From Solirubrobacterales bacterium 67-14 (lineage in GTDB: Bacteria > Actinomycetota > Thermoleophilia > Solirubrobacterales > 70-9), in NCBI GenBank assembly GCA_001897355.1, contig MKST01000011.1, positions 295,457 through 359,456 on the forward strand: a DNA stretch of 64,000 bases, given 5' to 3'. The notes below the pieces were generated by a model. That model was not told the origin of the DNA, ran no database searches, and saw only the letters and a list, made by a program, of their open reading frames with translations. Positions within the stretch are counted from its first letter, which is position 1; each line of letters opens with the position of its first letter. This document shows positions 1 through 64,000 of the stretch, piece after piece. Both the position numbers and the translations under genes were made by a program.

Positions 1-1609
1 TGAATGAAGCGACGATGATCACCGCCGCCAAGGCCATCAGCTCAGGCGAGATCTGGAACCTGATCGCGCTGTATATGTAGAGGGGCAGGGTGACCTGCGA
101 CCCGGTGACCAGGAAGGTCATGATGAACTCGTCCATCGACAGCGCGAAGCAGACCATCGCCGCTGCGATGATGCCCGGCAGCGCCTGCGGCAAGGTGATG
201 TATGCGAAGGCGCGGATCGGCTTCGCCCCGAGGTCCATCGCCGCCTTCTCCTGGGCCAGGTCGAAACCCTCCAGCCGGACCAGGATCAGCAGCGTCGCGA
301 CCGGCAGGGTGAAGATCACGTGCGCCAGGACGATCGACCAGAGGCCCCGCTCGACGCCGATCGCGTTCATCCCGATCACCACCCCAAGCCCGAGGATGAC
401 CGGCGGCAGCAGCAGCGGCATCGAGAGCAGGAACAGGTTCACGTTGCGGTACTTGCCCTTGGTCCGCGCCATCTGCACCGCGGCCAAGGTTCCGAGGACG
501 ACGCTGGTCAAGACCGCGATGAGTGCGATCTGCAGGCTCAGCATCAGGGCCTGGATCAGGTTCGGATCGTCGAAGACGGCGCTGACCCAGTGCAGGGTTA
601 TGCCCTTGATCGGGAAGCCGACGATGTCGGACGCGTTCAGCCCGAACAGGATCAGCAGCACGACCGGGATGTACAAGAAGAGGATGAAGGCGATCGCGTA
701 GCCCAGCAGGAACGGGGAGCGCTCCCGGCTGTACTGCCGCGTGTACTCGCCGACCGACTGGACCCCGCCGCCGGAAGCCACCCTCAGCACGATCAGCAAC
801 ACGGCGAAGCTGGCCAGGAGGATGAAGCCGAGCGCGGCACCGAAGCCCCACTGCAGCGAGCCGCCGAACTGGTTGACGATCAGGTTCGAGAAGAAGATCC
901 CGTTCGTCCCGCCGATCAGGGTCGGCGTCACGTAGTCGCCGGCCATCACGATGAAGCACATGATGAAGCCCGCGATCAGGCCCGATTTGCAGAAGGGGAT
1001 GATCACGGCCGTCAGGCTGCGCCAGGGCCGCGCCCCGAGGTCGCTGGCCGCCCGGAGCAGCCGCACGTCCAGGCGCTCCAGCGAGATGTAGGTCGTCAAG
1101 AAGGCCATCGGGAACAGCAGGTAGACGAAGGTGATCAGGATCGCCGGACGGTCGTAGGCGAAGAACTCGACCGGTGACGAGGCCAGATGCAGACGCATCA
1201 GCGCCTGGTTGATCACGCCGTTGTCGCCGAACAGGTTCTGCCAGGCGAAGACCCGGACCAGGTAGCTGGTCCAGAACGGCACGATCGCGGCGATCAGCCA
1301 GACCGGCCGCATCGACGGCCTCGCCCGTACCGCCACGAAGTAGGCGAACGGGAAGGTCAGGAGGACCGTGACCAACGCGGAGAGACCGACGAACTTGAAG
1401 GTGTCGAAGAGCGTCCGGAGGTAGGTACCTCCGGACGCAAATGCCTTCGTGTAGTTGGAGAATGTCCATTGATGGACGATCTCGCCGTTGTGGGTCGGCC
1501 AGAACGAGTAGACCGCCATCACCAGGAGCGGCAGGATGAAGCCGACGATCACGACCAGGATCGCCGGCACCGTCATGGCGCGATTTGCCAGTGGATCTTT
1601 GCTACCCAT
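1..1609 (-). CDS. Fused PotB-PotC ABC transporter permease, partial (runs off left edge)
   Basis: Membrane component of a spermidine/putrescine-type ABC importer. Reading from an ATG at 1609 gives an open frame of at least 536 codons to the window edge. The first half (about residues 1-285) is a PotB-like permease with the EAA loop AASDLGARPWRS. It continues without a stop through a short hydrophilic linker (SVGEYTRQYSRERS) into a PotC-like permease with its own EAA loop AAMDLGAKPIRA. I checked codon by codon that no stop separates the halves. PotB and PotC are usually separate genes, so this is a fusion. It lies 83 bases downstream of the binding-protein gene, presumably in the same operon; an ATPase may lie outside the window. 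Confidence 0.88.
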   Translation of the reverse strand, partial: MGSKDPLANRAMTVPAILVVIVGFILPLLVMAVYSFWPTHNGEIVHQWTFSNYTKAFASGGTYLRTLFDTFKFVGLSALVTVLLTFPFAYFVAVRARPSMRPVWLIAAIVPFWTSYLVRVFAWQNLFGDNGVINQALMRLHLASSPVEFFAYDRPAILITFVYLLFPMAFLTTYISLERLDVRLLRAASDLGARPWRSLTAVIIPFCKSGLIAGFIMCFIVMAGDYVTPTLIGGTNGIFFSNLIVNQFGGSLQWGFGAALGFILLASFAVLLIVLRVASGGGVQSVGEYTRQYSRERSPFLLGYAIAFILFLYIPVVLLILFGLNASDIVGFPIKGITLHWVSAVFDDPNLIQALMLSLQIALIAVLTSVVLGTLAAVQMARTKGKYRNVNLFLLSMPLLLPPVILGLGVVIGMNAIGVERGLWSIVLAHVIFTLPVATLLILVRLEGFDLAQEKAAMDLGAKPIRAFAYITLPQALPGIIAAAMVCFALSMDEFIMTFLVTGSQVTLPLYIYSAIRFQISPELMALAAVIIVASF

Positions 1610-1692
1610 CTTCTAGATCAATCCCGTGGCCCTGCCGACCGAGTATCTCTTACCTCCTGGACTCGCATGCGATCTGGTGGTAGACGTCTCCG

Positions 1693-2904
1693 TCACTGAC
1701 CCGTGATCTTGTCCCAAGCCGCGTTCCAGGCCTGGTTGTCATCCGGCAGGCCGAGCAGCGCGATCTGCTTCACGGTGTCGGGCTTGTCGGCGCCGATCGC
1801 CTTGGCCAGCTTGGCGGAATCGCCGCCGCGATCGATCGCCCGCTTGACCGCATCCTGGTTTGCCTGGGCGAAGCCGTACTGATCCCACATGTAGGTCAGC
1901 AGCTTCTGGTCGCTGGCGAACCAGTCGATGTACTTGAGCGCGTTCTCCCGGTTCTTGGCGCCCTTGACCAGCATCGGACCGTCGATCCAGCCTGCGGTCC
2001 CCTGCTCGGGGATCACGTTCTTCGCCGTCTCGGAGCCGGCCTGCTGGTTGATCAGGAGGGCCGAGCTCATGTCCGGGCTGTAGCCGATCCACCCTTCCTC
2101 GGTCCGGATCTGGTTGCGGAACTGGGGCACCGCGTACGGGTTGACCTGGAAGGGCTTCAGCTCGATCAGCCGGTTGGTCGCGTTCTCCAGCTCGGCGCCC
2201 TTCATCTGGAGGATCTTGGTCAGCGGGACGCCCTGCTCGATGCCGGCCATGGAGAGGATTTCCACCGCGCCGCCCGAGAGGATGACCTTGTTGTCCGGGA
2301 TCGACGGATCCCAGAGCTGCGACCACGAGTACGGCGGGGTCGGCTGGTAGTCGACATTGGTGTTCCAGATCATGCCCAGCGGCGCCCACATGTTCGGGTA
2401 GAGGAGCACCTTGTCCTTGTCCATGACATAGGGGAACTCGGTGTTCTCCTTGAAGACCGGGTAGAGCTGCTTGGACGAAGGGATGTCCTTCAGGTCTATG
2501 GTCTCGATCAGGTTGTTCTTGTAGTAGGTGGGCGTCCACCCCGCGTTGGCGAAGACGATGTCGAAGGAGCCCGCGCCGCCGGCCTTGAGCTTGGTGAACA
2601 TGGTCTGGTCGGCGTCCGCGACGACCGTGTTCAGCTTGATGTCGGGATGAGCCTCTGCCCAGAGCTTGTTTTCCTCGGAATCGACGTAGCTGGCCCAGCT
2701 CAGGACGTTCACCTCGCCGCCGGACGAGGAACCAGCGCCACAGGCGGCCAGGAAGGCGCTGCTGCCGCCGATCGCCAGCGCCACGCCGGCCGACTTGCCG
2801 ATGAACTGCCGGCGCGTGGTGCGGCCGAACAGGCTCTTGTCCTTGTCTTCAGATGGACTCTCGATGATGCCTCCGGAGTCGCTCTTGGTCTTGCTTTCGC
2901 TCAT
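1693..2904 (-). CDS. PotD-like substrate-binding lipoprotein with Tat signal
   Basis: Extracytoplasmic binding protein (403 aa) for a polyamine-type ABC importer. The N-terminus has a twin-arginine motif (TTRRQFIGKSAG, about residues 29-40), a hydrophobic segment and a lipobox (LAAC), so it should be exported folded through Tat and lipid-anchored. The body follows the periplasmic-binding-protein II pattern (start NVLSWASYVD, then VLLYPNMWAPLG and GWIGYSPDMSSALL). The ATG has a good GGAGGG ribosome site. The fused permease follows in the same direction. The ligand cannot be read from sequence; a polyamine or related amine is inferred from family and neighbours. Confidence 0.9.
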   Translation of the reverse strand: MSESKTKSDSGGIIESPSEDKDKSLFGRTTRRQFIGKSAGVALAIGGSSAFLAACGAGSSSGGEVNVLSWASYVDSEENKLWAEAHPDIKLNTVVADADQTMFTKLKAGGAGSFDIVFANAGWTPTYYKNNLIETIDLKDIPSSKQLYPVFKENTEFPYVMDKDKVLLYPNMWAPLGMIWNTNVDYQPTPPYSWSQLWDPSIPDNKVILSGGAVEILSMAGIEQGVPLTKILQMKGAELENATNRLIELKPFQVNPYAVPQFRNQIRTEEGWIGYSPDMSSALLINQQAGSETAKNVIPEQGTAGWIDGPMLVKGAKNRENALKYIDWFASDQKLLTYMWDQYGFAQANQDAVKRAIDRGGDSAKLAKAIGADKPDTVKQIALLGLPDDNQAWNAAWDKITGQ

Positions 2905-3253
2905 TTTCCACCCTCCGTTTGTTCTTCACTGCCATGTTTGACGAGACGTGCTGCTGGGTTACTGCGTTGCGGTTCAGCTGCCGGACCTGGTCGGGCCAGC
3001 CATGGAAATCCGGGATCGAGGCCGCCGTCGGCGGCCGTCCTCCCAGCCGGGATCGTCGAAGTGCGCAGGGGGCCGTGCCCGTCCTCGGGTGACCGTACGG
3101 CCCTTTCGGGACCGATCGATCCGGACACTTTCCTCGCGGTGGCGGTGGACGCCAACTCAACTCCTCCGACTTCGATAGCAACCATGGCTAGAACACAAAA
3201 TGTTCGTTACCCGAACAAAGTCTCGTATTGCGTACATTCTCTCATATCTCGGA
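2905..3253. promoter_or_regulatory. 349-base leader/promoter region of the binding-protein gene
   Basis: No convincing gene lies here. The short open frames in it lack family features and overlap the palindrome at 3201-3217. The region separates the SDR gene (3254-4069) from the potD-like gene, both on the minus strand, so it should hold the promoter of the transporter genes. Confidence 0.6.
3201..3217. promoter_or_regulatory. Operator-like palindrome TGTTCG-N5-CGAACA
   Basis: Perfect 6-base inverted repeat with a 5-base spacer (TTACC), about 300 bases upstream of the Tat-exported binding protein. The same core with the same spacing recurs at 10493-10507 and 13947-13961, which suggests one dimeric regulator. 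The regulator is not identified. Confidence 0.6.
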
Positions 3254-4069
3254 CTACCCGTGTTGCATTTCCGGGCCGAGCACATCCGGCCCTGGCAGCA
3301 GCGAGAGCGAGCCCCCGTCGACCGGCACCGAGGCACCGGTCATGAAGGACGAATCGTCAGATAGAAGGAAGGCCACCGAGGCCGCGATCTCCGCCGGATC
3401 GGCGCAGCGCTTCATCGCCTGGAGCCCGTCCATCAGCTCTCGCTGCAGCTCGGGATCGGGGGCATCCTCGACCTCCCGCTCGACCAGCGGGGTCAGCGTC
3501 GCGCCCGGCAGGATCGCGTTGGCGCGGATCCCCTGGGTCGCGTAGTCGACGCTGATCGCCCGGACGATCGCACCGACCGCCGCCTTGGAGATCGCGTAGA
3601 TGCCGATCTTTGGGTAGGAGGCGACGTCATGGATCGAGCTGGTGCAGCAGATCGCCCCGCCGCCCAGTTCGAGCATGTGCCGGATCGCGTGCTTGCAGGT
3701 GAGGAAGACGCCCTTGGTGTTGACCGCGATCGTCCGGTCGAACCACTCGTCCGAGGTGTCGGCCAAGAGCAGCGGCGGCGTCTCGATGCCCGCGTTGGCG
3801 TGGACGCCGTCCAGCCGCCCGTGCCGGGCGACGATGCCGTCCATCAACTCGGCGACCGAGCCCCCGTCCGATACGTCGCAGTGTGCGAACTCGATCCGGG
3901 GCACCGAGTCGGCCAGGGCCGGGCCCAGATCCGTGTCGATATCCGCCACGACCACGGTCGCCCCCTCGGCAGCGAGCCGCCTCGCGGTCGCCTCGCCGAT
4001 CCCGCTCGCCCCGCCGGTGACCACCGTCACCCTGCCCTCGAACCTGCCCTGCCCTGGAACCTCAGCCAT
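3254..4069 (-). CDS. SDR family oxidoreductase
   Basis: NAD(P)-dependent short-chain dehydrogenase of 271 aa, last gene of the aminotransferase-GcvPA/PB operon. The cofactor motif TGGASGIG is near residue 18, the structural motif HANAG follows, the catalytic Ser lies in CTSSIHD and the Tyr/Lys pair is in YAISK. VVADIDT after beta-2 favours NAD. The ATG at 4069 has a GAGAGG site and overlaps the upstream stop by 8 bases; a TTG two codons earlier is a weaker alternative. It probably oxidises or reduces an alcohol/keto intermediate of the amine pathway. Substrate unknown. Confidence 0.88.
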   Translation of the reverse strand: MAEVPGQGRFEGRVTVVTGGASGIGEATARRLAAEGATVVVADIDTDLGPALADSVPRIEFAHCDVSDGGSVAELMDGIVARHGRLDGVHANAGIETPPLLLADTSDEWFDRTIAVNTKGVFLTCKHAIRHMLELGGGAICCTSSIHDVASYPKIGIYAISKAAVGAIVRAISVDYATQGIRANAILPGATLTPLVEREVEDAPDPELQRELMDGLQAMKRCADPAEIAASVAFLLSDDSSFMTGASVPVDGGSLSLLPGPDVLGPEMQHG

Positions 4070-5000
4070 GGTCAACCTCTCTTCTCGCGGCTTCCGCCTT
4101 CATCAGTTGCTCGTCCCGCCAGAGGACTCGTGATCCCCACTCGTCCAGCGGCAGAATCTCCCGCCGGCCCGCCTCCGCCCGGGCCACCAGCTCCGGCGTC
4201 CAGGGGTCGTCTTGCCCCCGCTCCGCCCCCATCCGCTCGTAGGCGGCGCCCATCTTCTCGGCGTGGGAGGCGATGCCGCCTCTCGTGTTCAGGTCGGCAG
4301 TCTCGAAGGGCCCGGTCAGAGCCCAGCGCCGGCCCAGGCCGCCGCGGACCGCGAGGTCGATCTCGTCGACCGAGGCCACCCCGTCGCGGAGCAGGCAGTA
4401 CGCCTCGCGCAGGATCGCGCCCTGCAGGCGGTTGACCACGAAGCCCTCGGCCTCGGAGCGGACCAGGATCGGGCTCATGCCGACCGCGGCGAACATCTCC
4501 CGCGCCGACTCGACCGCCGTCTCAGCCGTGAAGCCGGCCGGGACCAGTTCCACCACCGGCAGCAGGTAGGGCGGGTTGGTCGGGTGGGCGACCAGGCAGC
4601 GTTCGGCACCGGCCAGCCCGTCGAAGAGGCTGGTCGGCGAGAGGGCCGACGTCGAGCTGGTCAGCAGGGCGTCGCCCGGAGCCGACTCCAGCACCGCCCG
4701 GTAGACCTCCCGCTTGAGTTCGAGCCGCTCGGGGGCGCACTCGATCACCAGCTCCGCCTCGCCCACCGCCCAGGCTTGTTCGGCACCGGCCTCGACCCGC
4801 TCCGCGACCACGTCCACGGGCTCGCCGAGCAAGCCGTGCGCATCGAGGCGGCCGAGGCGCTCCTGGATCTCCGCCTCGACCGCCTCGACGCGCACCGGGT
4901 CGGGGTCGACGACCCGCACCGACCAGCCCGCCCGGGCGAAGGTGACCGCCCAGGCGACGCCGATCGACCCGGCGCCGACGATCCCGACCCGTCTGCTCAA
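4062..5000 (-). CDS. 3-hydroxyacyl-CoA dehydrogenase family protein (lambda-crystallin / L-gulonate dehydrogenase-like)
   Basis: NAD-dependent dehydrogenase of 312 aa. It opens directly with the Rossmann motif GIVGAGSIG and has the family signature HPTNPPYLLPVVELVP (catalytic His) and the C-terminal helical domain starting at GFVVNRLQGA. The extended HP.NPPY..P.VELVP block matches the lambda-crystallin branch better than fatty-acid beta-oxidation enzymes, so a hydroxy acid or carnitine-like substrate is plausible. The start is a TTG overlapping the gcvPB-like stop (TTGA). A much longer frame upstream is antisense-type shadow coding. Part of the coupled operon. Confidence 0.85.
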   Translation of the reverse strand: MSRRVGIVGAGSIGVAWAVTFARAGWSVRVVDPDPVRVEAVEAEIQERLGRLDAHGLLGEPVDVVAERVEAGAEQAWAVGEAELVIECAPERLELKREVYRAVLESAPGDALLTSSTSALSPTSLFDGLAGAERCLVAHPTNPPYLLPVVELVPAGFTAETAVESAREMFAAVGMSPILVRSEAEGFVVNRLQGAILREAYCLLRDGVASVDEIDLAVRGGLGRRWALTGPFETADLNTRGGIASHAEKMGAAYERMGAERGQDDPWTPELVARAEAGRREILPLDEWGSRVLWRDEQLMKAEAARREVDHG

Positions 5001-6547
5001 GGGCTGGTCCGCCCCTTCGGTCGGTCGCCGTGCTTGCGCTTGTAGGCCCGCCAGGTGGTCGCCCACTGGTCGGGCTCGTCGAGCCTCGATCCATCGACCG
5101 GACCGATCGCCTGGTTGTGCGGTGCCGTCTTGACGATCTCGGGGTCCTCGTAGGCCTCGCGACAGACCTGGGCGAGGACGTCGATCCAGTAGTCGAGATC
5201 CTCGATCGGCCAGGTCTCGCCCGCCTCCGGGGTGATCGGCTCGGGCACCAGCCAGGGCTCGTGGCTCAGCCATGGTGCGTCGACCCCGAAATCGACCATC
5301 CGGTTCTGGACGTCGAAGACGGTCACGCCGGTGTCCTCCTGGAGCTTGCCGAGGCTGTACCTCGTCATCTCGAGCCGGCGGCTCTTGATGTCCGGGTGGC
5401 TGATGCTCAGGCCCGGGATCTCGAGCAGGCGCTTCTCCATGTAGTTGTTGGCCAGGACCGACATGTCGGAGGCGAAGCGGATGCCCTCGGCGCCCATCGA
5501 TCGCACCCAGGAGTAGGCCTTGACGATCTGGGGGACATTGCCCCAGTACTCGCGAACGCGCCCCACGCTCTTCGGCGCCTCGTCGACGTCCTCGAGCGAG
5601 TAGGAACCACCCTGCTCGCGGACCAGGGGCCGCGGCATGTAGGGCTCGAGCTCGGACGAGCATCCGTATGCGCCGACCGCCGGCCCACCGCCGCCGAACG
5701 GCGCAGCAAAGGTCTTGTGGAGCATGAACATGCAGGCGTCGAAGCCGAGTTCACGGGCTCGCAGCTTGCTCATCGCGCCGTTGAAGTTGGCGTGGTCGTA
5801 GAAGCAGAGCCCGCCGGCCTCGTGGACCAGGTCCACCCACTGCTTGATCTCGGGGTTGTAGATCCCCATGTCGTCCGGGTTGCCGATCATCATGCCCGCG
5901 GTCCGCTCCGAGACGGCCGCCTCGAGCGCCTCCAAGGGCGGGTAGCCGTCCTCGCCCAGCATCAGGGTGACCACCTTGAAGCCGGCCGCCGCGGCGGTCG
6001 CGGCGTTGCAGGGATGGGTCTGGATCGTGGTGATGATCTCGTTGCGCTGCTCGAGCTCGCCGCGGTCCGCGTGGTAGGCCCGGGTCGTGACCGCGTTGAC
6101 GTAGGCGGCATCGGCCCCGCCGCCGGCCTGGAACACGAACTGGTCCATGCCGGAGAGCTCGCAGAGGATCTCGCTCATGCCATGAAGCACCGCGAGCACG
6201 CCCTGGATGGTCTCGGGATCCTGCCCGGGATGGAGCTCCGCGATGTGATCGGCGGAGATCCGCTCACCCAGCAGCGGCGAGTACTTGATCGTGCAGGTGC
6301 CGAACAGGTTCACCCCCATCATGCCCAGGGTCTCCTGGGCCAGATGTATGTAGTGGCGCTGGACCTCGGCCTCCGACAGCTCCGGCAGGCCGGCCCGTTC
6401 CCCGCGCTTCATCGAATCGGGTACGAAGCCGGCCGTGTCGGCGTCACCGGCCGCCGGCGGGATGAACCCGCGGCGCCCCGGGCTGCCCATCTCCATCACC
6501 ACCGGCTCGTCCCAAACCGGCGCGTGATACCTGCGCAGGCCGCTCAC
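4997..6547 (-). CDS. gcvPB: Glycine dehydrogenase (decarboxylating) subunit 2, GcvPB-like
   Basis: C-terminal half of a split P-protein, 516 aa, a PLP enzyme that normally decarboxylates glycine and passes aminomethyl to lipoyl-GcvH. The PLP lysine motif LHKTFAAPFGGGGP is clear, as are GADAAYVNAV and the DHANFNGAMS block. The GTG start overlaps the gcvPA stop (GTGA), so the subunits are translationally coupled. No gcvT, gcvH or lipoamide dehydrogenase accompanies it; its neighbours are an aminotransferase and dehydrogenases. It could be the cell's glycine cleavage P-protein or a paralogue with another amino-acid substrate. Confidence 0.9.
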   Translation of the reverse strand: MSGLRRYHAPVWDEPVVMEMGSPGRRGFIPPAAGDADTAGFVPDSMKRGERAGLPELSEAEVQRHYIHLAQETLGMMGVNLFGTCTIKYSPLLGERISADHIAELHPGQDPETIQGVLAVLHGMSEILCELSGMDQFVFQAGGGADAAYVNAVTTRAYHADRGELEQRNEIITTIQTHPCNAATAAAAGFKVVTLMLGEDGYPPLEALEAAVSERTAGMMIGNPDDMGIYNPEIKQWVDLVHEAGGLCFYDHANFNGAMSKLRARELGFDACMFMLHKTFAAPFGGGGPAVGAYGCSSELEPYMPRPLVREQGGSYSLEDVDEAPKSVGRVREYWGNVPQIVKAYSWVRSMGAEGIRFASDMSVLANNYMEKRLLEIPGLSISHPDIKSRRLEMTRYSLGKLQEDTGVTVFDVQNRMVDFGVDAPWLSHEPWLVPEPITPEAGETWPIEDLDYWIDVLAQVCREAYEDPEIVKTAPHNQAIGPVDGSRLDEPDQWATTWRAYKRKHGDRPKGRTSP

Positions 6548-7944
6548 CGGACCGCCTCCGTCAGGGCTTCGCCGAGCAAGGCGATGTCCTCGTCCTGGTG
6601 GACCTCGGTCACGCAGATCAAGGCGCTCTGGCCCAGCTCGGGGAAACGGCCCGAGAGGTCGAGGCCGCCGAAGATGCCCTGCTCGCGGAGCGAGGCGTTG
6701 ATCTCGGCCACCGTCTTGCCGGTGCCGTTGAAGTCGGCCACGAATTCCTTGAAGAAGGCGTCGCCGAAGCGGACCTCGACGCCCGGGATGCGGGCGACGG
6801 TCTCGGCGGCCTGATGACTGCGACCGAGGATCGTCCGCCCGATCTCCTCGAAGCCGCGTGGGCCGAGCAGGGCCATGTAGACCGAAGCGGCTATCGCCCA
6901 GAGGTAGGTCGAGTTGCCGGTCCAGTCGTTGCCCAGCTCGCGTGAGCCGTAGGAGGTCTGTTCGAAGAGGGTCATCGAAAAGCCGATGTCCCCTTCGGCC
7001 GTGTGTGCCGCGGAGAGGCAGAGGGTCGGGTACTGGCGGGCGTAGCGCTCCTCGTCCCGGGAGGCGATGAAGCCGCTGGCGCCACCGCCGCAGTTCATGT
7101 GCACCCCGAGCGACTGGATCGTGCCGACCACGATGTCCGCGCCCCAGGCCGACGGCGAGGCGGTGACGCCGAGCGCGATCGGGTCGACGCCGACGATCAC
7201 CTCCGCCCCCGCTTCCTTGGCCAGGCGGGCGGCCTCCGGCCCGCTTGCCTCGAAGGTGCCGAGGAAAGACGGGTTCTCGAGGTAGATGGCGGCGGTCCGG
7301 TCGGAGAGCTTGGACCGGAAGTCCTCCAGGTCGAGGCAGCCGGTCTCCCAGTCGGTCGCGACTTCGACCAGCTCGATGTGGTGCTCGAGCTCGGGCAACC
7401 CGGCGTAGGTCTCGATCACCGCGCGGCGTTCCGGGTCGAGCGACGCGGCGACCAGCACCTCCGAGCGCCCGTTGATCCGCTGGGCCATCAGCATCGCGTG
7501 GCCGGCAGCGCAACCCCATGAGTAGACCGGCAGCCCGACGAAGTCGAGTTCGAGCAGTTCGCCGAGCTGGGAGCAGAACTCGAAGAGCGACTGGGTCCGC
7601 CCGAGATCCGAAGAGGGGGTGCCCCAGATGTTGTTGAGGAACTCGGCCCGGCCGACGATCTCGTCGACCACCGCCGGCACGTAGTGGGGCCAGCAGCCAC
7701 CGCCGAGGAAGCTTGCCTTCGGTTTCACGTCGCGGCTCAGCAGGTCGTCCATGTGGCGCGAGAGATCGGCTTCGGAGACCAGCGCCGGCGGCAGCTCCAG
7801 GCCACCCGCAAGTCGGTGCTCAGCCGGGATCTGCTCGAAGAGCTCCTCGACATCCGATGCCCCGACCACGTCCAGCATGTGCTCGACCGTGGCCTGGTTC
7901 GAGTTGGCCATCAGGTGATGGGGCTCGATCTTGCTCACGTCCAT
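6544..7944 (-). CDS. gcvPA: Glycine dehydrogenase (decarboxylating) subunit 1, GcvPA-like
   Basis: N-terminal half of the split P-protein, 466 aa, close to family length. It has the FLGGGCWPHYVPAVV region, where GcvPA proteins carry FLGAG..-H..P, and a fold-type I aminotransferase core (VGVDPIALG, GTIQSLGVHMNCGGG) without the PLP lysine, as expected for this subunit. The ATG has a GGAGAGGG ribosome site and GcvPB follows with a 4-base overlap. Together they form the alpha/beta P-protein. The gap to the upstream NAD-kinase-like gene is 13 bases. Confidence 0.9.
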   Translation of the reverse strand: MDVSKIEPHHLMANSNQATVEHMLDVVGASDVEELFEQIPAEHRLAGGLELPPALVSEADLSRHMDDLLSRDVKPKASFLGGGCWPHYVPAVVDEIVGRAEFLNNIWGTPSSDLGRTQSLFEFCSQLGELLELDFVGLPVYSWGCAAGHAMLMAQRINGRSEVLVAASLDPERRAVIETYAGLPELEHHIELVEVATDWETGCLDLEDFRSKLSDRTAAIYLENPSFLGTFEASGPEAARLAKEAGAEVIVGVDPIALGVTASPSAWGADIVVGTIQSLGVHMNCGGGASGFIASRDEERYARQYPTLCLSAAHTAEGDIGFSMTLFEQTSYGSRELGNDWTGNSTYLWAIAASVYMALLGPRGFEEIGRTILGRSHQAAETVARIPGVEVRFGDAFFKEFVADFNGTGKTVAEINASLREQGIFGGLDLSGRFPELGQSALICVTEVHQDEDIALLGEALTEAVR

Positions 7945-7957
7945 TCCCTCTCCTCCA

Positions 7958-9085
7958 CTAGGCCGCCACCTCGTAGATGAGCGACTCTTTTCTGCCGATT
8001 CGCACCGGGCGATACCCGGTGAAGCGCCTGTCGATGTCCGTATCTCCGGTGTCGACCGTCAAGGGCGAGGATCCGAGCTCGATCAATTTCTGCAGGTCGG
8101 CGACCACGATCAGGTCGCCGGGGTCGACCCGCTCCAGGGTCTTGGGCCCGATCTGCTGGTTGCCTCGCCCCAGCAGCGACCCTTGGCCGCCGATCACACC
8201 CATGACCAGGTGGACGCGACCGGCCTCGGCGGTCAGCTCGTCCAGCTCGGCCTCGGTCACGTCGCCGGCGATCAACTCCCGGTCGCGGACCACGTCGATC
8301 GCCAGCGGGTCGGACTGGAAGCCGAGATGGCGACGGACCCAGCCCATGGTCGAACCGGGGCCGATCACGTATGTATCGCCCGGGACCATCTCCTCTACCA
8401 CCTCGAGGCAGGCGCCCCGCATGGCCGCGGCGTCACGCCCGCTCGATCGCGACTTCGCGGCCAGCAGGCGGGAGCGCGCCTCCGGCACGGAGACCGTGCC
8501 GTAGAGGGTGGTCGTGGCCTTGGGATCGTCGGCGTCGCGATCGACCACTTCCGCCTCGTCCAACCGTACGGACCCGGGATCGTGGCCCAGGTACTCGGCG
8601 ACCACGTCCGCCGCCGCGGCCGGGCTCCTCGCGAAACAGCCCGAATGCATCTTGACGCCGGTCGGGATGCCCACCACCGGGATCCGGCGGCCGATCGACT
8701 CGCGAATCACCCTGGCGGTGCCGTCGCCGCCGGCGAACATGATCAGTTCGACGCCGGAGTCGGCCATCGCCAGGGCCGCATCGCGGGTGTCGTCGGGTGA
8801 GGTGTGGCAGCCGAACCGCCCGGTCACCTCGGTCTCGAAGCCGTGCTCGCGGGCCACCTTCTCGCCCATCGCCCCGCCCGCCACGGTCAGGGTGAAGCCC
8901 TGGCCCCGCAGGCGGTCGAGCGCAACCCCGGCTCTCTCGGCCGCCATCTCGGTCGCGCCGAGCTCCCTGGCCCGCCGCTGAAGCTCGTCCCCGTCGGTGC
9001 CGCGCAGCCCGACCTTGCCTCCCATCCCGGCGATCGGGTTGACGATCAACCCGATCCGGCGGCGGAGGGAGGTCGGGCCGGCCAT
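7958..9085 (-). CDS. ATP-NAD kinase-like protein (AcoX / COG3199 type)
   Basis: Protein of 375 aa with a diacylglycerol/NAD-kinase fold. The N-terminal motif is GLIVNPIAGMGGKVG and the phosphate-binding motif is FAGGDGTARV, followed by IPTGVKMHSG. Family members often lie inside catabolic operons, for example acoX beside acetoin dehydrogenase genes, where their role is unsettled. It sits between the aminotransferase (4-base gap) and gcvPA (13-base gap), so it is cotranscribed. It may make NADP for the operon's dehydrogenases or phosphorylate a pathway intermediate. Confidence 0.8.
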   Translation of the reverse strand: MAGPTSLRRRIGLIVNPIAGMGGKVGLRGTDGDELQRRARELGATEMAAERAGVALDRLRGQGFTLTVAGGAMGEKVAREHGFETEVTGRFGCHTSPDDTRDAALAMADSGVELIMFAGGDGTARVIRESIGRRIPVVGIPTGVKMHSGCFARSPAAAADVVAEYLGHDPGSVRLDEAEVVDRDADDPKATTTLYGTVSVPEARSRLLAAKSRSSGRDAAAMRGACLEVVEEMVPGDTYVIGPGSTMGWVRRHLGFQSDPLAIDVVRDRELIAGDVTEAELDELTAEAGRVHLVMGVIGGQGSLLGRGNQQIGPKTLERVDPGDLIVVADLQKLIELGSSPLTVDTGDTDIDRRFTGYRPVRIGRKESLIYEVAA

Positions 9086-9089
9086 CGCC

Positions 9090-10490
9090 TCAGGCCCTGC
9101 CCAGTTCCTTCGCGACCTGGTCGGCCGAATCGCGGGCGACCGAGACCATCTGGTCGATCTCCGCCTCTTCGATCACGAAGGGCGGTGAGAAAGAGATCGT
9201 GTCGGCCTCCGGGAGGGCCCGCGAGATCACCCCCCGCTCCAGGCAGGCCTGGTTGATCCGCCGCCCGACCCCGAGCGCCGGGTCGAAGCGGACCGCCGGA
9301 TCCTTCTCGGCCACGAACTCGACCGCGGCGACCAGGCCCTTGCCGCGCACCTCGCCGACCAAGGGGTGGTCGGCGAAGGCTTCGCGCAGGTTGGAGCGCA
9401 GGCGTTCGCCCCGGACGGTGACCTGGGAGATCAGGTCCTCGTCTTCGACGATGTCGAGGTTGGCCATCGCCGCGGCGGCCGAAAGGGGGTGGGCACTGTA
9501 GGTGTATCCGTGGCCGAAGGCAAGGCCGCTGTCCGAGTGCTCGGCCAGCACGTCCCAGACCTTGCCGGTGACCAGGCAGGCGGAGAGCGGCACGTACCCG
9601 GAGGTGATCCCCTTCGCGACCGTGATCAGGTCGGGCTCCATTCCCATCACCGTCGACCCGAACCACTCGCCGAGACGGCCGAAGGCGGAGACCACCTCGT
9701 CGGCGATGAGCAGGACGTCGTGTCGGTCGAGTACCTCCTTGATGGCGGGGAAGTAGCCATCGGGAGGAATGATGACGCCCCCGGCCGCTTGGATCGGCTC
9801 GGCGATGAAAGCGGCGACGGTGTCCGGCCCCTCGTCCAGGATCAGCTGCTCGAGGTCAGCGGCGAGCCGGGCCGAGAAGTCGGCGTCGCTCTCCCCCGGC
9901 TTCGCTTCCCAGAGCCGCGATGGAGTCGTGGTGTGCCGGATGAACGGCAACGGCAGGTCGAAACCCTCGTGGAGGTTGCTGAGTCCGGTCAGCCCGGCCG
10001 TGGCGATGGTCACCCCGTGGTAGCCGCGACGGCGGGAGATGACCTTCTTCTTCTCCGGCCGCCCGAGGGCGTTGTTGTAGTACCAGACCAGTTTGATCTG
10101 GGTGTCGTTCGCGTCCGAGCCGCTGTTGCCGTAGAAGACCTTGGAGATCGGCACCGGGGCGAGCTCGGTCAGGCGCTCGGCCAGCCGGGCGGGGGTATCG
10201 GTCGCCATCGACGAGAAGGCGTGGTAATAGGGCAGCTTCAGGGTCTGGTCGTACAGCGCCTGCGCGATCCGCTCCCGCCCGTAGCCGACGTTGACGCACC
10301 AGAGCCCGGCCATGGCGTCCAGGTACTCGGTGCCGGCTTCGTCCCAGAGGGTCGAAGCCTTGCCGCGGACCATCATCCGCGGACCTGTTCGCTGATGCTC
10401 TCCGAGCACCGTGAAGGGGTGAAAGACGTGCTTCCGGTCGAGTTCGGAAGCCGCCGGCATGTCTGGGGGATTTGTTCGGCTTGCGTTCAT
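9090..10490 (-). CDS. Class III aminotransferase (omega-amino acid / putrescine-pyruvate type)
   Basis: PLP-dependent transaminase, 466 aa from the ATG at 10490. Motifs: [15 protein letters not shown] (cofactor phosphate), [25 protein letters not shown] and the lysine block [16 protein letters not shown]. Members act on beta-alanine, putrescine or GABA with pyruvate. Here it faces a succinate-semialdehyde-type dehydrogenase, which fits conversion of a terminal amine to an acid. A start 15 codons upstream (10535) is possible, but its leader would run through the operator at 10493-10507. The start at 10490 leaves the operator directly upstream, although no strong ribosome site is visible. Confidence 0.9.
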
Positions 10491-10492
10491 TT

Positions 10493-10507
10493 GCTCGTTA
10501 TGCGAAC
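10493..10507. promoter_or_regulatory. Operator-like palindrome GCTCG-N5-CGAAC between divergent genes
   Basis: Inverted repeat with one mismatch and a 5-base spacer (TTATG) in the divergent control region between the aminotransferase and the aldehyde dehydrogenase. It matches the core at 3201-3217 (TGTTCG TTACC CGAACA) and 13947-13961. A single site here could control both divergent units. Confidence 0.55.
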
Positions 10508-10553
10508 CTTTACATATTGACGGAGGTTTGTCCAATCGAAGGAGAAATGGCCG

Positions 10554-12023
10554 ATGGCAGCAACCGAAACCAGTCCCCTCGACAGCCGGCTCTGGCGCGA
10601 GGATCTGTTCATCGACGGCCGATGGGTCGAATCCGATTCGGGTGAACGGCTGACGGTCACCGACCCCGCGACCGGCGAGGAGATCGCCCGGGTCTCATCG
10701 GCCGGTGCGGCCGAGACCGAAGCCGCGATCGACGCCGCCGCGCGGGCGCTGCCGGCCTGGGCGGGGCTCACCGCCAAGCAGAGGGCCGGCATCATGCGGG
10801 ACTGGTTCGACCTGATCGTCGAGCACGCGGAGGAGTTGGCGGCGATCCTCGTCCTCGAGCAGGGCAAGCCGCTCGCCGAAGCGGTCGGGGAGATCCACTA
10901 CGGGGCAGGCTTCCTGGAGTGGTACGCCGAGGAGGGCAAGCGCGCCTACGGCGACGTGGTGCCGACCAACCAGGACGGGCGCCGGATCTTCGCGATCAAG
11001 CAGCCGGTCGGCGTCTGCGCCGCGATCACCCCCTGGAACTTCCCCTCGGCGATGATCATGCGCAAGGTCGCCCCCGCCCTCGGCGCCGGCTGCACCATCG
11101 TGGTCAAGCCGGCCGAGCAGACCCCCCTCTCTGCCACCGCCCTGGCCAAGCTGGCCGAGGAGGCCGGAGTCCCGGCCGGGGTGCTCAACGTGGTCACCGG
11201 TGACCCGGCCGCGATCGGCGGCGCCATCACCTCCGACGCCCGGGTGCGCCTGCTCAGCTTCACCGGGTCCACCCCGGTCGGCAAGCTGCTGATGTCACAG
11301 TGCGCCGAGACCGTCAAGCACGTCTCGCTGGAGCTCGGCGGCAACGCGCCGCTGATCGTCTTCGACGATGCCGACCTCGACGCCGCAGTCGAGGGGGCGA
11401 TGGCCTCCAAGTTCCGTAATGCCGGCCAGACCTGCGTCTGCGCCAACCGGCTGATCGTCCAGGACGGCGTCTACGACGAGTTCGTCGAGAAACTGGTCGC
11501 GGCAACGGAGGCACTCACCGTCGGCTCCGGATTCGAGGAAGGGGTCGACCAGGGCCCGCTGATCGACGACGCGGCGGTGGCCAAGGTCGAGTCCCACATC
11601 GCCGACGCGACCAGCCGCGGGGCCGAGGTCGCCACCGGCGGCACCCTCCACGAGAGAGGCGGAACCTGGTTCGCCCCGACCGTGCTGACCGGGGTCGGCC
11701 CGGAAATGCGGATCGCCTCGGAGGAGACCTTCGGGCCGGTCGCTCCCGTCTTCCGCTTCGACAGCGAGGAGGAGGCGCTCCGGATGGCCAACGCCACCGA
11801 ATCCGGCCTCGCCGCCTACTTCTTCTCGCGCGACGTCGGCCGCACCTGGCGCTTTGCCGAGCGACTCGAGTTCGGCGTGGTAGGAGTGAACACCGGAGTC
11901 ATCTCATACGAAGGGGCACCCTTCGGGGGTGTCAAGCAATCCGGCCTGGGAAGAGAGGGTTCGCGGTTCGGGCTCGACGACTTCCTGGAAATCAAGTACG
12001 TCTGTCTGGAGGGAATCGAATGA
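10554..12023 (+). CDS. gabD: NAD(P)-dependent succinate-semialdehyde dehydrogenase family protein
   Basis: Aldehyde dehydrogenase of 489 aa, oxidising a semialdehyde to the acid. The GabD-type signature is complete: [19 protein letters not shown], the general base in [16 protein letters not shown] and the catalytic Cys in [11 protein letters not shown]. The ATG has a GGAG site 9 bases upstream. Divergent from the class III aminotransferase and coupled by a 4-base overlap to an SDR. In context it likely takes the aldehyde produced by the transaminase. Succinate semialdehyde is the best family guess; other C4-C5 semialdehydes are possible. Confidence 0.88.
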
Positions 12024-12790
12024 AGTCACTCGAAGGGCGCACCGCGATCGTCACCGGTTCCGCGCAAGGCATCGGCCGCGGGATCGCCGAGGTGCTCGGG
12101 CGCGAAGGTGCCAAGGTAGTGATCGCCGACATCAACGGCGAGCTGGCCGAGGCCACCGCCAGGCAGCTGGAGGACGAGGGGATCGAGGCGATCGGGGCCG
12201 GGGTCGACGTCACCGACACCGACAGCCTCGACGGGCTGGTCGCCAGGACGGTCGAAGAGTTCGGATCGATCGACATCCTCGCCGCCAATGCCGGGATCTA
12301 TCCGGCCGACCCGATCGAGGAGGTCGACCGGGCCGGCTGGGACCGGGTCATGGACCTCAACGTGGCCGGCGCGTTCTTCTCATTCCAGGCCTGCCTGCCG
12401 CAGATGCGCGAGCAGGGTTATGGCCGGGCCGTCTTCACCTCTTCGATCTCCGGGCCCTACACCGGTCATCCCGGCTACTCGCACTACGGCGCCTCGAAGG
12501 CCGCGGTGCTGGGTTTCATGCGCTCGGCCGCGATCGAGACCGCCCGGCAGGGGATCACCGTGAACGCCGTGCTGCCCGGCAACGTCCAGACCCCGGGCCT
12601 GGACGACGCCGGCGAGGAACACAAGCAGGCGATGATGGCGTCGATCCCGATGGGCGAATTCGCGACCCCGGCGGACATCGGCTGGGCGGTCCGTTTCCTC
12701 GCCTCGGAGGAGGCCCGGTACATCACCGGGCACCCGCTCGTGGTCGACGGCGGACAGGTGCTGCCGGAGACGCCGCTGGCGCTCCACTGA
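12020..12790 (+). CDS. SDR family oxidoreductase (FabG-like)
   Basis: Short-chain dehydrogenase of 256 aa with TGSAQGIG near residue 12, NAG motif (AANAGIY), catalytic Ser in TSSISG and YGASK. The ATG overlaps the aldehyde dehydrogenase stop (ATGA). It resembles 3-oxoacyl-ACP reductases, but the genomic place argues for a catabolic alcohol or keto-acid substrate rather than fatty-acid synthesis, for which a separate fabG exists at 23.4 kb. Confidence 0.85.
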   Translation: MKSLEGRTAIVTGSAQGIGRGIAEVLGREGAKVVIADINGELAEATARQLEDEGIEAIGAGVDVTDTDSLDGLVARTVEEFGSIDILAANAGIYPADPIEEVDRAGWDRVMDLNVAGAFFSFQACLPQMREQGYGRAVFTSSISGPYTGHPGYSHYGASKAAVLGFMRSAAIETARQGITVNAVLPGNVQTPGLDDAGEEHKQAMMASIPMGEFATPADIGWAVRFLASEEARYITGHPLVVDGGQVLPETPLALH

Positions 12791-12808
12791 GCGGCAGGCC
12801 GGCCCCAC

Positions 12809-13651
12809 TTGATCTCGGTCCTGCTCGGCGCCTCGGCGGCACTCTGCTGGGGTGCCCAGAACGTCTTGCTGGCCGGGGTCGCCCGCCGGGGAGACCCCGA
12901 CGTGGCGGCGCTCTGGTACGTGACCTACATGGCCCTGCTGGCCGCCCCCTTCGCGCTCGCGACCGGGGATCTCTCCGACCTGGCCGACGGCACGATCGGC
13001 TACTTCGTCCTGGCCGGGCTGGTGCAGGCCTTCGGGATGATCGCCTTCACCCGGGCGCTCGGGATCGGGCCGGTGGGAATGCTGACCGGGCTGCTCTCGC
13101 TCGAAGGCTCCGGGGCGGCGATCCTCAGCTTCGTCGCCGGCGAGTCGGTCGGCCTGCCGGTCGCGGCGGGCCTGCTGCTGGCCAGTGTCGGCGGCGTGCT
13201 GCTGGTCGCCTCCCGCTCGGGTGGATCGCCGAACCGCGGCGTAGGCCTGACCCTGGCCGCGGTCGCCTGCTTCGCGGCCAGCCTCTTCTGCCTAGGCCAC
13301 TACGAGGCCAACCTCGCGCTGACCATGCTCGTCTTCAACGGAGCCTCGTCCCTCGCCATCGCCGGCCTGCTTAAGGTGCAGGGACGGAGCCTGGCCACCG
13401 GCCGCTTCGAATCGGCCCGGTCCGAGTCGGTGATGATCCTGATCGCCGCCCTGGGCCTGCTCGGCCTGGTCTCCTTCGCCTACGGGTCGAGGCAGGGCTC
13501 GACCGCGGTGACGGCGGTCCTCTCCGCCCAGTTCGGGGCGGTCGCCGCGATCGGCGGCTACTTCCATTTCGGCGAGAAACTCGCCCCCAGCCAGATCGCC
13601 GGTTTCGCGATCCTCGCCTCGGGGGTCAGCCTGGTCGCGGCGTTCGCCTGA
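12809..13651 (+). CDS. EamA/DMT-family transporter
   Basis: Membrane protein of 280 aa with about ten hydrophobic segments in two repeats, typical of the drug/metabolite transporter superfamily. It starts at a TTG 18 bases after the SDR stop. The N-terminal segment begins LLGASAALCWGAQNVLLAG, as in EamA proteins, and the second repeat starts near GVGLTLAAVACF. It could export an amine or amino-acid by-product of this locus; that is inference. Confidence 0.82.
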   Translation: MISVLLGASAALCWGAQNVLLAGVARRGDPDVAALWYVTYMALLAAPFALATGDLSDLADGTIGYFVLAGLVQAFGMIAFTRALGIGPVGMLTGLLSLEGSGAAILSFVAGESVGLPVAAGLLLASVGGVLLVASRSGGSPNRGVGLTLAAVACFAASLFCLGHYEANLALTMLVFNGASSLAIAGLLKVQGRSLATGRFESARSESVMILIAALGLLGLVSFAYGSRQGSTAVTAVLSAQFGAVAAIGGYFHFGEKLAPSQIAGFAILASGVSLVAAFA

Positions 13652-13663
13652 CCGCGGCTTCGT

Positions 13664-13885
13664 CTAGGCGACGTCTGCCTTGGCCGGCTCCGCGGCCTTT
13701 TCGACCTCGGCCTGGGCCGGGCTGCCCTCGTCCACACTGTCTTGGCGGCTGTTCAGCCCGGACTTGAATTCACGAAGTCCCTTGCCGGCCGAGCGTCCCA
13801 GTTCCGGCAACTTTCGGGGACCGAAGATCACCAGCAGCAAGATCAGGACGATCGCTATTTCCATGGGACCGATGTTCGGAATCAC
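13664..13885 (-). CDS. tatA: Twin-arginine translocase subunit TatA/E
   Basis: Small protein of 73 aa with one N-terminal membrane helix followed by the FGPRKLPELGRSAGKG amphipathic helix diagnostic of TatA, then an acidic/alanine-rich tail. The GTG start at 13885 has a GAGGAG ribosome site; a longer in-frame extension to 13957 lacks family sequence and would overlap the palindrome. TatA oligomers form the conduit for folded Tat substrates. It is not with tatC or tatB but sits among amine catabolism genes, one of which (1693-2904) encodes a Tat substrate. Confidence 0.9.
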   Translation of the reverse strand: MIPNIGPMEIAIVLILLLVIFGPRKLPELGRSAGKGLREFKSGLNSRQDSVDEGSPAQAEVEKAAEPAKADVA

Positions 13886-13946
13886 TTTGCCTCTCCTCGT
13901 TGGATTCAGCGCAGAGCATAGCCCCTGATTCGTATTACGCGCAAAC

Positions 13947-13961
13947 GTTCGATTCACGAAC
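13947..13961. promoter_or_regulatory. Operator-like palindrome GTTCG-ATTCA-CGAAC upstream of tatA
   Basis: Perfect 5-base inverted repeat with a 5-base spacer, 62 bases before the tatA GTG start. It shares core and spacing with 3201-3217 and 10493-10507. Both this site and the one at 3201 also have a nearby CGTATT.CG sequence (13931-13940 and 3224-3233). Confidence 0.6.
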
Positions 13962-13997
13962 CCGGCCTGGGGACCGTGACCAGCGCGACCGCGACCG

Positions 13998-15053
13998 TCA
14001 ATCCGCGAGCACCTGCTCGGCGACCATCTCGCCGACCGCCGGGGCCAGCTGGAACCCCTGTCCGTTGCAGGCGCTCACGGCGGTGATCGCGCCCTTCCTC
14101 TCGATCAGGATCCGTTCGTCCGGAGTGTTCGTATAGACGCAGGTCTCGGATATCGCCGGCGCCTCCGTGACCCCGAGACGCTCGGCCACCCAGGCCGCGG
14201 TCGCCTCCACCCGCGCCGGGTCGGGGTCGGGCAGCCGGCCGGGTTCGATCACCGGCCCGAACTCATGGTCGGCGGACTTCAGCCCGAAGCCCGGGGTCCA
14301 GCCCGAGTACGGTTCGGCCCCGTCGTAGTCGATCAGCGCCGGAGGTGGTGTGCCCTCGTACCGGAAGTAGGAGACCGTCTGGGCGGTCGGCTCGAGGCCC
14401 CGCAATTCATCCCAGCCGAGCAGGGACGCGGTCCAGGCCCCGGCGACCACGACGGCCCGCCCGAACTCCAGCTCACGGTCCGGCAGCCGCAGGATCACCC
14501 TGCCGTCATCCTGCCCGACCCGCTCGACCATCCGGCCGGTACTGAGTCGCACCCCGCGGGTGCTCGCCGCCCCGAGCATCGCCGCCAGGCCGGCCTCGGC
14601 GGCGATAGTCGCCCCGTCCGGCTGCCAAAGCACCTGGTCGACGTGATCGGGCAGCCGCACCGCGGGCGCAAGCTCGGCGGCCCGCCCCGGGGTCATCAAC
14701 TCGTGCTCGACCCCGTGCTCCGCCAGCGCCCCAGCCAGCCGCTCGGCCAGGCTGCCGTAGGAGATCGCGCCGGTCGGGTGGAGGATGCGACGGCCGGATT
14801 CCCGCTCGAGCTCCCGCCAGAGGTCGTCGGCGGCGAGGCCGAGCCGCAGGTACTCGTCATCGGGGTAAGCGGCCAGGACGCGGATCCGGGCGTCGCCCTT
14901 GCTCGAGGCCGAGCCGTGCCCCGGGCGTTCGGCTTCGAGGATGGTCACCGGTTCACCGCGCCGGGCCAGCGCCCGGGCCACGGATGCCCCGACGATCCCG
15001 CCCCCGACCACTGCCGTCCCGGCTGCCCTGCTTTCGGCTTCGCGGGCGGCCAC
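13998..15053 (-). CDS. FAD-dependent amine oxidase, sarcosine oxidase (MSOX/SolA)-like
   Basis: Flavoprotein of 351 aa, somewhat short for the family. It has the dinucleotide motif AVVGGGIVGASVARAL near the N-terminus, SSKGDARIRVLAAYPDDEY (the flavin/substrate region of monomeric sarcosine oxidases) and a C-terminal CVYTNTPDERILIE block. The Cys in that block aligns with the residue that carries covalent FAD in MSOX/MTOX. Likely activity is oxidative demethylation or deamination of an N-methyl or secondary amine, releasing H2O2. The upstream decarboxylase-VOC gene ends 4 bases away, so they are cotranscribed. Confidence 0.85.
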   Translation of the reverse strand: MAAREAESRAAGTAVVGGGIVGASVARALARRGEPVTILEAERPGHGSASSKGDARIRVLAAYPDDEYLRLGLAADDLWRELERESGRRILHPTGAISYGSLAERLAGALAEHGVEHELMTPGRAAELAPAVRLPDHVDQVLWQPDGATIAAEAGLAAMLGAASTRGVRLSTGRMVERVGQDDGRVILRLPDRELEFGRAVVVAGAWTASLLGWDELRGLEPTAQTVSYFRYEGTPPPALIDYDGAEPYSGWTPGFGLKSADHEFGPVIEPGRLPDPDPARVEATAAWVAERLGVTEAPAISETCVYTNTPDERILIERKGAITAVSACNGQGFQLAPAVGEMVAEQVLAD

Positions 15054-15057
15054 CGGT

Positions 15058-16902
15058 TCAACCTCGGGCCGGTTGTACGAGTTCGATCGAAACGCCGTCG
15101 GGGTCGGTCGCGTAGAAGACCCGCGCGCCCTGCCAGGCTCCGGGCGTCTCGATCAGGAACGGGTCGGCGGGCCTCGGCCCTTCCTCGCAGATCCGACGGT
15201 GGACCGCCTCGATGTCGGAGACCCGGAGGGCGACGTGGACCTGGTCGCCCGCCTTCGCCGGATCCGGCGGTCGCGGCCCGCCGTACTCGATCAGCTCGAC
15301 CACCTGCCCGTCCCCCACTTCGACGTCCGCCCACCGGATCGGCACCTCGCCGCGGCCGGTGATCGCGAACTCGTCGGTGCCGTCGGACTCGCCGCGAGCC
15401 CGTAGCTCGAGGCCGAGCACCTCGCAGTAGAAGTGGACCGAGCGGCCGAGATCGGCGCAGTTCACCGCGACGTGGTCGATCAGGTACGGCCGCCAGGGTC
15501 GCGGACCGTCGGCCTTCTCCTCGGCCAGGTGTTCCGGCACGAGGTCGCGGGCGAAGACGTCGTCGACCGTTTCGTGGCGCCGGACCAGCTCGGCCTCCCG
15601 ACCGTGGACGAGGACGGTGCCGGGACGGGGCAGGGAATTGAAGTTGTGGGAGCCCGCATCCTGGTAGGCGCCGGTGTCGAGGAAGGCGAGCAGGTCGCCC
15701 GCCTCGACCCGGGGGAGTTCCGCGTCGGGAATGATCACGTCCAGCGCACAGGTCCGACCGGTCACATCCGCGGTGATCTCCGGGGCGGCCAGGGGCCGCT
15801 CGACGACCAGGCAGCGCCAGCGGTTGAACTCGAGGTTGACATCGGGCAGATAGGCATCCGAGCTGTCGGTCTCGACCCAGGTCATCGGTTGCGGGCCGGC
15901 CTGGCGTTTGACGTTGCCGACCCTGGCCAAGTGGATGCCCGCGTCACCGTAGATCGCCCGGCCCGGCTCGAGTTCGATTCGCACCGAAGCCGGGTCGACC
16001 CCGATCGACCGCAGGCCTCCTTCCAGGGCCGGGCAGATCGCGGCCGCGTACTGCTCGGGTCCGGGCGCGAGGCCGTCGTCGGCCTGGCGGCGTTGCGGCA
16101 AGAGCCGGCCGAAGGGGTCGCGGGGAACGGGGAAGCCGCCGCCGATGTCGATCTCGGACGGCGACCAACCGACCAGCCTGGCGCGAAACCCTTCGATGAT
16201 CTCGACCAGGTCGCCGACCGCTTCGACCCAGACCTCCGGGTCGGCGCTGTGGCGCCCGATGTGGAAATGGATCCCGCGAAGCTCGATCTCCGGGGCGACC
16301 CGATCGAGGGCGAGGAGATCCCCGGTCGGGATGCCGGCCTTGTAGCGCTGGTAGGCCTCGTGGATCGAGTCGCCGGCGGCCGACATCTCGGAGGCCGAGG
16401 CCTGGCCCGCCAAGTCGGGACGGATCCGCAACCTCACGCGGGCCGGCCTGCCGACCGCGCGCGACGCCGCCGCCGCGGTCTCCAGCTCGCCGATGTCGTC
16501 GAGCGTGATCATCACCCCTGCCCGGACCGCCCGCTCGAGCAGACCTTGGCTCTTCATCGGCCCGTTCAGCGAGATCTTCTCCGGTGGCGTCCCGGTCCTG
16601 AGCGCCGCTTCGAACTCTCCCTCGCCGAAGACGTCGCAGCCGGCGCCAGCCAGGGTCAGGACGCGGCGCAGGGCCAACGAGCCGTTCGCCTTGATCGAGG
16701 GCAACAGTAGCGTCGGCCCCGGCCAGTGCCGCTCGAATGCCGATTGGAACCTGCTGAGGTTCCGTCGCAGCTGGTCCTCGGAAACCACGTGGAGCGGGGT
16801 TCCGAATCGGCGCGCCAGGTCGGCCGCGCGGCATTCCTCCACGAGCAACTCATCGTCCCTCACCGACAGCATCTCGTCGATCGTTTTCCGGCTTGTTTCC
16901 AC
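15058..16902 (-). CDS. Fold-III PLP decarboxylase fused to a VOC (glyoxalase-like) domain
   Basis: Protein of 614 aa. Residues 1 to about 465 form a diaminopimelate/ornithine-decarboxylase-type enzyme: PLP lysine in LLPSIKANGS (K71), HFHIGRHS, the glycine loop EIDIGGGFP, EPGRAIYGDAG and FNSLPRPG. The usual decarboxylase Cys-Asp motif region reads FLDTGAYQDA. Residues 473-614 are a complete VOC domain starting LIDHVAVNCADLGRSVHFY and ending GVSIELVQP. The GTG start has a GGAG site. Such a fusion is unusual. It may decarboxylate an amino acid and act on the product, feeding the amine oxidase just downstream. Confidence 0.85.
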   Translation of the reverse strand: METSRKTIDEMLSVRDDELLVEECRAADLARRFGTPLHVVSEDQLRRNLSRFQSAFERHWPGPTLLLPSIKANGSLALRRVLTLAGAGCDVFGEGEFEAALRTGTPPEKISLNGPMKSQGLLERAVRAGVMITLDDIGELETAAAASRAVGRPARVRLRIRPDLAGQASASEMSAAGDSIHEAYQRYKAGIPTGDLLALDRVAPEIELRGIHFHIGRHSADPEVWVEAVGDLVEIIEGFRARLVGWSPSEIDIGGGFPVPRDPFGRLLPQRRQADDGLAPGPEQYAAAICPALEGGLRSIGVDPASVRIELEPGRAIYGDAGIHLARVGNVKRQAGPQPMTWVETDSSDAYLPDVNLEFNRWRCLVVERPLAAPEITADVTGRTCALDVIIPDAELPRVEAGDLLAFLDTGAYQDAGSHNFNSLPRPGTVLVHGREAELVRRHETVDDVFARDLVPEHLAEEKADGPRPWRPYLIDHVAVNCADLGRSVHFYCEVLGLELRARGESDGTDEFAITGRGEVPIRWADVEVGDGQVVELIEYGGPRPPDPAKAGDQVHVALRVSDIEAVHRRICEEGPRPADPFLIETPGAWQGARVFYATDPDGVSIELVQPARG

Positions 16903-16919
16903 GTCGTTCTCCAGTATGT

Positions 16920-16931
16920 GTACAATTGTAC
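16920..16931. promoter_or_regulatory. Perfect 12-base palindrome GTACAATTGTAC, likely TetR operator
   Basis: Lies in the 36-base divergent gap between the decarboxylase-VOC fusion and the TetR gene, 7 bases before the regulator ATG. Such placement is typical of an autoregulated TetR operator that also controls the divergent gene. Confidence 0.7.
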
Positions 16932-16938
16932 TGTACTA

Positions 16939-17592
16939 ATGTCCACATCGGCCAAAAGCCTGCTTTCGACTGATGCCCGGAAGGGCCGCGAAACCCGCGG
17001 CGACGCCCGTCGCGCCCTCTTGCTCCAGACCACCTTGCGGCTGATCGGCGAGCAGGGGATCGCCGCGGTCAACCATCGTTCGGTCGCCAAGGCGGCCGAC
17101 GTCCCGCTCGGGTCCACCACCTACTGGTTCGGGTCGCGGCAGGAAATGCTGACCGAGGCGCTGCGTGAGTTCGTCAGGGTGGAGAACGACACCCTCGAGT
17201 TCAGGCTGAGCGGGATCGCCGAGGAAGGGATGCCGACCGACGAGCTGGTCGATGCCTTCGCCGCCCACCTCGCTTCACAGCTGGGTGAGGACCGCTGGCG
17301 CACCGTTGCCCAGTACACGCTGATGCAGGAGGCGATCCGAGACCCGGAGCTGGAGGCGATCTGCCGCGAGTGGTCCGAAGCCTGGACCCAGGCCCTCACC
17401 CCCCTCTTCGAACGCCTCGGCGCCGCCGACCCGGAACTCGAGTCCGGCACCTTCCTCGCCCTGCTCGACGGACTGCTGATCAACCAGCTCGCCACCCCGG
17501 ACCCGGACGCCGAGGAGCGCCTCCTGCGCCCCGCCCTTGAAGCCTGGTTCACCCGATTCGAAGAACCCGAAGCCGACCGGAGGCACCCATGA
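16939..17592 (+). CDS. TetR/AcrR family transcriptional regulator
   Basis: Repressor-type regulator of 217 aa. The N-terminal helix-turn-helix runs through LLQTTLRLIGEQGIAAVNHRSVAKAADVPLGSTTYWF (about residues 28-65), followed by a helical ligand domain. The start is set at the ATG at 16939; longer frames upstream cross the divergent gene. Little leader is available, so the mRNA may be leaderless. It probably controls the divergent decarboxylase-VOC and amine oxidase genes and the following binding protein, whose start overlaps its stop. Confidence 0.87.
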   Translation: MSTSAKSLLSTDARKGRETRGDARRALLLQTTLRLIGEQGIAAVNHRSVAKAADVPLGSTTYWFGSRQEMLTEALREFVRVENDTLEFRLSGIAEEGMPTDELVDAFAAHLASQLGEDRWRTVAQYTLMQEAIRDPELEAICREWSEAWTQALTPLFERLGAADPELESGTFLALLDGLLINQLATPDPDAEERLLRPALEAWFTRFEEPEADRRHP

Positions 17593-18737
17593 CCACCATC
17601 AGAACCTTTCCCGCCCGGCTGGTCCTGCCGCTGGCCGTGCTCGCGCTGGCCCTGGTCGCCGGCTGCGGCAACGACAACCTCGGGGGGAGCGACAACAGCG
17701 ACGTCACCGTCGCCAAGGCCTCGGGCAAGCCCTCGGGTGAGTTGAAGGTCTCCAACTGGCCTCTCTACATCGACAAGGAGACCATCCCCGCCTACGAGAA
17801 GGAGTCGGGCGTCAAGGTCGATTACCTCGAGGAGATCAACTCATACGACGAGTACTTCGGCAAGCTGCAGCCACAGCTTGCGCAGGGCGAGTCGGGCGGG
17901 CGCTCGCTGCTGGTCGCGACCGACTGGCTGGCCAAGAAGATGTACGACCTCGGCTACATCCAGAAGCTGGACAAAGAAGCCCTCGCGCCCGCCTTCTCCC
18001 ACTTGAGCCCGAACGTCAAGGCGCCCTCGTCCGATCCGAACTGGGATTTCTCGATCCCCTGGCAGGGCGGGATGACCGGCCTGATCGTGAACAAGGCCGA
18101 GGCTCCGGACATCGATTCGATCTCCGACCTCTTCGACCCGAAGTACAAGGGCAAGGTCGAGGTGCTGGCCGAGATGCGCGAGACCCTCTCGCTGGTCATG
18201 AAGAGCCAGGGGGTCGACCCCGAAACGGCGGACACCGACCAGTGGCTGGACGCGGTCGACAAGCTCAAGGAAGAACTCGACTCCGGCCAGATCCGCCGCA
18301 TCGCCGGCAGCGACTACGCCGGTGACCTGGCCAGCGGCAACGCCGTCGCCGTGATGGGGTGGGCGGCCGACGCGATCCAGCTCACGGCCGACAATCCGGA
18401 CCTCGAATGGGTGATGCCTAAGGAAGGCTGCCTGGCCTGGTGGGACGACTGGGTCGTCCCGGTCGGCGCGCCCAACCCGACCGCGGCCTACGACTGGATC
18501 AACTACACCTACGAGCCCAAGAACCAGGCCCGGATCTCAGCCTGGACCAGTGCCACCACGCCGGTGGCCGGGGTCAAGCAGATCCTCAGGAAGACCAGCC
18601 CCGAGCAGGCCGACAACCCGCTGATCTTCCCCACCGCCGCTTACACGAAGAACTGCTCGAGCGTGGTCTCCCCTCCCGGCGACGAGGAGCAGCAGAAGAA
18701 GGTCGAAGACGCCTGGGTGGCGGCCACGAACGGTTGA
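17589..18737 (+). CDS. PotD/PotF-like polyamine-binding lipoprotein (orphan)
   Basis: Binding protein of 382 aa with a Sec signal and lipobox (LVAGC, Cys about residue 27) followed by a mature start LKVSNWPLYIDKE, as in PotD/PotF proteins. The ATG overlaps the TetR stop (ATGA), so it is cotranscribed with the regulator. No permease or ATPase is adjacent. It may serve the fused permease at 1-1609, or act as a sensor component. Ligand identity is inferred only from the family. Confidence 0.87.
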   Translation: MTTIRTFPARLVLPLAVLALALVAGCGNDNLGGSDNSDVTVAKASGKPSGELKVSNWPLYIDKETIPAYEKESGVKVDYLEEINSYDEYFGKLQPQLAQGESGGRSLLVATDWLAKKMYDLGYIQKLDKEALAPAFSHLSPNVKAPSSDPNWDFSIPWQGGMTGLIVNKAEAPDIDSISDLFDPKYKGKVEVLAEMRETLSLVMKSQGVDPETADTDQWLDAVDKLKEELDSGQIRRIAGSDYAGDLASGNAVAVMGWAADAIQLTADNPDLEWVMPKEGCLAWWDDWVVPVGAPNPTAAYDWINYTYEPKNQARISAWTSATTPVAGVKQILRKTSPEQADNPLIFPTAAYTKNCSSVVSPPGDEEQQKKVEDAWVAATNG

Positions 18738-18758
18738 TCGGCTGCGGGCCCGGAACCC

Positions 18759-19166
18759 CTAACCCTGCTTCATGTAGCTGACCTTCTCCGGTTCGAGGGT
18801 GAAGGTGACCCGCACCTCACCCGGCTGGCGGAACGGGTATTCGTCCTCGCCGACGTACTTCTTGGAGAGCATGTTGATGTCGTCATCGGCACCCTCCTGC
18901 GTGTCACCGACCAGCCGACCGCGAATCGACACGTACTCGTACGGGTTCCCGTCCGCCATCATCGTCACCGTCGCCCGTCCGGCCTTGCGCAGGTTCTCCG
19001 GCCAAGCCCGGCCTTCGGCGCTGTTCAGGATCAGATTGCCGCCCTCATCGGCGTGGGCCCAGACGATCACCGTCTGCACCGAGCCGTCGTCGGTGGGTAC
19101 GGCGACGACCGCGTAGTTCTGCCCCTCCTTGACGATTTCAAGCGGGCGACCTTCGAGTTCTGCCAT
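18759..19166 (-). CDS. Pyridoxamine 5'-phosphate oxidase-like split-barrel protein (FMN/F420)
   Basis: Protein of 135 aa with the split beta-barrel pattern: YAVVAVPTDDGSVQTVIVWAH, a LILNSAEGRAWPENLRKAG segment and EYVSIRGRLVGDT. This matches PPOX-class enzymes, many of which in actinobacteria use F420. Start at the ATG at 19166 with a GGAGAGGAG site; the longer frame is not supported. Substrate unknown. Faces the binding-protein gene tail to tail. Confidence 0.8.
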   Translation of the reverse strand: MAELEGRPLEIVKEGQNYAVVAVPTDDGSVQTVIVWAHADEGGNLILNSAEGRAWPENLRKAGRATVTMMADGNPYEYVSIRGRLVGDTQEGADDDINMLSKKYVGEDEYPFRQPGEVRVTFTLEPEKVSYMKQG

Positions 19167-19216
19167 CTCGGCTCCTCTCCTTTGGGCTGGTTGCCCCGGT
19201 CCGGGGCAACCCGAAT

Positions 19217-19642
19217 CTACAGGGCTGGATTCACCGGCTGGCCCGGTTCTCCACCGAACGCCGTCCGTACCTCCTCGGGCCAAGGAGTGGGCTGACCCGA
19301 TTCGTCGACGAAGACGGTGACCAGCTTGGCCCGGGCGCAGGCCTCCCCACCCCGCTCGATCAGGAACTCGAAGGTGACCGAGGTGCTGCCCAGGTCGGCC
19401 ACGGCGGCCGTTACCTCGACCTCGTCCATGAAGTAGAGCGTCGCCGAGTAGTCGACTTCGAGGTGGGCCCGCGGCATCGATGTATAGATCGAATCGAGCA
19501 GGCCGACTCCGGCCAGCAGCTCGACCTCGGCGGCTTCGATCAGCCGGATCACGGTGCCGTAGTGGTAGCGGCCGGAGGAATCGACGTCGGAGAACTCGAT
19601 CCGCCGATTGATCTTCGCGGTGGGTGCGCCTGGACTGGTCAT
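19217..19642 (-). CDS. Hotdog-fold acyl-CoA thioesterase (4HBT/YbgC type)
   Basis: Protein of 141 aa. The motif EFSDVDSSGRYHYGTVIRLIEAAE matches the 4-hydroxybenzoyl-CoA thioesterase family, in which the D.D..G.. region holds the catalytic acid. AHLEVDYSATLYFMDEVEV and TFEFLIERGG continue the fold. Probably hydrolyses an acyl-CoA or acyl-ACP. It precedes the split-barrel gene on the same strand and is divergent from the histidine kinase next to the FAS-II operon. Confidence 0.82.
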   Translation of the reverse strand: MTSPGAPTAKINRRIEFSDVDSSGRYHYGTVIRLIEAAEVELLAGVGLLDSIYTSMPRAHLEVDYSATLYFMDEVEVTAAVADLGSTSVTFEFLIERGGEACARAKLVTVFVDESGQPTPWPEEVRTAFGGEPGQPVNPAL

Positions 19643-19710
19643 CGCACGACGAACCTAGAACAAACTCACAGCCGGGCTCCCCCTGCCCCCAACCGGCCGC
19701 CGTTCGTCAA

Positions 19711-19728
19711 ACCCCCCAAAAGGGGGGT
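19711..19728. promoter_or_regulatory. Inverted repeat ACCCCCC-AAAA-GGGGGGT in the kinase/thioesterase divergent region
   Basis: Seven-base arms with a 4-base loop in the region between the thioesterase and the histidine kinase. Could be a regulator site or hairpin; GC-rich G/C runs recur in the palindromes in front of fabD (21477-21510). Confidence 0.4.
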
Positions 19729-19779
19729 GCGAATTCTGTAACCGGGATCGGGAGACCGGGTAGCCTCGATATCGACGCT

Positions 19780-20871
19780 TTGAGCTCTGAAGGACAGGCA
19801 GGAGAGATCGACGTCCTGGTCGGTCTGATCGCAGGCATGGAGGATCCGGAGTCGGCGGGCCCGCTCACGGACCGGATCTGCGAGGCCGTCTGCCGCTCGA
19901 CCAGCCTGACCCGGGCGGCGATGTTCCTCCACGACCCGACCATCGGGGTTTCGAGGCCGGTCGGCTCCCACGGCGTCGACCAGGAGCTGATCGCCTCGGT
20001 TTCGGCCACCCTGGACGAGATGCCGGTCGCTCAGCGCGTCCTGGTCGAAGACCGCGTGATCGAGGTTTCGCAGAACCTCGAGTTCGAGCTGCCCGCCCGG
20101 TACGCGGGGCTGGCCGGGATCACCACGATCACCTGCGCTCCGGTGGCTGCCGGCAGCGAGTGGCTCGGGGTGATCGTCGGCGACCAGGGCGGCCACGACT
20201 ATTCGCTTTCCGAGGAAGACCACCAGCGGATCCACACCCTGGGCCGGTTGGCGGCGGTCGCTTCGACCGTAGAGCGCTCGACCCTCGCCCGCGAGCAGGC
20301 CCGCAGCCTGGACAACCGCATCGAGATGATTCGCGAGATCCACGACCAGGTCGTCCAGAAGCTGTTCGGGCTTTCACTCGCCCTCGGGGCCGACGAACCC
20401 CTTTCCGCCGAAGAACGCCGCCGCTGCAGCGAAGAAGTTTCGGCCGTGCTCGGCCAGCTCCGCTCGGCCCTCGGCCGCTCGGTCACACCTCGCGAAAGGC
20501 CGCAATCCCGGCCATTCCGTGAACTGGCCGACTGGTTCTCCCAGTCACCCGGTGTCTCGCTCGACTGGGAAGAAGGTCTCGAGACCCCGGGCCATCTCGA
20601 TCTGCTTTCCAAGTCCGCGCTGACCGAGGGCATGCGCAACGCCAACCGCCACTCGGACGGAGGCCAGGTGCAGATCCGGGTCGCCGGCGAGGCCGGCACC
20701 TTCACGGTCGAGGTCATAAACGACCGGGTCTCCGCCGAGCGCCGCCGCGGTGGCGGGCTCGGGCTGCGCCTGCTCACCCTGGAAGCGCTGGAACACGATG
20801 CCCTGGTCGAGTTCGGCCCGCTCGAAGGTGGCCGCTGGCGCTTCCGGATGATCGCCCCGGTGACCGCATGA
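19780..20871 (+). CDS. GAF-domain sensor histidine kinase (NarL-type partner)
   Basis: Cytoplasmic kinase without membrane segments. A GAF domain (about the first 165 residues) ends near LGRLAAVASTVERS. A HisKA_3 dimerisation helix follows with the phospho-acceptor His in REIHDQVVQKLFGLSLALG, then a HATPase domain with SALTEGMRNANRHSDGG and GGGLGLRLL. The start is uncertain: TTG at 19780 is my choice, ATG at 19837 is an alternative, and the frame stays open to 19624 inside the divergent gene. The stop overlaps the response regulator start (ATGA). Confidence 0.85.
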   Translation: MSSEGQAGEIDVLVGLIAGMEDPESAGPLTDRICEAVCRSTSLTRAAMFLHDPTIGVSRPVGSHGVDQELIASVSATLDEMPVAQRVLVEDRVIEVSQNLEFELPARYAGLAGITTITCAPVAAGSEWLGVIVGDQGGHDYSLSEEDHQRIHTLGRLAAVASTVERSTLAREQARSLDNRIEMIREIHDQVVQKLFGLSLALGADEPLSAEERRRCSEEVSAVLGQLRSALGRSVTPRERPQSRPFRELADWFSQSPGVSLDWEEGLETPGHLDLLSKSALTEGMRNANRHSDGGQVQIRVAGEAGTFTVEVINDRVSAERRRGGGLGLRLLTLEALEHDALVEFGPLEGGRWRFRMIAPVTA

Positions 20872-21473
20872 CGGCCACGACCGGGCTTCGGGTGCTGGTG
20901 GTCGATGACCACGACGTCGTCCACTGGGGTTTCCGGCTGCTGCTCGACCGGCAAAGCTGGGTCGAGAGCTGCGACGGTGCCGCCGGGCTTCAGGAGGCCG
21001 TCGAGTTCGCGGCCAACCTGCGACCGGATGTCGCCCTGATCGACCTGATGCTCGGCGCCGATTCCGGAGCGGAGGCATGTTCCGCGATCCGCGAGGTCTC
21101 TCCCAACACGAAGGTACTGCTGATCTCCGGGGCCGGCCGGATCTCGCCGGCGGTGGCCCGTTCGGCCGGCGCCTCCGGATTCATCTCGAAGGACTGGGGC
21201 GCCGCCGACGTGGTCAAGGCGGTGCGGATGATTGCGCTCGGCTCCGAGGTCTTCGCCGAAGGCGGCCCTGGCGATTCCGTCGGGCTCTCGGATCGCGAAC
21301 GGGAAGTGCTGGGGCTGATCGCGACCGGGGCGACGAATCGTGAGATCGCCGGGAACCTCTTCCTCTCCCCCCACACCGTGAAGGAACACACCAGCGCGAT
21401 CTACCGCAAGCTCGGGGTCAGAAACCGGGCGGAGGCGGTGCGCAGCGCCCAAGGCCTGGGATTGCTCGGCTGA
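20868..21473 (+). CDS. NarL/LuxR-type response regulator
   Basis: Protein of 201 aa. The receiver domain starts VLVVDDHDVVHWGF, with the phosphorylation Asp in PDVALIDLML and Lys in GFISKDWG. The C-terminal LuxR HTH is LSDREREVLGLIATGATNREIAG plus the recognition helix at SPHTVKEHTSAIY. Cotranscribed with the histidine kinase. It ends 90 bases before fabD, so control of the FAS-II operon is a reasonable guess. Confidence 0.9.
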   Translation: MTATTGLRVLVVDDHDVVHWGFRLLLDRQSWVESCDGAAGLQEAVEFAANLRPDVALIDLMLGADSGAEACSAIREVSPNTKVLLISGAGRISPAVARSAGASGFISKDWGAADVVKAVRMIALGSEVFAEGGPGDSVGLSDREREVLGLIATGATNREIAGNLFLSPHTVKEHTSAIYRKLGVRNRAEAVRSAQGLGLLG

Positions 21474-21476
21474 CCC

Positions 21477-21510
21477 CTCCCCGGTGGGGAGCTCCCCCGA
21501 CGTTCGGGGG
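21477..21510. promoter_or_regulatory. Two tandem GC-rich hairpins/palindromes upstream of fabD
   Basis: CTCCCC-GGT-GGGGAG (21477-21491) is followed at once by CCCCCGA-CGT-TCGGGGG (21494-21510). The junction GGGGAGCTCCCC (21486-21497) is itself a perfect palindrome. Lying between the response regulator stop and fabD, they could end transcription of the two-component genes or be operator sites for the FAS-II operon. Confidence 0.5.
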
Positions 21511-21563
21511 GTTCTCGATCGGAACGACGTGACATAACACCGTTGCCGGAGAACTATCCGGCA

Positions 21564-22442
21564 ATGAACGTTTCCGCAGACCTCAGCCATACGGCCCTCG
21601 TCTTCCCCGGCCAGGGCAGCCAGCGGGCCGAGATGCGCGACCTGGTTGCGGAGCACTGCCCGGAACTGATCGAGCTCGCGATCGACGAGATCGGCAGCGA
21701 CCCCTTCGAGTTGGTTTCCGAGGGCACCGCCTACCAGCAGCCCGCGCTCTACTCGGCGGCGATCGCCGGTTGGAAGGCGGCCGGCAGCCCGCGAGCCGGA
21801 TGGTTCGCCGGCCACTCCCTCGGTGAGCTGGCCGCAGCGGCCGCCTCCGGGGCGATCTCGACCGAAGACGGCCTGCGCCTGGCGATCACCCGGGGCCGCG
21901 TGATGCAGCAGGCGGCCGAAGCGGACCCGGGCGGGATGCTGGCCGTGCTCGGCGAGACCAGCGGCGTCCCGGCCCTGGCCAACTCCCTCGGACTGACTGT
22001 TGCCAACGACAACGCCCCCGACCAGATCGTTCTTTCGGGGCCGACCGAGGAGATCAAGGAAGCGCGAGCCAGGTTCAAGGAGGCCGGTGTCCGCACCGTG
22101 CGCCTGCCGGTTGCCGGCGCCTTTCACTCGCCGGCCATGGCGACCGCCGTGCCCGAGTTCCGAGCCGTCCTGGAGGGGATCAAGGTGAGCACAAGGCCCC
22201 GCTTGATCTCCTCCGTGACGGCCCGGCCCTTCACCGACCTGCGGGAAGGATTGCTCTCCGCCCTGACCCGCCCGGTCCGGTGGCGCGAGACGGTGCTGCG
22301 GTTGCGTGACCTGGGGGTCTCGCATTTCCTCGAGTCGGGCCCCGGCGAGGTGCTGACCGGCCTGGTCCGCCGCACGATCGAAGGGATCGACGCCGCCCCG
22401 CTCAGCAGCCTTTCGACCCCACAGGAGACCGCCGATGTTTGA
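21564..22442 (+). CDS. fabD: Malonyl-CoA:ACP transacylase
   Basis: Loads malonyl onto ACP for FAS-II. 292 aa, usual length. The oxyanion motif FPGQGSQ is at the N-terminus, the nucleophile in GHSLGELAAAA and the catalytic His in AGAFHSPAM. The start at the ATG at 21564 has a GGAGAA site; a TTG seven codons earlier is less likely. First gene of the FAS-II operon, overlapping fabH by 8 bases. Confidence 0.93.
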   Translation: MNVSADLSHTALVFPGQGSQRAEMRDLVAEHCPELIELAIDEIGSDPFELVSEGTAYQQPALYSAAIAGWKAAGSPRAGWFAGHSLGELAAAAASGAISTEDGLRLAITRGRVMQQAAEADPGGMLAVLGETSGVPALANSLGLTVANDNAPDQIVLSGPTEEIKEARARFKEAGVRTVRLPVAGAFHSPAMATAVPEFRAVLEGIKVSTRPRLISSVTARPFTDLREGLLSALTRPVRWRETVLRLRDLGVSHFLESGPGEVLTGLVRRTIEGIDAAPLSSLSTPQETADV

Positions 22443-23454
22443 GCTCGAACTCGAACGCACGATGGATCTTTCCTCCCCGACGGTTCGGGGCACCGCGGTT
22501 GTCGGTCTGGGGGTCGCGGTGCCCGAACCGGTCGTCCCCAACCAGGTGGTGGCCGACCGGCTCGGGGTGACGCCCGAATGGATCACCGAGCGGACCGGCG
22601 TCAAACAGCGCCATGTCGCACCGGCCGAGAAGACCCTGGTCGAAATCGCCACCGAGGGCGGCCGAGCCGCGCTCGAGGACGCGGGGGTCGAGGCCGATTC
22701 GATCGACCTGGTGATCGTCGCCACGGTCACCGGTGAGATGCTCTGCCCGGCCGCGGCACCGGTCGTCGCCGCCAATCTGGGCTGCGACCATGCCGGTGCC
22801 TTCGACCTGAATGCCGCCTGCTCGGGCTTCCTCTCCGGGCTTGGCATGGCGTCCGCCTGGATCGCGACCGGAGCTGCCGAGCGGGCCCTGGTGGTCGGCT
22901 GTGACCTGATGTACCGGGTGATCGACCACGACGACCGCTCGACCGCCGGGATCTTCGCCGACGGCGGCGGCGCAGTCGTACTCGCCCCCTGCGCCGGCGA
23001 GGGCCGGATCGGCCGGATCAACCTGGCCAGCGACGGTGGCCGTGGCGAGCTGGTCGAGGCGACCCGCGAAGAGGCGATCGTCCGCATGAACGGCCACGAC
23101 ACCTTCCGCCAGGCGGTCGCCCGCCTCTGCGAGACCACCCTCGAGGCAGCGGACGACGCCGGCCTCACCCTGGACGAGATCGACCTCTTCGTCTACCACC
23201 AGGCCAATAGCCGGATCATCGCCGCGGTCGGCGAGAAGCTCGGTCTCGACCCGGCCAAGGTGGTCGACTGCGTCGGTGAGTACGGCAACACTTCAGCCGG
23301 CTCGCTCCCGATCGCGCTGGGCGTCGCCCGCGAAGACGGTCGGCTCAAGCCCGGCTCGAAAGTTCTGCTCGGCGTCTTCGGCGGCGGCCTGACCTGGGGT
23401 GCCGGCGTGGTCGAGTGGGGTTTCGACGAGGAGGCCGTGGATGGCCCGGAGTAA
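22435..23454 (+). CDS. fabH: 3-oxoacyl-ACP synthase III
   Basis: Initiating condensing enzyme, 339 aa. The catalytic triad is visible: Cys in DLNAACSGFLSG, His in YHQANSRI and Asn in GEYGNTSAGS. It condenses an acyl-CoA primer with malonyl-ACP; primer preference cannot be read. The start overlaps fabD and its end overlaps fabG by 14 bases, so it is translationally coupled. Confidence 0.93.
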   Translation: MFELELERTMDLSSPTVRGTAVVGLGVAVPEPVVPNQVVADRLGVTPEWITERTGVKQRHVAPAEKTLVEIATEGGRAALEDAGVEADSIDLVIVATVTGEMLCPAAAPVVAANLGCDHAGAFDLNAACSGFLSGLGMASAWIATGAAERALVVGCDLMYRVIDHDDRSTAGIFADGGGAVVLAPCAGEGRIGRINLASDGGRGELVEATREEAIVRMNGHDTFRQAVARLCETTLEAADDAGLTLDEIDLFVYHQANSRIIAAVGEKLGLDPAKVVDCVGEYGNTSAGSLPIALGVAREDGRLKPGSKVLLGVFGGGLTWGAGVVEWGFDEEAVDGPE

Positions 23455-24199
23455 CGGGAACGGCAACAGCCGGCCCGAGGGCGCGGCCCTGGTCACCGGC
23501 GCCTCCGGCGGGATCGGTGCCGCCACCGCCCATGCGCTGGCCGCCGGGGGCTGGCCGGTCGCCGTCCACTTCCGCTCCAACCCCGAGGGGGCGGCCGAGG
23601 TGGTCGCCTCGATCGAACGTTCGGGCGGGCGGGCGATCGCGGTCGGCGCCGACCTCGACTCGGCCGAGGCCGCCGACCAGCTGCTCACCCAGGTCGAGGA
23701 AAGCTTCGGGCCGGTCCTGGTCCTGGTCAACAACGCCGGCCGCCGGGCCGATGGCCTCTCCCCCCAGATCAAGGACCAGGAGTGGCAGCAGGTGATCGAG
23801 ACCAACCTGAACGCCGCCTTCCGCCTGACCCGGCGCACCCTGAAGCCGATGCTTCGGGCCCGCTTCGGCCGGGTCGTCAACGTCGCCTCGGTGGTCGGCC
23901 CTCGCGCCAACCCGGGACAGGCCAACTACGCCGCCTCGAAGGCGGGGCTGATCGGGATGACCAAGACGATCGCGGTCGAGGTCGCGCGACGCGGGGTGAC
24001 CGTGAACGCGGTCGCACCCGGGCTGGTCGAGACCGGGCTGACCGCCGACCTGCCGGCCGGCGCCTTCGACGAGGCGATCCCCGCCCGCCGGCCCGGTACG
24101 CCCGAGGAGATCGCCGCCTGCATCGGATTTCTCGCCTCGGACGAGGCCTCGTACGTGACCGGAAGCGTGCTCACCGTCGACGGCGGGATGAGCGCATGA
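23441..24199 (+). CDS. fabG: 3-oxoacyl-ACP reductase
   Basis: NADPH-dependent SDR, 252 aa, with TGASGGIG, NNAG, VNVASVVG (Ser) and the YAASK pair. HFRSNPEG after beta-2, with Arg, suits NADP. The start is the ATG at 23441 with a GAGGAGG site inside the fabH end. Its place between fabH and acpP makes it the FAS-II ketoreductase. Confidence 0.92.
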   Translation: MARSNGNGNSRPEGAALVTGASGGIGAATAHALAAGGWPVAVHFRSNPEGAAEVVASIERSGGRAIAVGADLDSAEAADQLLTQVEESFGPVLVLVNNAGRRADGLSPQIKDQEWQQVIETNLNAAFRLTRRTLKPMLRARFGRVVNVASVVGPRANPGQANYAASKAGLIGMTKTIAVEVARRGVTVNAVAPGLVETGLTADLPAGAFDEAIPARRPGTPEEIAACIGFLASDEASYVTGSVLTVDGGMSA

Positions 24200-24224
24200 A
24201 CAAACCAAAGGAAAGAAGGACTCG

Positions 24225-24473
24225 ATGACCACCAAGGCAGACCCGCAGTCGGCAGAAACAGTGATCCGCAAGGGTCTCGAAGAGGTCGGGGCCGACCCGG
24301 ACCAGATCGCCCGCGACGCCACCTTCGAATCGCTCGACGTCGACTCGCTCGACCTGGTCGAGATCGCGCAGATCGTCGAGGACGAGTTCGGGGTCGAGCT
24401 GACCGGAGACGACGTCAAGGACCTGAACACGGTCGGCGAGGTCATCGACCTGGTGGTGACCAAGGCAGCATGA
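24225..24473 (+). CDS. acpP: Acyl carrier protein
   Basis: 82 aa acidic protein with the phosphopantetheine serine in DVDSLDLVE and the C-terminal TVGEVIDLV helix. It has a good GGAAAGAAGGA upstream site. Coupled to fabF by an ATGA overlap. Carries growing acyl chains in FAS-II. Confidence 0.95.
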   Translation: MTTKADPQSAETVIRKGLEEVGADPDQIARDATFESLDVDSLDLVEIAQIVEDEFGVELTGDDVKDLNTVGEVIDLVVTKAA

Positions 24474-25660
24474 AACGCCGCGCCGTCATCACCGGGACCG
24501 GGGCCGTCTCACCCCTCGGGGTCGGGGCCGAGACCCTGGTCGACCGCTGGACCCGCGGCGAAAGCGGAATCGTCGACGGTGACGCCAGCTGCCGTGAGTT
24601 CGACCCGCTCGAGTTCCTCAGCCGCAAAGAGGCGCGCCGGGCCGACCGTTTCACCCAGCTCGCCCTGGCCGCCTCCGACGAGGCGCTGGCCAAGGCCGGT
24701 TGGGAGGAACTTCCGTACGACTCCCGGCGGATCGGCTGCGTGATCGGCACCGGCATCGGCGGGATCGGCTCCCTGATGGAACAGTCGGCGGTGCTGCGGG
24801 AAAAGGGCGCCAAGGCGGTCTCCCCCCTGGCCGTGCCTCTGATGATGGCCAACGCCGGCTCGGCCGCGGTCGCGATGCGCCACGGCCTGAACGGCGAGAG
24901 CTTCGGCGTCGTGTCCGCCTGCGCGGCCGGCGCCCACGCGATCGGCACCGCGGTGCGCATGATCCGGGCCGGGGCCGCCGACGCGGTGGTCACCGGCGGC
25001 TCCGAATCGGCAATGACCGATGTCGCGATCGCCGCCTTCGCTTCGATGGGCGCAACCTCCCCGACCGGCATCTCCCGCCCCTTCGACGCGCGGCGCGACG
25101 GCTTCGTGATGGGTGAAGGCGCCGGCGTGCTGGTACTCGAAGACGCCGAGGCCGCGGAGGCCCGCGGGGCCACCATCCTCGGCGAGATCCTCGGCTACGG
25201 CGCCAGCTCCGACGCCCACCACCTGACCGCCCCGGACCCTTCCGGCACCGAGTCGGCACGGGCGATCCGCATGGCCCTCGACGATGCGGGCTTGGGCGTG
25301 GAAGACATCGACTACGTCAACGCCCACGGCACCTCCACCCCGCTCAACGACCGCTCCGAGACCGACGCCCTGAAGCTCGCCTTCGGCGAGGCTGCCGGGT
25401 CCGTCCCGGTCAGCTCGACCAAGTCGGTGATCGGGCACCTGATGGGCGCCGCCGGCGCGGTCGAGGCCGTGGCTACGACCACCCTGCTCGGCCGCCACGT
25501 CGCCCCGCCCACGGTCGGCCTCGAACAGTTCGAGGAAGGCCTCGACCTCGACTACGTGCCGGGCGAAGCCCGGGAGCTGCCGGGTGAGCAGCTCTACGCA
25601 ATCTCCAACTCCTTCGGGTTCGGCGGTCACAACGCCGTGCTCTGCATTGCCGCGACATGA
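24470..25660 (+). CDS. fabF: 3-oxoacyl-ACP synthase II
   Basis: Elongation condensing enzyme, 396 aa. Catalytic Cys in VSACAAGAHAIG, histidines in NAHGTSTPLND and SVIGHLMGAAG, and the C-terminal NSFGFGGHN motif. Normal length for FabF. Overlaps acpP and the next gene by 4 bases each. Confidence 0.94.
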   Translation: MKRRAVITGTGAVSPLGVGAETLVDRWTRGESGIVDGDASCREFDPLEFLSRKEARRADRFTQLALAASDEALAKAGWEELPYDSRRIGCVIGTGIGGIGSLMEQSAVLREKGAKAVSPLAVPLMMANAGSAAVAMRHGLNGESFGVVSACAAGAHAIGTAVRMIRAGAADAVVTGGSESAMTDVAIAAFASMGATSPTGISRPFDARRDGFVMGEGAGVLVLEDAEAAEARGATILGEILGYGASSDAHHLTAPDPSGTESARAIRMALDDAGLGVEDIDYVNAHGTSTPLNDRSETDALKLAFGEAAGSVPVSSTKSVIGHLMGAAGAVEAVATTTLLGRHVAPPTVGLEQFEEGLDLDYVPGEARELPGEQLYAISNSFGFGGHNAVLCIAAT

Positions 25661-27099
25661 ATGCGACCGTCGCGGCAACCGCAAGCCCCGAGGCGGCGTC
25701 TTCTCCCAGGCGACGGCTCGAAGGGCTTTGCGATCCGGGCAGCTTCCGACCACTGCGCTCGGCCACTCTCTCCCCTGGGCTGGGCAGGCGCGCAACACCC
25801 GGCGATGGAGTCATCGCCGGCGCCGGCCTGGTCGGAGGCCGCCCGGTGTTTTGCTACTCCCAGGACCCGGGCTTCCTCGGCGGCTCCCTGGGTGAGATCC
25901 ACGCCGAGACCATCGTCCGCACCCTGCGCCTGGCCGGCGACGCCAGGGCGCCGGTGGTCGGGTTCGTCGAGTCCGGCGGCGCCCGCCTGCAGGAAGGCCA
26001 CGCCGCCCTGGCCGGCTACGGGCGGATCTTCCGTGAGAGCGTCCGGCTGGCCCGGCGGGTGCCGCAGATCTCGATCGTGGCCGGGGTCTCGGCCGGCGGC
26101 GGCGCCTACTCACCCGCTCTGACCGACTTCGTGCTGATGAGCCGCGACGCCCGCCTGTTCCTGACCGGCCCCCGCGTCGTTGCCGAGGCGGTCGGCGAGG
26201 AAGTCTCGATGGAGGACCTGGGCGGCCCTCGTATCCACGAGCAGAACGGGGTCTGCCAGATGGTCGCCGAGACCGAAGCGGAGGCGATCGAGGACGCCCG
26301 CCGCCTGCTCGGCCTGTTGCCGCAGACGATCGGCCGCGAGCCGGAGATGGTCGACCCGGTACCACCGGAAACCCCCGATCCCGGTGCGACCGTGCCGGCC
26401 GACGGGCGCAAGACCTATGACGTGCGCGACACCGCCCGGGCGATCGTCGACGAGGCGAGCCTGGTCGAGATCCACCCCCGCTGGGGTGACGGCATCTTCA
26501 CCGGCCTGGCCCGCCTCGAGGGACGTTCGGTCGCCGTGGTGGCCAACCAGCCGCGCCGTTTCGGCGGCGTGATCGACGCCCGGGCCTCGGAGAAGGCCGC
26601 CGGCTTCGTCGCCGCCGCCGACCGGTTCGGGCTGCCGCTGGTCGTGCTGGTCGACACGCCCGGCTTCATGCCCGGGCTGAGACAGGAACAGGCCGGGGTG
26701 ATCCGTCACGGCGCCGCGTTGCTGCGGGCCTTCGCCGGCGCGAGCGTGCCGAAGCTGACCGTGGTCATGCGCAAGGCTTACGGCGGTGCCGCGATCACCA
26801 TGAACTCGCGCGACCTCGGGGCCGACGTGGTCTTCGCTTGGCCGGAGGCCGAGATCGGGATCATGTCCGCCGGGCAGGCGGTGAATTTCGTCCATCGGCG
26901 CGAGATCGCCGACGGGACCAGCGACCGGGACGAGCTGGCCGATGCCTATGCGGCCGAGCACCTGACCGCCGAGGCGGCCGCGGCCAGCGGCTTCGTCGAC
27001 GAGGTGATCGACCCGGCCGAGACCAGGGCGTCGCTGGCCTGGGCACTCAGCACGATCGCCGCCGGCGTACGGCAGCCAGCGGGGATCCCGAAATGGTGA
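25657..27099 (+). CDS. Acyl-CoA carboxylase carboxyltransferase (PccB/AccD-like)
   Basis: Protein of 480 aa joining both crotonase-fold halves of a carboxyltransferase. The first half has ESGGARLQEGHAAL and AGVSAGGGAYSPA; the second has VLVDTPGFMPG and KAYGGAAITM. This architecture matches actinobacterial AccD/PccB beta subunits that work with a biotinylated alpha subunit, not encoded here. Inside a FAS-II operon it most likely makes malonyl-CoA. Coupled to fabF (ATGA) and to the SGNH gene. Confidence 0.88.
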   Translation: MNATVAATASPEAASSPRRRLEGLCDPGSFRPLRSATLSPGLGRRATPGDGVIAGAGLVGGRPVFCYSQDPGFLGGSLGEIHAETIVRTLRLAGDARAPVVGFVESGGARLQEGHAALAGYGRIFRESVRLARRVPQISIVAGVSAGGGAYSPALTDFVLMSRDARLFLTGPRVVAEAVGEEVSMEDLGGPRIHEQNGVCQMVAETEAEAIEDARRLLGLLPQTIGREPEMVDPVPPETPDPGATVPADGRKTYDVRDTARAIVDEASLVEIHPRWGDGIFTGLARLEGRSVAVVANQPRRFGGVIDARASEKAAGFVAAADRFGLPLVVLVDTPGFMPGLRQEQAGVIRHGAALLRAFAGASVPKLTVVMRKAYGGAAITMNSRDLGADVVFAWPEAEIGIMSAGQAVNFVHRREIADGTSDRDELADAYAAEHLTAEAAAASGFVDEVIDPAETRASLAWALSTIAAGVRQPAGIPKW

Positions 27100-27713
27100 A
27101 CTCGTACGTCGCCCTGGGCGACAGCTTCACGGCCGGCAACGGGATCGAGCCGGGGCGGCGTTGGCCGGACCTGCTGGCCGCCGAACTCGCCGCGGGACGG
27201 GAGGGTTTCGAGTACGTCAACCTGGCCCGCGACGGGGCCGACAGCCGCGAGGTGCTGACCACGATCCAGCCGGCGATCGAGTGCCGGCCCGACCTCGTCA
27301 CCCTGGCCTGCGGAGCCAACGACGTGCTGCTCAGCACCCGCCCCGACATCCCCGCCTTCGAAGGCCGCTTCGATTACATGCTCAAGAGCCTGCGGGATGG
27401 GATTCCGGGGGTACGGCTGCTGGTCTCGACCTATCCCGACGACTGGCAGATGCCGGGGCTCGGCCCCCGCACCGCCCAGCGGATCGACCGCGGCATCCGG
27501 GCGGTCAACCAGACGGTCATCGAACTCGCCTTCGCCCACGGGGTGCCGTGCATGGACGTCACCTCCCACCCCGGCGCGAAGGAGCCCGGCAACCTCGACG
27601 CGGACGGCCTCCACCCTTCGGCGCTCGGCCACCAGCGGGCCGCGGCCGAGTACGCGCAGGCGATCTACCGCCATTTCGAACTGGACAAAGACCAAAGGAG
27701 GATCACCGCATGA
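27093..27713 (+). CDS. SGNH/GDSL-family hydrolase
   Basis: Protein of 206 aa without a signal peptide. Block I is YVALGDSFTAGNG (Ser nucleophile), block III CGANDVLLS, and block V DADGLHPSALGH (Asp/His). Likely an esterase, thioesterase or acyl-hydrolase. It starts at an ATG overlapping the carboxyltransferase stop by 7 bases and runs to the maoC start, so it is a fixed member of the FAS-II operon. It could release or edit acyl chains. Substrate unknown. Confidence 0.85.
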   Translation: MVNSYVALGDSFTAGNGIEPGRRWPDLLAAELAAGREGFEYVNLARDGADSREVLTTIQPAIECRPDLVTLACGANDVLLSTRPDIPAFEGRFDYMLKSLRDGIPGVRLLVSTYPDDWQMPGLGPRTAQRIDRGIRAVNQTVIELAFAHGVPCMDVTSHPGAKEPGNLDADGLHPSALGHQRAAAEYAQAIYRHFELDKDQRRITA

Positions 27714-28183
27714 ACACCAGCGGAGTGTTCGGCTCCGGCTTCGACCAGCTCGAGGTCGGGGACGGGTTCGAAACCGAATTCAGGACGATCTGCGACGAGG
27801 ATCTGACCGCCTTCTCCGACCTGACCTGGGACCACCATCCCCTCCACACCGACCCGGAGTGGGCGGCCGGCTCTCCCTTCGGCAGCCGGATCGCCCACGG
27901 CATGCTGCTGCTCTCCTACTCGGTCGGCCTCGCCCCGATCGATCCCGAGCGAGTGGTCGCGCTGCGAGGCTTTGACCGCGTGGTGTTCAAGCGTCCGGTC
28001 CACATCGACGACCAGATCAGCCTGCGAGGAAAGATCGCCGAGCTTCGTCCGATCGACGACGAGACCGGCATCGCCCGCTTGACCTGGACGGTGGTCAACC
28101 AGGACGTGCAGACCGTGCTCAAGGCCAACGCCGAGATCATCTGGCGCCGGGCCGCACCGGTGCCCGAACCGGTGTATCTCTGA
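27710..28183 (+). CDS. MaoC-like (R)-hydroxyacyl dehydratase
   Basis: Hotdog dehydratase of 157 aa. The hydratase-2 type motif is DLTWDHHPLHTDPEWA (catalytic Asp/His region) and GMLLLSYSVGL follows. The ATG has a strong AAAGGAGG site. No fabA/fabZ is in the operon, so this is the candidate FAS-II dehydratase, analogous to mycobacterial HadB but as a single gene. It touches the next start (TGATG). Confidence 0.87.
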   Translation: MNTSGVFGSGFDQLEVGDGFETEFRTICDEDLTAFSDLTWDHHPLHTDPEWAAGSPFGSRIAHGMLLLSYSVGLAPIDPERVVALRGFDRVVFKRPVHIDDQISLRGKIAELRPIDDETGIARLTWTVVNQDVQTVLKANAEIIWRRAAPVPEPVYL

Positions 28184-29049
28184 TGACCTCGAACCGATAC
28201 GTGGCCACCGCCAACCACGCTCCCGCGAGCCCGAACGGTTCGGCTCGGCCCGACCCCGGCGAGCCCCAGCTGCTCCAAGGCAAGCGGATCCTGATCACCG
28301 GCGTGGTCAACCGGCGCAGCATCGCCTTCGCCACCGCCGAGCGGGCGCAGCGACTCGGCGCCGAGGTGATCCTGACCAGCTTCGGCCGGATCCGCCGCAT
28401 GACCGAAAGGGCGGCGGCCCGCCTGCCCCGGGAGGTGCCGGTGCTGGAACTCGACGTCAACAGCGAACAGGACCTGGACCGCCTGCCCAGCCTGGTCGGC
28501 GAGCATTGGGACGGGATCGACGGGGTCCTCCACGCGATCGCCCATGCCCCGGGCGACGCGCTCGGCGGCAACTTCCTCGCGGCGCCGCGCCAGAGCGCCG
28601 CCGAGGCCTTCGAGACCAGCGCCTACTCGTTCAAGGCGCTGGCCGACTCGGTCCGGCCGCTGCTCAGCGACCAGGGCGCCAGCCTGGTCGGCCTCGACTT
28701 CGATGCGACCGTGGCCTGGCCCTCCTACGATTGGATGGGCGTGGCCAAGGCCGCGCTCGAATCGGTCTCCCGCTACCTCGCCCGCGATCTCGGGCCGGAG
28801 AAGGTCCGGGTCAACCTGATCTCGGCCGGCCCGATCCGCACCGCCGCGGCCGGCGGCGTGCCCGGCTTCTCCGATCTCGCCGATTCCTGGTCAACGGCGG
28901 CCCCGCTCGATTGGGACATGGACGACCCGGAACCGGTCGCCGACACCGCCGCCTTCCTCTTCTCGGACCTCTCCCGCAGGATCACGGGCGAAATCATCCA
29001 CGTCGACTCCGGCTTCCACGCGATCGGCGCCACCCCGCCCCCGGCCTGA
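28183..29049 (+). CDS. Enoyl-ACP reductase, InhA/FabI type
   Basis: NADH-dependent SDR-type enoyl reductase, 288 aa, with a roughly 30-residue N-terminal extension before ILITGVVNRRSIAF. LTSFGRIRRM and GLDFDATVAWPSYDWMGVAK, the latter containing the Tyr and Lys of the active site, follow the InhA pattern (GMDFD...YNWMTVAK). Closes the FAS-II cycle. It ends the operon, with 54 bases to the VOC gene. Confidence 0.9.
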   Translation: MTSNRYVATANHAPASPNGSARPDPGEPQLLQGKRILITGVVNRRSIAFATAERAQRLGAEVILTSFGRIRRMTERAAARLPREVPVLELDVNSEQDLDRLPSLVGEHWDGIDGVLHAIAHAPGDALGGNFLAAPRQSAAEAFETSAYSFKALADSVRPLLSDQGASLVGLDFDATVAWPSYDWMGVAKAALESVSRYLARDLGPEKVRVNLISAGPIRTAAAGGVPGFSDLADSWSTAAPLDWDMDDPEPVADTAAFLFSDLSRRITGEIIHVDSGFHAIGATPPPA

Positions 29050-29103
29050 ACCGAGACCCCGTGACGGACAGACTTTGCCAGCCGGCGAACGGGCGGTGCA
29101 ACA

Positions 29104-29469
29104 ATGCGAAACATGAACTTCGAACGCACCGATTTCGTATCGATCCCGGTTCAGGACATGGAACGGGCAAAAGCCTTCTACCGCGACGTGCTGGGCATGG
29201 ACAGCCCCGACTGGGATGCCGGCTGGCCCGAGATCGAGACCGGAAACGTGTCCCTGTACCTGGTCGACCCGAGCGTGAGGGGCGTCGACTTCGCACCCCA
29301 CAAGGTCGAGGTCGCGCTACGGGTCCCGGATGTACCGGAGGCCAAGCGGGAGCTCGAAGCAAAAGGGGTCGAGTTCAGCGGCGAGCATGACACCGGGGTC
29401 TGCAAGATGGCCTTCTTCGAGGACAGCGAGGGCAACGCCCTGATGCTGCACCGCCGCTACGCCCCCTGA
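29104..29469 (+). CDS. VOC family protein
   Basis: Glyoxalase/bleomycin-resistance fold protein of 121 aa. It starts VSIPVQDMERAKAFYRDVLG and ends ...DSEGNALMLHRRYA, with HKVEVALRVPD in the middle; two beta-alpha-beta-beta-beta halves. Metal ligands are only partly evident and the substrate cannot be inferred. Its last 13 bases overlap the tail of the convergent membrane protein gene. Confidence 0.75.
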   Translation: MRNMNFERTDFVSIPVQDMERAKAFYRDVLGMDSPDWDAGWPEIETGNVSLYLVDPSVRGVDFAPHKVEVALRVPDVPEAKRELEAKGVEFSGEHDTGVCKMAFFEDSEGNALMLHRRYAP

Positions 29470-30398
29470 CGATGGGTCGGCGTTAGACGCGCCAGGCGGA
29501 CCAGCAGGGCCGTCGTGGCGAGGCCCGAGAGGGCGAGCAGCAACAACAACGCCTTGTCGCCGAGCGGGACGGCGCTCACCCCGTAGAGCAAGACGACCGG
29601 CAGGATCGTCGCCAAACCCAGGATCCCGGCGAGCATGCCCGCCGGGTCGCGGTGCCGTCGGATCGTCCCGATCGCCAGCGCACCGATCATTGCCAGCCCG
29701 TAGGCGACGAGGCATATCCCAAGCCCGTTCAAGTCGACCTTGCCGAGGGCCACATACTGCGGGTACAGGAGCCGGGCCGAGATCGCGCCCACGGCCACCC
29801 AGGCCGTCGTCGCCAGGACCGCTGGGAATGAAGCGCGGCGGCCGGGGCAGATGCTCGCGGCGAGAAACAGCAGTCCGGCCGGGATCACGGCACCGAGAAA
29901 CGGCAGGTCGAAACCGCTGGCAGTCCAGGTGGCCGTGGCCTCGAGCGGTCCGTTCAACAGAAGCCCGTTGCCTTGCGCGACGCCTAGCAGGACGACGAGG
30001 GTCCCGCCGAACGCCAATGGCAGACGCCATCCCGCGAGCAGCCCGAGCAGGGCGAGGGCGGGCGCGGCGATGACGGCGATCCAGCTCCAGCCGGGCCAGG
30101 CCAGTCCATCGATGCCGAGCCAGAAGGCGAGGGTGCCGAGGTCGACGGCCAGGAGGGCCACCGCCACCGGCAGCGCTATCCGCCGAAGCGCTTCCTGCCA
30201 AGGCAGCTCGGCGAGGTCACCGGCTCGGGCGACCAGTCCACCGCGGAGCAACCCCAACGCCTCACGGCCGGTCGACGACTGGCCCTCATCGACCAGATCC
30301 CGCGCCAAGGAGATCAGCACCGCGCCCTCCGCCTGTCTCATCTCGCGCGGATAGGCGCGCAGCGCGAGCCAGAGCCGCGCCCCTCCTTCCCTGCTCAC
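29457..30398 (-). CDS. PadR-associated membrane protein of unknown function
   Basis: Protein of 313 aa. A hydrophilic helical N-terminus of about 75 residues resembles the cytosolic part often found in PadR-linked permease-like proteins (LRAYPREMRQAEG). About seven hydrophobic segments follow. The GTG start overlaps the PadR stop (GTGA), so it is part of a regulator-effector pair. Function unknown. Confidence 0.7.
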   Translation of the reverse strand: MSREGGARLWLALRAYPREMRQAEGAVLISLARDLVDEGQSSTGREALGLLRGGLVARAGDLAELPWQEALRRIALPVAVALLAVDLGTLAFWLGIDGLAWPGWSWIAVIAAPALALLGLLAGWRLPLAFGGTLVVLLGVAQGNGLLLNGPLEATATWTASGFDLPFLGAVIPAGLLFLAASICPGRRASFPAVLATTAWVAVGAISARLLYPQYVALGKVDLNGLGICLVAYGLAMIGALAIGTIRRHRDPAGMLAGILGLATILPVVLLYGVSAVPLGDKALLLLLALSGLATTALLVRLARLTPTHRQGA

Positions 30399-30733
30399 GC
30401 CTCGACCGCCTTCGCCGGACGGGTCGCGCCGGCGCCTTCGACGATCGCCGCGGCGCTACGCATCCGGGTCGCCTCTTCGTGAAGCGCGGTTCGGCCTTCG
30501 CTGGTCAACGAGTAGGAGCGGCGCTTCCGCCCGGCCACTAGTTCGTCACCGATTTCCACGAGCATTCCTTGTTTGACGAGCCGGTCGAGCGCGCCATAGA
30601 GCGTGCCCGCGGTCAGGCGCACGCGCCCGTCCGAAAGCTCCGATGCTCGCTGCGCGATCGCGTAGCCATGGAGCGGGCCGTCGAGCAGCGCGGCCAGCAG
30701 AAAGTAGGTTGGTTCTCGGATCTCAGGCGGCAT
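30395..30733 (-). CDS. PadR family transcriptional regulator
   Basis: Winged-helix regulator of 112 aa with the PadR signature EPTYFLLAALLDGPLHGYAI, TAGTLYGALDRLVKQGMLV and RRSYSLTSEGR. The start at ATG 30733 lies 6 bases after a TATGCT -10-like hexamer and may be leaderless; an ATG at 30751 adds six residues. It likely represses itself and the membrane protein through the palindrome at 30761-30775. Confidence 0.88.
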   Translation of the reverse strand: MPPEIREPTYFLLAALLDGPLHGYAIAQRASELSDGRVRLTAGTLYGALDRLVKQGMLVEIGDELVAGRKRRSYSLTSEGRTALHEEATRMRSAAAIVEGAGATRPAKAVEA

Positions 30734-30760
30734 GCGCAGAGCATAGATCATCCATCGATG

Positions 30761-30775
30761 TATCGTCGTCCGATA
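30761..30775. promoter_or_regulatory. Candidate PadR operator TATCG-TCGTC-CGATA
   Basis: Perfect 5-base inverted repeat with a 5-base spacer, 28 bases upstream of the PadR start and in the divergent gap to the DUF4440-like gene. Symmetry, AT content and place suit a PadR dimer site. Confidence 0.6.
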
Positions 30776-30824
30776 TATGTTGAATGAGCAGCGGACCAGT
30801 CGCGCCGGAGCGCATAATTGGAAT

Positions 30825-31232
30825 GTGGCACGAGATCCCGAACCCGGTGTGACCGAAGAGCTCCGCTCGCTCGAACCGATCTTCCACCGGGTCGAAGCGG
30901 GCTCCGGCCGGGAGGCATTCGAGGCGATCGCTTCGCCCGACTTTCTCGAGGTCGGCGCGAGCGGCCAGGTCTACGACCGGGACTTCGTCCTCGACACGCT
31001 GGCCAGGCGCCACTCCCAGCCACATGACGATCGGTGGCAGATCCACGACTTCGAGGCCCGCGAACTCAGCGACGACCTGTGGCTGGTGACCTACGAGCTC
31101 GACCAGGACGGTCGACGCAGCCGCCGGGCCACGATCTGGCGACGGACAGAGTCCGGCTGGATGGCCGAGTACCACCAGGGAACCCTGCTGCCGCCCACTC
31201 CCGAACCGCCGATACCGGACCGAGGCGTGTAG
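30825..31232 (+). CDS. DUF4440 / NTF2-like small protein
   Basis: Protein of 135 aa with the cystatin-like NTF2 pattern: LRSLEPIFHRVEAGSGREAF, PDFLEVGASGQVYDRDFVL, WLVTYELDQDG and RRATIWRRTESGWMAEYHQGT. I chose the GTG at 30825 because a CATAAT -10 (30813-30818) lies exactly 6 bases upstream, the spacing of a leaderless start; an ATG at 30777 is possible. Function unknown. Confidence 0.75.
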   Translation: MARDPEPGVTEELRSLEPIFHRVEAGSGREAFEAIASPDFLEVGASGQVYDRDFVLDTLARRHSQPHDDRWQIHDFEARELSDDLWLVTYELDQDGRRSRRATIWRRTESGWMAEYHQGTLLPPTPEPPIPDRGV

Positions 31233-31240
31233 CGGAAGCG

Positions 31241-31861
31241 ATGGAAGACCTGCTGATCAATCTCACCTTCGTCGCCGCGATCGGGGCGGGGACCCGGTTC
31301 GTGGTCGGCGGCGGCGGACGGTTCACCTTTCCGGCCGCGACCCTGGCCTTGGCCGGGATCACCCTGGCGATCAGCGTCGCCGGCAACCTCGACCAGGCAT
31401 TGCTGGACAGTCTCGATCGAAACCGCGATCAGCTGCTGTCCGGCGAGGTCTGGCGGATCTTCACGCCGCTTTTCGTCCAGGACGGCGGCTGGGCCGGCAC
31501 CGCTTCCAACATCATCGCCCTGCTCTTCATCGGCACGATCACCGAAACGGTCTTCAGCCGCCGCGTCCTCTTGGCCGCCTACTTCACAGCCGGACTGCTC
31601 AGCGAGATAGCCGCCTACACGATCTTCCAGCATCAGGGCTACGCCGGAAACTCGGTCGCGATCCTCGGGCTCGCGGGCCTCTGCCTGGTCACCTTCGCAA
31701 CCCAGGCCGAAACCGTCACCAAGGCCATCGCGGTGGTCGGCCTGCTCGCGGGCGCCATCCTCCTGGTCACCGGAAACCTCCACGGGGTCGGCTTCACGGT
31801 CGGCGTCGCCGTGGGCGTAGCGCTTGTCGGGTCCCCCAAACCCTTGCGATCGGGCGGGTAG
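31241..31861 (+). CDS. Rhomboid-like membrane protein
   Basis: Protein of 206 aa with about six hydrophobic segments. After ILSGEVWRIFTPLF-type loop sequence (LLSGEVWRIFTPLFVQDG) comes YAGNSVAILGLAG, where rhomboid proteases carry G.SG, and a later GNLHGVGFTVG with a His. Ser and His of the intramembrane dyad therefore seem present, though the second Gly of G.SG is Val. It may be an active protease or a pseudoprotease. ATG at 31241, 9 bases after the previous stop. Confidence 0.7.
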   Translation: MEDLLINLTFVAAIGAGTRFVVGGGGRFTFPAATLALAGITLAISVAGNLDQALLDSLDRNRDQLLSGEVWRIFTPLFVQDGGWAGTASNIIALLFIGTITETVFSRRVLLAAYFTAGLLSEIAAYTIFQHQGYAGNSVAILGLAGLCLVTFATQAETVTKAIAVVGLLAGAILLVTGNLHGVGFTVGVAVGVALVGSPKPLRSGG

Positions 31862-31871
31862 GGTTCGGTCC

Positions 31872-32237
31872 ATGCCTTCCGACTCGGAACTCGTCTGGTC
31901 CAGCGACGGCGGGGACTTCCGCCCGGAACAGAAGCGGGAAAAGAAGAAGCGTGGCGGGAAGCCCGCCGCGGCGCCGGTTCCCGGCCCAGCCCCTGCCGGC
32001 TCCACCATCAAGGTGAAACGGGAGACCTCGGGCCGCAAAGGGAAGACGGGCACCACGATCTCGGAGATCCCCCTCGGGGAAGCCGAGACCAAAGCCCTCG
32101 CCAAACGACTGAAGCAGCATTGCGGCGTCGGCGGCACCGCCCGCGGATCCACTATCGAACTCCAGGGCGACCACCGCGACAAGGTGATCGCCTACCTCGA
32201 AAAAGAAGGCCACCGCGCGGTCCGAGCCGGGGGTTGA
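31872..32237 (+). CDS. SUI1/YciH-family translation factor
   Basis: Protein of 121 aa. A charged N-terminal stretch (RPEQKREKKKRGGK) is followed by a SUI1 domain (TTISEIPLGEAETKALAKRL, CGVGGTARGSTIELQGDHRD). The family contacts the ribosome and tunes start-codon selection or non-canonical initiation. ATG at 31872. It ends 7 bases before the tRNA gene 3' end on the other strand. Confidence 0.85.
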   Translation: MPSDSELVWSSDGGDFRPEQKREKKKRGGKPAAAPVPGPAPAGSTIKVKRETSGRKGKTGTTISEIPLGEAETKALAKRLKQHCGVGGTARGSTIELQGDHRDKVIAYLEKEGHRAVRAGG

Positions 32238-32244
32238 GCTTTAG

Positions 32245-32318
32245 TCGGGGTGACCGGATTCGAACCGATGATCTCCTGCTCCCAGGGCAGGCGCGTTACC
32301 AGGCTTCGCTACACCCCG
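32245..32318 (-). tRNA. tRNA-Pro (anticodon TGG)
   Basis: The minus strand folds into a full 74-base cloverleaf: acceptor CGGGGTG/CACCCCG with A73, D stem GCG/CGC, anticodon stem CCTGC/GCAGG with loop CCTGGGA, T stem ATCGG/CCGGT with loop TTCGAAT. Positions 34-36 are TGG. C1-G72 and A73 suit proline. In this fold position 33 is C rather than the near-universal T. CCA is not encoded. Confidence 0.9.
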
Positions 32319-32333
32319 TAGTGGATTGTGATT

Positions 32334-32972
32334 CTACTTCCACTCGCTCCTAATGCGATCCATCCAAGCCTCTAGGCGCGCTCTGAGTTGCGTGTCTCCC
32401 ATCGAGACGCTCAGGACGCCGTGGGCAGAGCGCCAAGTCCGGCCGGTCAGTTGGTTGCTGTTCGACTTTCTCTGGAGGTTTATGTCTTCTGGAAGGACCC
32501 CGACGATCCCGCTCCAGAACTCCTGAAGTTCGTGCAGATCCTGATCAGCGTGATACTGGACGGAATAGCGGATCTTGTTCTTGCCCAGTCTCCTGATCCA
32601 TCGGCTACCCAGGGCAATCACCGTCGGATCCGAGTTGGCGATACAAACAGTGTTTCGACAACGTTTGGACCCCTCACCGAGATACATGCAGACAAAGTCG
32701 CGAAAGGTCTCGTCCTTGGCCAAATCGTCGAATTCATCCACACCTTGCTGATAAGCCCGCTCCCGTTTGAGACGGGCACGTTCGCTGTTGGCAAGTGACG
32801 CTTTGCGGCGCTTCTCAGATTGCTTTGCGGTCTCGGGAATCTTGATCCGCCCTACCCAGTAGAAAGCCGTTGTTCTCGAGACCGACAATCGTTCGGCTAT
32901 TTCGTCGATTGTCAGCTTCTTTTCGACTCTCAGCTGGATCGCTTTCTTTCTGATGTATTCGGGATGGGCCAT
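32334..32972 (-). CDS. HTH protein with LAGLIDADG-endonuclease-like domain
   Basis: Protein of 212 aa from the ATG at 32972. The N-terminus has a helix-turn-helix (KKLTIDEIAERLSVSRTTAFYWV), then a basic linker. A C-terminal domain has YLGEGSKRCRN, NSDPTVIALGSRWIRR and GVLSVSMGDTQLRARL, reminiscent of homing-endonuclease-like folds. Base composition is visibly lower in GC than all neighbours, and the gene sits 15 bases from the tRNA-Pro 5' end on the same strand, both signs of transfer. Exact family and function are not certain. Confidence 0.7.
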   Translation of the reverse strand: MAHPEYIRKKAIQLRVEKKLTIDEIAERLSVSRTTAFYWVGRIKIPETAKQSEKRRKASLANSERARLKRERAYQQGVDEFDDLAKDETFRDFVCMYLGEGSKRCRNTVCIANSDPTVIALGSRWIRRLGKNKIRYSVQYHADQDLHELQEFWSGIVGVLPEDINLQRKSNSNQLTGRTWRSAHGVLSVSMGDTQLRARLEAWMDRIRSEWK

Positions 32973-33031
32973 AAGTCCATGGTCATCCTCGAGGCGGTCG
33001 AGAAAGGGGCGAAAAGGGCTTACACAAGGGG

Positions 33032-33053
33032 TTTGCAACAAAGTCGTTGCAAA
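33032..33053. promoter_or_regulatory. Inverted repeat TTTGCAAC-N6-GTTGCAAA upstream of the HTH gene
   Basis: Perfect 8-base arms with a 6-base spacer about 60 bases upstream of the HTH gene start; a further GTTGCA half-site is at 33068-33073. This is the likely operator of the HTH protein itself or a boundary of the acquired segment. Confidence 0.55.
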
Positions 33054-33074
33054 GAATCTGCACTTTTGTTGCAG

Positions 33075-34031
33075 TTAGAGACCCTGGGACTGACGCCAGG
33101 CTTGGAAGGCCTCGCGGGTCGTGTATTCCGGGGTGTAGCCGAACTCCTCCTTGAGGCGGCTGTTGTCGAGCACCGGACGGTAGGCGAGGAAGTCGGTCTG
33201 GGCCGGGCCATGCGGGGTGAGGTCGAGGAAGTGGCCGATCCAGAGGCCGGCCTTGAGCGCGCCGACCGGCACCGGGAGGGTCTTCTTGCCGAGCTCGGCG
33301 GCGATCTCGTCGACCGTCATCGCGCCGTCCCCCGCCACGTTGTAGATCCCCGTCTTCTCCCCCAGCACCCCCTGCAGGATCACCCCGACCACGTCCTGGT
33401 CCCAGATGAAGACGAAGGGCGATTCGGAACCGCGGATCTTCAGCAGGCGCTTCGACCTGAACAGGTCGGTGATTTGGTTGTCGACCGACTCCCCCAGGAT
33501 CGTGCCGATCCGCAGCACCACCTGTTCAAGCTCGGGGTGCGACTCGCGGAGCGCCGCCAGTTCCTCCTCGACCAGCCGCTTGTGCAGGCTGTACGGGAAG
33601 GTCTCCGTGCCGCGGACCGGATCGTCCTCGGTCAGCCAGGCCGGGTTGTCCGCGTGGTAGCCGTAGGCTGCCCCGCTGGAAGAGACAATCACCCGTTTCA
33701 CCCCATGCGCGAGGCAGGCGTCGAAGACGTTCTTCGAACCGGTCACGTCAACCGCGAACTCCTGCTCGACCGTGGTGTTCGCCCCCGGATTGACGATCGA
33801 GGCGAGGTGAACCACGGTGTCGATCCCGTGTTCGCCGATCGGCCCGGAGATCGCCGAGGCGTCGGTGACGTCGGCGACGACGTAGTCGACCCCGTCCGCC
33901 CGACGTTCTTCGGGCTGATGGTGCAGGTCCGCCGAGACGACCAACTCGACCTGGTCCTCGGCCTCGGCCAGGCCGCGCACGACCGAATGCCCGAGAAATC
34001 CGTTGCCGCCGGTGACCAGAACCCGCTTCAT
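33075..34031 (-). CDS. NAD-dependent epimerase/dehydratase (extended SDR)
   Basis: Protein of 318 aa. Rossmann motif VLVTGGNGFLG at the N-terminus, VVHLAS, catalytic Ser region VSSSGAAYG and Tyr/Lys in YSLHK. Acts on a nucleotide-sugar or other NAD-dependent substrate; no sugar-pathway neighbours help define it. ATG at 34031. Confidence 0.85.
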   Translation of the reverse strand: MKRVLVTGGNGFLGHSVVRGLAEAEDQVELVVSADLHHQPEERRADGVDYVVADVTDASAISGPIGEHGIDTVVHLASIVNPGANTTVEQEFAVDVTGSKNVFDACLAHGVKRVIVSSSGAAYGYHADNPAWLTEDDPVRGTETFPYSLHKRLVEEELAALRESHPELEQVVLRIGTILGESVDNQITDLFRSKRLLKIRGSESPFVFIWDQDVVGVILQGVLGEKTGIYNVAGDGAMTVDEIAAELGKKTLPVPVGALKAGLWIGHFLDLTPHGPAQTDFLAYRPVLDNSRLKEEFGYTPEYTTREAFQAWRQSQGL

Positions 34032-34036
34032 CGATC

Positions 34037-34101
34037 AGAGCCTATCCCGGCAGGGCTGCGAAGCGGTGCGCTGGCAAGCTCTGCCTGCCGGGATAGGCTC
34101 T
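34037..34101. terminator. Long inverted repeat, 18-base perfect stems
   Basis: Arms 34037-34054 and 34084-34101 (start AGAGCCTATCCCGGCAGG and its exact complement) enclose a 29-base loop. It fills the gap between the transporter stop codon and the epimerase start, both on the minus strand. No T-run follows, so intrinsic termination is not assured; attenuation, RNA processing or a mobile palindrome are alternatives. Confidence 0.55.
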
Positions 34102-35075
34102 TACCCGCCTTCTGCCGCTTCCAGAGTGCTCTCGCCCACGTCACCGGTCGGTCGCTTCGCCCACCAGCTGGAGAGCGCCAGGCCCGCGATCAGGTCCCAG
34201 ACACCCCACCAGGCAGCGACCATCGCCACCCCGCCGAGTCCCTCGAAAACGCTCAAGGCGATACCGAGGCCGAGGGCCGCGTTCCTCACCCCCACCTCGA
34301 AGGTGATCGCCCGCCGGTTCGGCTCCGAGACCCGGAAAGAAGCGGCGATCCCGTAGCCCAGCAGCAGCGCCAGCGTGTCGTGCAGGAAGACCGCCACCGC
34401 GACCAGGGCGATGTAGTTGACGAAGACGCCGATGTTGCCGATCAGCGCGCCAAGGATGAAGAGGACCAGGAAGATCATCGAGAACTTCTTGACCAGGGGC
34501 TGGACCTTCTTCGCGAATTCCGGCTTGCGGCTGGAGATGGTCAGCCCGAGGCAGAGGGGGATGCCGATCAGCACGACGATGTCGAGCAGCAACTCGATTG
34601 CGCTCACGTCCACGTCCTTGAGCACCTGCGACGCCTCCGGATGCATGCCGGCCCAGAAGGCGATGTTGAGCGGCATCAGGAAGATCGCCAGGAAGTTCGA
34701 GAGGGCGGTCATCGACAGCGAGAGGGCGACGTTCCCCCGCGCCCGGTAGACCAGGATGTTCGAGATGTTGCCCGGCGGGCAGCAGGCGACCAGGATCATC
34801 CCGAGGGCGATCGAAGGCCGGAAGCCGAGGGCCAGGGTCAGGAGGTAAGTGATGGCCGGCAGGCAGATGAACTGGGCCGCGACCCCGACCGCCATCGCCT
34901 TCGGCAACTTCGCGACGTGCCGGAAGTCGTCGACCTTCATCTCCAAGGCGATGCCCAGCATGATCACGAAGATCACCGCGCTGAGCAGGAGAAGCATGCC
35001 GTCGCTGGTGTTCAGGTTCGCACTGTCGATGTCCTCCGCCCCGAAGGGGAGGTTGGGCAGAAAGGCCAGGCTCAT
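34101..35075 (-). CDS. Bile acid:sodium symporter (BASS/SBF) family transporter
   Basis: Membrane protein of 324 aa with about nine hydrophobic segments. The family motifs CCPPGNISNILVYRARGN and ITFEVGVRNAALGL are intact; these form the sodium/substrate-binding crossover region. It transports an organic anion with sodium; pantoate, keto-acids and bile acids are known for relatives. The upstream FMO gene ends 16 bases away, so both may be cotranscribed. Confidence 0.85.
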   Translation of the reverse strand: MSLAFLPNLPFGAEDIDSANLNTSDGMLLLLSAVIFVIMLGIALEMKVDDFRHVAKLPKAMAVGVAAQFICLPAITYLLTLALGFRPSIALGMILVACCPPGNISNILVYRARGNVALSLSMTALSNFLAIFLMPLNIAFWAGMHPEASQVLKDVDVSAIELLLDIVVLIGIPLCLGLTISSRKPEFAKKVQPLVKKFSMIFLVLFILGALIGNIGVFVNYIALVAVAVFLHDTLALLLGYGIAASFRVSEPNRRAITFEVGVRNAALGLGIALSVFEGLGGVAMVAAWWGVWDLIAGLALSSWWAKRPTGDVGESTLEAAEGG

Positions 35076-35091
35076 GCGCGGATGACCCGGC

Positions 35092-36426
35092 TCATGCGAA
35101 GATCTTCAGGTGCCGGTGGATCTCGGCCCGGTAGGCGTCCTTGTTGACGTAGAACGGGAGCCGGTCGAGCTGACGGTAGTTGTAGCCCGCGAAGAGGTCG
35201 GGCTTGGGACCCTGGACGCGGCGCCACATCTCCTCGGCCCGGGCCGGATCGCGATCACCGGCCTCGATGAACTCGGAGACGAGGTGGGCCTGGTTGTAGC
35301 GGCCCTGCCAGCCGAGCCCGGTCGCCTCGACCATGCCGAGCACGAAGACGTTGCGGTGCTTCGGGGTGAAGATGTTGAGGTAGAGGTCCGGGCTGTTGCC
35401 ACGCCAGTTGAGGTGTTCCGGGTCGATGAACGGGTAGTGGAGCTTGTAGCCGGTGGCCAGCATGACCAGGTCGTATTCCCCGGTCGATCCGTCGACGAAC
35501 TCGACCCCGGTCTTGGTGAAGCGCTTGATGTTCTTGCGGACGTGGATGTCGCCGTGGCCGGCGTGGTAGAGCACCTGGGTGTTCATCACCGGGTGGGTCT
35601 CGTAGATCCGCCCCTCCGGCTTGGGGAAGCCGAGCCGGGCCGGGTCGCCGGTCAGGAACTTGATGAACTTCCCGTCGATCCTGGTCTTGAGGAAGGCGGG
35701 CAGCGCCTTGCCCTCATTCAGGGTGTCGGAGGGACGGCCGAAGATGTACTTGGGAAAGAACCAGTAGCCGGAGCGCAGGCTCATCTCGATCGACTCCGCG
35801 TAGTGGACCGCGTCCACGGCGATGTCACAGCCGGAGTTGCCGCAGCCGACGATCAAGGCTTTCTTGTCCCGGAAGATGTCGGGCCGCTTGTAGGAAGCGG
35901 TGTGGAGGATCTCTCCCTCGAACTCGTCCTCGCCCTCGAAGGCCGGGATGCTGGGCTCCGAGAGGATGCCGTTGGCGATGATCACCCCGGCGTAGCGGCC
36001 GCTCTCCTCCTCCCCGTTCTCGTTTCGGATCGTCACCTTCCAAGCCGAATCGTCTGATTCCGGATCTTCCGGCTCCGCCCCGATCACCTCGGTGCCGAAG
36101 CGGTAGTTCCGCCGCAGGTCGAAGGTGTCCGCGTAATCCTTGAAGTAGGTGTTCATCTCCCAGTGGCTGGGGAAGTCGGCCACTTCGTCGCGCATCGGGA
36201 ACTCGTCGTAGGCGGTGGTCGTCTTCGAAGAGATCAGGTGCGCCGACTCGTACATAGTCGACTTCTCGCTGGTGATGTCCCAGAGGCCGCCGACATCGGA
36301 GTGGACCTCGAAGCCGACGAAGTCGATCCCGCGGCGGGAGAGGTTGCGGGCCGCGGAGAGCCCGGTCGGTCCGGCCCCGATCAGAGCCCACGGAAGTTCG
36401 TTATTTGCGTCCCCCTCAGGCACCAC
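35092..36426 (-). CDS. Flavin-containing monooxygenase
   Basis: NADPH/FAD monooxygenase of 444 aa. FAD motif IGAGPTGLSAARNL, FMO fingerprint FEGEILHTASY (F.G...H...Y), NADP motif VGCGNSGCDIA and the C-terminal LATGYKLHYPF. Oxygenates N- or S-containing compounds or performs Baeyer-Villiger chemistry. The start is a GTG at 36426 with a weak ribosome site. Substrate unknown. Confidence 0.87.
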   Translation of the reverse strand: MVPEGDANNELPWALIGAGPTGLSAARNLSRRGIDFVGFEVHSDVGGLWDITSEKSTMYESAHLISSKTTTAYDEFPMRDEVADFPSHWEMNTYFKDYADTFDLRRNYRFGTEVIGAEPEDPESDDSAWKVTIRNENGEEESGRYAGVIIANGILSEPSIPAFEGEDEFEGEILHTASYKRPDIFRDKKALIVGCGNSGCDIAVDAVHYAESIEMSLRSGYWFFPKYIFGRPSDTLNEGKALPAFLKTRIDGKFIKFLTGDPARLGFPKPEGRIYETHPVMNTQVLYHAGHGDIHVRKNIKRFTKTGVEFVDGSTGEYDLVMLATGYKLHYPFIDPEHLNWRGNSPDLYLNIFTPKHRNVFVLGMVEATGLGWQGRYNQAHLVSEFIEAGDRDPARAEEMWRRVQGPKPDLFAGYNYRQLDRLPFYVNKDAYRAEIHRHLKIFA

Positions 36427-36489
36427 GTTCCGGGCATCCTACGCCACCGCCCCTCCGGTGCCGCCACCGGGGCGCGGTACGGTTGGCAC

Positions 36490-37734
36490 ATGGCGGACGT
36501 CGCCCCCATCCACGCGCTCCATTACGACCTGAACGCGGTCGGCTCCCTGAGTGACGTGATCGCCCCGCCGTACGACGGGGTGAGCGAAGAGCTGCGGTCC
36601 GAACTGCTGGCCCGCTCACCTTTCAACGTGGTCGAGGTCGACCTGCCGGAATCCCCCGGCGGCGACCGCTACGAGCACGCGGCCGGCACCCTCGAGGAAT
36701 GGATCTTGAGCGGCATCCTCCACCAGGACCGCGAGCCTTCGATCTGGGCTCTCACGCAGGAGTACAACGGGCCCGACGGTTCGCTCCGGATCCGCAACGG
36801 CATCCTGGCCCGGGTCCGGGTCGAGGATTATGGCCCCGGCCGGATCCGGCCCCACGAACGCACCCAGCCGGGTCCGAAACAGGACCGGCTCGACCTGGCC
36901 CGCGCCACCCGCTTCAACCTCTCACCGATCTTTTCACTGACCGCACGGGATGCCTGGCCACAGGTCGAACCGGCGACCCACACCGAACCCTGGGCCGAGG
37001 TACTCGGCGAGGACGGGACTCTCAACCGGATCTGGCGGGTCACCGACCCAGAGATCCACCGGGCGGTCGCCTGGGAGCTGAGCGAGGCGGAATTGCTGAT
37101 CGCCGACGGCCACCATCGCTACGAGACCGCCCGCACCTACCGCGACGAGGTCGGCGGCGAAGGCGCCCATTGCTACACCCTCATGTCCCTCACCGGCCTG
37201 GCCGACCCGGGGCTGACCGTCTTCCCGATCCACCGCCTGCTGTTGGGCATCGGCGACCCCGATCTCGCCGATCGCTTCAAGAGGGGCATCGAGGAGGCGT
37301 TCGAGACGCTCACCGAGGGCGATCTCGACCCGGCGGGTCTGGAGGGGACCGGCTGCTTCGGGTTGTACGAGGCCGACGGCTCCAGACGGCTGCTTCGGCT
37401 CCGCGATCCCGCTTCCCTCGATGCCCTCTTCGACGGCCGCTCCGCCGCCTACCGCAATCTCGACCCGGCGATCCTCGAGAAGGTCGTCTTCGGCGAGATC
37501 CTCGGCATGAGCGAGGCCGACGTCGAGGCGAAGAAGGGACTCGGCTACGCGAAGTCGCTCGAAGAAGCAACGAGCGAAGTCGAGGCGGGCCGGGCCGGGG
37601 CCGCCTTCATCCTCCGCCCCACCCCGGTCGAGCAGGTCCGGGCGGTCGCCGACGCCGGCGAGACGATGCCGCCCAAGTCGACCTACTTCTTCCCCAAGCT
37701 CCCGACCGGCATCGTCTTCAACCCCCTGAGCTGA
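36490..37734 (+). CDS. DUF1015 family protein
   Basis: Protein of 414 aa. Conserved family blocks: VIAPPYDGVSEE near the N-terminus, RIRPHERT, ELLIADGHHRYETA and PPKSTYFFPKLPTGIVF at the C-terminus. Widely conserved, ParB-like fold suspected, cellular role not settled. ATG at 36490; longer upstream frame overlaps the divergent FMO and is not coding. Confidence 0.87.
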   Translation: MADVAPIHALHYDLNAVGSLSDVIAPPYDGVSEELRSELLARSPFNVVEVDLPESPGGDRYEHAAGTLEEWILSGILHQDREPSIWALTQEYNGPDGSLRIRNGILARVRVEDYGPGRIRPHERTQPGPKQDRLDLARATRFNLSPIFSLTARDAWPQVEPATHTEPWAEVLGEDGTLNRIWRVTDPEIHRAVAWELSEAELLIADGHHRYETARTYRDEVGGEGAHCYTLMSLTGLADPGLTVFPIHRLLLGIGDPDLADRFKRGIEEAFETLTEGDLDPAGLEGTGCFGLYEADGSRRLLRLRDPASLDALFDGRSAAYRNLDPAILEKVVFGEILGMSEADVEAKKGLGYAKSLEEATSEVEAGRAGAAFILRPTPVEQVRAVADAGETMPPKSTYFFPKLPTGIVFNPLS

Positions 37735-37817
37735 CCTCGCGGACCGCTCGGTTCGATTTACGGGCGCTATATCCCCCCAAATCGAACCCATCAGCCCGCG
37801 ACCTTTAGGATCGGGTC

Positions 37818-38390
37818 ATGGTCAAGATCTATACGAAGAAGGGCGACGACGGGACGACCGGGCTCTGGTACGGGGGCCGGGTCGAGAAATCCGGACTGAG
37901 GACCGACGCCTACGGCACCCTCGACGAAGCCTGCTCCGCGCTCGGGGTCGCTCGGGCGCTCTGCGATGACGGCCAGGAAGAACTCGCAGCCGACATCCTC
38001 GCCCTGCAGAACGAGCTGTTCGTGGCCGGGGCCGAGCTCGCCACCGCTCCGGAAGCGGCCGAGCGGCTCGAAGACGGGATCAGCCGGATCACCGCCGAGA
38101 TGGTCGACGCGCTCGACCCCGAGATCGACAAGTACATGGAGCGGGTCGACCTGCCGCCCAAGTTCGTGATCCCCGGCGGCACCCAGCTTTCGGCCCAGCT
38201 CGACGTGGCCCGCACCATCGTGCGGCGGGCCGAGCGGGCGACCGTCCGTATCCAGCTCGCCGGCGAGCTCGCCTCGACCGAGATCCTGCGCTTCCTCAAC
38301 CGGGCCTCGGACCTCGTCTTCTCGATGGCCCGCTACGCCGACGTCGACTCCCCGGACCTCTTCGAAGGCCGGCGCAAGTCCGGGGACTGA
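37818..38390 (+). CDS. Cob(I)alamin adenosyltransferase, PduO type
   Basis: Transfers adenosyl from ATP to cob(I)alamin, giving adenosylcobalamin. 190 aa. Signature TKKGDDGTTGL, YGTLDEACSALG, PGGTQLSAQLDVARTIVRRAER and FLNRASDLVFSMARY are all present. Stand-alone gene, 83 bases after DUF1015. Confidence 0.93.
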   Translation: MVKIYTKKGDDGTTGLWYGGRVEKSGLRTDAYGTLDEACSALGVARALCDDGQEELAADILALQNELFVAGAELATAPEAAERLEDGISRITAEMVDALDPEIDKYMERVDLPPKFVIPGGTQLSAQLDVARTIVRRAERATVRIQLAGELASTEILRFLNRASDLVFSMARYADVDSPDLFEGRRKSGD

Positions 38391-38425
38391 GACCTTGGCC
38401 TGCCGGCGAGGCGGTCGCTGACCCG

Positions 38426-39226
38426 ATGGACCTGGGCCTGAAAGGCCGCGTCTGCGTGGTGACCGGGGCCAGCGGCGGGATCGGACTGGAGGTGACCCGG
38501 CAGCTCTGCGACGAGGGCGCCAAGGTGCTGATGGTCTCCCGCGATCTCGAACAACTTGCGGCGATGTCCGAGGTGGTCCGGGCCGAGGGCGGTGAAGCCG
38601 AGGTCGTGGTCAAGGACGTGACCGACGACTGTGCCGGTCAGCACATCGTCGCTGCCGCGAAACAGGCCTTCGGCAAGGTGGACGTGCTGGTCAACAACGC
38701 CGGTGCCGCCGAGTGGAAGCCGCTGGAGGAAGCGAGCGAAGAAGACTTCCGTTTCCAGTTCGAGCTAAGCGTGATCGCCCCGCTCAACCTGATGCGGGCG
38801 GCGATCCCCGAGATGACCGAGCGCGGCTGGGGCCGGGTGGTCAACGTCTCCTCGACCGCCGGCAAACGACCCTCGGCGATGATGCCCGACTACTCGGTCG
38901 GCAAGGCGGCGATGCTCTCGCTCTCCCGGCAGTTCGCCGAGCGCCACGCCAGCGAGGGCGTGATGGTGAACGCGGTCTGTCCCGGGCCGACGGCCTCCGA
39001 CCTCTGGATGGCCGAGGGCGGACTGCTCGACCAGTCGAAGGAAGCGGCCGGCCACGCGACTCGCGAGGAGGCGCTGAGGGCGACCGGCTCGAAGCGGCCG
39101 ATCGGGCGGCTGGGCACGCCGGAGGAGATCGCATCAGCAATCGTCTTCCTCTGCTCCGAACGCGCCTCTTATGTTTCGGGCGTAGCTTGGGGCATAGACG
39201 GGGGCACCGTCCCAGTGATCATCTAA
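38426..39226 (+). CDS. SDR family oxidoreductase
   Basis: Protein of 266 aa with TGASGGIG, NNAG, VNVSSTAG (Ser) and YSVGK. An insertion near residues 195-225 (MAEGGLLDQSKEAAGHATREE) covers the substrate loop. VSRDLEQL after beta-2 leaves cofactor choice open. Substrate unknown. Its last 4 bases overlap the convergent apt gene. Confidence 0.85.
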   Translation: MDLGLKGRVCVVTGASGGIGLEVTRQLCDEGAKVLMVSRDLEQLAAMSEVVRAEGGEAEVVVKDVTDDCAGQHIVAAAKQAFGKVDVLVNNAGAAEWKPLEEASEEDFRFQFELSVIAPLNLMRAAIPEMTERGWGRVVNVSSTAGKRPSAMMPDYSVGKAAMLSLSRQFAERHASEGVMVNAVCPGPTASDLWMAEGGLLDQSKEAAGHATREEALRATGSKRPIGRLGTPEEIASAIVFLCSERASYVSGVAWGIDGGTVPVII

Positions 39227-39759
39227 CCGGAGGCCGGCAACTTCAGCAGCGCACGCGTCTGGTGCGGGGCGATGCGGTCGCGGCCGCCGAGGCCTTCGAG
39301 CTCGATCAGGAAGACGCAGCCGACCACCTTCGCCCCCAGTTTCTCGACCGCGTCGATCTTCGCCCGGGCGGTGCCGCCGGTCGCGATCAGGTCGTCGTGG
39401 ACCAGCACCCGGGCACCGTCGGAGAGCGCGTCGGCGTGGACTTCTAGCGCGTCGAGCCTGTACTCGAGCTCGTACTCGACCGAGACCGTCTCGGCCGGCA
39501 GCTTGCCGGGCTTGCGGGCGGGGATGAACCCGATGCCGAGCGCCTGGGCCAGCGCCCCGCCGAAGATGAAGCCACGGGACTCGGCAGCCACCACGAACTC
39601 GGCCCCGAGCGGCTCGGCCAGCGCGGCGAGGTCCCGGGTCACCGCGCGGCAAGCTTCGCCGTCGAGCAGCAGCGGGGTGATGTCCCGGAAGAGGATCCCC
39701 GGCTCGGGAAAGTCGGGGACTGGGCGAATCAGTGAGGAATAGTCCGGCTGGTCACCCAT
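39223..39759 (-). CDS. apt: Adenine phosphoribosyltransferase
   Basis: Purine salvage enzyme, adenine + PRPP to AMP. 178 aa, normal length. N-terminal VPDFPEPGILFRDITPLL, ESRGFIFGGALA and the PRPP-binding loop VLVHDDLIATGGTA are diagnostic. The true start is the ATG at 39759; the longer frame to 40014 is antisense shadow. Confidence 0.95.
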   Translation of the reverse strand: MGDQPDYSSLIRPVPDFPEPGILFRDITPLLLDGEACRAVTRDLAALAEPLGAEFVVAAESRGFIFGGALAQALGIGFIPARKPGKLPAETVSVEYELEYRLDALEVHADALSDGARVLVHDDLIATGGTARAKIDAVEKLGAKVVGCVFLIELEGLGGRDRIAPHQTRALLKLPASG

Positions 39760-39767
39760 GAGCGAGG

Positions 39768-40190
39768 CTACTTGCGGGTCGCGGTGAACTTCTGGTCGGC
39801 CTGGCAGAGCCCGCTGACGATCATCCGGCCACTCACCTTCTTGCCCTTCACCTTGCCGGTCAGAGTGCGCTGGTCGTCCTTGAAACTCACATCGGGCGAC
39901 CCCTTGAAGACCGCGCTGAAGACGCCGTTGCCCTTGATCTTCGAGCTGGCGCTCGGTCGCTGCGCCGCCGACGGGTACTTGAAGGCGACGAAGGTGGTGC
40001 CGATCCCGTAGCAATAGCCGGACGGATTGCCCTTGAAGGAGGTGACCCGGTTGTGCTTGATCTTCAGCGTCACTTTGACCTTGCCTTCGTCCTTGCCGAC
40101 GTACGTGCCGTTCTTCGCGGCGCCGGCGGCGGCCGGGAAGAGAAGGGTCGCGAGCAACGCGACGACTGCTGCGAGCCGGTTTCTGGTCAT
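39768..40190 (-). CDS. Secreted protein of unknown function
   Basis: Protein of 140 aa with a Sec signal peptide (hydrophobic AAVVALLATLLFPAAAGAA, cleavage likely after AGA). The mature part is basic and beta-rich (KVKVTLKIKHNRVTSFKGN, TLTGKVKGKKVSGRMIV). Two cysteines (SGYCYG and GLCQAD) could pair. No known family recognised. Eight bases upstream of apt on the same strand. Confidence 0.75.
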   Translation of the reverse strand: MTRNRLAAVVALLATLLFPAAAGAAKNGTYVGKDEGKVKVTLKIKHNRVTSFKGNPSGYCYGIGTTFVAFKYPSAAQRPSASSKIKGNGVFSAVFKGSPDVSFKDDQRTLTGKVKGKKVSGRMIVSGLCQADQKFTATRK

Positions 40191-40232
40191 GGCGCGGCAG
40201 CTTACCGACGAGCGTTACGGCATGATCGTGCT

Positions 40233-40802
40233 GTGGACTTCACCGCGATCGACCTTCCGGGGATGCTGCTCGACACCGAGTCCGCGGTGGCGATGAAGGC
40301 ACACGGCAGCACCGAGGCGGCGGTCCTGCTGCCGATCTCCGGCTGGCCCGAGGCACCTCGCCTCACCTTCACCGAACGAAGGGCCGACCTGCGCAAGCAC
40401 GCGGGTGAGATCTCCTTCCCCGGCGGCACCACCGAACCCGAGGACAGGGACCTCGAGGACACTGCCCTGCGCGAATCGGAGGAGGAGATCGCGCTGCACC
40501 GGGTCCACGTCGAGGTCGTCGGCGCGGTCCCGCCGGTCGGCACCTTCGCCACCTCCTTCCGGATCCGGCCGATCGTCGGGCTGGTCTCCGGGGAGGCGAC
40601 CATGGTCGCCAACCCGGACGAGGTCGCGGCGATCCTCTCCTTCGGCTTCGACGAGTTGCTGGACTCGTACGCGATGCGGCGGCTGGTCCGGCGCGGAGTG
40701 CCGATCCGCACTCCCACCTTCGAGCTCGGACGTCACTTGATCTGGGGCGCAACCGCCCGGATCCTGACCGACTTCTTCCACCGGATCGGGGCGATGGACT
40801 GA
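40233..40802 (+). CDS. Nudix hydrolase, CoA pyrophosphatase (NudL/CoAse) type
   Basis: Protein of 189 aa. It has the CoAse extension HAGEISFPGGTTEPED leading into the Nudix box with ALRESEEEI. The last Nudix glycine-containing tail is altered (EEIALHRVHVEV). Probably cleaves CoA or a nucleotide diphosphate derivative. GTG at 40233 chosen; ATG at 40293 is an alternative. Confidence 0.85.
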   Translation: MDFTAIDLPGMLLDTESAVAMKAHGSTEAAVLLPISGWPEAPRLTFTERRADLRKHAGEISFPGGTTEPEDRDLEDTALRESEEEIALHRVHVEVVGAVPPVGTFATSFRIRPIVGLVSGEATMVANPDEVAAILSFGFDELLDSYAMRRLVRRGVPIRTPTFELGRHLIWGATARILTDFFHRIGAMD

Positions 40803-40835
40803 TCAGGCGCCCGCGGCGGCTCTATGCTGCTGCCG

Positions 40836-41627
40836 ATGTCCGAGCCGCTCAAGTTCAGCCTCGACGGCAAGATCCTCGGGCCGGGCGAAGCCTTCCTGCC
40901 CCTGCCTGACGACGGCTTGCTGCGGGGCGACGGAGTTTTCGAAGTGGTGCGGGTCTACCGGGGCCGGCCTTTCGCGCTGGACCTGCACCTCGACCGGATG
41001 GAACGCTCCGCGGCGACCATCGAACTGCCGCTCGATCGCGGCCTGCTGAGCGTGGATGTCGACGGGCTGCTCGCCTCGCTCGACCACCCGGACTGCCTGC
41101 TGCGCCTGGTCCAGACCCGGGCCGGACGGAGGATCGTCACCACCGAGAAGCTGCCGGTCCACACCCCGTCGATCGCCCTCGCCACCGTCACCTACTCGCC
41201 GACCGTGGTCCTCAACGGCGTCAAGTCTCTTTCCTACGCCGCCAATATGCAGGTGACCCGACTGGCCCGGGCCGCCGGCGCGGCCGAGGCGCTGTTCATC
41301 CGTCCCGACCAGGTCGTGCTCGAAGCGCCGACCTCGTCGATCTTCTGGGCGACGGCCGATGGAAGGCTGCGGACGCCGGCGCTCGAGGCGGGAGTGCTCG
41401 ACTCGATCACCCGGCGCAAGATCGTCGAGGGGATCGAGGTCGAGCAGGGCGAGTTCCCGCTCGACGACCTGCTCGCCGCACCCGAGGCCTTTCTCGCCTC
41501 GACCACCCGCGAGGTCCAGCCGATCTCGAAGATCGACGATGTCGGGTACGGCGCAGCGCCGGGCCCGCAAACAGAAGCGGCGGCGAAAGCTTTCGCCGCC
41601 GCATTGGCCGAAGACCTCCGAGACTAG
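40836..41627 (+). CDS. Class IV aminotransferase (branched-chain/ADC-lyase family)
   Basis: PLP fold-type IV protein of 263 aa. N-terminal LLRGDGVFEVVRVYRG, PLP lysine in VKSLSYAANM, EAPTSSIFWA and SITRRKIVE blocks fit 4-amino-4-deoxychorismate lyase, branched-chain or D-amino-acid aminotransferases; I cannot separate these. A TATGCT hexamer lies 7 bases before the ATG at 40836, suggesting a leaderless start; an ATG at 40824 is possible. Confidence 0.82.
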   Translation: MSEPLKFSLDGKILGPGEAFLPLPDDGLLRGDGVFEVVRVYRGRPFALDLHLDRMERSAATIELPLDRGLLSVDVDGLLASLDHPDCLLRLVQTRAGRRIVTTEKLPVHTPSIALATVTYSPTVVLNGVKSLSYAANMQVTRLARAAGAAEALFIRPDQVVLEAPTSSIFWATADGRLRTPALEAGVLDSITRRKIVEGIEVEQGEFPLDDLLAAPEAFLASTTREVQPISKIDDVGYGAAPGPQTEAAAKAFAAALAEDLRD

Positions 41628-41631
41628 ACTG

Positions 41632-41695
41632 GCAGAGCCCCTCCCAGCCATTCATTGCTTCAAATGGGAGGGGCGGGTTACTCGTGGAGGGCGGG
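41632..41695 (+). repeat. Dispersed palindromic repeat, copy A
   Basis: Begins GCAGAGCCCCTCCCA and continues through TGGGAGGGGCGGGTT; 9-base stems CCCCTCCCA (41638-41646) and TGGGAGGGG (41665-41673) enclose an 18-base loop. Copy B lies at 48448-48511 in opposite orientation. Over the first 48 bases the copies differ at about 9 positions, all within or next to the loop; stems and flanks are identical. Confidence 0.8.
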
Positions 41696-41708
41696 TCGGA
41701 CCCCGCCC
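41689..41708. terminator. GC-rich hairpin between convergent genes
   Basis: GGGCGGG and CCCGCCC arms with a 6-base loop, directly after repeat A and 8 bases from the trxB stop. An A-run at 41719-41723 follows on the plus strand. Together with the repeat it is a likely bidirectional terminator for the class IV aminotransferase and trxB. Confidence 0.5.
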
Positions 41709-41716
41709 GACTCCTG

Positions 41717-42661
41717 TTAAAAAGTCGCGTCGCGGAGGTACCACTCCGCGTCGAGGGCGCCCTTGCAGCCGGAACCGGCGGCGGTGATCGCCTGGCGGTA
41801 GGTGTGGTCGACCAGGTCGCCGACCGCGAAGACCCCGGCCAGGTTCGTCTTCGTGGAAGTCGGGTCGGTCTTGACGTAACCCTCCTCGTCGGTGTCGACC
41901 TGACCCACGACCAGCTCGGAGCGCGGGATGTGGCCGATCGCCACGAAGACGCCGTCGACCGGCACCTCTTCGACCTCGCCGTTCTCGGAATGCTTGAGCC
42001 GGACCTTCTCCAGCGAGCCGTCCTCGCCGGCCACGAACTCCTCCGGGCTCCAGGGGGTCTTGACCGCGATGTTGGGCTGGCTCTCGGCCCGCTCCTGCAT
42101 GATCTTCGAGGCGCGGAACTCGTCCCGGCGGTGGACCAGGTCGAGGTTGGACGCGAACTTCGAGATGAAGACCGCGTCTTCCATCGCCGAGTCGCCGCCG
42201 CCGATCACCATGGTCGAGCGGTCCTTGAAGAAGGCGCCGTCGCAGACGCCGCAGGTCGAGACGCCGCGGCCCATCATCTCCATCTCACCGGGAATGCCCA
42301 GCCGCTTCGGCTCGGCCCCCATCGCGAGGATCACGGTCTTGGCGTGGTGTACCTCGTCGCCGAGATAGACCTTGTGGATGCCGCCGTCGGTCAGTTCGAC
42401 CTTGTCGACGTCATCGGTCACGAACCGGGTACCGAAGCGTTCGGCCTGGTCCCGGAAGCGGGTCATCATCTCCGGGCCCATGATCCCCTCGGGGAAGCCC
42501 GGGTAGTTCTCGACATCGGTCGTGTTCTGGAGCTGGCCGCCCCACTGGAACCCTTCGAAGACGAGTGGATTGAGTTCGGCCCGGGCCGCGTAGAGGGCGG
42601 CGGTGTATCCGGCCGGACCCCCGCCGATGATGATGATGTTTTCGACCTCGGTATCGCTCAT
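41717..42661 (-). CDS. trxB: Thioredoxin reductase
   Basis: NADPH:thioredoxin oxidoreductase, 314 aa from the ATG at 42661 (AGGAA site 8 bases upstream). FAD motif IIIIGGGPAGYTAALYAAR, redox pair in STCGVCDGAFF, NADPH motif VIGGGDSAMEDA and C-terminal AGVFAVGDLVD. In the gap to the upstream gene, TTACTT-TCTG-AAGTAA (42698-42713) may be a regulatory or terminator hairpin. Confidence 0.95.
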   Translation of the reverse strand: MSDTEVENIIIIGGGPAGYTAALYAARAELNPLVFEGFQWGGQLQNTTDVENYPGFPEGIMGPEMMTRFRDQAERFGTRFVTDDVDKVELTDGGIHKVYLGDEVHHAKTVILAMGAEPKRLGIPGEMEMMGRGVSTCGVCDGAFFKDRSTMVIGGGDSAMEDAVFISKFASNLDLVHRRDEFRASKIMQERAESQPNIAVKTPWSPEEFVAGEDGSLEKVRLKHSENGEVEEVPVDGVFVAIGHIPRSELVVGQVDTDEEGYVKTDPTSTKTNLAGVFAVGDLVDHTYRQAITAAGSGCKGALDAEWYLRDATF

Positions 42662-42723
42662 TTCCAAATTCCTGTTTTCTGGTCCGGTTTCATTACTTTA
42701 CTTTCTGAAGTAAGTGTAGCGCT

Positions 42724-43848
42724 TCAGAGGATCTCTTCGATCATGCTCGGGCGCGGCGGCCGGTCGATCGGCAGGCCGTCCTTCTTCCAGCGCTTGACCC
42801 TGTTCCGCAGCTGGAAGAAGGCGGCGACGCCAGGCGGTATCGGCAGCCAGAAGGCGACCAGGCGATAGATCAGGATGGCCGCGAAAACCTGCTCCTCGGG
42901 GAAGCCGAAGAGCACGAAGGTGCCGATCATGCCGGCGTCCACCGCTCCGACCCCGGCCGGGACGAAGGGGATCAGGTTGGCGACCATGCCGATGAAGAAG
43001 CCCATCACCACCACCCCCAGCGGGATCGCGATGCCGAAGGCCTTGAAGGAAGCCCAGAGGATGCCGATGTTGGCCGCCCAGAAGCCGATCGCCCCGACCA
43101 CGGCGAGGCCGGCCCGCGAAGGATTGGCGACCAGCCGCAGGGCCGCACGGGTGCCGTCGGCGACCATCGCCGGCACGGTCGCCAGCCGAGCCAGGAAGGT
43201 CACCCCGGAATGCCGCTTCGCGAACTGGTCCATGCGCCGCTCGAAATCGGTCGGCAGCAGCGCCAGGGCACCGAAGAGCAGCATCACGACGCCGGCGATC
43301 GCGGCCGGGACGATGGTCAGGGAAACCGTGGTCGAGCCGTGCAGCACGCCGGTCCGGAGCAGGATCCCGAAGACCACGACGGCCAGCGGGTAGAAGAGGT
43401 AGTGGAGCACGATGAAGGCGACCATGCGGGTGCCGACGTCGCGCCGCTCCATGCCGCCCTGCCGGAGCGCCCAGTAGGTGAGGACGACGCCACCGGCCCC
43501 GCCGGCCGAGAAAAGCAGGGTCGCCGCAAAGCCGGCCATGTTTATCTCGTAGGCCTCCCGCCAGGTGATCGGGAAGGTCTCGCCGCCGACCACCGCCCGG
43601 AACAGGGCTATATATGTGATGAACGAGAGGACGCAGAACCCGATCGCGACGACGACGTAGACCGGTTTCGCCTCGCCCAGCATCCCGATCGCGTCACCGA
43701 ACCCGGCCAGTTTCGGCAGCAGGAAGTAGATCGCGACGATCAGGAGCACGATCAGGGCGAGGGTCTGAACCATCCCTTTGGTGGTGAAGACGGGAAGGCC
43801 GTCGCCCTCCTCTTCCTGCTCGGTTGACCGGTCGTGCTCTTCGGTCAT
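42724..43848 (-). CDS. Lysylphosphatidylglycerol synthetase-like / UPF0104 membrane protein
   Basis: Polytopic protein of 374 aa with about eight membrane segments after an acidic N-terminus (TEEHDRSTEQEEEGDG). GGAGGVVLTYWALRQGG, LIPFVPAGVGAVDAGMIG and AAILIYRLVAFWLP match the LPG-synthase TM region / UPF0104 family, thought to move lipids across the membrane. No aminoacyl-transferase domain is present. Overlaps the PAP2 gene by 4 bases. Confidence 0.8.
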   Translation of the reverse strand: MTEEHDRSTEQEEEGDGLPVFTTKGMVQTLALIVLLIVAIYFLLPKLAGFGDAIGMLGEAKPVYVVVAIGFCVLSFITYIALFRAVVGGETFPITWREAYEINMAGFAATLLFSAGGAGGVVLTYWALRQGGMERRDVGTRMVAFIVLHYLFYPLAVVVFGILLRTGVLHGSTTVSLTIVPAAIAGVVMLLFGALALLPTDFERRMDQFAKRHSGVTFLARLATVPAMVADGTRAALRLVANPSRAGLAVVGAIGFWAANIGILWASFKAFGIAIPLGVVVMGFFIGMVANLIPFVPAGVGAVDAGMIGTFVLFGFPEEQVFAAILIYRLVAFWLPIPPGVAAFFQLRNRVKRWKKDGLPIDRPPRPSMIEEIL

Positions 43849-44819
43849 CCGCCGGCTGCGATCGCCTCGAGTCGTTGGAGCCTGCGGTTGATCATCTCGA
43901 CGATCGGTCGGGCCACCGGCTCACCCTTGCGGGCCAACAACACCACCCCGGCCCCGGCCAGCAGGTCGGTCACGTAATGCTCGCCCAGATATATGAGGGC
44001 GAAGCCGAGCGAAAGCGCATAGGCCCAGCCCAGCGTCCCCTCGACCTTGCCGCCGGCGTCGGTGAGCAGGATCGCCGCCATGGTCGCGGTGGCGAAGTGC
44101 AGCGACGGCATCGCGGCCCACGGGTTCGACCCCAGGGTGCCGAAGATCCGGGTCCAGGCCGGGCCCCAGAGCTTCTCGCCGTACTCCAACATCACTCGCT
44201 TTACGTGTTCGTCGGCGATCTTCGGGTCTACGTACCCGTTCTCGGCCGCCCACCACGGCGGCGCGGTCGGAACCAGGAAGTACATCGCGCAGCCGATGTC
44301 GAACACGGCCGCGAGCTGCCGGGCCGATTCGGGGAACTTCTCCTTGTTGCGGACCGCGATCCAGAAGATCGCCGCGTAGGGCTGGATGAACCAGAACCAG
44401 TGGGTCCAGGCGGCGAACTTGGTCAGGTCGTTGCCGTACCGGCCCTGGTGCAGCCACTTCTGCAGGCGCGAGTTGGGCAGCTTGCCGCGGCCGATCCAGC
44501 GGTCCACCTTGATCGGGTACTCAACATAAAGGCGCTCGCGCAGCCGCTTGGGGTCATCGAAGGGAAGCTCGTGGCAGACCGCGAAGGCCCACATCTGGGC
44601 GGCGAAGAGGCCGAGGTCACGGCGCCGGGAGCGCGGCCAGAGAACCGCGATCGCCAGTGGCGCCGAGACGGTCGAAGCGACGGTGACGGCAGTCGGGATC
44701 TTCAGTTGCCGACGGATGTGGGGAACGATTACCGCGGCCGCCATCGCGCCGACGGCGGCGACGCGGACAGCGGTCCGTTTCGATGACCGGCGGGGCTTCA
44801 GCGAGGTCGGCAATCTCAT
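43845..44819 (-). CDS. PAP2-superfamily membrane phosphatase/phosphotransferase
   Basis: Protein of 324 aa with about six membrane segments. The Aur1/Ipt1-like PAP2 pattern is FLVPTAPPWW, AMPSLHFATATMAA (catalytic His) and YLGEHYVTDLLAG (second His/Asp). Probably acts on a lipid phosphate or phospho-inositol. ATG at 44819; the longer frame is not coding. Divergent from ctaC with 16 bases between, so the two promoters overlap other sequence. Confidence 0.85.
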   Translation of the reverse strand: MRLPTSLKPRRSSKRTAVRVAAVGAMAAAVIVPHIRRQLKIPTAVTVASTVSAPLAIAVLWPRSRRRDLGLFAAQMWAFAVCHELPFDDPKRLRERLYVEYPIKVDRWIGRGKLPNSRLQKWLHQGRYGNDLTKFAAWTHWFWFIQPYAAIFWIAVRNKEKFPESARQLAAVFDIGCAMYFLVPTAPPWWAAENGYVDPKIADEHVKRVMLEYGEKLWGPAWTRIFGTLGSNPWAAMPSLHFATATMAAILLTDAGGKVEGTLGWAYALSLGFALIYLGEHYVTDLLAGAGVVLLARKGEPVARPIVEMINRRLQRLEAIAAGG

Positions 44820-44835
44820 TCCGGATTGACAGCGT

Positions 44836-45750
44836 ATGCGACGGCGCGGCGCGGCCTCCGCAACTGCGATTAGAATGGCCCGCGTCTTGCTGCCTCGATC
44901 CAGAAAACCAGTGTCTCTGTTCATCTCTCTGGCCGGCGTGCTGATCGCCTTCGCGCTGAACGCGACCCCGGCCATGGCGCTTTCGCTCAACCCGGACGCC
45001 GCTTCGCCCGGGATCGAGGACGCAAACACCCTGCACTGGATCCTCTTCGTCGTGATCTTGGCCGTGATCGTCGTGGTCAACCTGGCGATCCTCAAGGCCG
45101 CCCGGCCGCGGAGCCGGGCGGTCACCCCGAAGCCGGGCCGCAAGGTTTCGCAGGTCAAGCTGGCGATCGGCCTCGGCGTCTTCGCGCTCGCCCTTTTCGT
45201 GGTCGCCACCGTCTTCTCCGACAAGTCCCGCGAGATTCCGGCCGTAAACGCCGAACCGGTCGCCGGCCAGGTCAAGGGCGAGCCGCTCGAGATCACCGCC
45301 ACCGGCTCCCAGTGGCTGTGGCGCTTCAACTACCCGAACGGCGCCTTCAGCTACCGCCGCCTGACCGTTCCGGCCGGCGTGACCGTCCAGCTCGACCTCG
45401 TCTCGACCGACGTGGTCCACGGTTGGAACGTCCCCGAGCTGACCGGCAAGGCCCAGGCCATCCCCGGCAAGACCAACAAGGTCTACTTCCGCGCCGACGA
45501 TCCCGGCGTCTACACGAGCCGCTCCTCGGTTCTCTCCGGGCAGGGCTACGACACGATGGAAATCGAAGTCAACGTGGTCTCGCCGGAAGAGTACGAAGCG
45601 GCAATCGAAGAGCTGAAGACGGACATCCAGGACGCCCAGGACAAGGTCGAGGCCCAGTTCAAGGCCGAGCGGGACAAGTCGGAAGCGGCCGCTGACCAGG
45701 TCGGAAAAGCCGAAACCAACAACGACGCCGAAAGCGCTGAAGCCGAATGA
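44836..45750 (+). CDS. ctaC: Cytochrome c oxidase subunit II-like protein lacking CuA cysteines
   Basis: Protein of 304 aa with a signal/first membrane segment, a second TM helix (about residues 66-88), a third hydrophobic stretch (108-126) and a cupredoxin domain. QWLWRFNYPNG and STDVVHGWNVPE keep the fold and the first His (H195). Where CuA subunits have C.E.C...H..M, this one reads S230-S-V-L-S234-G-Q-G-Y238-D-T-M241. Both Cys and the second His are gone, as in quinol-oxidase CyoA/QoxA subunits. A charged helical tail follows residue 250. Overlaps ctaD by 4 bases. Confidence 0.85.
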   Translation: MRRRGAASATAIRMARVLLPRSRKPVSLFISLAGVLIAFALNATPAMALSLNPDAASPGIEDANTLHWILFVVILAVIVVVNLAILKAARPRSRAVTPKPGRKVSQVKLAIGLGVFALALFVVATVFSDKSREIPAVNAEPVAGQVKGEPLEITATGSQWLWRFNYPNGAFSYRRLTVPAGVTVQLDLVSTDVVHGWNVPELTGKAQAIPGKTNKVYFRADDPGVYTSRSSVLSGQGYDTMEIEVNVVSPEEYEAAIEELKTDIQDAQDKVEAQFKAERDKSEAAADQVGKAETNNDAESAEAE

Positions 45751-47450
45751 GCCGCACCACCAGCTACCCCCAGACGATGCCGCCGACCCGGCCTGAGATC
45801 TCCTCGGACGGCCCCGAGCCGGCCCGGACCCGCTGGGCGCAGCTCGCGACCAGCGCCGACCACAAGGACATCGGCCGGATCCTCGTCTCGGTCGCCTTCG
45901 GCTCGATCTTCCTGGCCGCCCTCGAGTTGCTGCTGATGCGGGCCCAGCTCGCCGTGCCGGAGAACGTCTTCCTCAAGGGCGTCACCTTCGACCGGCTGCT
46001 CTCGGTCTACGGCGAGACCGCGATCTTCCTGGTCGCCCTGCCGCTGATCATCGGCCTCCTCTACTACGTGGTCCCGCTCCAGATCGGCAGCCGCACCACC
46101 GCGATCCCGCGGGTCGGCCAGACCGGGCTCTGGCTGTTCATCTTCGGCGGCATCCTGCTTTACGGCTCCTTCCTCTTCACCCCGCCGGAAGCCGGCATCA
46201 ACCCGCTTCCCCCCTTCTCCGACGCCACCTTCAACCCCAACAACGGGGTCGACGTCTGGATCGGTTCGACCGGCCTGATCACGCTCGGGCTGCTGATGGT
46301 CGCGATCGACCTGCTGGCCACCCTGCATAACCTGCGCGCCCCGGGCATGGCCTGGCGGCGGGCTCCGCTGTTCACCTGGGCCGGCGCGATCGTCACCTGG
46401 CTCTTCGTGGTCATCGCGCCGATCTTCCTCGCCGCGATCAGCATGCTGATGATCGACCGCCTCTACGACGGCGGCTTCTTCGCCGGCGACGAAGGCGGCT
46501 CGCCGATCCTCTGGCAGCACCTCAGCTACATCTTCTTCACCGGCGTCTACATGTCGGTCGCGATCACCTTCCTCGCCGCGATCGGCGAGATCGTCCAGAC
46601 CTTCACCGGCCGGGAACTCCCCCGCAAGGCGGTCACCAGGTCCTTCGTCGCGATCGCGATCATCGGCACCCTGGCCTGGACCCAGAACATGCTGACCGTC
46701 CCGATCCCGAGTGGCTGGAAGTACTTCGGCATGCTGATGTCGCTGGCCCTGATCGTGCCCTTCGGCCTGATCTTCTACAACCTGATCAGCACCGTCAGCC
46801 AGAGCGATTTCCACATGCGGGCGCCGCTTCGCTTCGCGCTCGGTGCGCTCTCGTTGGCTTCGATCGGGCTCGCCGCCGAGATCGCCCAGTCGACCATCGC
46901 GGTCGCCACCCAGCTCTCCGAGACCTACGACGCCTGGGCCGCGACCCACTTCACGCTGATCGGCTTCGTCCTCTTCGGCGGCTTCGCGGCGGTCACCTAC
47001 TGGTACCCGAAGATGACCGGTCGCCAGCTCAACGAGGATCGCGCGGCCAAGTCGTTCGGCCTGATGTTCGTCGGCACGATCATCGCTCTCCTGCCGCTGT
47101 TCGCGGCCGGGGTCTCCGGGCAGGTCACCGACTCGTACCGGTACTTCAGCTTCGAGGATCTCGGGGTCTACAACCTGATCGCCGGGATCGGCACCCTGAT
47201 CCTCTTCGTCGGCATCGTGCTGGCGATCGGCAACCTGGTCGCCAGCCGCAGCGAGGAACCGGCCGCCACCCCGGACCCGTACCGAGGCGATTCACTCGAG
47301 TGGCTGGCCCTCTCCCCGCCCCCGGCCCATAACTTCGATGTCCTGCCGGACGTCCACAGCACCCGCCCGATGCGCGACATCCGGGAAGCGGTCATCCGCC
47401 GCGACGCCGAGACCGCGGCGGCCGAGGATGCTGCCCCCGTGTCTGCCTAG
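45747..47450 (+). CDS. ctaD: Heme-copper oxidase subunit I-like protein lacking most metal ligands
   Basis: Protein of 567 aa with about twelve TM helices and clear subunit I homology: TSADHKDIGRI, YYVVPLQIG, LRAPGMAWRRAPLFTW, ILWQHLSYIF, WYPKMTGRQL and the tail DSLEWLALSPPPAHNF. By manual alignment with mycobacterial CtaD, the six canonical metal-ligand positions are Y88 (low-spin heme), T265, Q313 and N314 (all CuB), A399 (heme a3) and H401 (low-spin heme, kept). The cross-linked Tyr position is Met269. No frameshift is visible and the chain is full length. An O2-reducing centre seems impossible as usually built. Confidence 0.88.
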   Translation: MSRTTSYPQTMPPTRPEISSDGPEPARTRWAQLATSADHKDIGRILVSVAFGSIFLAALELLLMRAQLAVPENVFLKGVTFDRLLSVYGETAIFLVALPLIIGLLYYVVPLQIGSRTTAIPRVGQTGLWLFIFGGILLYGSFLFTPPEAGINPLPPFSDATFNPNNGVDVWIGSTGLITLGLLMVAIDLLATLHNLRAPGMAWRRAPLFTWAGAIVTWLFVVIAPIFLAAISMLMIDRLYDGGFFAGDEGGSPILWQHLSYIFFTGVYMSVAITFLAAIGEIVQTFTGRELPRKAVTRSFVAIAIIGTLAWTQNMLTVPIPSGWKYFGMLMSLALIVPFGLIFYNLISTVSQSDFHMRAPLRFALGALSLASIGLAAEIAQSTIAVATQLSETYDAWAATHFTLIGFVLFGGFAAVTYWYPKMTGRQLNEDRAAKSFGLMFVGTIIALLPLFAAGVSGQVTDSYRYFSFEDLGVYNLIAGIGTLILFVGIVLAIGNLVASRSEEPAATPDPYRGDSLEWLALSPPPAHNFDVLPDVHSTRPMRDIREAVIRRDAETAAAEDAAPVSA

Positions 47451-47479
47451 GCAAGCACGGAGCCGGTAGCCTGAGGTAC

Positions 47480-48424
47480 ATGAACTCTGGTGCCGACGCG
47501 CGCTCCGTGCGCCCTCGGCAGGCCGCTCAGCCCGCGCAGACCGGCCTGCAGCTTGACGTGATCCCGCTGGTGCGGGATTACATCTCGCTGACCAAACCGC
47601 GGATCATCAGCCTGCTGCTGCTGACCACGGTCGCGACGATGTTCGTCGCCGACCCCTCCGGCCCGGCACTGTCGACCATCCTCTGGACCATGCTCGGCGG
47701 TTACCTGGCCGCCGGCGGCGCCGGAGCGATCAACCACTACATCGACCGCAACCGGGACGCGCAGAACAACCGCACCAAAGGCCGCCCCCTGGCCGACGGA
47801 CGGGTCAAGCCGCTCCACGGGCTGATCTTCGGGATCACCCTCGGGGTCGTCGCCTTCTTCCAGCTCTGGCTGACCGTCAACCTGCTGGCCGCCGGCCTGG
47901 CCATGGTCGGCCTTTTCGGCTACGTCTTCCTCTACACCCTCTGGCTGAAGCCGCTCACCCCGCAGAACATCGTGATCGGCGGCAGCGCCGGCGCGGTCCC
48001 GCCCCTGGTCGGCTGGGCCGCCGCCTCGGGCAGCCTCAGCTGGGACGCGATGTGGCCGTTCCTGATCATCTTCTTCTGGACCCCGCCCCACTTCTGGGCG
48101 CTCTCGCTGATGATCAAGGACGACTACGCCAAGACCGGCGTGCCGATGCTGCCGGTCGTCAAGGGCGAAGAGGCGACCCGCCAGGCGATCCTCATCTACA
48201 CGATCTTCATGGTCGGCTTCACGGTCGGGCCCTACTGCACCGGCCTGCTCGGCCCGCTCTACCTCGCCGCTTCGATCGTGCTCGGCGTCGTCTACATCGG
48301 CTTCTCCTTCGCCCTCTGGCGCAAGCCCAGCCCCAAGCTCACCCTCCAGGCGTACCTGTATTCCCTCGCCTACCTGGCCCTGCTCTTCATCAGCATGGCC
48401 GTGGCGGCTGTCGCCGCGGCCTGA
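47480..48424 (+). CDS. ctaB: Protoheme IX farnesyltransferase (heme O synthase)
   Basis: UbiA-family prenyltransferase, 314 aa, about nine TM helices. First Asp-rich motif NHYIDRNRDAQNNRTKGRPL and second motif region KDDYAKTGVPMLPVV, with FFWTPPHFWALS, all normal for CtaB. Converts heme B to heme O. 29 bases after ctaD and probably cotranscribed. Intact, in contrast to the subunit genes. Confidence 0.93.
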   Translation: MNSGADARSVRPRQAAQPAQTGLQLDVIPLVRDYISLTKPRIISLLLLTTVATMFVADPSGPALSTILWTMLGGYLAAGGAGAINHYIDRNRDAQNNRTKGRPLADGRVKPLHGLIFGITLGVVAFFQLWLTVNLLAAGLAMVGLFGYVFLYTLWLKPLTPQNIVIGGSAGAVPPLVGWAAASGSLSWDAMWPFLIIFFWTPPHFWALSLMIKDDYAKTGVPMLPVVKGEEATRQAILIYTIFMVGFTVGPYCTGLLGPLYLAASIVLGVVYIGFSFALWRKPSPKLTLQAYLYSLAYLALLFISMAVAAVAAA

Positions 48425-48447
48425 CTAACTGCAGTCGGCGAGCTTCG

Positions 48448-48511
48448 CCCCGCCTCCATTCTCAACCCGCCCCTCCCACTCGAAGTAACTGATGGTTGGG
48501 AGGGGCTCTGC
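48448..48511 (-). repeat. Dispersed palindromic repeat, copy B
   Basis: Minus-strand copy of the repeat at 41632-41695. The reverse complement starts GCAGAGCCCCTCCCA and ends its core TGGGAGGGGCGGGTT, then a TGGAGG.CGGG extension as in copy A. It lies between the ctaB stop and the next small gene and may fold into a hairpin. Confidence 0.8.
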
Positions 48512-48557
48512 CCGAGGCGGCCTGAACGCCATCACTCCTGATAGAAATAGGCTCAAC

Positions 48558-48671
48558 ATGGATCGCAATACCTCTAAATCGAACTTCACCACCGGCATGC
48601 TTCTCGGCGCCGGTTCCGCGGCGATCTTCGCCCTCACCTTCGTCTTTGCGGTCCTCTACATCGCCAACTAG
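48558..48671 (+). CDS. Small single-TM protein (37 aa) in the oxidase locus
   Basis: Reads MDRNTSKSNFTTGMLLGAG and continues with one hydrophobic helix (AIFALTFVFAVLYI) ending IAN before TAG. Polar N-terminus, single membrane span. It sits between ctaB and the 94-aa membrane protein, in the same direction, 9 bases from the latter. Size and place suggest a minor oxidase subunit, but I recognise no family. Confidence 0.6.
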   Translation: MDRNTSKSNFTTGMLLGAGSAAIFALTFVFAVLYIAN

Positions 48672-48680
48672 GGACCAGAC

Positions 48681-48965
48681 ATGAGCCAGATCACCAAACC
48701 GACCGAGACGATCCAGCTTCCCGCCCCCTCCTGGGCTCCGGCGGTCTTCGCCCTCGGCGTCCTCGGCCTGGTTGCCGGTCTCTTCGCCAACGACTTCATG
48801 TTCCCGTCCTGGTTCTACGCCTTCGTCGGGTTCTTCTTCTGCCTCTTCTCGCTGCGCAGCATGATCAAGAAGGGCCGCCGCGCCTTCTACAGCCTGCCCC
48901 GCGAGCAGGGCGATGCCCGGGCCGAGCTCCCGGTCGAGAGCTTCACCGCCCCCACCGCCGAGTAG
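48681..48965 (+). CDS. Small two-TM membrane protein, possible oxidase accessory subunit
   Basis: Protein of 94 aa: polar start, two hydrophobic helices (WAPAVFALGVLGLVAGLFA and FYAFVGFFFCLFSLRSM) joined by a short loop, then a basic and acidic cytoplasmic tail. AGGGA ribosome site. Comparable in position to small subunit IV proteins of actinobacterial oxidases but shorter than mycobacterial CtaF. No metal ligands seen. Confidence 0.65.
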   Translation: MSQITKPTETIQLPAPSWAPAVFALGVLGLVAGLFANDFMFPSWFYAFVGFFFCLFSLRSMIKKGRRAFYSLPREQGDARAELPVESFTAPTAE

Positions 48966-49245
48966 CCCTTCCGGGGTCGGTCCCGGAGCCTCTGCGAGTC
49001 ATAAACCCCCGGCCTGTCCGGGCGCTGACGCCTGCTCTGGCTGACGGGAGTGGGTCGGATTTCCGTGCGTGGCACCGGAAATCCAACCCACTGCGTCCAA
49101 ACAGCGGGCAGGCGAGGGGGTGAGATGGGGTTGCAGCTACCGGCTCTGGTGACTCAGCCAGCCTGGTTGGGCGTATCGAGATCGGAGTTGAGAGCGCTAT
49201 ATGGCGGAAATCTCAATCTCGATGGATTCGACCGCGCCGCCCGGT
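48966..49245. other. Intergenic region between convergent genes
   Basis: 280 bases between the small membrane protein and the CBS gene. It contains the hairpin at 49050-49091. Short frames overlapping it have no protein features. Confidence 0.5.
49050..49091. terminator. Long hairpin, bidirectional terminator candidate
   Basis: GTGGGT.GGATTTCCG pairs with CGGAAATCC.ACCCAC (one mismatch; arms 49050-49065 and 49076-49091) around a 10-base loop. It lies between the ends of two convergent genes, the position expected for a shared terminator. Confidence 0.6.
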
Positions 49246-49638
49246 CTACTGGCTGGAGGTGGCTCCGTCGGAGGTCCAGACTCGCATGATGTCGCGCATG
49301 CTCAGGACTCCGATCAACTCGCCTTCCCGGTAGACGGTCAGGTGGCGGATGCCGCGCTTGGACATTTCGGTGGCGGCGCGCTCGAGGCTCCACTCGGGGG
49401 AGGCGGTGATCACCTTTTCGCTCATGTGGTCGGCGACCTTTTCCTGGTCGGGGTCGAGGCCTTCGCCGATTGCCCGCAGTACGTCACGCTCGGTCAGGAT
49501 CTGGGGTCCGGGCCATTCCTCGTGTTCGACGATCGCCGCGCCGACCGACCGGCTGGCCATTTTCTGCGCGGCTTCGCGCAGAGTGTGGTCCGGTCCCACA
49601 CGAAGTACGACTTCCGACATCCCGACACTGACGCGCAT
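49246..49638 (-). CDS. Tandem CBS-domain protein
   Basis: Protein of 130 aa made only of two CBS motifs: VRVGPDHTLREAAQKMASRSVGAAIV with LTERDVLRAI, then VITASPEWSLERAATEMSKRGIRHLTV with VLSMRDIMRVW. Such stand-alone Bateman modules bind adenosyl ligands and regulate partner proteins or sense energy state. It is inserted on the opposite strand within the oxidase locus. Confidence 0.87.
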   Translation of the reverse strand: MRVSVGMSEVVLRVGPDHTLREAAQKMASRSVGAAIVEHEEWPGPQILTERDVLRAIGEGLDPDQEKVADHMSEKVITASPEWSLERAATEMSKRGIRHLTVYREGELIGVLSMRDIMRVWTSDGATSSQ

Positions 49639-49870
49639 CCGAGCCCTTTCAGGAGTTTGTAACGATAGTTGCCAGCTTACATGATTGTGCGAGATGTCTC
49701 AATCGTGTTTTTTGGCCCGTCACGGCCTGCGCGTCGAGCTGAAAGCCGGCCCGCCGAGAGCGGCGACGAGGTCCGAAGCCAGAACCACGCTCGGTCATCC
49801 GGTCGCCCTTCTGACGACAAGGCAGCGGTGCCGCCCCGATATATAGAATGGCCGGGCTTCACCCTTAGCC
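49639..49870. promoter_or_regulatory. Divergent promoter region of the CBS and cytochrome c genes
   Basis: 232 bases without a supported gene. A TATATAGAAT stretch near 49840-49849 is a reasonable -10 element for the cytochrome c gene. No clear operator palindrome seen. Confidence 0.4.
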
Positions 49871-50587
49871 ATGAAGATGAACAAGTTCTCGACCAAGCTG
49901 CCCGTCCTCCTCGCCGCCGTTGCCGTGCTCGGTGCGGTAGTCGCCGGATGCGGTACCACCTCTTCGAATTCCGACCCGCAGAAGCTCGGATTCCAGGATC
50001 GCGGTCGACAACTCTTCAACGCCCACTGCGGCACCTGCCACGTCTTGGCCCAGGCGGCCAGCACCGGCACCCAGGGGCCGAACCTCGACGACGCCTTCGC
50101 CGCCGCCCGTGCCGCCGGCATGGACAGCGACACGATCAAGGGCATCGTCCGGGCCCAGGTCCACCGTCCCCAGAAGGTCAACGGCGACTACCCCGGCGTG
50201 ACCATGCCGGCCGGCCTGCTCGAGGGCAACGACCTCGAGGACGTCGCGCAGTACGTCGCCCAGGTGGCCGGCGTGCCAGGCATCCAGCCCCCCACTGCCC
50301 CGGGCGAGGGCGCGGGCGCCCAGATCTTCGCCAACAACGGCTGTGGAAGCTGCCACACCCTGGCCAGCGCCCAGGCAGCCGGAACCCTCGGCCCCAACCT
50401 GGATGAGGTCATTCCGGGCATGACCAAGGCCGAGATCCACGAAGCGATCGTGGATCCGGGTGCGAAGGTCGAGGCGGGCTACCCGAACGCGATGCCGGCC
50501 AATTACGCATCACAGATCAGCGAACAGCAGCTGAACCAGTTGATCAAGTTCCTCATGACGTCAGCTGCGGCTGATGGCAAGGGCTGA
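49871..50587 (+). CDS. Diheme cytochrome c lipoprotein
   Basis: Protein of 238 aa with a lipobox (VVAGC, Cys27) and two class I cytochrome c domains. Heme 1: CGTCH (residues 53-57), likely Met ligand near M112 (VTMPAGLL). Heme 2: CGSCH (158-162), likely Met M208 (NAMPANYA). Membrane-anchored electron carrier that would normally feed a cytochrome oxidase. The start may be the ATG at 49871 or at 49877. Its stop region overlaps ctaA by 14 bases. Confidence 0.9.
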   Translation: MKMNKFSTKLPVLLAAVAVLGAVVAGCGTTSSNSDPQKLGFQDRGRQLFNAHCGTCHVLAQAASTGTQGPNLDDAFAAARAAGMDSDTIKGIVRAQVHRPQKVNGDYPGVTMPAGLLEGNDLEDVAQYVAQVAGVPGIQPPTAPGEGAGAQIFANNGCGSCHTLASAQAAGTLGPNLDEVIPGMTKAEIHEAIVDPGAKVEAGYPNAMPANYASQISEQQLNQLIKFLMTSAAADGKG

Positions 50588-51557
50588 TTCCGGCCTCCTG
50601 AGCCGGGTCCGTAATTTCTCCATCTCGCCGGAGCGTTATCAGGCCGTCACCCTGATCGCGCTTGCCGCGCTGGTCACGATCGTCTTCACCGGCGCCGCCG
50701 TGCGCTTGACCGCCTCGGGGCTCGGTTGCCCCGACTGGCCCAAGTGTTACGACCAGTACGTCGCCCCGGCCCAGATCAACGCCTGGATCGAGTACGGCAA
50801 CCGCCTGGTCACCGGCGTCGTCTCGATCGCGGTGATCGCCGCCGCCCTGCTCGCCTTCTTCCGGCGGCCCTACCGCTGGCACCTCGCCTTTTTCGGGATC
50901 CTGCTGCCACTGGGTGTGATCGGACAGGCCGTGCTCGGCGCCTACGTCGTCTACAAGCACCTGCCGCCGGAGCTGGTCATCTTCCACTTCATCCTCTCGA
51001 TGATCCTGATCGATGCCGCCTTCGCGCTCTTCTGGTGCTCGCGCTTTGAACCGGGTGACCGGCGCTACTCGACCGACTGGGTCAGCACCTGGGCGGTGCG
51101 GGCGCTGATCCCCTTCGGGCAGCTGACGGTCCTGCTGGGCACGATCACCACGGGCTCGGGCCCCCACCCCGGCGACCACGACAAGGAGCTGGTCCACCGT
51201 TTCGACTTCAAGGGCCACGACACCCTGGAGTGGATCGTCCAGCGCCATGCGGCCGCTGCCGTACTCTTCGCGGTCGCGGCCCTGGTCGTGATCTTCATCG
51301 TGCGCCGCCGCGGCGGGGACAGCCGCCCGCTCAAGCCGCTGGTCGTCACCTTCGGGCTGATCTGCCTGCAGATCGCGATCGGCGTCACCCAGTGGCTGCT
51401 CCACCTGCCCGCCGCCATGGTCTGGGTCCATGTCGTGATCGCCACCCTGCTCTGGCTCGCCGTCCTCTGGTCGGTCGCCACGGCAGGACAGATCACCCCG
51501 GGCACCAAGGGAGCCCTGCGGCGAAAGCCGGATCCCGCGGTCCCCGCCTCAGGCTGA
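50574..51557 (+). CDS. ctaA: Heme A synthase (CtaA/COX15)
   Basis: Membrane protein of 327 aa, eight TM helices. It has the extracellular Cys pair in LGCPDWPKCYDQ and the E..[H]R site as WIEYGNRLVTG, where Asn replaces the first heme His of Bacillus CtaA. Later His residues lie in VIFHFILSM, VQRHAAAAV and VWVHVVIATLLW. Converts heme O to heme A. Overlaps the cytochrome c gene, so they are coexpressed. Confidence 0.87.
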   Translation: MARADSGLLSRVRNFSISPERYQAVTLIALAALVTIVFTGAAVRLTASGLGCPDWPKCYDQYVAPAQINAWIEYGNRLVTGVVSIAVIAAALLAFFRRPYRWHLAFFGILLPLGVIGQAVLGAYVVYKHLPPELVIFHFILSMILIDAAFALFWCSRFEPGDRRYSTDWVSTWAVRALIPFGQLTVLLGTITTGSGPHPGDHDKELVHRFDFKGHDTLEWIVQRHAAAAVLFAVAALVVIFIVRRRGGDSRPLKPLVVTFGLICLQIAIGVTQWLLHLPAAMVWVHVVIATLLWLAVLWSVATAGQITPGTKGALRRKPDPAVPASG

Positions 51558-52922
51558 GATCAGCTCCGCGGCGGCTTCGCCGAGAGTGGCGGTGTGGGCG
51601 TCGACGTCTTCCGGCTGGGTCTCCGGGCACATCAGGGCCATCATGTGGAACGGGGTCATGAGGATGCCGCGATTCAGCATGTAGAGGTGGAGCAGCGCGT
51701 CGAGGGCCGGGTCGAAGGCGTCCGAGGCCTCCTGGCCTGACTTCGGCCGCTCGGCGCCCAGCATGTACTCGGCCCGGCAACCGAGGCGGGTCACCGTCCA
51801 GGCGAGGCCGGTCTCGTCGATCACCGACTGCACGCCCTGCTCGAAGCGCTCGCCCATCTCGATCATGTGGGCGAAAGCGTCATCGGTCAGCACCTCGGAG
51901 AGGGTTGCCCGGGCGGCCGCCATCGAGAGGGCGTTGCCGGCCAGGGTGCCGCCGACGCCACCGACGTCGGCTGCCTCCCAGACCGTCCGCTCGAGCACCC
52001 GCTCGGCCAGCTCGTCGGTCATGCCATAGGCGCCGGTGGGGATGCCGCCGGCGATCGGCTTGCCGATCGTGATCATGTCCGGGTCGAGGCCATGGGCCTT
52101 GGTGTAGCCACCGGGGCCACAGCAGAAGGTGTGGGTCTCGTCGTTGATCAGCAGGGTGCCGTGCTCACGGGTCAGTCTCCGCACCGCCTCCAGATAGCCG
52201 TCCACGGGTAGGACGATCCCGATGTTGGTCAGGGCCGGCTCCATCAGCACGCAGGCGACGTCGCCGTGGGCGAGCTCGCGCTCGAGGCCCTCGAAGTCGT
52301 TGAACTCGACCACCCGGGTGGTCTCGGCGATCGGGACCGGCGGTCCGATGTTGCCGATCCGCTGGACCGGCTCACCGTCGACCAGGCGGGCGACGGTCTC
52401 GTCGACCGAGCCGTGGTAGCAGTGGTTGAAGACCAGGATCTTGTCGCGACCGGTGACCTCCCGGCAGAGCCGGATCGAGAAGCGGTTGGCGTCACTGGCC
52501 GAGAGCGAGAACTGCCAATGAGCGAGGCCGAACCGCCTCATCATCTCCTGGCCCAGCGGCAACGCGTCCTCGCTGGGCAGCATCGTGGTGATTCCCCTGG
52601 CCAGCCGGCGGCTGGCCGCGGCGACGGTCGGCTCGGGCGAGTGGCCGGTCATCGCGCCGGTGTCACCGAGGCAGAAATCGATCATCCGGTTGCCGTCGAC
52701 GTCGGTCAGCCGGTTGCCCTTCGCCTCCTCGAAGAAGACCGGGAAGGAGCCGGGCCAGCGGGTCATCCAGTTCATCGGGACCCCCGAAAGAAGGGCCTCT
52801 CCGGCCTGCCCGTGGATCTCCCGCGAACGTGGATGCGAGGCCTCGAAGGTCTCCAACTCCCTTGACATCAGGTCCGATACCCGATCGTTCGAAATTGTCT
52901 GAAAAGCCGATGGACTGGGCAT
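51549..52922 (-). CDS. Class III aminotransferase, glutamate-1-semialdehyde aminomutase-like
   Basis: PLP enzyme of 457 aa from the ATG at 52922 (GGAGAGAGG site). Motifs: [55 protein letters not shown] and the lysine block TIGKPIAGGIPTGAYG. Similar to HemL but with no other heme-synthesis genes nearby; it is divergent from an enolase paralogue and likely shares its GntR control, so it is more likely a catabolic transaminase. Confidence 0.85.
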   Translation of the reverse strand: MPSPSAFQTISNDRVSDLMSRELETFEASHPRSREIHGQAGEALLSGVPMNWMTRWPGSFPVFFEEAKGNRLTDVDGNRMIDFCLGDTGAMTGHSPEPTVAAASRRLARGITTMLPSEDALPLGQEMMRRFGLAHWQFSLSASDANRFSIRLCREVTGRDKILVFNHCYHGSVDETVARLVDGEPVQRIGNIGPPVPIAETTRVVEFNDFEGLERELAHGDVACVLMEPALTNIGIVLPVDGYLEAVRRLTREHGTLLINDETHTFCCGPGGYTKAHGLDPDMITIGKPIAGGIPTGAYGMTDELAERVLERTVWEAADVGGVGGTLAGNALSMAAARATLSEVLTDDAFAHMIEMGERFEQGVQSVIDETGLAWTVTRLGCRAEYMLGAERPKSGQEASDAFDPALDALLHLYMLNRGILMTPFHMMALMCPETQPEDVDAHTATLGEAAAELISA

Positions 52923-52947
52923 TTGCGGGTGGTTCCTCTCTCCGATT

Positions 52948-52959
52948 TGCAGATCTGCA
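52948..52959. promoter_or_regulatory. Perfect 12-base palindrome TGCAGATCTGCA
   Basis: Lies 26 bases upstream of the aminotransferase start in the divergent control region. Possible operator, distinct from the GntR-type site at 52989. Confidence 0.45.
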
Positions 52960-52988
52960 CTTGACAGACTAGCCGGATTCTGTTGTTT

Positions 52989-53005
52989 TGTGGAATGATC
53001 CAACA
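52989..53005. promoter_or_regulatory. Candidate GntR operator TGTGGAATGATCCAACA
   Basis: Near-palindrome in the divergent region between the aminotransferase and the enolase paralogue. It shares 15 of 17 bases with the site at 54351-54367 in front of the gntR gene. Confidence 0.65.
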
Positions 53006-53044
53006 AAGTACAGAGAAGAAGTGAACTCAAGGAGAACTCCCTCA

Positions 53045-54313
53045 ATGACTCTCGTCTCACCCGTCATCACCGGTATCGCCGCCCGCGAAGTACTCGACTG
53101 CCGCGGCCTCCCCACCCTCCAGGTCGACCTCGAGCTCGACGAGGTGATCTCGGCCACGGCCGACGTCCCCTCCGGTCGCTCGACCGGCGTCAACGAGGCC
53201 TTCGAACTCCGCGACGGCGGCACGCGCTTCGGCGGCTTCGGCATGCTCAAGGCAGCGGAGAACGTGACCGGCGAGATCGCCGACGCCCTGGTCGGCCAGC
53301 CCCTGGTCGACCAGCGCACGCTGGACCGGGCCCTGATCGACCTCGACGGAACCGAGAACAAGAGCCGGCTCGGAGCCAACGCGATCCTCGGCGTCTCCCT
53401 CGCCGCGGCGAGGGCCCAGGCCGACGCCCACGGACTGCCGCTTTACCGCTCGGTCAGCTCGAACGCCCACATCCTTCCGGTGCCGCTGGTCAACCTGATC
53501 AACGGCGGCAAGCACGCCTCGAACGACCTCGACTTCCAGGAGTTCATCGTGATCCCGGTCGGGGCCGACTCGATCCTCGAGGCGCTCCAGATCTCGACCG
53601 AGGTCAACCTCGCCCTGGCCGAGATCCTGCTCGACCGCTACGGCAAGCCGGCCCTGAACACCGGTGACGAAGGCGGCTACGCCCCGGCGATCAGCGACCC
53701 GCGCGAAGCGCTGGGCCTGCTCCATGAGGCGGTCGACGCGGCCGGCCACAAGGGCCGCTTCCGCTACGGGCTCGACTGCGCCTCCAGCCATTACTACGAC
53801 GATGCGACCGGCACCTACACGGTGGCCGGCGAGAAGCGGGACCGGGAAGGCATGATCAGTCTCTACAAGGAGCTGATCGCCGACTTCGACGTGGTCACGA
53901 TCGAGGATCCGCTCAACGAGGAGGACTTCGAGGGCTTCGTCGAAGTGACCGAGGAGACCGGCGTCCAGATCGTCGGCGACGACCTCTTCACCACCAACCC
54001 GGCCCGGCTGGCTCGCGGCCTGGAGATGGGCGCGGCCAACTCGCTGCTCTGGAAGTTCAACCAGATCGGCACCCTCTCCGAGGCACTGGACGCGGCCGAG
54101 ATGGCCCACAAGGGCGGCTACACGGTGGTCGTCTCCGAGCGCTCCGGCGAAACCGAGGATCCGATCATCGCCGACCTCTCGGTGGCGCTCGGGGCCGGCC
54201 AGATCAAGACCGGTGCCCCGGTCCGCGGTGAACGGACGGCGAAGTACAACCGCCTGATCCGGATCAGCGAGGAACTGGGCGAGAACGCAACCTACCCCGG
54301 AGACGTCTTCTGA
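53045..54313 (+). CDS. Enolase paralogue with altered active-site residue
   Basis: Enolase-family protein of 422 aa. Most catalytic and magnesium residues are in place: PSGRSTG loop, H157, E166, E209 in GDEGGYAP, D244, E287 in IEDP, D312 in GDDLF, K337 in LWKFNQIG and K388. The His of the conserved SHRSGE motif is Glu365 (VSERSGETED), and DSRGNPT reads DCRGLPT. It may still turn 2-phosphoglycerate into PEP, which the glycerate kinase two genes away would supply, or use a related acid. AAGGAG ribosome site before the ATG at 53045. Confidence 0.85.
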   Translation: MTLVSPVITGIAAREVLDCRGLPTLQVDLELDEVISATADVPSGRSTGVNEAFELRDGGTRFGGFGMLKAAENVTGEIADALVGQPLVDQRTLDRALIDLDGTENKSRLGANAILGVSLAAARAQADAHGLPLYRSVSSNAHILPVPLVNLINGGKHASNDLDFQEFIVIPVGADSILEALQISTEVNLALAEILLDRYGKPALNTGDEGGYAPAISDPREALGLLHEAVDAAGHKGRFRYGLDCASSHYYDDATGTYTVAGEKRDREGMISLYKELIADFDVVTIEDPLNEEDFEGFVEVTEETGVQIVGDDLFTTNPARLARGLEMGAANSLLWKFNQIGTLSEALDAAEMAHKGGYTVVVSERSGETEDPIIADLSVALGAGQIKTGAPVRGERTAKYNRLIRISEELGENATYPGDVF

Positions 54314-54350
54314 TGCCGGATCGGCGATCCCTTGTTTGGGATTGCCTTAT

Positions 54351-54367
54351 TGTGGAATAATCCCACA
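54351..54367. promoter_or_regulatory. Candidate GntR operator TGTGGAATAATCCCACA
   Basis: 17-base palindrome with one mismatch ending one base before the gntR ATG. Its match at 52989-53005 suggests the regulator controls itself and the divergent aminotransferase/enolase pair. Confidence 0.7.
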
Positions 54368-54368
54368 C

Positions 54369-55064
54369 ATGACCGAGAATCTGCCTGACATAGGAGTAAA
54401 GGTCTCCCCCGTTTCCACTGTCGAAGCGGCAGCTAACGCCTTGCGTGAGCTGATCCTCGACGGCAACCTGGAACCGGGAGCGAGGCTGCGGGAGCACGAC
54501 TTCGCCGAGCGGCTGGGCATCGCCCGACACTCGTTCCGGGCCGCCACCCAGATCCTGATCGGCGAGGGCCTGCTCAAACGCGAGCCCCACCGCGGGGTCG
54601 AGGTGGCGATCCTCGCCGCCGACGACGTCGCCGACATCTTCAAGCTGCGTGAAGCCCTGGAGATCGAGGCGGTGCGGATCGTCACCACGGCCGGGGTCGT
54701 CCCCGCCGAGGCCCAGCGCGCGGTGACCGAGATGTCCGCCCTCTCCGAGAACGCGCCCTGGCGCGACGTGGTCTGGCCCGACCAGCGTTTCCATCGGGCG
54801 ATCGTCGACGCCACGAACAGCCCCCGTCTTTCCCGTGCCTACCAGGGATTGCAGTCCGAGATCGTGCTCTGCCTGGCGCAGCTCAGACCCGTCTACGACG
54901 CCCCGGCGGAAGTCGCCGCCGAGCACGAGGAGCTGCTGAAGCCGATCATCTCCGGTGATGTGGAGCAGGCCGAAGAGCTCTTCCGCACGCACCTCATCGA
55001 GGCGGCCGAGAACCTGATCGGCCTCCACCAGGAGCGCAGCCAGGAAGCGGAGCCCGGAGCCTGA
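54369..55064 (+). CDS. GntR family regulator, FadR/FCD subfamily
   Basis: Protein of 231 aa. N-terminal winged HTH (ALRELILDGNLEPGARLREH, FAERLGIARHSFRAATQIL) and C-terminal FCD domain (KLREALEIEAVRIV, DQRFHRAIVDATNSP, EHEELLKPIISGD) whose Asp/His residues usually bind a metal and a carboxylic acid. The ATG directly follows its palindrome, so the mRNA is probably leaderless or very short-leadered. It touches the glycerate kinase start. The inducer may be a glycerate-like or amino acid. Confidence 0.88.
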   Translation: MTENLPDIGVKVSPVSTVEAAANALRELILDGNLEPGARLREHDFAERLGIARHSFRAATQILIGEGLLKREPHRGVEVAILAADDVADIFKLREALEIEAVRIVTTAGVVPAEAQRAVTEMSALSENAPWRDVVWPDQRFHRAIVDATNSPRLSRAYQGLQSEIVLCLAQLRPVYDAPAEVAAEHEELLKPIISGDVEQAEELFRTHLIEAAENLIGLHQERSQEAEPGA

Positions 55065-56448
55065 TGAACGCCCGGGCCGTGCGCAAGACGGGAGCCTCGA
55101 TCCGCAATCTGGATCAGCTCTGCTCGCGCGGCCTGACCGGACTCCGCCGCGACGCACTGGAGATCGCACAGGTCGGCCTCGCCGCCTGTGACGGCGGTGT
55201 CGCGGCCCGCGAAGCGGTCAGCCTGACCCCCGGCGGGATCCTGATCGACGGAATCGAGCACTCCCTGGCCGACGGCCAGCGGCTCTTCGTGCTCGGGGCG
55301 GGCAAGGCCACCCTGCCGATCGCCGAAGCGCTCGAGGACGTGCTCGGCGACCGGATCGACAGCGGCGTGGTGATCCTGCGCCGCGGCGAAACAGCCGACC
55401 TCAGGCATCTCGACTGCTACATCGCGGACCACCCCCTGCCCACCCGGGAATCGGTCGAAGGCGCGCTGCATCTGGAAGAGATCGCACAGGAGGCGAAAGA
55501 GGGCGACCTGGTCATCGCCTGCTTCACCGGGGGCAGTTCCGCCCTCGCCTCGCTCCCCCCGGACGGCGTCACGTTCGAGGACAAGCGGCGCCTTCATGAA
55601 CTGCTGCTCGGCTCAGGCATGCCGATCTCCCTGGTCAACACGGTCCGCAAGCATGTCTCGACGATCAAGGGCGGGCGGCTGGCGGCCCATATCGCCCCCG
55701 CCCGCATCGTCAACCTGACGATCTCGGACGTGGCCGGGGACGTCCACGACCTGGTCACCGACCCTTCGGTCCAGGACAGCTCGACCGTCAAGGACGCGAT
55801 CGCGGTGCTCGAGGACTACGGGATCTGGGACCAGATCCCGCCTTCGGTCGCCGCCCACCTCAAGTCACCGGCGGCCGAATCGCCCGACCTGAGCGGCACC
55901 GAGATCCACACCTCGATGCTGGTCACCGGGATCGGGGTCTGCGAGGCGATGGTCGCCGAAACCCGGGATCGCGGCTACAAGCCGGTCGTCCTGACCACCA
56001 CCCTGGAAGGCGAGGCCCGCGAGATGGGCCGCTTCATCGCCGACATGGCCCGCTCCAGCGGCCTGGCCGGGTACCCCTTCGAGCCCGGCACCGTGATCCT
56101 CGGCTGTGGCGGCGAGAACGCGGTAACGATCGCCGGCAAGGGCTCTTTCGGGGACGGTGGCCCGGGCCACGAGGCCGCCCTCGCCGCCGCCGCGATCCTC
56201 GATGGCTGCCAGGTCGCATCGCTCTTCATGGACACCGACGGTGCCGATGGCGGGACCGATGCGGCCGGCGCGATCTGCGACGGCCGGACGGCCGCGAGGG
56301 CGGTGGAGAACGGACTCGACCTGAGGCAGGCGCTGCTCAGTCACACCTCCCGGAAGCCGCTGGGTCAGCTCGGGGACCTGATCGATACCGGCGCCACCGG
56401 CACCAACGTAAATGACCTGTTCGTCACCGTCATCGGGAAGGAAACGCC

Positions 56449-56452
<4 letters not shown>
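55064..56452 (+). CDS. Glycerate 2-kinase (MOFRL/DUF4147 family)
   Basis: Phosphorylates D-glycerate to 2-phosphoglycerate in known members. 462 aa. LGAGKATLPIAEALED, FTGGSSALASLPP, NTVRKHVSTIKGGRLA, GGPGHEAALAAA and the C-terminal NDLFVTVIG of the MOFRL domain are visible. With the enolase paralogue two genes upstream it would give PEP. Its stop overlaps the ABC ATPase start (TTGA). Confidence 0.88.
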
Positions 56453-57494
<1,042 letters not shown>

Positions 57495-57498
<4 letters not shown>

Positions 57499-58577
57499 AG
57501 CGTCTAGCCACCGCCCTGACCGCCCTCGCCGTAGCCCTGACCCTCGCCGCCTGCGGCGGCGACGACGAAGGCGACGTGGTCGCCAAGCCGACCGGTGACC
57601 TGAGCCAGCCGGCGACCGGAACCCTGAAGGTCTTCGCCTGGCAGGACTCGCTGGTGCCGGCCCTGATGGACCCCTTCAAGAAGCAGAACCCGGACCTCGA
57701 CATCCAGACCGCGACCTTCGACAGCAACGCGGAAGCCGCCGCCAAGATCAGCAACGGCTTCAAGACCGACGTGGTCGAGATCTGCATGGACGAAGCCAAG
57801 CCGCTGATCACCCGCGGCATGCTGAAGCGAATCGACCCGGACGCGATCACCTCCTGGGACGACATGGCCTTCAAGGACGAGGACGGGATCCGCGACGAGA
57901 ACGGCAAGTTGCTGATGGTGCCGCTCTCGGCCGGCCCTCACGGCGTGATCTACAACACCGAGAAGATCGACCGGCCGATCGACTCCTTCAAGGATCTCTG
58001 GGATCCGGAGTTCAAGGGTCAGGTCGCGATCGAAGGCGATTACCAGCTCCCCCCGATCGCGGTGACCGCCCTCGCGATGGGCATCAAGGATCCGATGCAG
58101 ATGGACTCGGACCAGCTGCAGGAGGTCAAGGACTACATGATCGACCACCGGGATCAGCTGCGGACCTACTGGCAGTCCGAACCCGAGCTGACCAGCCTCT
58201 ACAAGTCCGGCGAGGTGATCATCTCCGACGGCAACAGCGCCGCCGCGAAAGCGATCCGCGAGGCCGGGGTCCCGGTCAAGTGGGTGGCACCGAAGGAGGG
58301 CACGATCTCCTGGGTCTGTGGCTTCGCGATCAGCGCCGATGCCGAGAACATCGACGCGGCCTATCGCCTGATCAACTTCCAGGCTTCGCCGGAAGGCCAG
58401 GCGATCCGCGGTAAGCAGGGCTACGTGATGACCAACTACAAGGCGATGCCGCTGATCCCGAAGGCGGATCGCGAGATCGCCAATCCCAAGTTCCTCGAGA
58501 CCACGATCCCCGAAGTCTGGTCGCCGATCAACGACGAGTGGGTTCGGGCGTTCGAGGAGATCAAGACCGGCGACTGA
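57495..58577 (+). CDS. PotD-like substrate-binding lipoprotein 1
   Basis: Binding protein of 360 aa with signal and lipobox (LAAC). Mature start GTLKVFAWQDSLVPALMDPF; later PLSAGPHGVIYNTEKID and KWVAPKEGTISWVCGFAIS. Spermidine/putrescine-type fold. It is a tandem paralogue of the next gene, with many identical blocks. GTG start coupled to the ATPase gene. Confidence 0.9.
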
Positions 58578-58651
58578 TGAGCCCGGCCCCGGCCGGCAAC
58601 CGAAACAGAGCAGCACCAATACGAGAGAGAGCGAGAGAGAGGCGTTTTTCG

Positions 58652-59731
58652 ATGAAGAAGTGGTTACTTACAGCGTTGTTCGCGGTGGCGGCGGTTGCCA
58701 TCTCGGCCTGCGGCTCCGGCGGCGGCGACACCTCCGAGGCGGTCGCGCCATCCAAGGCGGACCTCGAGAAGCCGGCCACCGGCACGCTCCGGGTCTTCGC
58801 CTATGACGACACGGTCACCGACCAGCAGCTCGATCCGTTCCGGAAGGCGAATCCCGACCTGGACATGAAGATCGCGACCTTCAACTCGAACGAGGAAGCG
58901 GCCGCGAAGCTGGCCGGCGGGTTCGAGGCCGATGTGGTCGAGGTCTGTCTGGACGAGGCCGGCTCCCTGCTCCAGCGCAACCAGCTGCGGCCGATCGACA
59001 CCAAGGGCGTGACCGACTGGGACGAGCTCTCCTTCAAAGACGAGCCCGGCGTGCGACAGAACGGCAACGTGATCATGGTGCCGCTCTCCTCCGGCCCCTA
59101 CGGCATCAACTACAACACCCAGGAAGTCCCAGGCGGGGTCGACTCCTACAAGCAGATGTTCGACGGCGACTACGACGGCCGGATCGCGATTCCCGGCGAC
59201 CCGCTGGCGACGCTCGGCGTGGCCGCGCTCACGCTCGGCTTCGACGACCCCTTCGACATGTCGCCGGACGAGCTGGACCAGGCCAAGCAGTTCCTGATCG
59301 ACCACAAGAGCCAGATCCGCGCCTTCCCCGAGTCGGATTCGGACATGGTCAACCTGTTCAAGAGCGGCGAGGCCATCGTGGCCAACAACGGCCGTGGGAC
59401 CAACCAGGACATGGAAGCCGAAGGCATCCCGGTCAAGTGGGTCGCCCCCAAGGAAGGGACATGGGCCTGGGTCTGCGGCCTCGGGATCACTTCGAAGGCG
59501 AAGAACATCGACGCCGCCTACAAGCTGATCAACTACTACGCCTCGCCCAAGGCCCAGGCGATCTCGGCCGAGAACGGCTTCGTGATCACCAATCCGAAGG
59601 CGATGCCGCTGGTCCCCCAGCAGTACAAGGAGACCGCCGACCCGGAAAGCATCAAAGACTCGATCCCGCTGACCGAACCATCCGACCCCGAGGCCTACAC
59701 CCGGGCCTGGCAGGAAGTCCGCACCGGTTGA
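58652..59731 (+). CDS. PotD-like substrate-binding lipoprotein 2
   Basis: Binding protein of 359 aa with signal and lipobox (ISAC). Shares ATGTLRVFAYDD, VPLSSGPYGINYNTQE and KWVAPKEGTWAWVCGLGI with the preceding paralogue but differs in binding-cleft regions. ATG at 58652 after a GAGAGAGAGG purine run that supplies the ribosome site. The 74-base gap before it is the largest inside this operon. Confidence 0.9.
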   Translation: MKKWLLTALFAVAAVAISACGSGGGDTSEAVAPSKADLEKPATGTLRVFAYDDTVTDQQLDPFRKANPDLDMKIATFNSNEEAAAKLAGGFEADVVEVCLDEAGSLLQRNQLRPIDTKGVTDWDELSFKDEPGVRQNGNVIMVPLSSGPYGINYNTQEVPGGVDSYKQMFDGDYDGRIAIPGDPLATLGVAALTLGFDDPFDMSPDELDQAKQFLIDHKSQIRAFPESDSDMVNLFKSGEAIVANNGRGTNQDMEAEGIPVKWVAPKEGTWAWVCGLGITSKAKNIDAAYKLINYYASPKAQAISAENGFVITNPKAMPLVPQQYKETADPESIKDSIPLTEPSDPEAYTRAWQEVRTG

Positions 59732-59735
59732 TCCG

Positions 59736-60593
59736 ATGCCGCTTTCCCGTCGCATAGAGCGGGCGCTCCCGAACGCCCTCGGCATCGGCCTCACCGGCTT
59801 CGTGCTGGTGGTGCTGTTCGGGCCGGTCCTGCTGCTCGCCCTGTTCTCGTTCAACGACTCCACGGTGATCTCCCTCCCCTGGGAGGGCTTCACCACCCGC
59901 TGGTACTCGGAGGCGTTGAACGACGACGGGGCGATGTCGGCGATCGGCCACTCGCTGGTGGTTGCCTCGGTGGTCACCGTCGCCTCTCTCATCCTGGGCA
60001 CACTCGCCTCCTGGGGCCTGACCCGGATTCCCTTCCGGGGCAGGTCTCTGGTGGCGGGCATCCACGGGGCGGTGCTGGTCGTGCCGTGGCTGATCATCGG
60101 GATCGCCGGGCTGATCTTCTTCAGCCAGATCGAGCTGGCGCTCTCGCTGCAGACGATCACCCTGATGCACATCGTGGTCACCTTCCCGCTGGTCGTCGCC
60201 GTAGTCTCGGCCGGGCTGATCCGCTTCGACCCCTCGCTCGAGGAGGCGGCGATCGACATGGGCGCCAGCCAGCTCCAGATGATGCGCTACGTCGTCCTCC
60301 CCCAGATCGCGCCCTCGCTGGCCGCGGCCGCGATCTTCGCCTTCGCCTGGTCCTTCAACAACTTCGAGATCAGCTTCTTCACCGGCGGTTTCGAGCAGAC
60401 CTTCCCGGTCTGGGTCTACGGCGTGCTGCGGCACTCCTCCAACCTGCCGGTCGTCAACGCCGCCTCGACCATCATCGCCCTGGCCCAGGTACTGCTGGTC
60501 TTCGGGCTCTGGTACGGGATGAAGCTGATGACCAAACGCCGCGGCGGCACCGACCGTGACGCGGCCGAGATGATCACCGGGGCGGTGCGCTGA
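59736..60593 (+). CDS. ABC transporter permease, PotC type
   Basis: Inner-membrane subunit of 285 aa with six TM helices and the EAA loop EEAAIDMGASQLQMMRYVVL. Second permease-type order (PotC before PotB) is reversed from E. coli. Pairs with the next gene; it is separate here, unlike the fused protein at 1-1609. Confidence 0.9.
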   Translation: MPLSRRIERALPNALGIGLTGFVLVVLFGPVLLLALFSFNDSTVISLPWEGFTTRWYSEALNDDGAMSAIGHSLVVASVVTVASLILGTLASWGLTRIPFRGRSLVAGIHGAVLVVPWLIIGIAGLIFFSQIELALSLQTITLMHIVVTFPLVVAVVSAGLIRFDPSLEEAAIDMGASQLQMMRYVVLPQIAPSLAAAAIFAFAWSFNNFEISFFTGGFEQTFPVWVYGVLRHSSNLPVVNAASTIIALAQVLLVFGLWYGMKLMTKRRGGTDRDAAEMITGAVR

Positions 60594-61492
60594 TGGGCAT
60601 CCCGACCACCCCCCAGATCACGGTCACCGGCGAGCGGCCGTCGCGGCTCTCCAGGCTGCTCAAGCCGTTCGCCTTCATGAGCCTGCCGACCGCCGTGCTG
60701 GCGGTCCTGTTCCTGATCCCGATGGGGATCCTCGTCTACTTCAGTTTCCAGTACGGCGACCTGACCGGCCAGTCCGGCTTCACGCTCAGCAACTTCACCG
60801 ACACGCTCACCGATCCGCTCTACCGCGAGATCGCCCTGGCCACCTTCGAGATCGCGACGATCGCGATGGTCGCGCAGCTGATCGTCGGCATCCCCCTCGC
60901 CTACGTGCTGGCCTACAAAGCCGGCCGTTTCGAGCTGCCGCTGCTGCTCGCGCTGGTGCTGGCCGACGAGCTCAACCCGATGGTGCGGATCTACGCCTGG
61001 CGGATGCTGCTCGGCCGCGAGGGGCTGATCAACGACGCTCTGACCTCGCTCGGTCTGATCAACGCCCCGATCGACGCCCTGCTCTTCAACAAGTTCTCGG
61101 TCATCGTCGTGCTCTCGACCAGCTACCTCACCTACACGGTGATCCCGATCTACGCCTCGATGAAGGCGGTCGATTCGGGACTGTTCGAGGCGGCCAAGGA
61201 CATGGGCGCCGGCTGGTTCACCACCTTCCGGCGGGTGCTGCTGCCGCTGATCGCGCCGGGCATCTTCATCGCCCTGCTGCTGGTCTACGTGCCGCTGTTC
61301 ACCGACTTCGCCGCCCCCAGCCTGGTCGGCGGCACCTCGGGGATCATGCTCGGCAACGTGGTCGCCGACATGGTCCTGCAGAACGGCAACCTCAACATGG
61401 GCGCCGCGATGAGTTTCCTGATGCTGCTGGCAGCGGCCCTCTTCTCGCTGCTCGCCTACCAACTGTCCCGGGTCAAGGGGGGAGCGAAGTGA
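60593..61492 (+). CDS. ABC transporter permease, PotB type
   Basis: Inner-membrane subunit of 299 aa with six TM helices and the EAA loop FEAAKDMGAGWFTTFRRVLL. Starts on the stop of the previous permease (TGATG) and overlaps the FAD oxidoreductase start (GTGA), so the catabolic enzymes are translated with the importer. Confidence 0.9.
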   Translation: MGIPTTPQITVTGERPSRLSRLLKPFAFMSLPTAVLAVLFLIPMGILVYFSFQYGDLTGQSGFTLSNFTDTLTDPLYREIALATFEIATIAMVAQLIVGIPLAYVLAYKAGRFELPLLLALVLADELNPMVRIYAWRMLLGREGLINDALTSLGLINAPIDALLFNKFSVIVVLSTSYLTYTVIPIYASMKAVDSGLFEAAKDMGAGWFTTFRRVLLPLIAPGIFIALLLVYVPLFTDFAAPSLVGGTSGIMLGNVVADMVLQNGNLNMGAAMSFLMLLAAALFSLLAYQLSRVKGGAK

Positions 61493-63105
61493 AATACGAC
61501 GTAGCGATCATCGGCGGCGGCCACAACGGGCTCGTCGCCTCCTACTACCTTGCCCGCGAAGGCCTGAAGACGGTCGTGCTGGAGCGCCGCGACATCCTCG
61601 GTGGCTGCTGCGTGACCGAGGAGTTCGCCCCCGGCTACCGGGCCTCGACCGGCGCCTACGTGCTGAGCATGCTGCGCGAGGAAGTCTGGTCCGACCTGAA
61701 GCTGGTCCAGCGCGGGGTCGAGGTCGACCCGGCCGGCCCCTCGCTCCACCTCTTCGCCGACGGGACCAGGCTCTGCCTCTCCGACGACACCGACGAGGCG
61801 GTCGCGGCGATCCGTGAGCTTTCGCCGGCCGACGCTGACGCCTACCCTGCCTTCGAGGAGCACCTGGCCGAAATCGCCGGCCTGGTAACGCCGCTGATCG
61901 ACACCACTCCTCCCTCCCCCCGGCCGTCGAGCGCCGCCGACCTGGCCTCGCTGCTCAAGGTCGGCAAGCTCGCGGCCGGCAAGCGGGACCTGATCAACGA
62001 GGCGCTCTTCCTCTTCACCACCTCGGTCACACAGTTCCTCAAGGAACGCTTCGAGAACGAGTACGTGAAGGCGGCGATCGGCTGGCATGCGATCAACGAC
62101 TCGATCGCGGGCCCCTCCAGCCCCGGTTCGGCCTACATCCTGCTGCATGACCACGCCGGCGAGAACACCGACGCCGGCGCCCGCTCCTGGGGCTTCGTCA
62201 AGGGCGGCATCGGCACCGTGACCCAGGCGATGGCCGCGGCGGCCCGCGAGGCCGGAGTCGAGATCAGGACCGAGTGCCCGGTCGAGGAAATCGTGGTCGA
62301 GGGGGGCCGGGCGGCCGGGGTCCGCCTGGCCGGCGGCGAGGTGGTCCAGGCGACCACCGTTCTCTCCAACGCCGACCCCAAGACCACCTTCCTCGGCCTC
62401 ACCCCGGAAGGCTCCCTGCCGGAGCCGTTCACCGCCGCAGTACGGGCCTACCGCTGCCAGGGCACCAGCATGAAGATCAACCTGGCGGTCGACCGGCTGC
62501 CGATCGCGACGAACATGCCCGGCGAAGGGGTCCAGGACTACCACCGCGGCATCATGGAGGTCAACCAGCCGCTGGCCGAGATGGACCGGGCCCAGGCCGA
62601 GGCCCAGGCGGGCCGGCCGGCCGAGGATCCGCACGTCGAGATGTGCATCCCGACCGTCCACGATCCCTCGCTGGCGCCGGAAGGCCACCACGTCCTGACC
62701 ATCGACGTGAACTCCCAGCCCTATGAGCTGGCCGAGGGCAACTGGGAGGAGATCGCGGACCAGGTCGCCGACCGGGCGATCGCCAAGCTGGAGCACTACT
62801 TTCCCGGCCTGACCGACTCGATCCTGCACCGCCAGGTGCTGAGCCCGCTCGGCCTCGAACGGCTGCTCGGGATCTCCGGCGGCCACGCCCTGCACGGCGA
62901 CATGGCCTTCGACCAGCTCTTCACCCTGCGGCCGGTACGCGGCTGGGCCGAGTACCGCACCCCGATCGAGGGGCTATGGCTCTGCGGCGCCGGCACCCAC
63001 CCCGGCGGCGGCGTGACCGGGGCCAACGGGCACAACTGCGCCCGGGAGGTCCTGCGCGAGGTGCGGGGCGGCCCGGTCAAGCGCCTGCTCAGCCGGAAGG
63101 GCTGA
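61489..63105 (+). CDS. FAD-dependent oxidoreductase (phytoene-dehydrogenase-like, COG1233/PYROXD2 type)
   Basis: Flavoprotein of 538 aa. N-terminal DVAIIGGGHNGLVASYYLAR with ERRDILGGCC; later SWGFVKGGIGTVTQAMA, a VLSNADPKTTFLGL block and the C-terminal GLWLCGAGTHPGGGVTGANG. The family covers carotenoid desaturases and related amine/alkene oxidoreductases. No carotenoid genes are near. Translationally coupled to the permease, so oxidation of the imported compound is likely. Substrate unknown. Confidence 0.85.
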   Translation: MKYDVAIIGGGHNGLVASYYLAREGLKTVVLERRDILGGCCVTEEFAPGYRASTGAYVLSMLREEVWSDLKLVQRGVEVDPAGPSLHLFADGTRLCLSDDTDEAVAAIRELSPADADAYPAFEEHLAEIAGLVTPLIDTTPPSPRPSSAADLASLLKVGKLAAGKRDLINEALFLFTTSVTQFLKERFENEYVKAAIGWHAINDSIAGPSSPGSAYILLHDHAGENTDAGARSWGFVKGGIGTVTQAMAAAAREAGVEIRTECPVEEIVVEGGRAAGVRLAGGEVVQATTVLSNADPKTTFLGLTPEGSLPEPFTAAVRAYRCQGTSMKINLAVDRLPIATNMPGEGVQDYHRGIMEVNQPLAEMDRAQAEAQAGRPAEDPHVEMCIPTVHDPSLAPEGHHVLTIDVNSQPYELAEGNWEEIADQVADRAIAKLEHYFPGLTDSILHRQVLSPLGLERLLGISGGHALHGDMAFDQLFTLRPVRGWAEYRTPIEGLWLCGAGTHPGGGVTGANGHNCAREVLREVRGGPVKRLLSRKG

Positions 63106-63106
63106 G

Positions 63107-64000
63107 GTGACCGCGGAGCCCACAGCGGCGGAGCTCGAGGAAGCGACCGCCCTCCTCTCCGGCCTGGTCTCCATCTACTCCCCTTCCGGCGGCGAGGGAC
63201 GAATCGTCGACCACGTCGAGCAACTCTGCCAGGCGGATGGTCTGAGCGTGCGGCGGGTGCCGGCCGAAGTCGGCCGCGAGAGCCTGGTCGTGGGCGCCTA
63301 CCCCGAACCGGTGCTGGCGATCGCCGCCCATCTGGACACGATCACCCCGACCTGGCCCGAGGCGACGGCGCCGCGGGTCGAAGGCGGCACCCTGCACGGC
63401 CTCGGCTCGGTGGATGACAAGGGCGGCGTCGCCGCCTGCCTGCTGGCCGCCCGCTGGCTGGCCCGGGACGGCGTCTCACTGGACGACCTGCCTGCCGTCT
63501 TCGCCTTTCCGGTCGACGAGGAGACCGGCGGCAGCGGTTCCCGCTCACTGGCGATCGACCTCTCCCCACGCTTCGCGATCGCCCTCGAAGGGACCGGGCT
63601 GGACGCCGGCGTGGTCGAGTGCGGCGACCTCGAAGGGCTGGTCCACGTGCGGGGAGTCAGCGCCCACGGCGCGTTGGCGGAGCTGGGTGAGAACGCAGCC
63701 CATGCCGCCGCCAAGCTGATCGCCTCGCTCGATGACCTCGGGCTGGACGCCCACCAGCACCCGATCCTGGGAAAGTCGCTGGCCAGCGTGACCGAGGTCG
63801 CGACCGGTGACGGCATGAACGTGGTGCCGGACGTCTGCACCCTGCGGCTCAGGGTCCGGATGGTCCCCGGCCAGGACCTCGCCGCCACAATCGCCGAGGT
63901 CGAGTCCTTCGCGGATCGGTTCGGCGGGGAACTGCAGATGGTCGAGGGCACCGCACCATTCGAGCTTCCGGCCGATTCCCCGCTGCGGCTGGCGGTCGAC
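63107..64000 (+). CDS. M20 family metallopeptidase/deacylase, partial (runs off right edge)
   Basis: GTG at 63107, one base after the FAD enzyme stop, opens a frame of 298 codons to the window end. Motifs: AIAAHLDTITP (metal His/Asp), GLGSVDDKGGVAA (bridging Asp), VFAFPVDEETGGSG (catalytic and metal Glu) and GVSAHGALAELGENA (dimerisation-domain His). Relatives include ArgE, DapE and LysK-type amide hydrolases. In this operon it could remove an N-acyl or peptide bond from the imported amine. Missing its C-terminus. Confidence 0.87.
   Translation, partial: MTAEPTAAELEEATALLSGLVSIYSPSGGEGRIVDHVEQLCQADGLSVRRVPAEVGRESLVVGAYPEPVLAIAAHLDTITPTWPEATAPRVEGGTLHGLGSVDDKGGVAACLLAARWLARDGVSLDDLPAVFAFPVDEETGGSGSRSLAIDLSPRFAIALEGTGLDAGVVECGDLEGLVHVRGVSAHGALAELGENAAHAAAKLIASLDDLGLDAHQHPILGKSLASVTEVATGDGMNVVPDVCTLRLRVRMVPGQDLAATIAEVESFADRFGGELQMVEGTAPFELPADSPLRLAVD

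Follow-up and report, generated by a model that had tools for sequence, protein, structure and literature searches.

Two adjacent genes in a 64,000-nucleotide stretch of the genome of Solirubrobacterales bacterium 67-14 (contig MKST01000011.1; hereafter the window) encode homologues of cytochrome oxidase subunits II and I, here termed pseudo-CtaC and pseudo-CtaD. They have lost most of their heme- and copper-holding residues, and for that reason the pair, judged on its sequence, is very likely unable to reduce oxygen. We class it as a pseudoenzyme pair of a known fold family, not as an oxidase. In a wider and tentative reading, possible but in our view somewhat doubtful, an oxidase core, consisting of subunits I and II, would have shed its redox metals and been turned, family-wide, into membrane machinery that works without cofactors and has a new function, a conversion repeated in a second family of the order. 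The features concerned are the following.

44836..45750, + strand: pseudo-ctaC, subunit II homologue (COX2 domain), directly upstream of pseudo-ctaD
45747..47450, + strand: pseudo-ctaD, heme-copper oxidase subunit I homologue, 567 aa, with ligand columns Y88, T265, Q313, N314, A399 and H401
46008..46010, + strand: Y88 codon, low-spin heme ligand His column
46539..46541, + strand: T265 codon, CuB ligand His column
46683..46688, + strand: Q313-N314 codons, CuB ligand His pair columns
46941..46949, + strand: A399 (heme a3 ligand column) to H401 (low-spin heme ligand, kept) codons

Heme-copper oxidases are defined by six histidines. The pseudo-ctaD frame runs from an ATG to a stop codon, and its product matches the Pfam COX1 profile at 252.5 bits (cut-off 34.8) over positions 2–436 of 436, and solved aa3 oxidases at up to 244 bits (HMMER). 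Aligned by HMMER with two aa3 oxidases of known structure, pseudo-CtaD has no gap in any ligand motif, and the oxidase motifs MHG, FFGHPEVY, WAHHM and AHFHY are replaced by VYG, FFTGVYM, WTQNM and ATHFT. By descent and fold, as a homologous 12-helix subunit I, pseudo-CtaD belongs to the heme-copper oxidase superfamily; by the six-His criterion for a heme-copper oxygen reductase, an enzyme, its columns read Y, T, Q, N, A and H. The assignment of metals to these columns follows that established for the family. Displacement of the histidines was ruled out by the gap-free motifs, in which no neighbouring column holds His, and sequencing error by the recurrence of the same replacements across 121 rows and in separate assemblies. 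An earlier, sequence-only reading had given the same coordinates and the same ligand list, and had claimed the loss of five of the six His; frame, start, stop and length proved right, the ligand list held in the alignments to solved oxidases, and the loss recurs in homologues and separate assemblies.

The replacement residues are themselves conserved. Our row set comprised the window's protein and the best 120 of 2596 homologues (58–97% identical to it), and among these 121 rows one of the six His is present in 118 and none in 3. Q313 and N314 each occur in 121/121 rows; Y88 in 118/121 (the other 3 having a gap at column 88); H401 in 118/121 (3 Gln); A399 in 114/121 (6 Ser, 1 Gly); and T265 in 101/121 (13 Ala, 7 Ser), all counted over the same best 120 of 2596 plus the window. 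Named relatives among the matches listed were mostly Solirubrobacterales or other Thermoleophilia (phylum Actinomycetota), other labels being single records. When 63 of at least 80 matching loci were read, 15 were metal-free and 48 canonical or partial, the pattern recurring across separate assemblies.

Purifying selection was evident in comparisons with three close kin, in which dN/dS for subunit I was 0.143, 0.151 and 0.198 (a fourth, more distant relative gave 0.318); in those three, trxB had 0.06 and ctaB 0.09–0.11. Subunit II evolves more loosely than subunit I, at 0.18–0.29 (0.42 against the fourth). Conservation under selection without catalytic residues, as expected of a pseudoenzyme with a structural role, is thus seen in pseudo-CtaD, in dN/dS values of 0.14–0.20 and invariant replacement residues. 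A decaying gene or an assembly artefact would find some support in two family loci (L028, L132) in which subunit I is split over two frames near the N-terminus, and these splits may themselves be assembly errors. Such an account is contradicted by the dN/dS values, by replacements invariant across the window and the best 120 of 2596 homologues, and by the recurrence of the metal-free pattern over separate assemblies, and we give it almost no credence: on its sequence record, pseudo-ctaD is not a decaying gene.

Loss extends well beyond the six ligands, as seen when 26 metal-free family rows, picked by Asn at 314, were compared with 49 canonical rows (identical copies L020, L024, L029 and L035 (two), and the short L136_15750, were left out of the locus set). 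Column 269, the active-site Tyr that in oxygen reductases is cross-linked to a CuB His, holds Tyr in 49/49 canonical and 0/26 metal-free rows, and pseudo-CtaD lacks it. The D-channel Asp at 117, the K-channel Lys at 342 and the propionate Arg pair (461, 462) were each found in 0/26 family rows and the D-channel Asn at 124 in 3/26; the window reads T461 and D462. The D- and K-channel residues of an A-type proton-pumping oxidase are missing from pseudo-CtaD, and the pair would be expected to bind no CuA, CuB or heme a3 and to pump no protons. Two glycines invariant in canonical rows are also replaced, G375 by 25 Leu and 1 Ile, and G378 by 24 Glu, 1 Asp and 1 Lys, in the 26 family rows, with Leu at 375 and Glu at 378 in 121/121 of the close set (window plus best 120 of 2596). 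Since these glycines face heme a3 in bovine structures, the heme a3 pocket of pseudo-CtaD is probably filled.

Ten of the 26 family rows (L031, L106–L111, L133, L134 and L136) have none of the six His, their ligand strings including FTQNDF, ATQNSL, GTQNEA and FTRNAI. It follows that the role shared by the family cannot need heme at the old sites. The sequence-only reading made no mention of relatives without any of the six His, of the channel and propionate losses, or of the loss of CuA in subunit II, to which we now turn.

In pseudo-CtaC the CuA loop reads SSVLSGQGYDTM, compared with CAELCGIGHTTM in the canonical subunit II of the same genome; H195 and M241 are retained. Among 120 of 756 subunit II homologues (of the matches listed, the window's protein included), each CuA Cys was kept in 0/120 and the second CuA His likewise in 0/120 (118 Tyr, 1 Phe, 1 Thr), the first His in 119/120, the Met in 120/120 and the Glu in 0/120. 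Of the ligands by which a cytochrome c oxidase subunit II is recognised (2 Cys, 2 His, Met and a Glu backbone), pseudo-CtaC lacks four of six. Both Cys were absent from 22/22 subunit II rows of the window's family, and in every case subunit I at the same locus is metal-free. A model of subunit II (43 rows; pLDDT 74.8, pTM 0.57), weaker than that of subunit I, shows a beta domain and a predicted helix over residues 250–303; among the structures that Foldseek matched to it, cytochrome oxidase subunits II rank best, with a TM of about 0.5. Solved quinol oxidase subunit II relatives were among the matches to pseudo-CtaC.

For subunit I, an AlphaFold2 model built on a 58-row alignment, five rows of which were canonical, gave pLDDT 81.8 and pTM 0.85, with twelve long helices (the sequence-only reading had counted about twelve), and superposed on aa3 and caa3 chains at TM 0.88. 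Of 128 columns invariant in the canonical rows (at least 97% of 49), 57 are kept (at least 80%) in the 26 metal-free rows, and the retained columns look structural. Retention is concentrated in the C-terminal tail, residues 504–541, presumably cytoplasmic, where 12/13 such columns are kept compared with 45/115 elsewhere (Fisher p = 2.5e-4, for a boundary chosen afterwards).

The genome does not lack active oxidases, canonical coxI matches ruling out their absence. A PF00115 search gave four matches: pseudo-ctaD itself; a canonical coxII-coxI with COX3 on the same contig, about 24 kb from the pair; an orphan canonical coxI on another contig; and, on a third contig, a more distantly related oxidase subunit I, adjoined by a small protein whose loop reads CLEYCGLGHHMM by eye. 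This small protein was not reached by a PF00116 search of the genome. A COX3 search of the genome returned one match, that of the canonical operon, and none beside the pseudo-ctaC/ctaD pair. The bc genes, named by eye, encode a Rieske protein, cytochrome b and a subunit IV that carries a cytochrome c motif; they have no adjacent COX3, and membership of the pair in a supercomplex of the actinobacterial QcrCAB-CtaE type was unsupported. A search for NrfD, as a sign of alternative complex III, gave no match. The sequence-only reading had proposed a full-length pseudo-oxidase with another role, to be checked by orthologues with the same substitutions, by comparison of an AlphaFold model with aa3 oxidase and by a second, canonical ctaD. 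The orthologues were found (Q313/N314 in 121/121 rows), the fold is kept (TM 0.88) and canonical ctaD is present elsewhere in the genome, and together with purifying selection these support the proposal.

Downstream of the pair lie the following genes.

47480..48424, + strand: ctaB/cyoE-like heme O synthase (UbiA family), the next gene after the pair and the strongest of three UbiA matches in the genome
48681..48965, + strand: 94-aa small protein with no Pfam match, recurring in many loci of the window's family
49246..49638, - strand: 130-aa protein, CBS-domain-like by eye, present beside canonical loci too
49871..50587, + strand: diheme cytochrome c with both CxxCH motifs and, by eye, a lipoprotein-like N-terminus
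50574..51557, + strand: COX15/CtaA-like protein whose first His column is N76 (EYGNRL), the other three His columns being kept

By eye, the 94-aa protein is possibly a subunit IV-like membrane piece. Loss of two heme ligands from the CtaA-like protein was ruled out by a larger alignment (120 of 4413 matches, among the matches listed), in which only the first His column is changed. The gene order around the pair is trxB, flippase-like, PAP2-like, ctaC, ctaD, ctaB and CBS-like (the flippase-like, PAP2-like and CBS-like genes named by eye). The full order also surrounds canonical pairs in L030, L032 and L033 and, without the CBS-like gene, in L125 and L137; in the short stretches available for loci of other families, ctaB alone of the flanking order is visible. 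A canonical-type ctaA lies between pseudo-ctaD and ctaB in deeper members (L106, L110, L111, L133, L134, L136), as it does between ctaD and ctaB in canonical loci L125 and L137–L139. In 9/28 metal-free loci a canonical coxI starts 4.7–9.5 kb from the metal-free coxI; the stretches available for the others vary in length. Adjacency to a second cox operon proves no link by itself, as canonical families show it too, and the operon neighbourhood, common to canonical families, is a weak hint for a scaffold role.

The reading that we favour, with confidence a little short of even, is that the CtaC-CtaD pair, free of metal, serves the active oxidase of its own cell as a scaffold or as an assembly partner. 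Subunits I and II would still assemble together in the membrane; surfaces inherited from a complex IV ancestor, chiefly subunit I's C-terminal tail, would be put to use; and the pair would hold, or help to build, the caa3-type oxidase together with its donors, the diheme cytochrome c and the Qcr complex. The over-conserved tail is the main hint of this in the sequences. Against a scaffold, tail conservation could mean only a need of folding, and part of the tail (523–534) has pLDDT under 50; the pair and the canonical operon are about 24 kb apart in the window's genome; no COX3 gene stands beside the pair; and subunit II evolves faster than subunit I. Among the roles listed in the sequence-only reading, a structural partner fits best by our inference, whereas a new cofactor arrangement is unlikely family-wide, because even H401 and Y88 are absent from 10/26 family rows.

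Were the emptied cavity, with its new polar residues, to move protons or a small solute, or to bind quinone, the pair would be a cofactor-free membrane carrier or channel, which we consider unlikely. Polar residues newly fixed in or near former active-site columns (Q313, N314, E378, D395, T400 and D462) would line the cavity: E378 and D462 occur in 24/26 and 25/26 family rows; E378 and T400 in 121/121 and D395 in 119/121 of the window plus best 120 of 2596 homologues; and N314 in 26/26 family rows (picked by N314) and in all non-canonical rows except three of a second metal-free family, f4. However, the D- and K-channel columns (D117, N124, K342) are lost, the new residues may merely refill the hole left by heme, and G375 to Leu and G378 to Glu, at positions near heme a3, suggest filling and not opening. 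Biogenesis is another candidate, in which the pair would supply the active oxidase with heme O/A or copper, or hold its subunits during insertion. The next gene being ctaB, the best of the three UbiA matches, and the canonical-type ctaA interposed in several deeper members, speak for it, but the order ctaC-ctaD-ctaB (with ctaA between in L125 and L137–L139) is common to canonical loci and none of the metal or heme ligands is kept family-wide; we think this, too, improbable.

Confined to the window's subclade, a single heme with His401 and Tyr88 as axial ligands would make the protein a redox sensor or a one-heme electron relay. Y88 and H401 occur together in 115/121 rows (3 Y/Q, 3 with a gap at 88) and R65, in the column of the low-spin heme's formyl contact, in 116/121, both among the best 120 of 2596 homologues plus the window. 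Since the Y/H rows form one clade in the tree, the pairing may reflect a single event; both residues are lost in deeper members that retain the protein, and the propionate motif has lost both its Arg (T461, D462), so that we regard a one-heme protein as very unlikely.

Set beside known systems, pseudo-CtaD resembles the A-type aa3/caa3 CtaD (Corynebacterium glutamicum 7q21 chain D) in whole-length homology (244 bits), predicted fold (TM 0.88), C-terminal tail motif and ctaC-ctaD-ctaB operon, and differs from it in lacking five of six His, the active-site Tyr, the D- and K-channel residues and the propionate Arg pair. Subunit II of the quinol oxidases (CyoA/QoxA type) is not known to bind CuA, and pseudo-CtaC is like it in lacking CuA ligands; the subunit I of quinol oxidases generally retains all six His, and pseudo-CtaD does not. 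Inactive metallopeptidase homologues (PMC11266112) provide a parallel, as pseudoenzymes that aid an active relative, with metal residues lost, fold and conservation kept and the active relative in the same cell. The open-access literature, outside which most subscription papers fall, yielded no pseudoenzyme aiding an active relative within the heme-copper oxidase superfamily, and no described counterpart of a metal-free CtaC-CtaD pair. Six His serve as an entry criterion in PMC3084760, whose classifier discards sequences without them before analysis, so a metal-free lineage would be filtered out. Records of homologues bear the names 'cytochrome c oxidase subunit 1' or 'cbb3-type cytochrome c oxidase subunit I', and genome pipelines that take pseudo-ctaD for an oxidase would credit these bacteria with too many terminal oxidases. 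A subunit I/II pair conserved without its ligands would mean that selection can act on the oxidase scaffold for something other than electron transfer, and what the non-redox surfaces of complex IV do could then be tested in organisms that have uncoupled them from catalysis.

The metal-free gene appears to have arisen in place. A 199-genome sample of the class was searched, with f2 operon-1 genes read from three genomes, and the operon-1 gene of the sister families f3 (six) and f2 (three) was canonical, with six His intact, in 9/9 read (L112–L115, L125, L137–L140). ctaB follows operon 1 in all seven canonical loci searched (L112, L113, L125, L137–L140), and trxB and a flippase-like gene lie upstream in L112, L125, L137 and L138. 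Because sister families hold a canonical gene at the same locus, the window's gene looks like an in-place orthologue of the normal oxidase. Within the window's family, f1, the metal-free gene was present in 14/15 sampled genomes; the fifteenth, G029, gave one 277-bit match (ligands unread) and an empty, uncontrolled ctaB search; the locus there has perhaps been lost or was not assembled.

In family f4, subunit I at the same locus is metal-free in 3/3 sampled genomes, and this lineage may be independent of that of the window's family. Trees were made by a quick method, with groups named after the trees were seen. In the subunit I tree (49 of 78 rows, six ligand columns removed) both metal-free lineages were joined (SH-aLRT 100; f1+f3 without f4, AU p = 0.0018), and in the tree of four neighbour genes (30 of 43 rows) the window's family grouped with canonical f3 (SH-aLRT 100; f1+f4, AU p = 0.037). 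Both trees give f4 a very long branch (1.68 for subunit I, 1.11 for neighbour genes), which makes branch attraction possible. A single origin, two origins or a transfer may each underlie the two metal-free lineages. The f4 ligand strings read SHVVSL, SHQVSL and SHQVAH, one or two His being kept, and its subunit II loop, read in one of the three genomes, is without the CuA Cys.

Metal-free subunit I was not confined to the window's family: another family of the same order carried a second lineage of it, at the following cox loci.

L120, 5438-7162: metal-free subunit I, second lineage
L129, about 6697: metal-free subunit I, second lineage
L130, about 7212: metal-free subunit I, second lineage

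Replacements at the six heme and copper ligand columns (SHVVSL, SHQVAH and SHQVSL) differed from those of the window's family, and subunit II was without CuA at L120, the sole second-lineage locus where it was read. At two loci of the window's family the gene was split.

L028, about 9983-11609: metal-free subunit I in two frames, break near the N-terminus
L132, about 5886-7492: metal-free subunit I in two frames, break near the N-terminus

These splits may reflect either assembly error or a real break. One Solirubrobacterales-like cox locus (L030) lay within a record (MAG) titled Bifidobacterium breve; in the tree of four genes neighbouring ctaC-ctaD it clustered with Solirubrobacterales-like cox loci, and the title is probably a mislabelling.

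In the window's subunit II (44836-45750), the beta domain is followed by a C-terminal predicted helix (residues 250-303), in which Q265, A267, Q268 and D269 were nearly invariant across 43 rows; this helix is possibly a partner-binding element.

Two further genes concern the window's genome.

L008, 6918-8855: second canonical coxI, orphan
Window, 50574-51557: COX15/CtaA-like protein, Asn replacing the His of the EYxHR motif

No subunit II gene was seen adjoining the L008 coxI, and a PF00116 family search of this genome gave two matches only, neither on that contig. For the CtaA-like protein, the EYxHR His column was N, and the remaining three His columns were retained, in 120/120 relatives listed (of 4413 matches); a further CtaA, on contig C1 (locus L010), has the EYxHR His.
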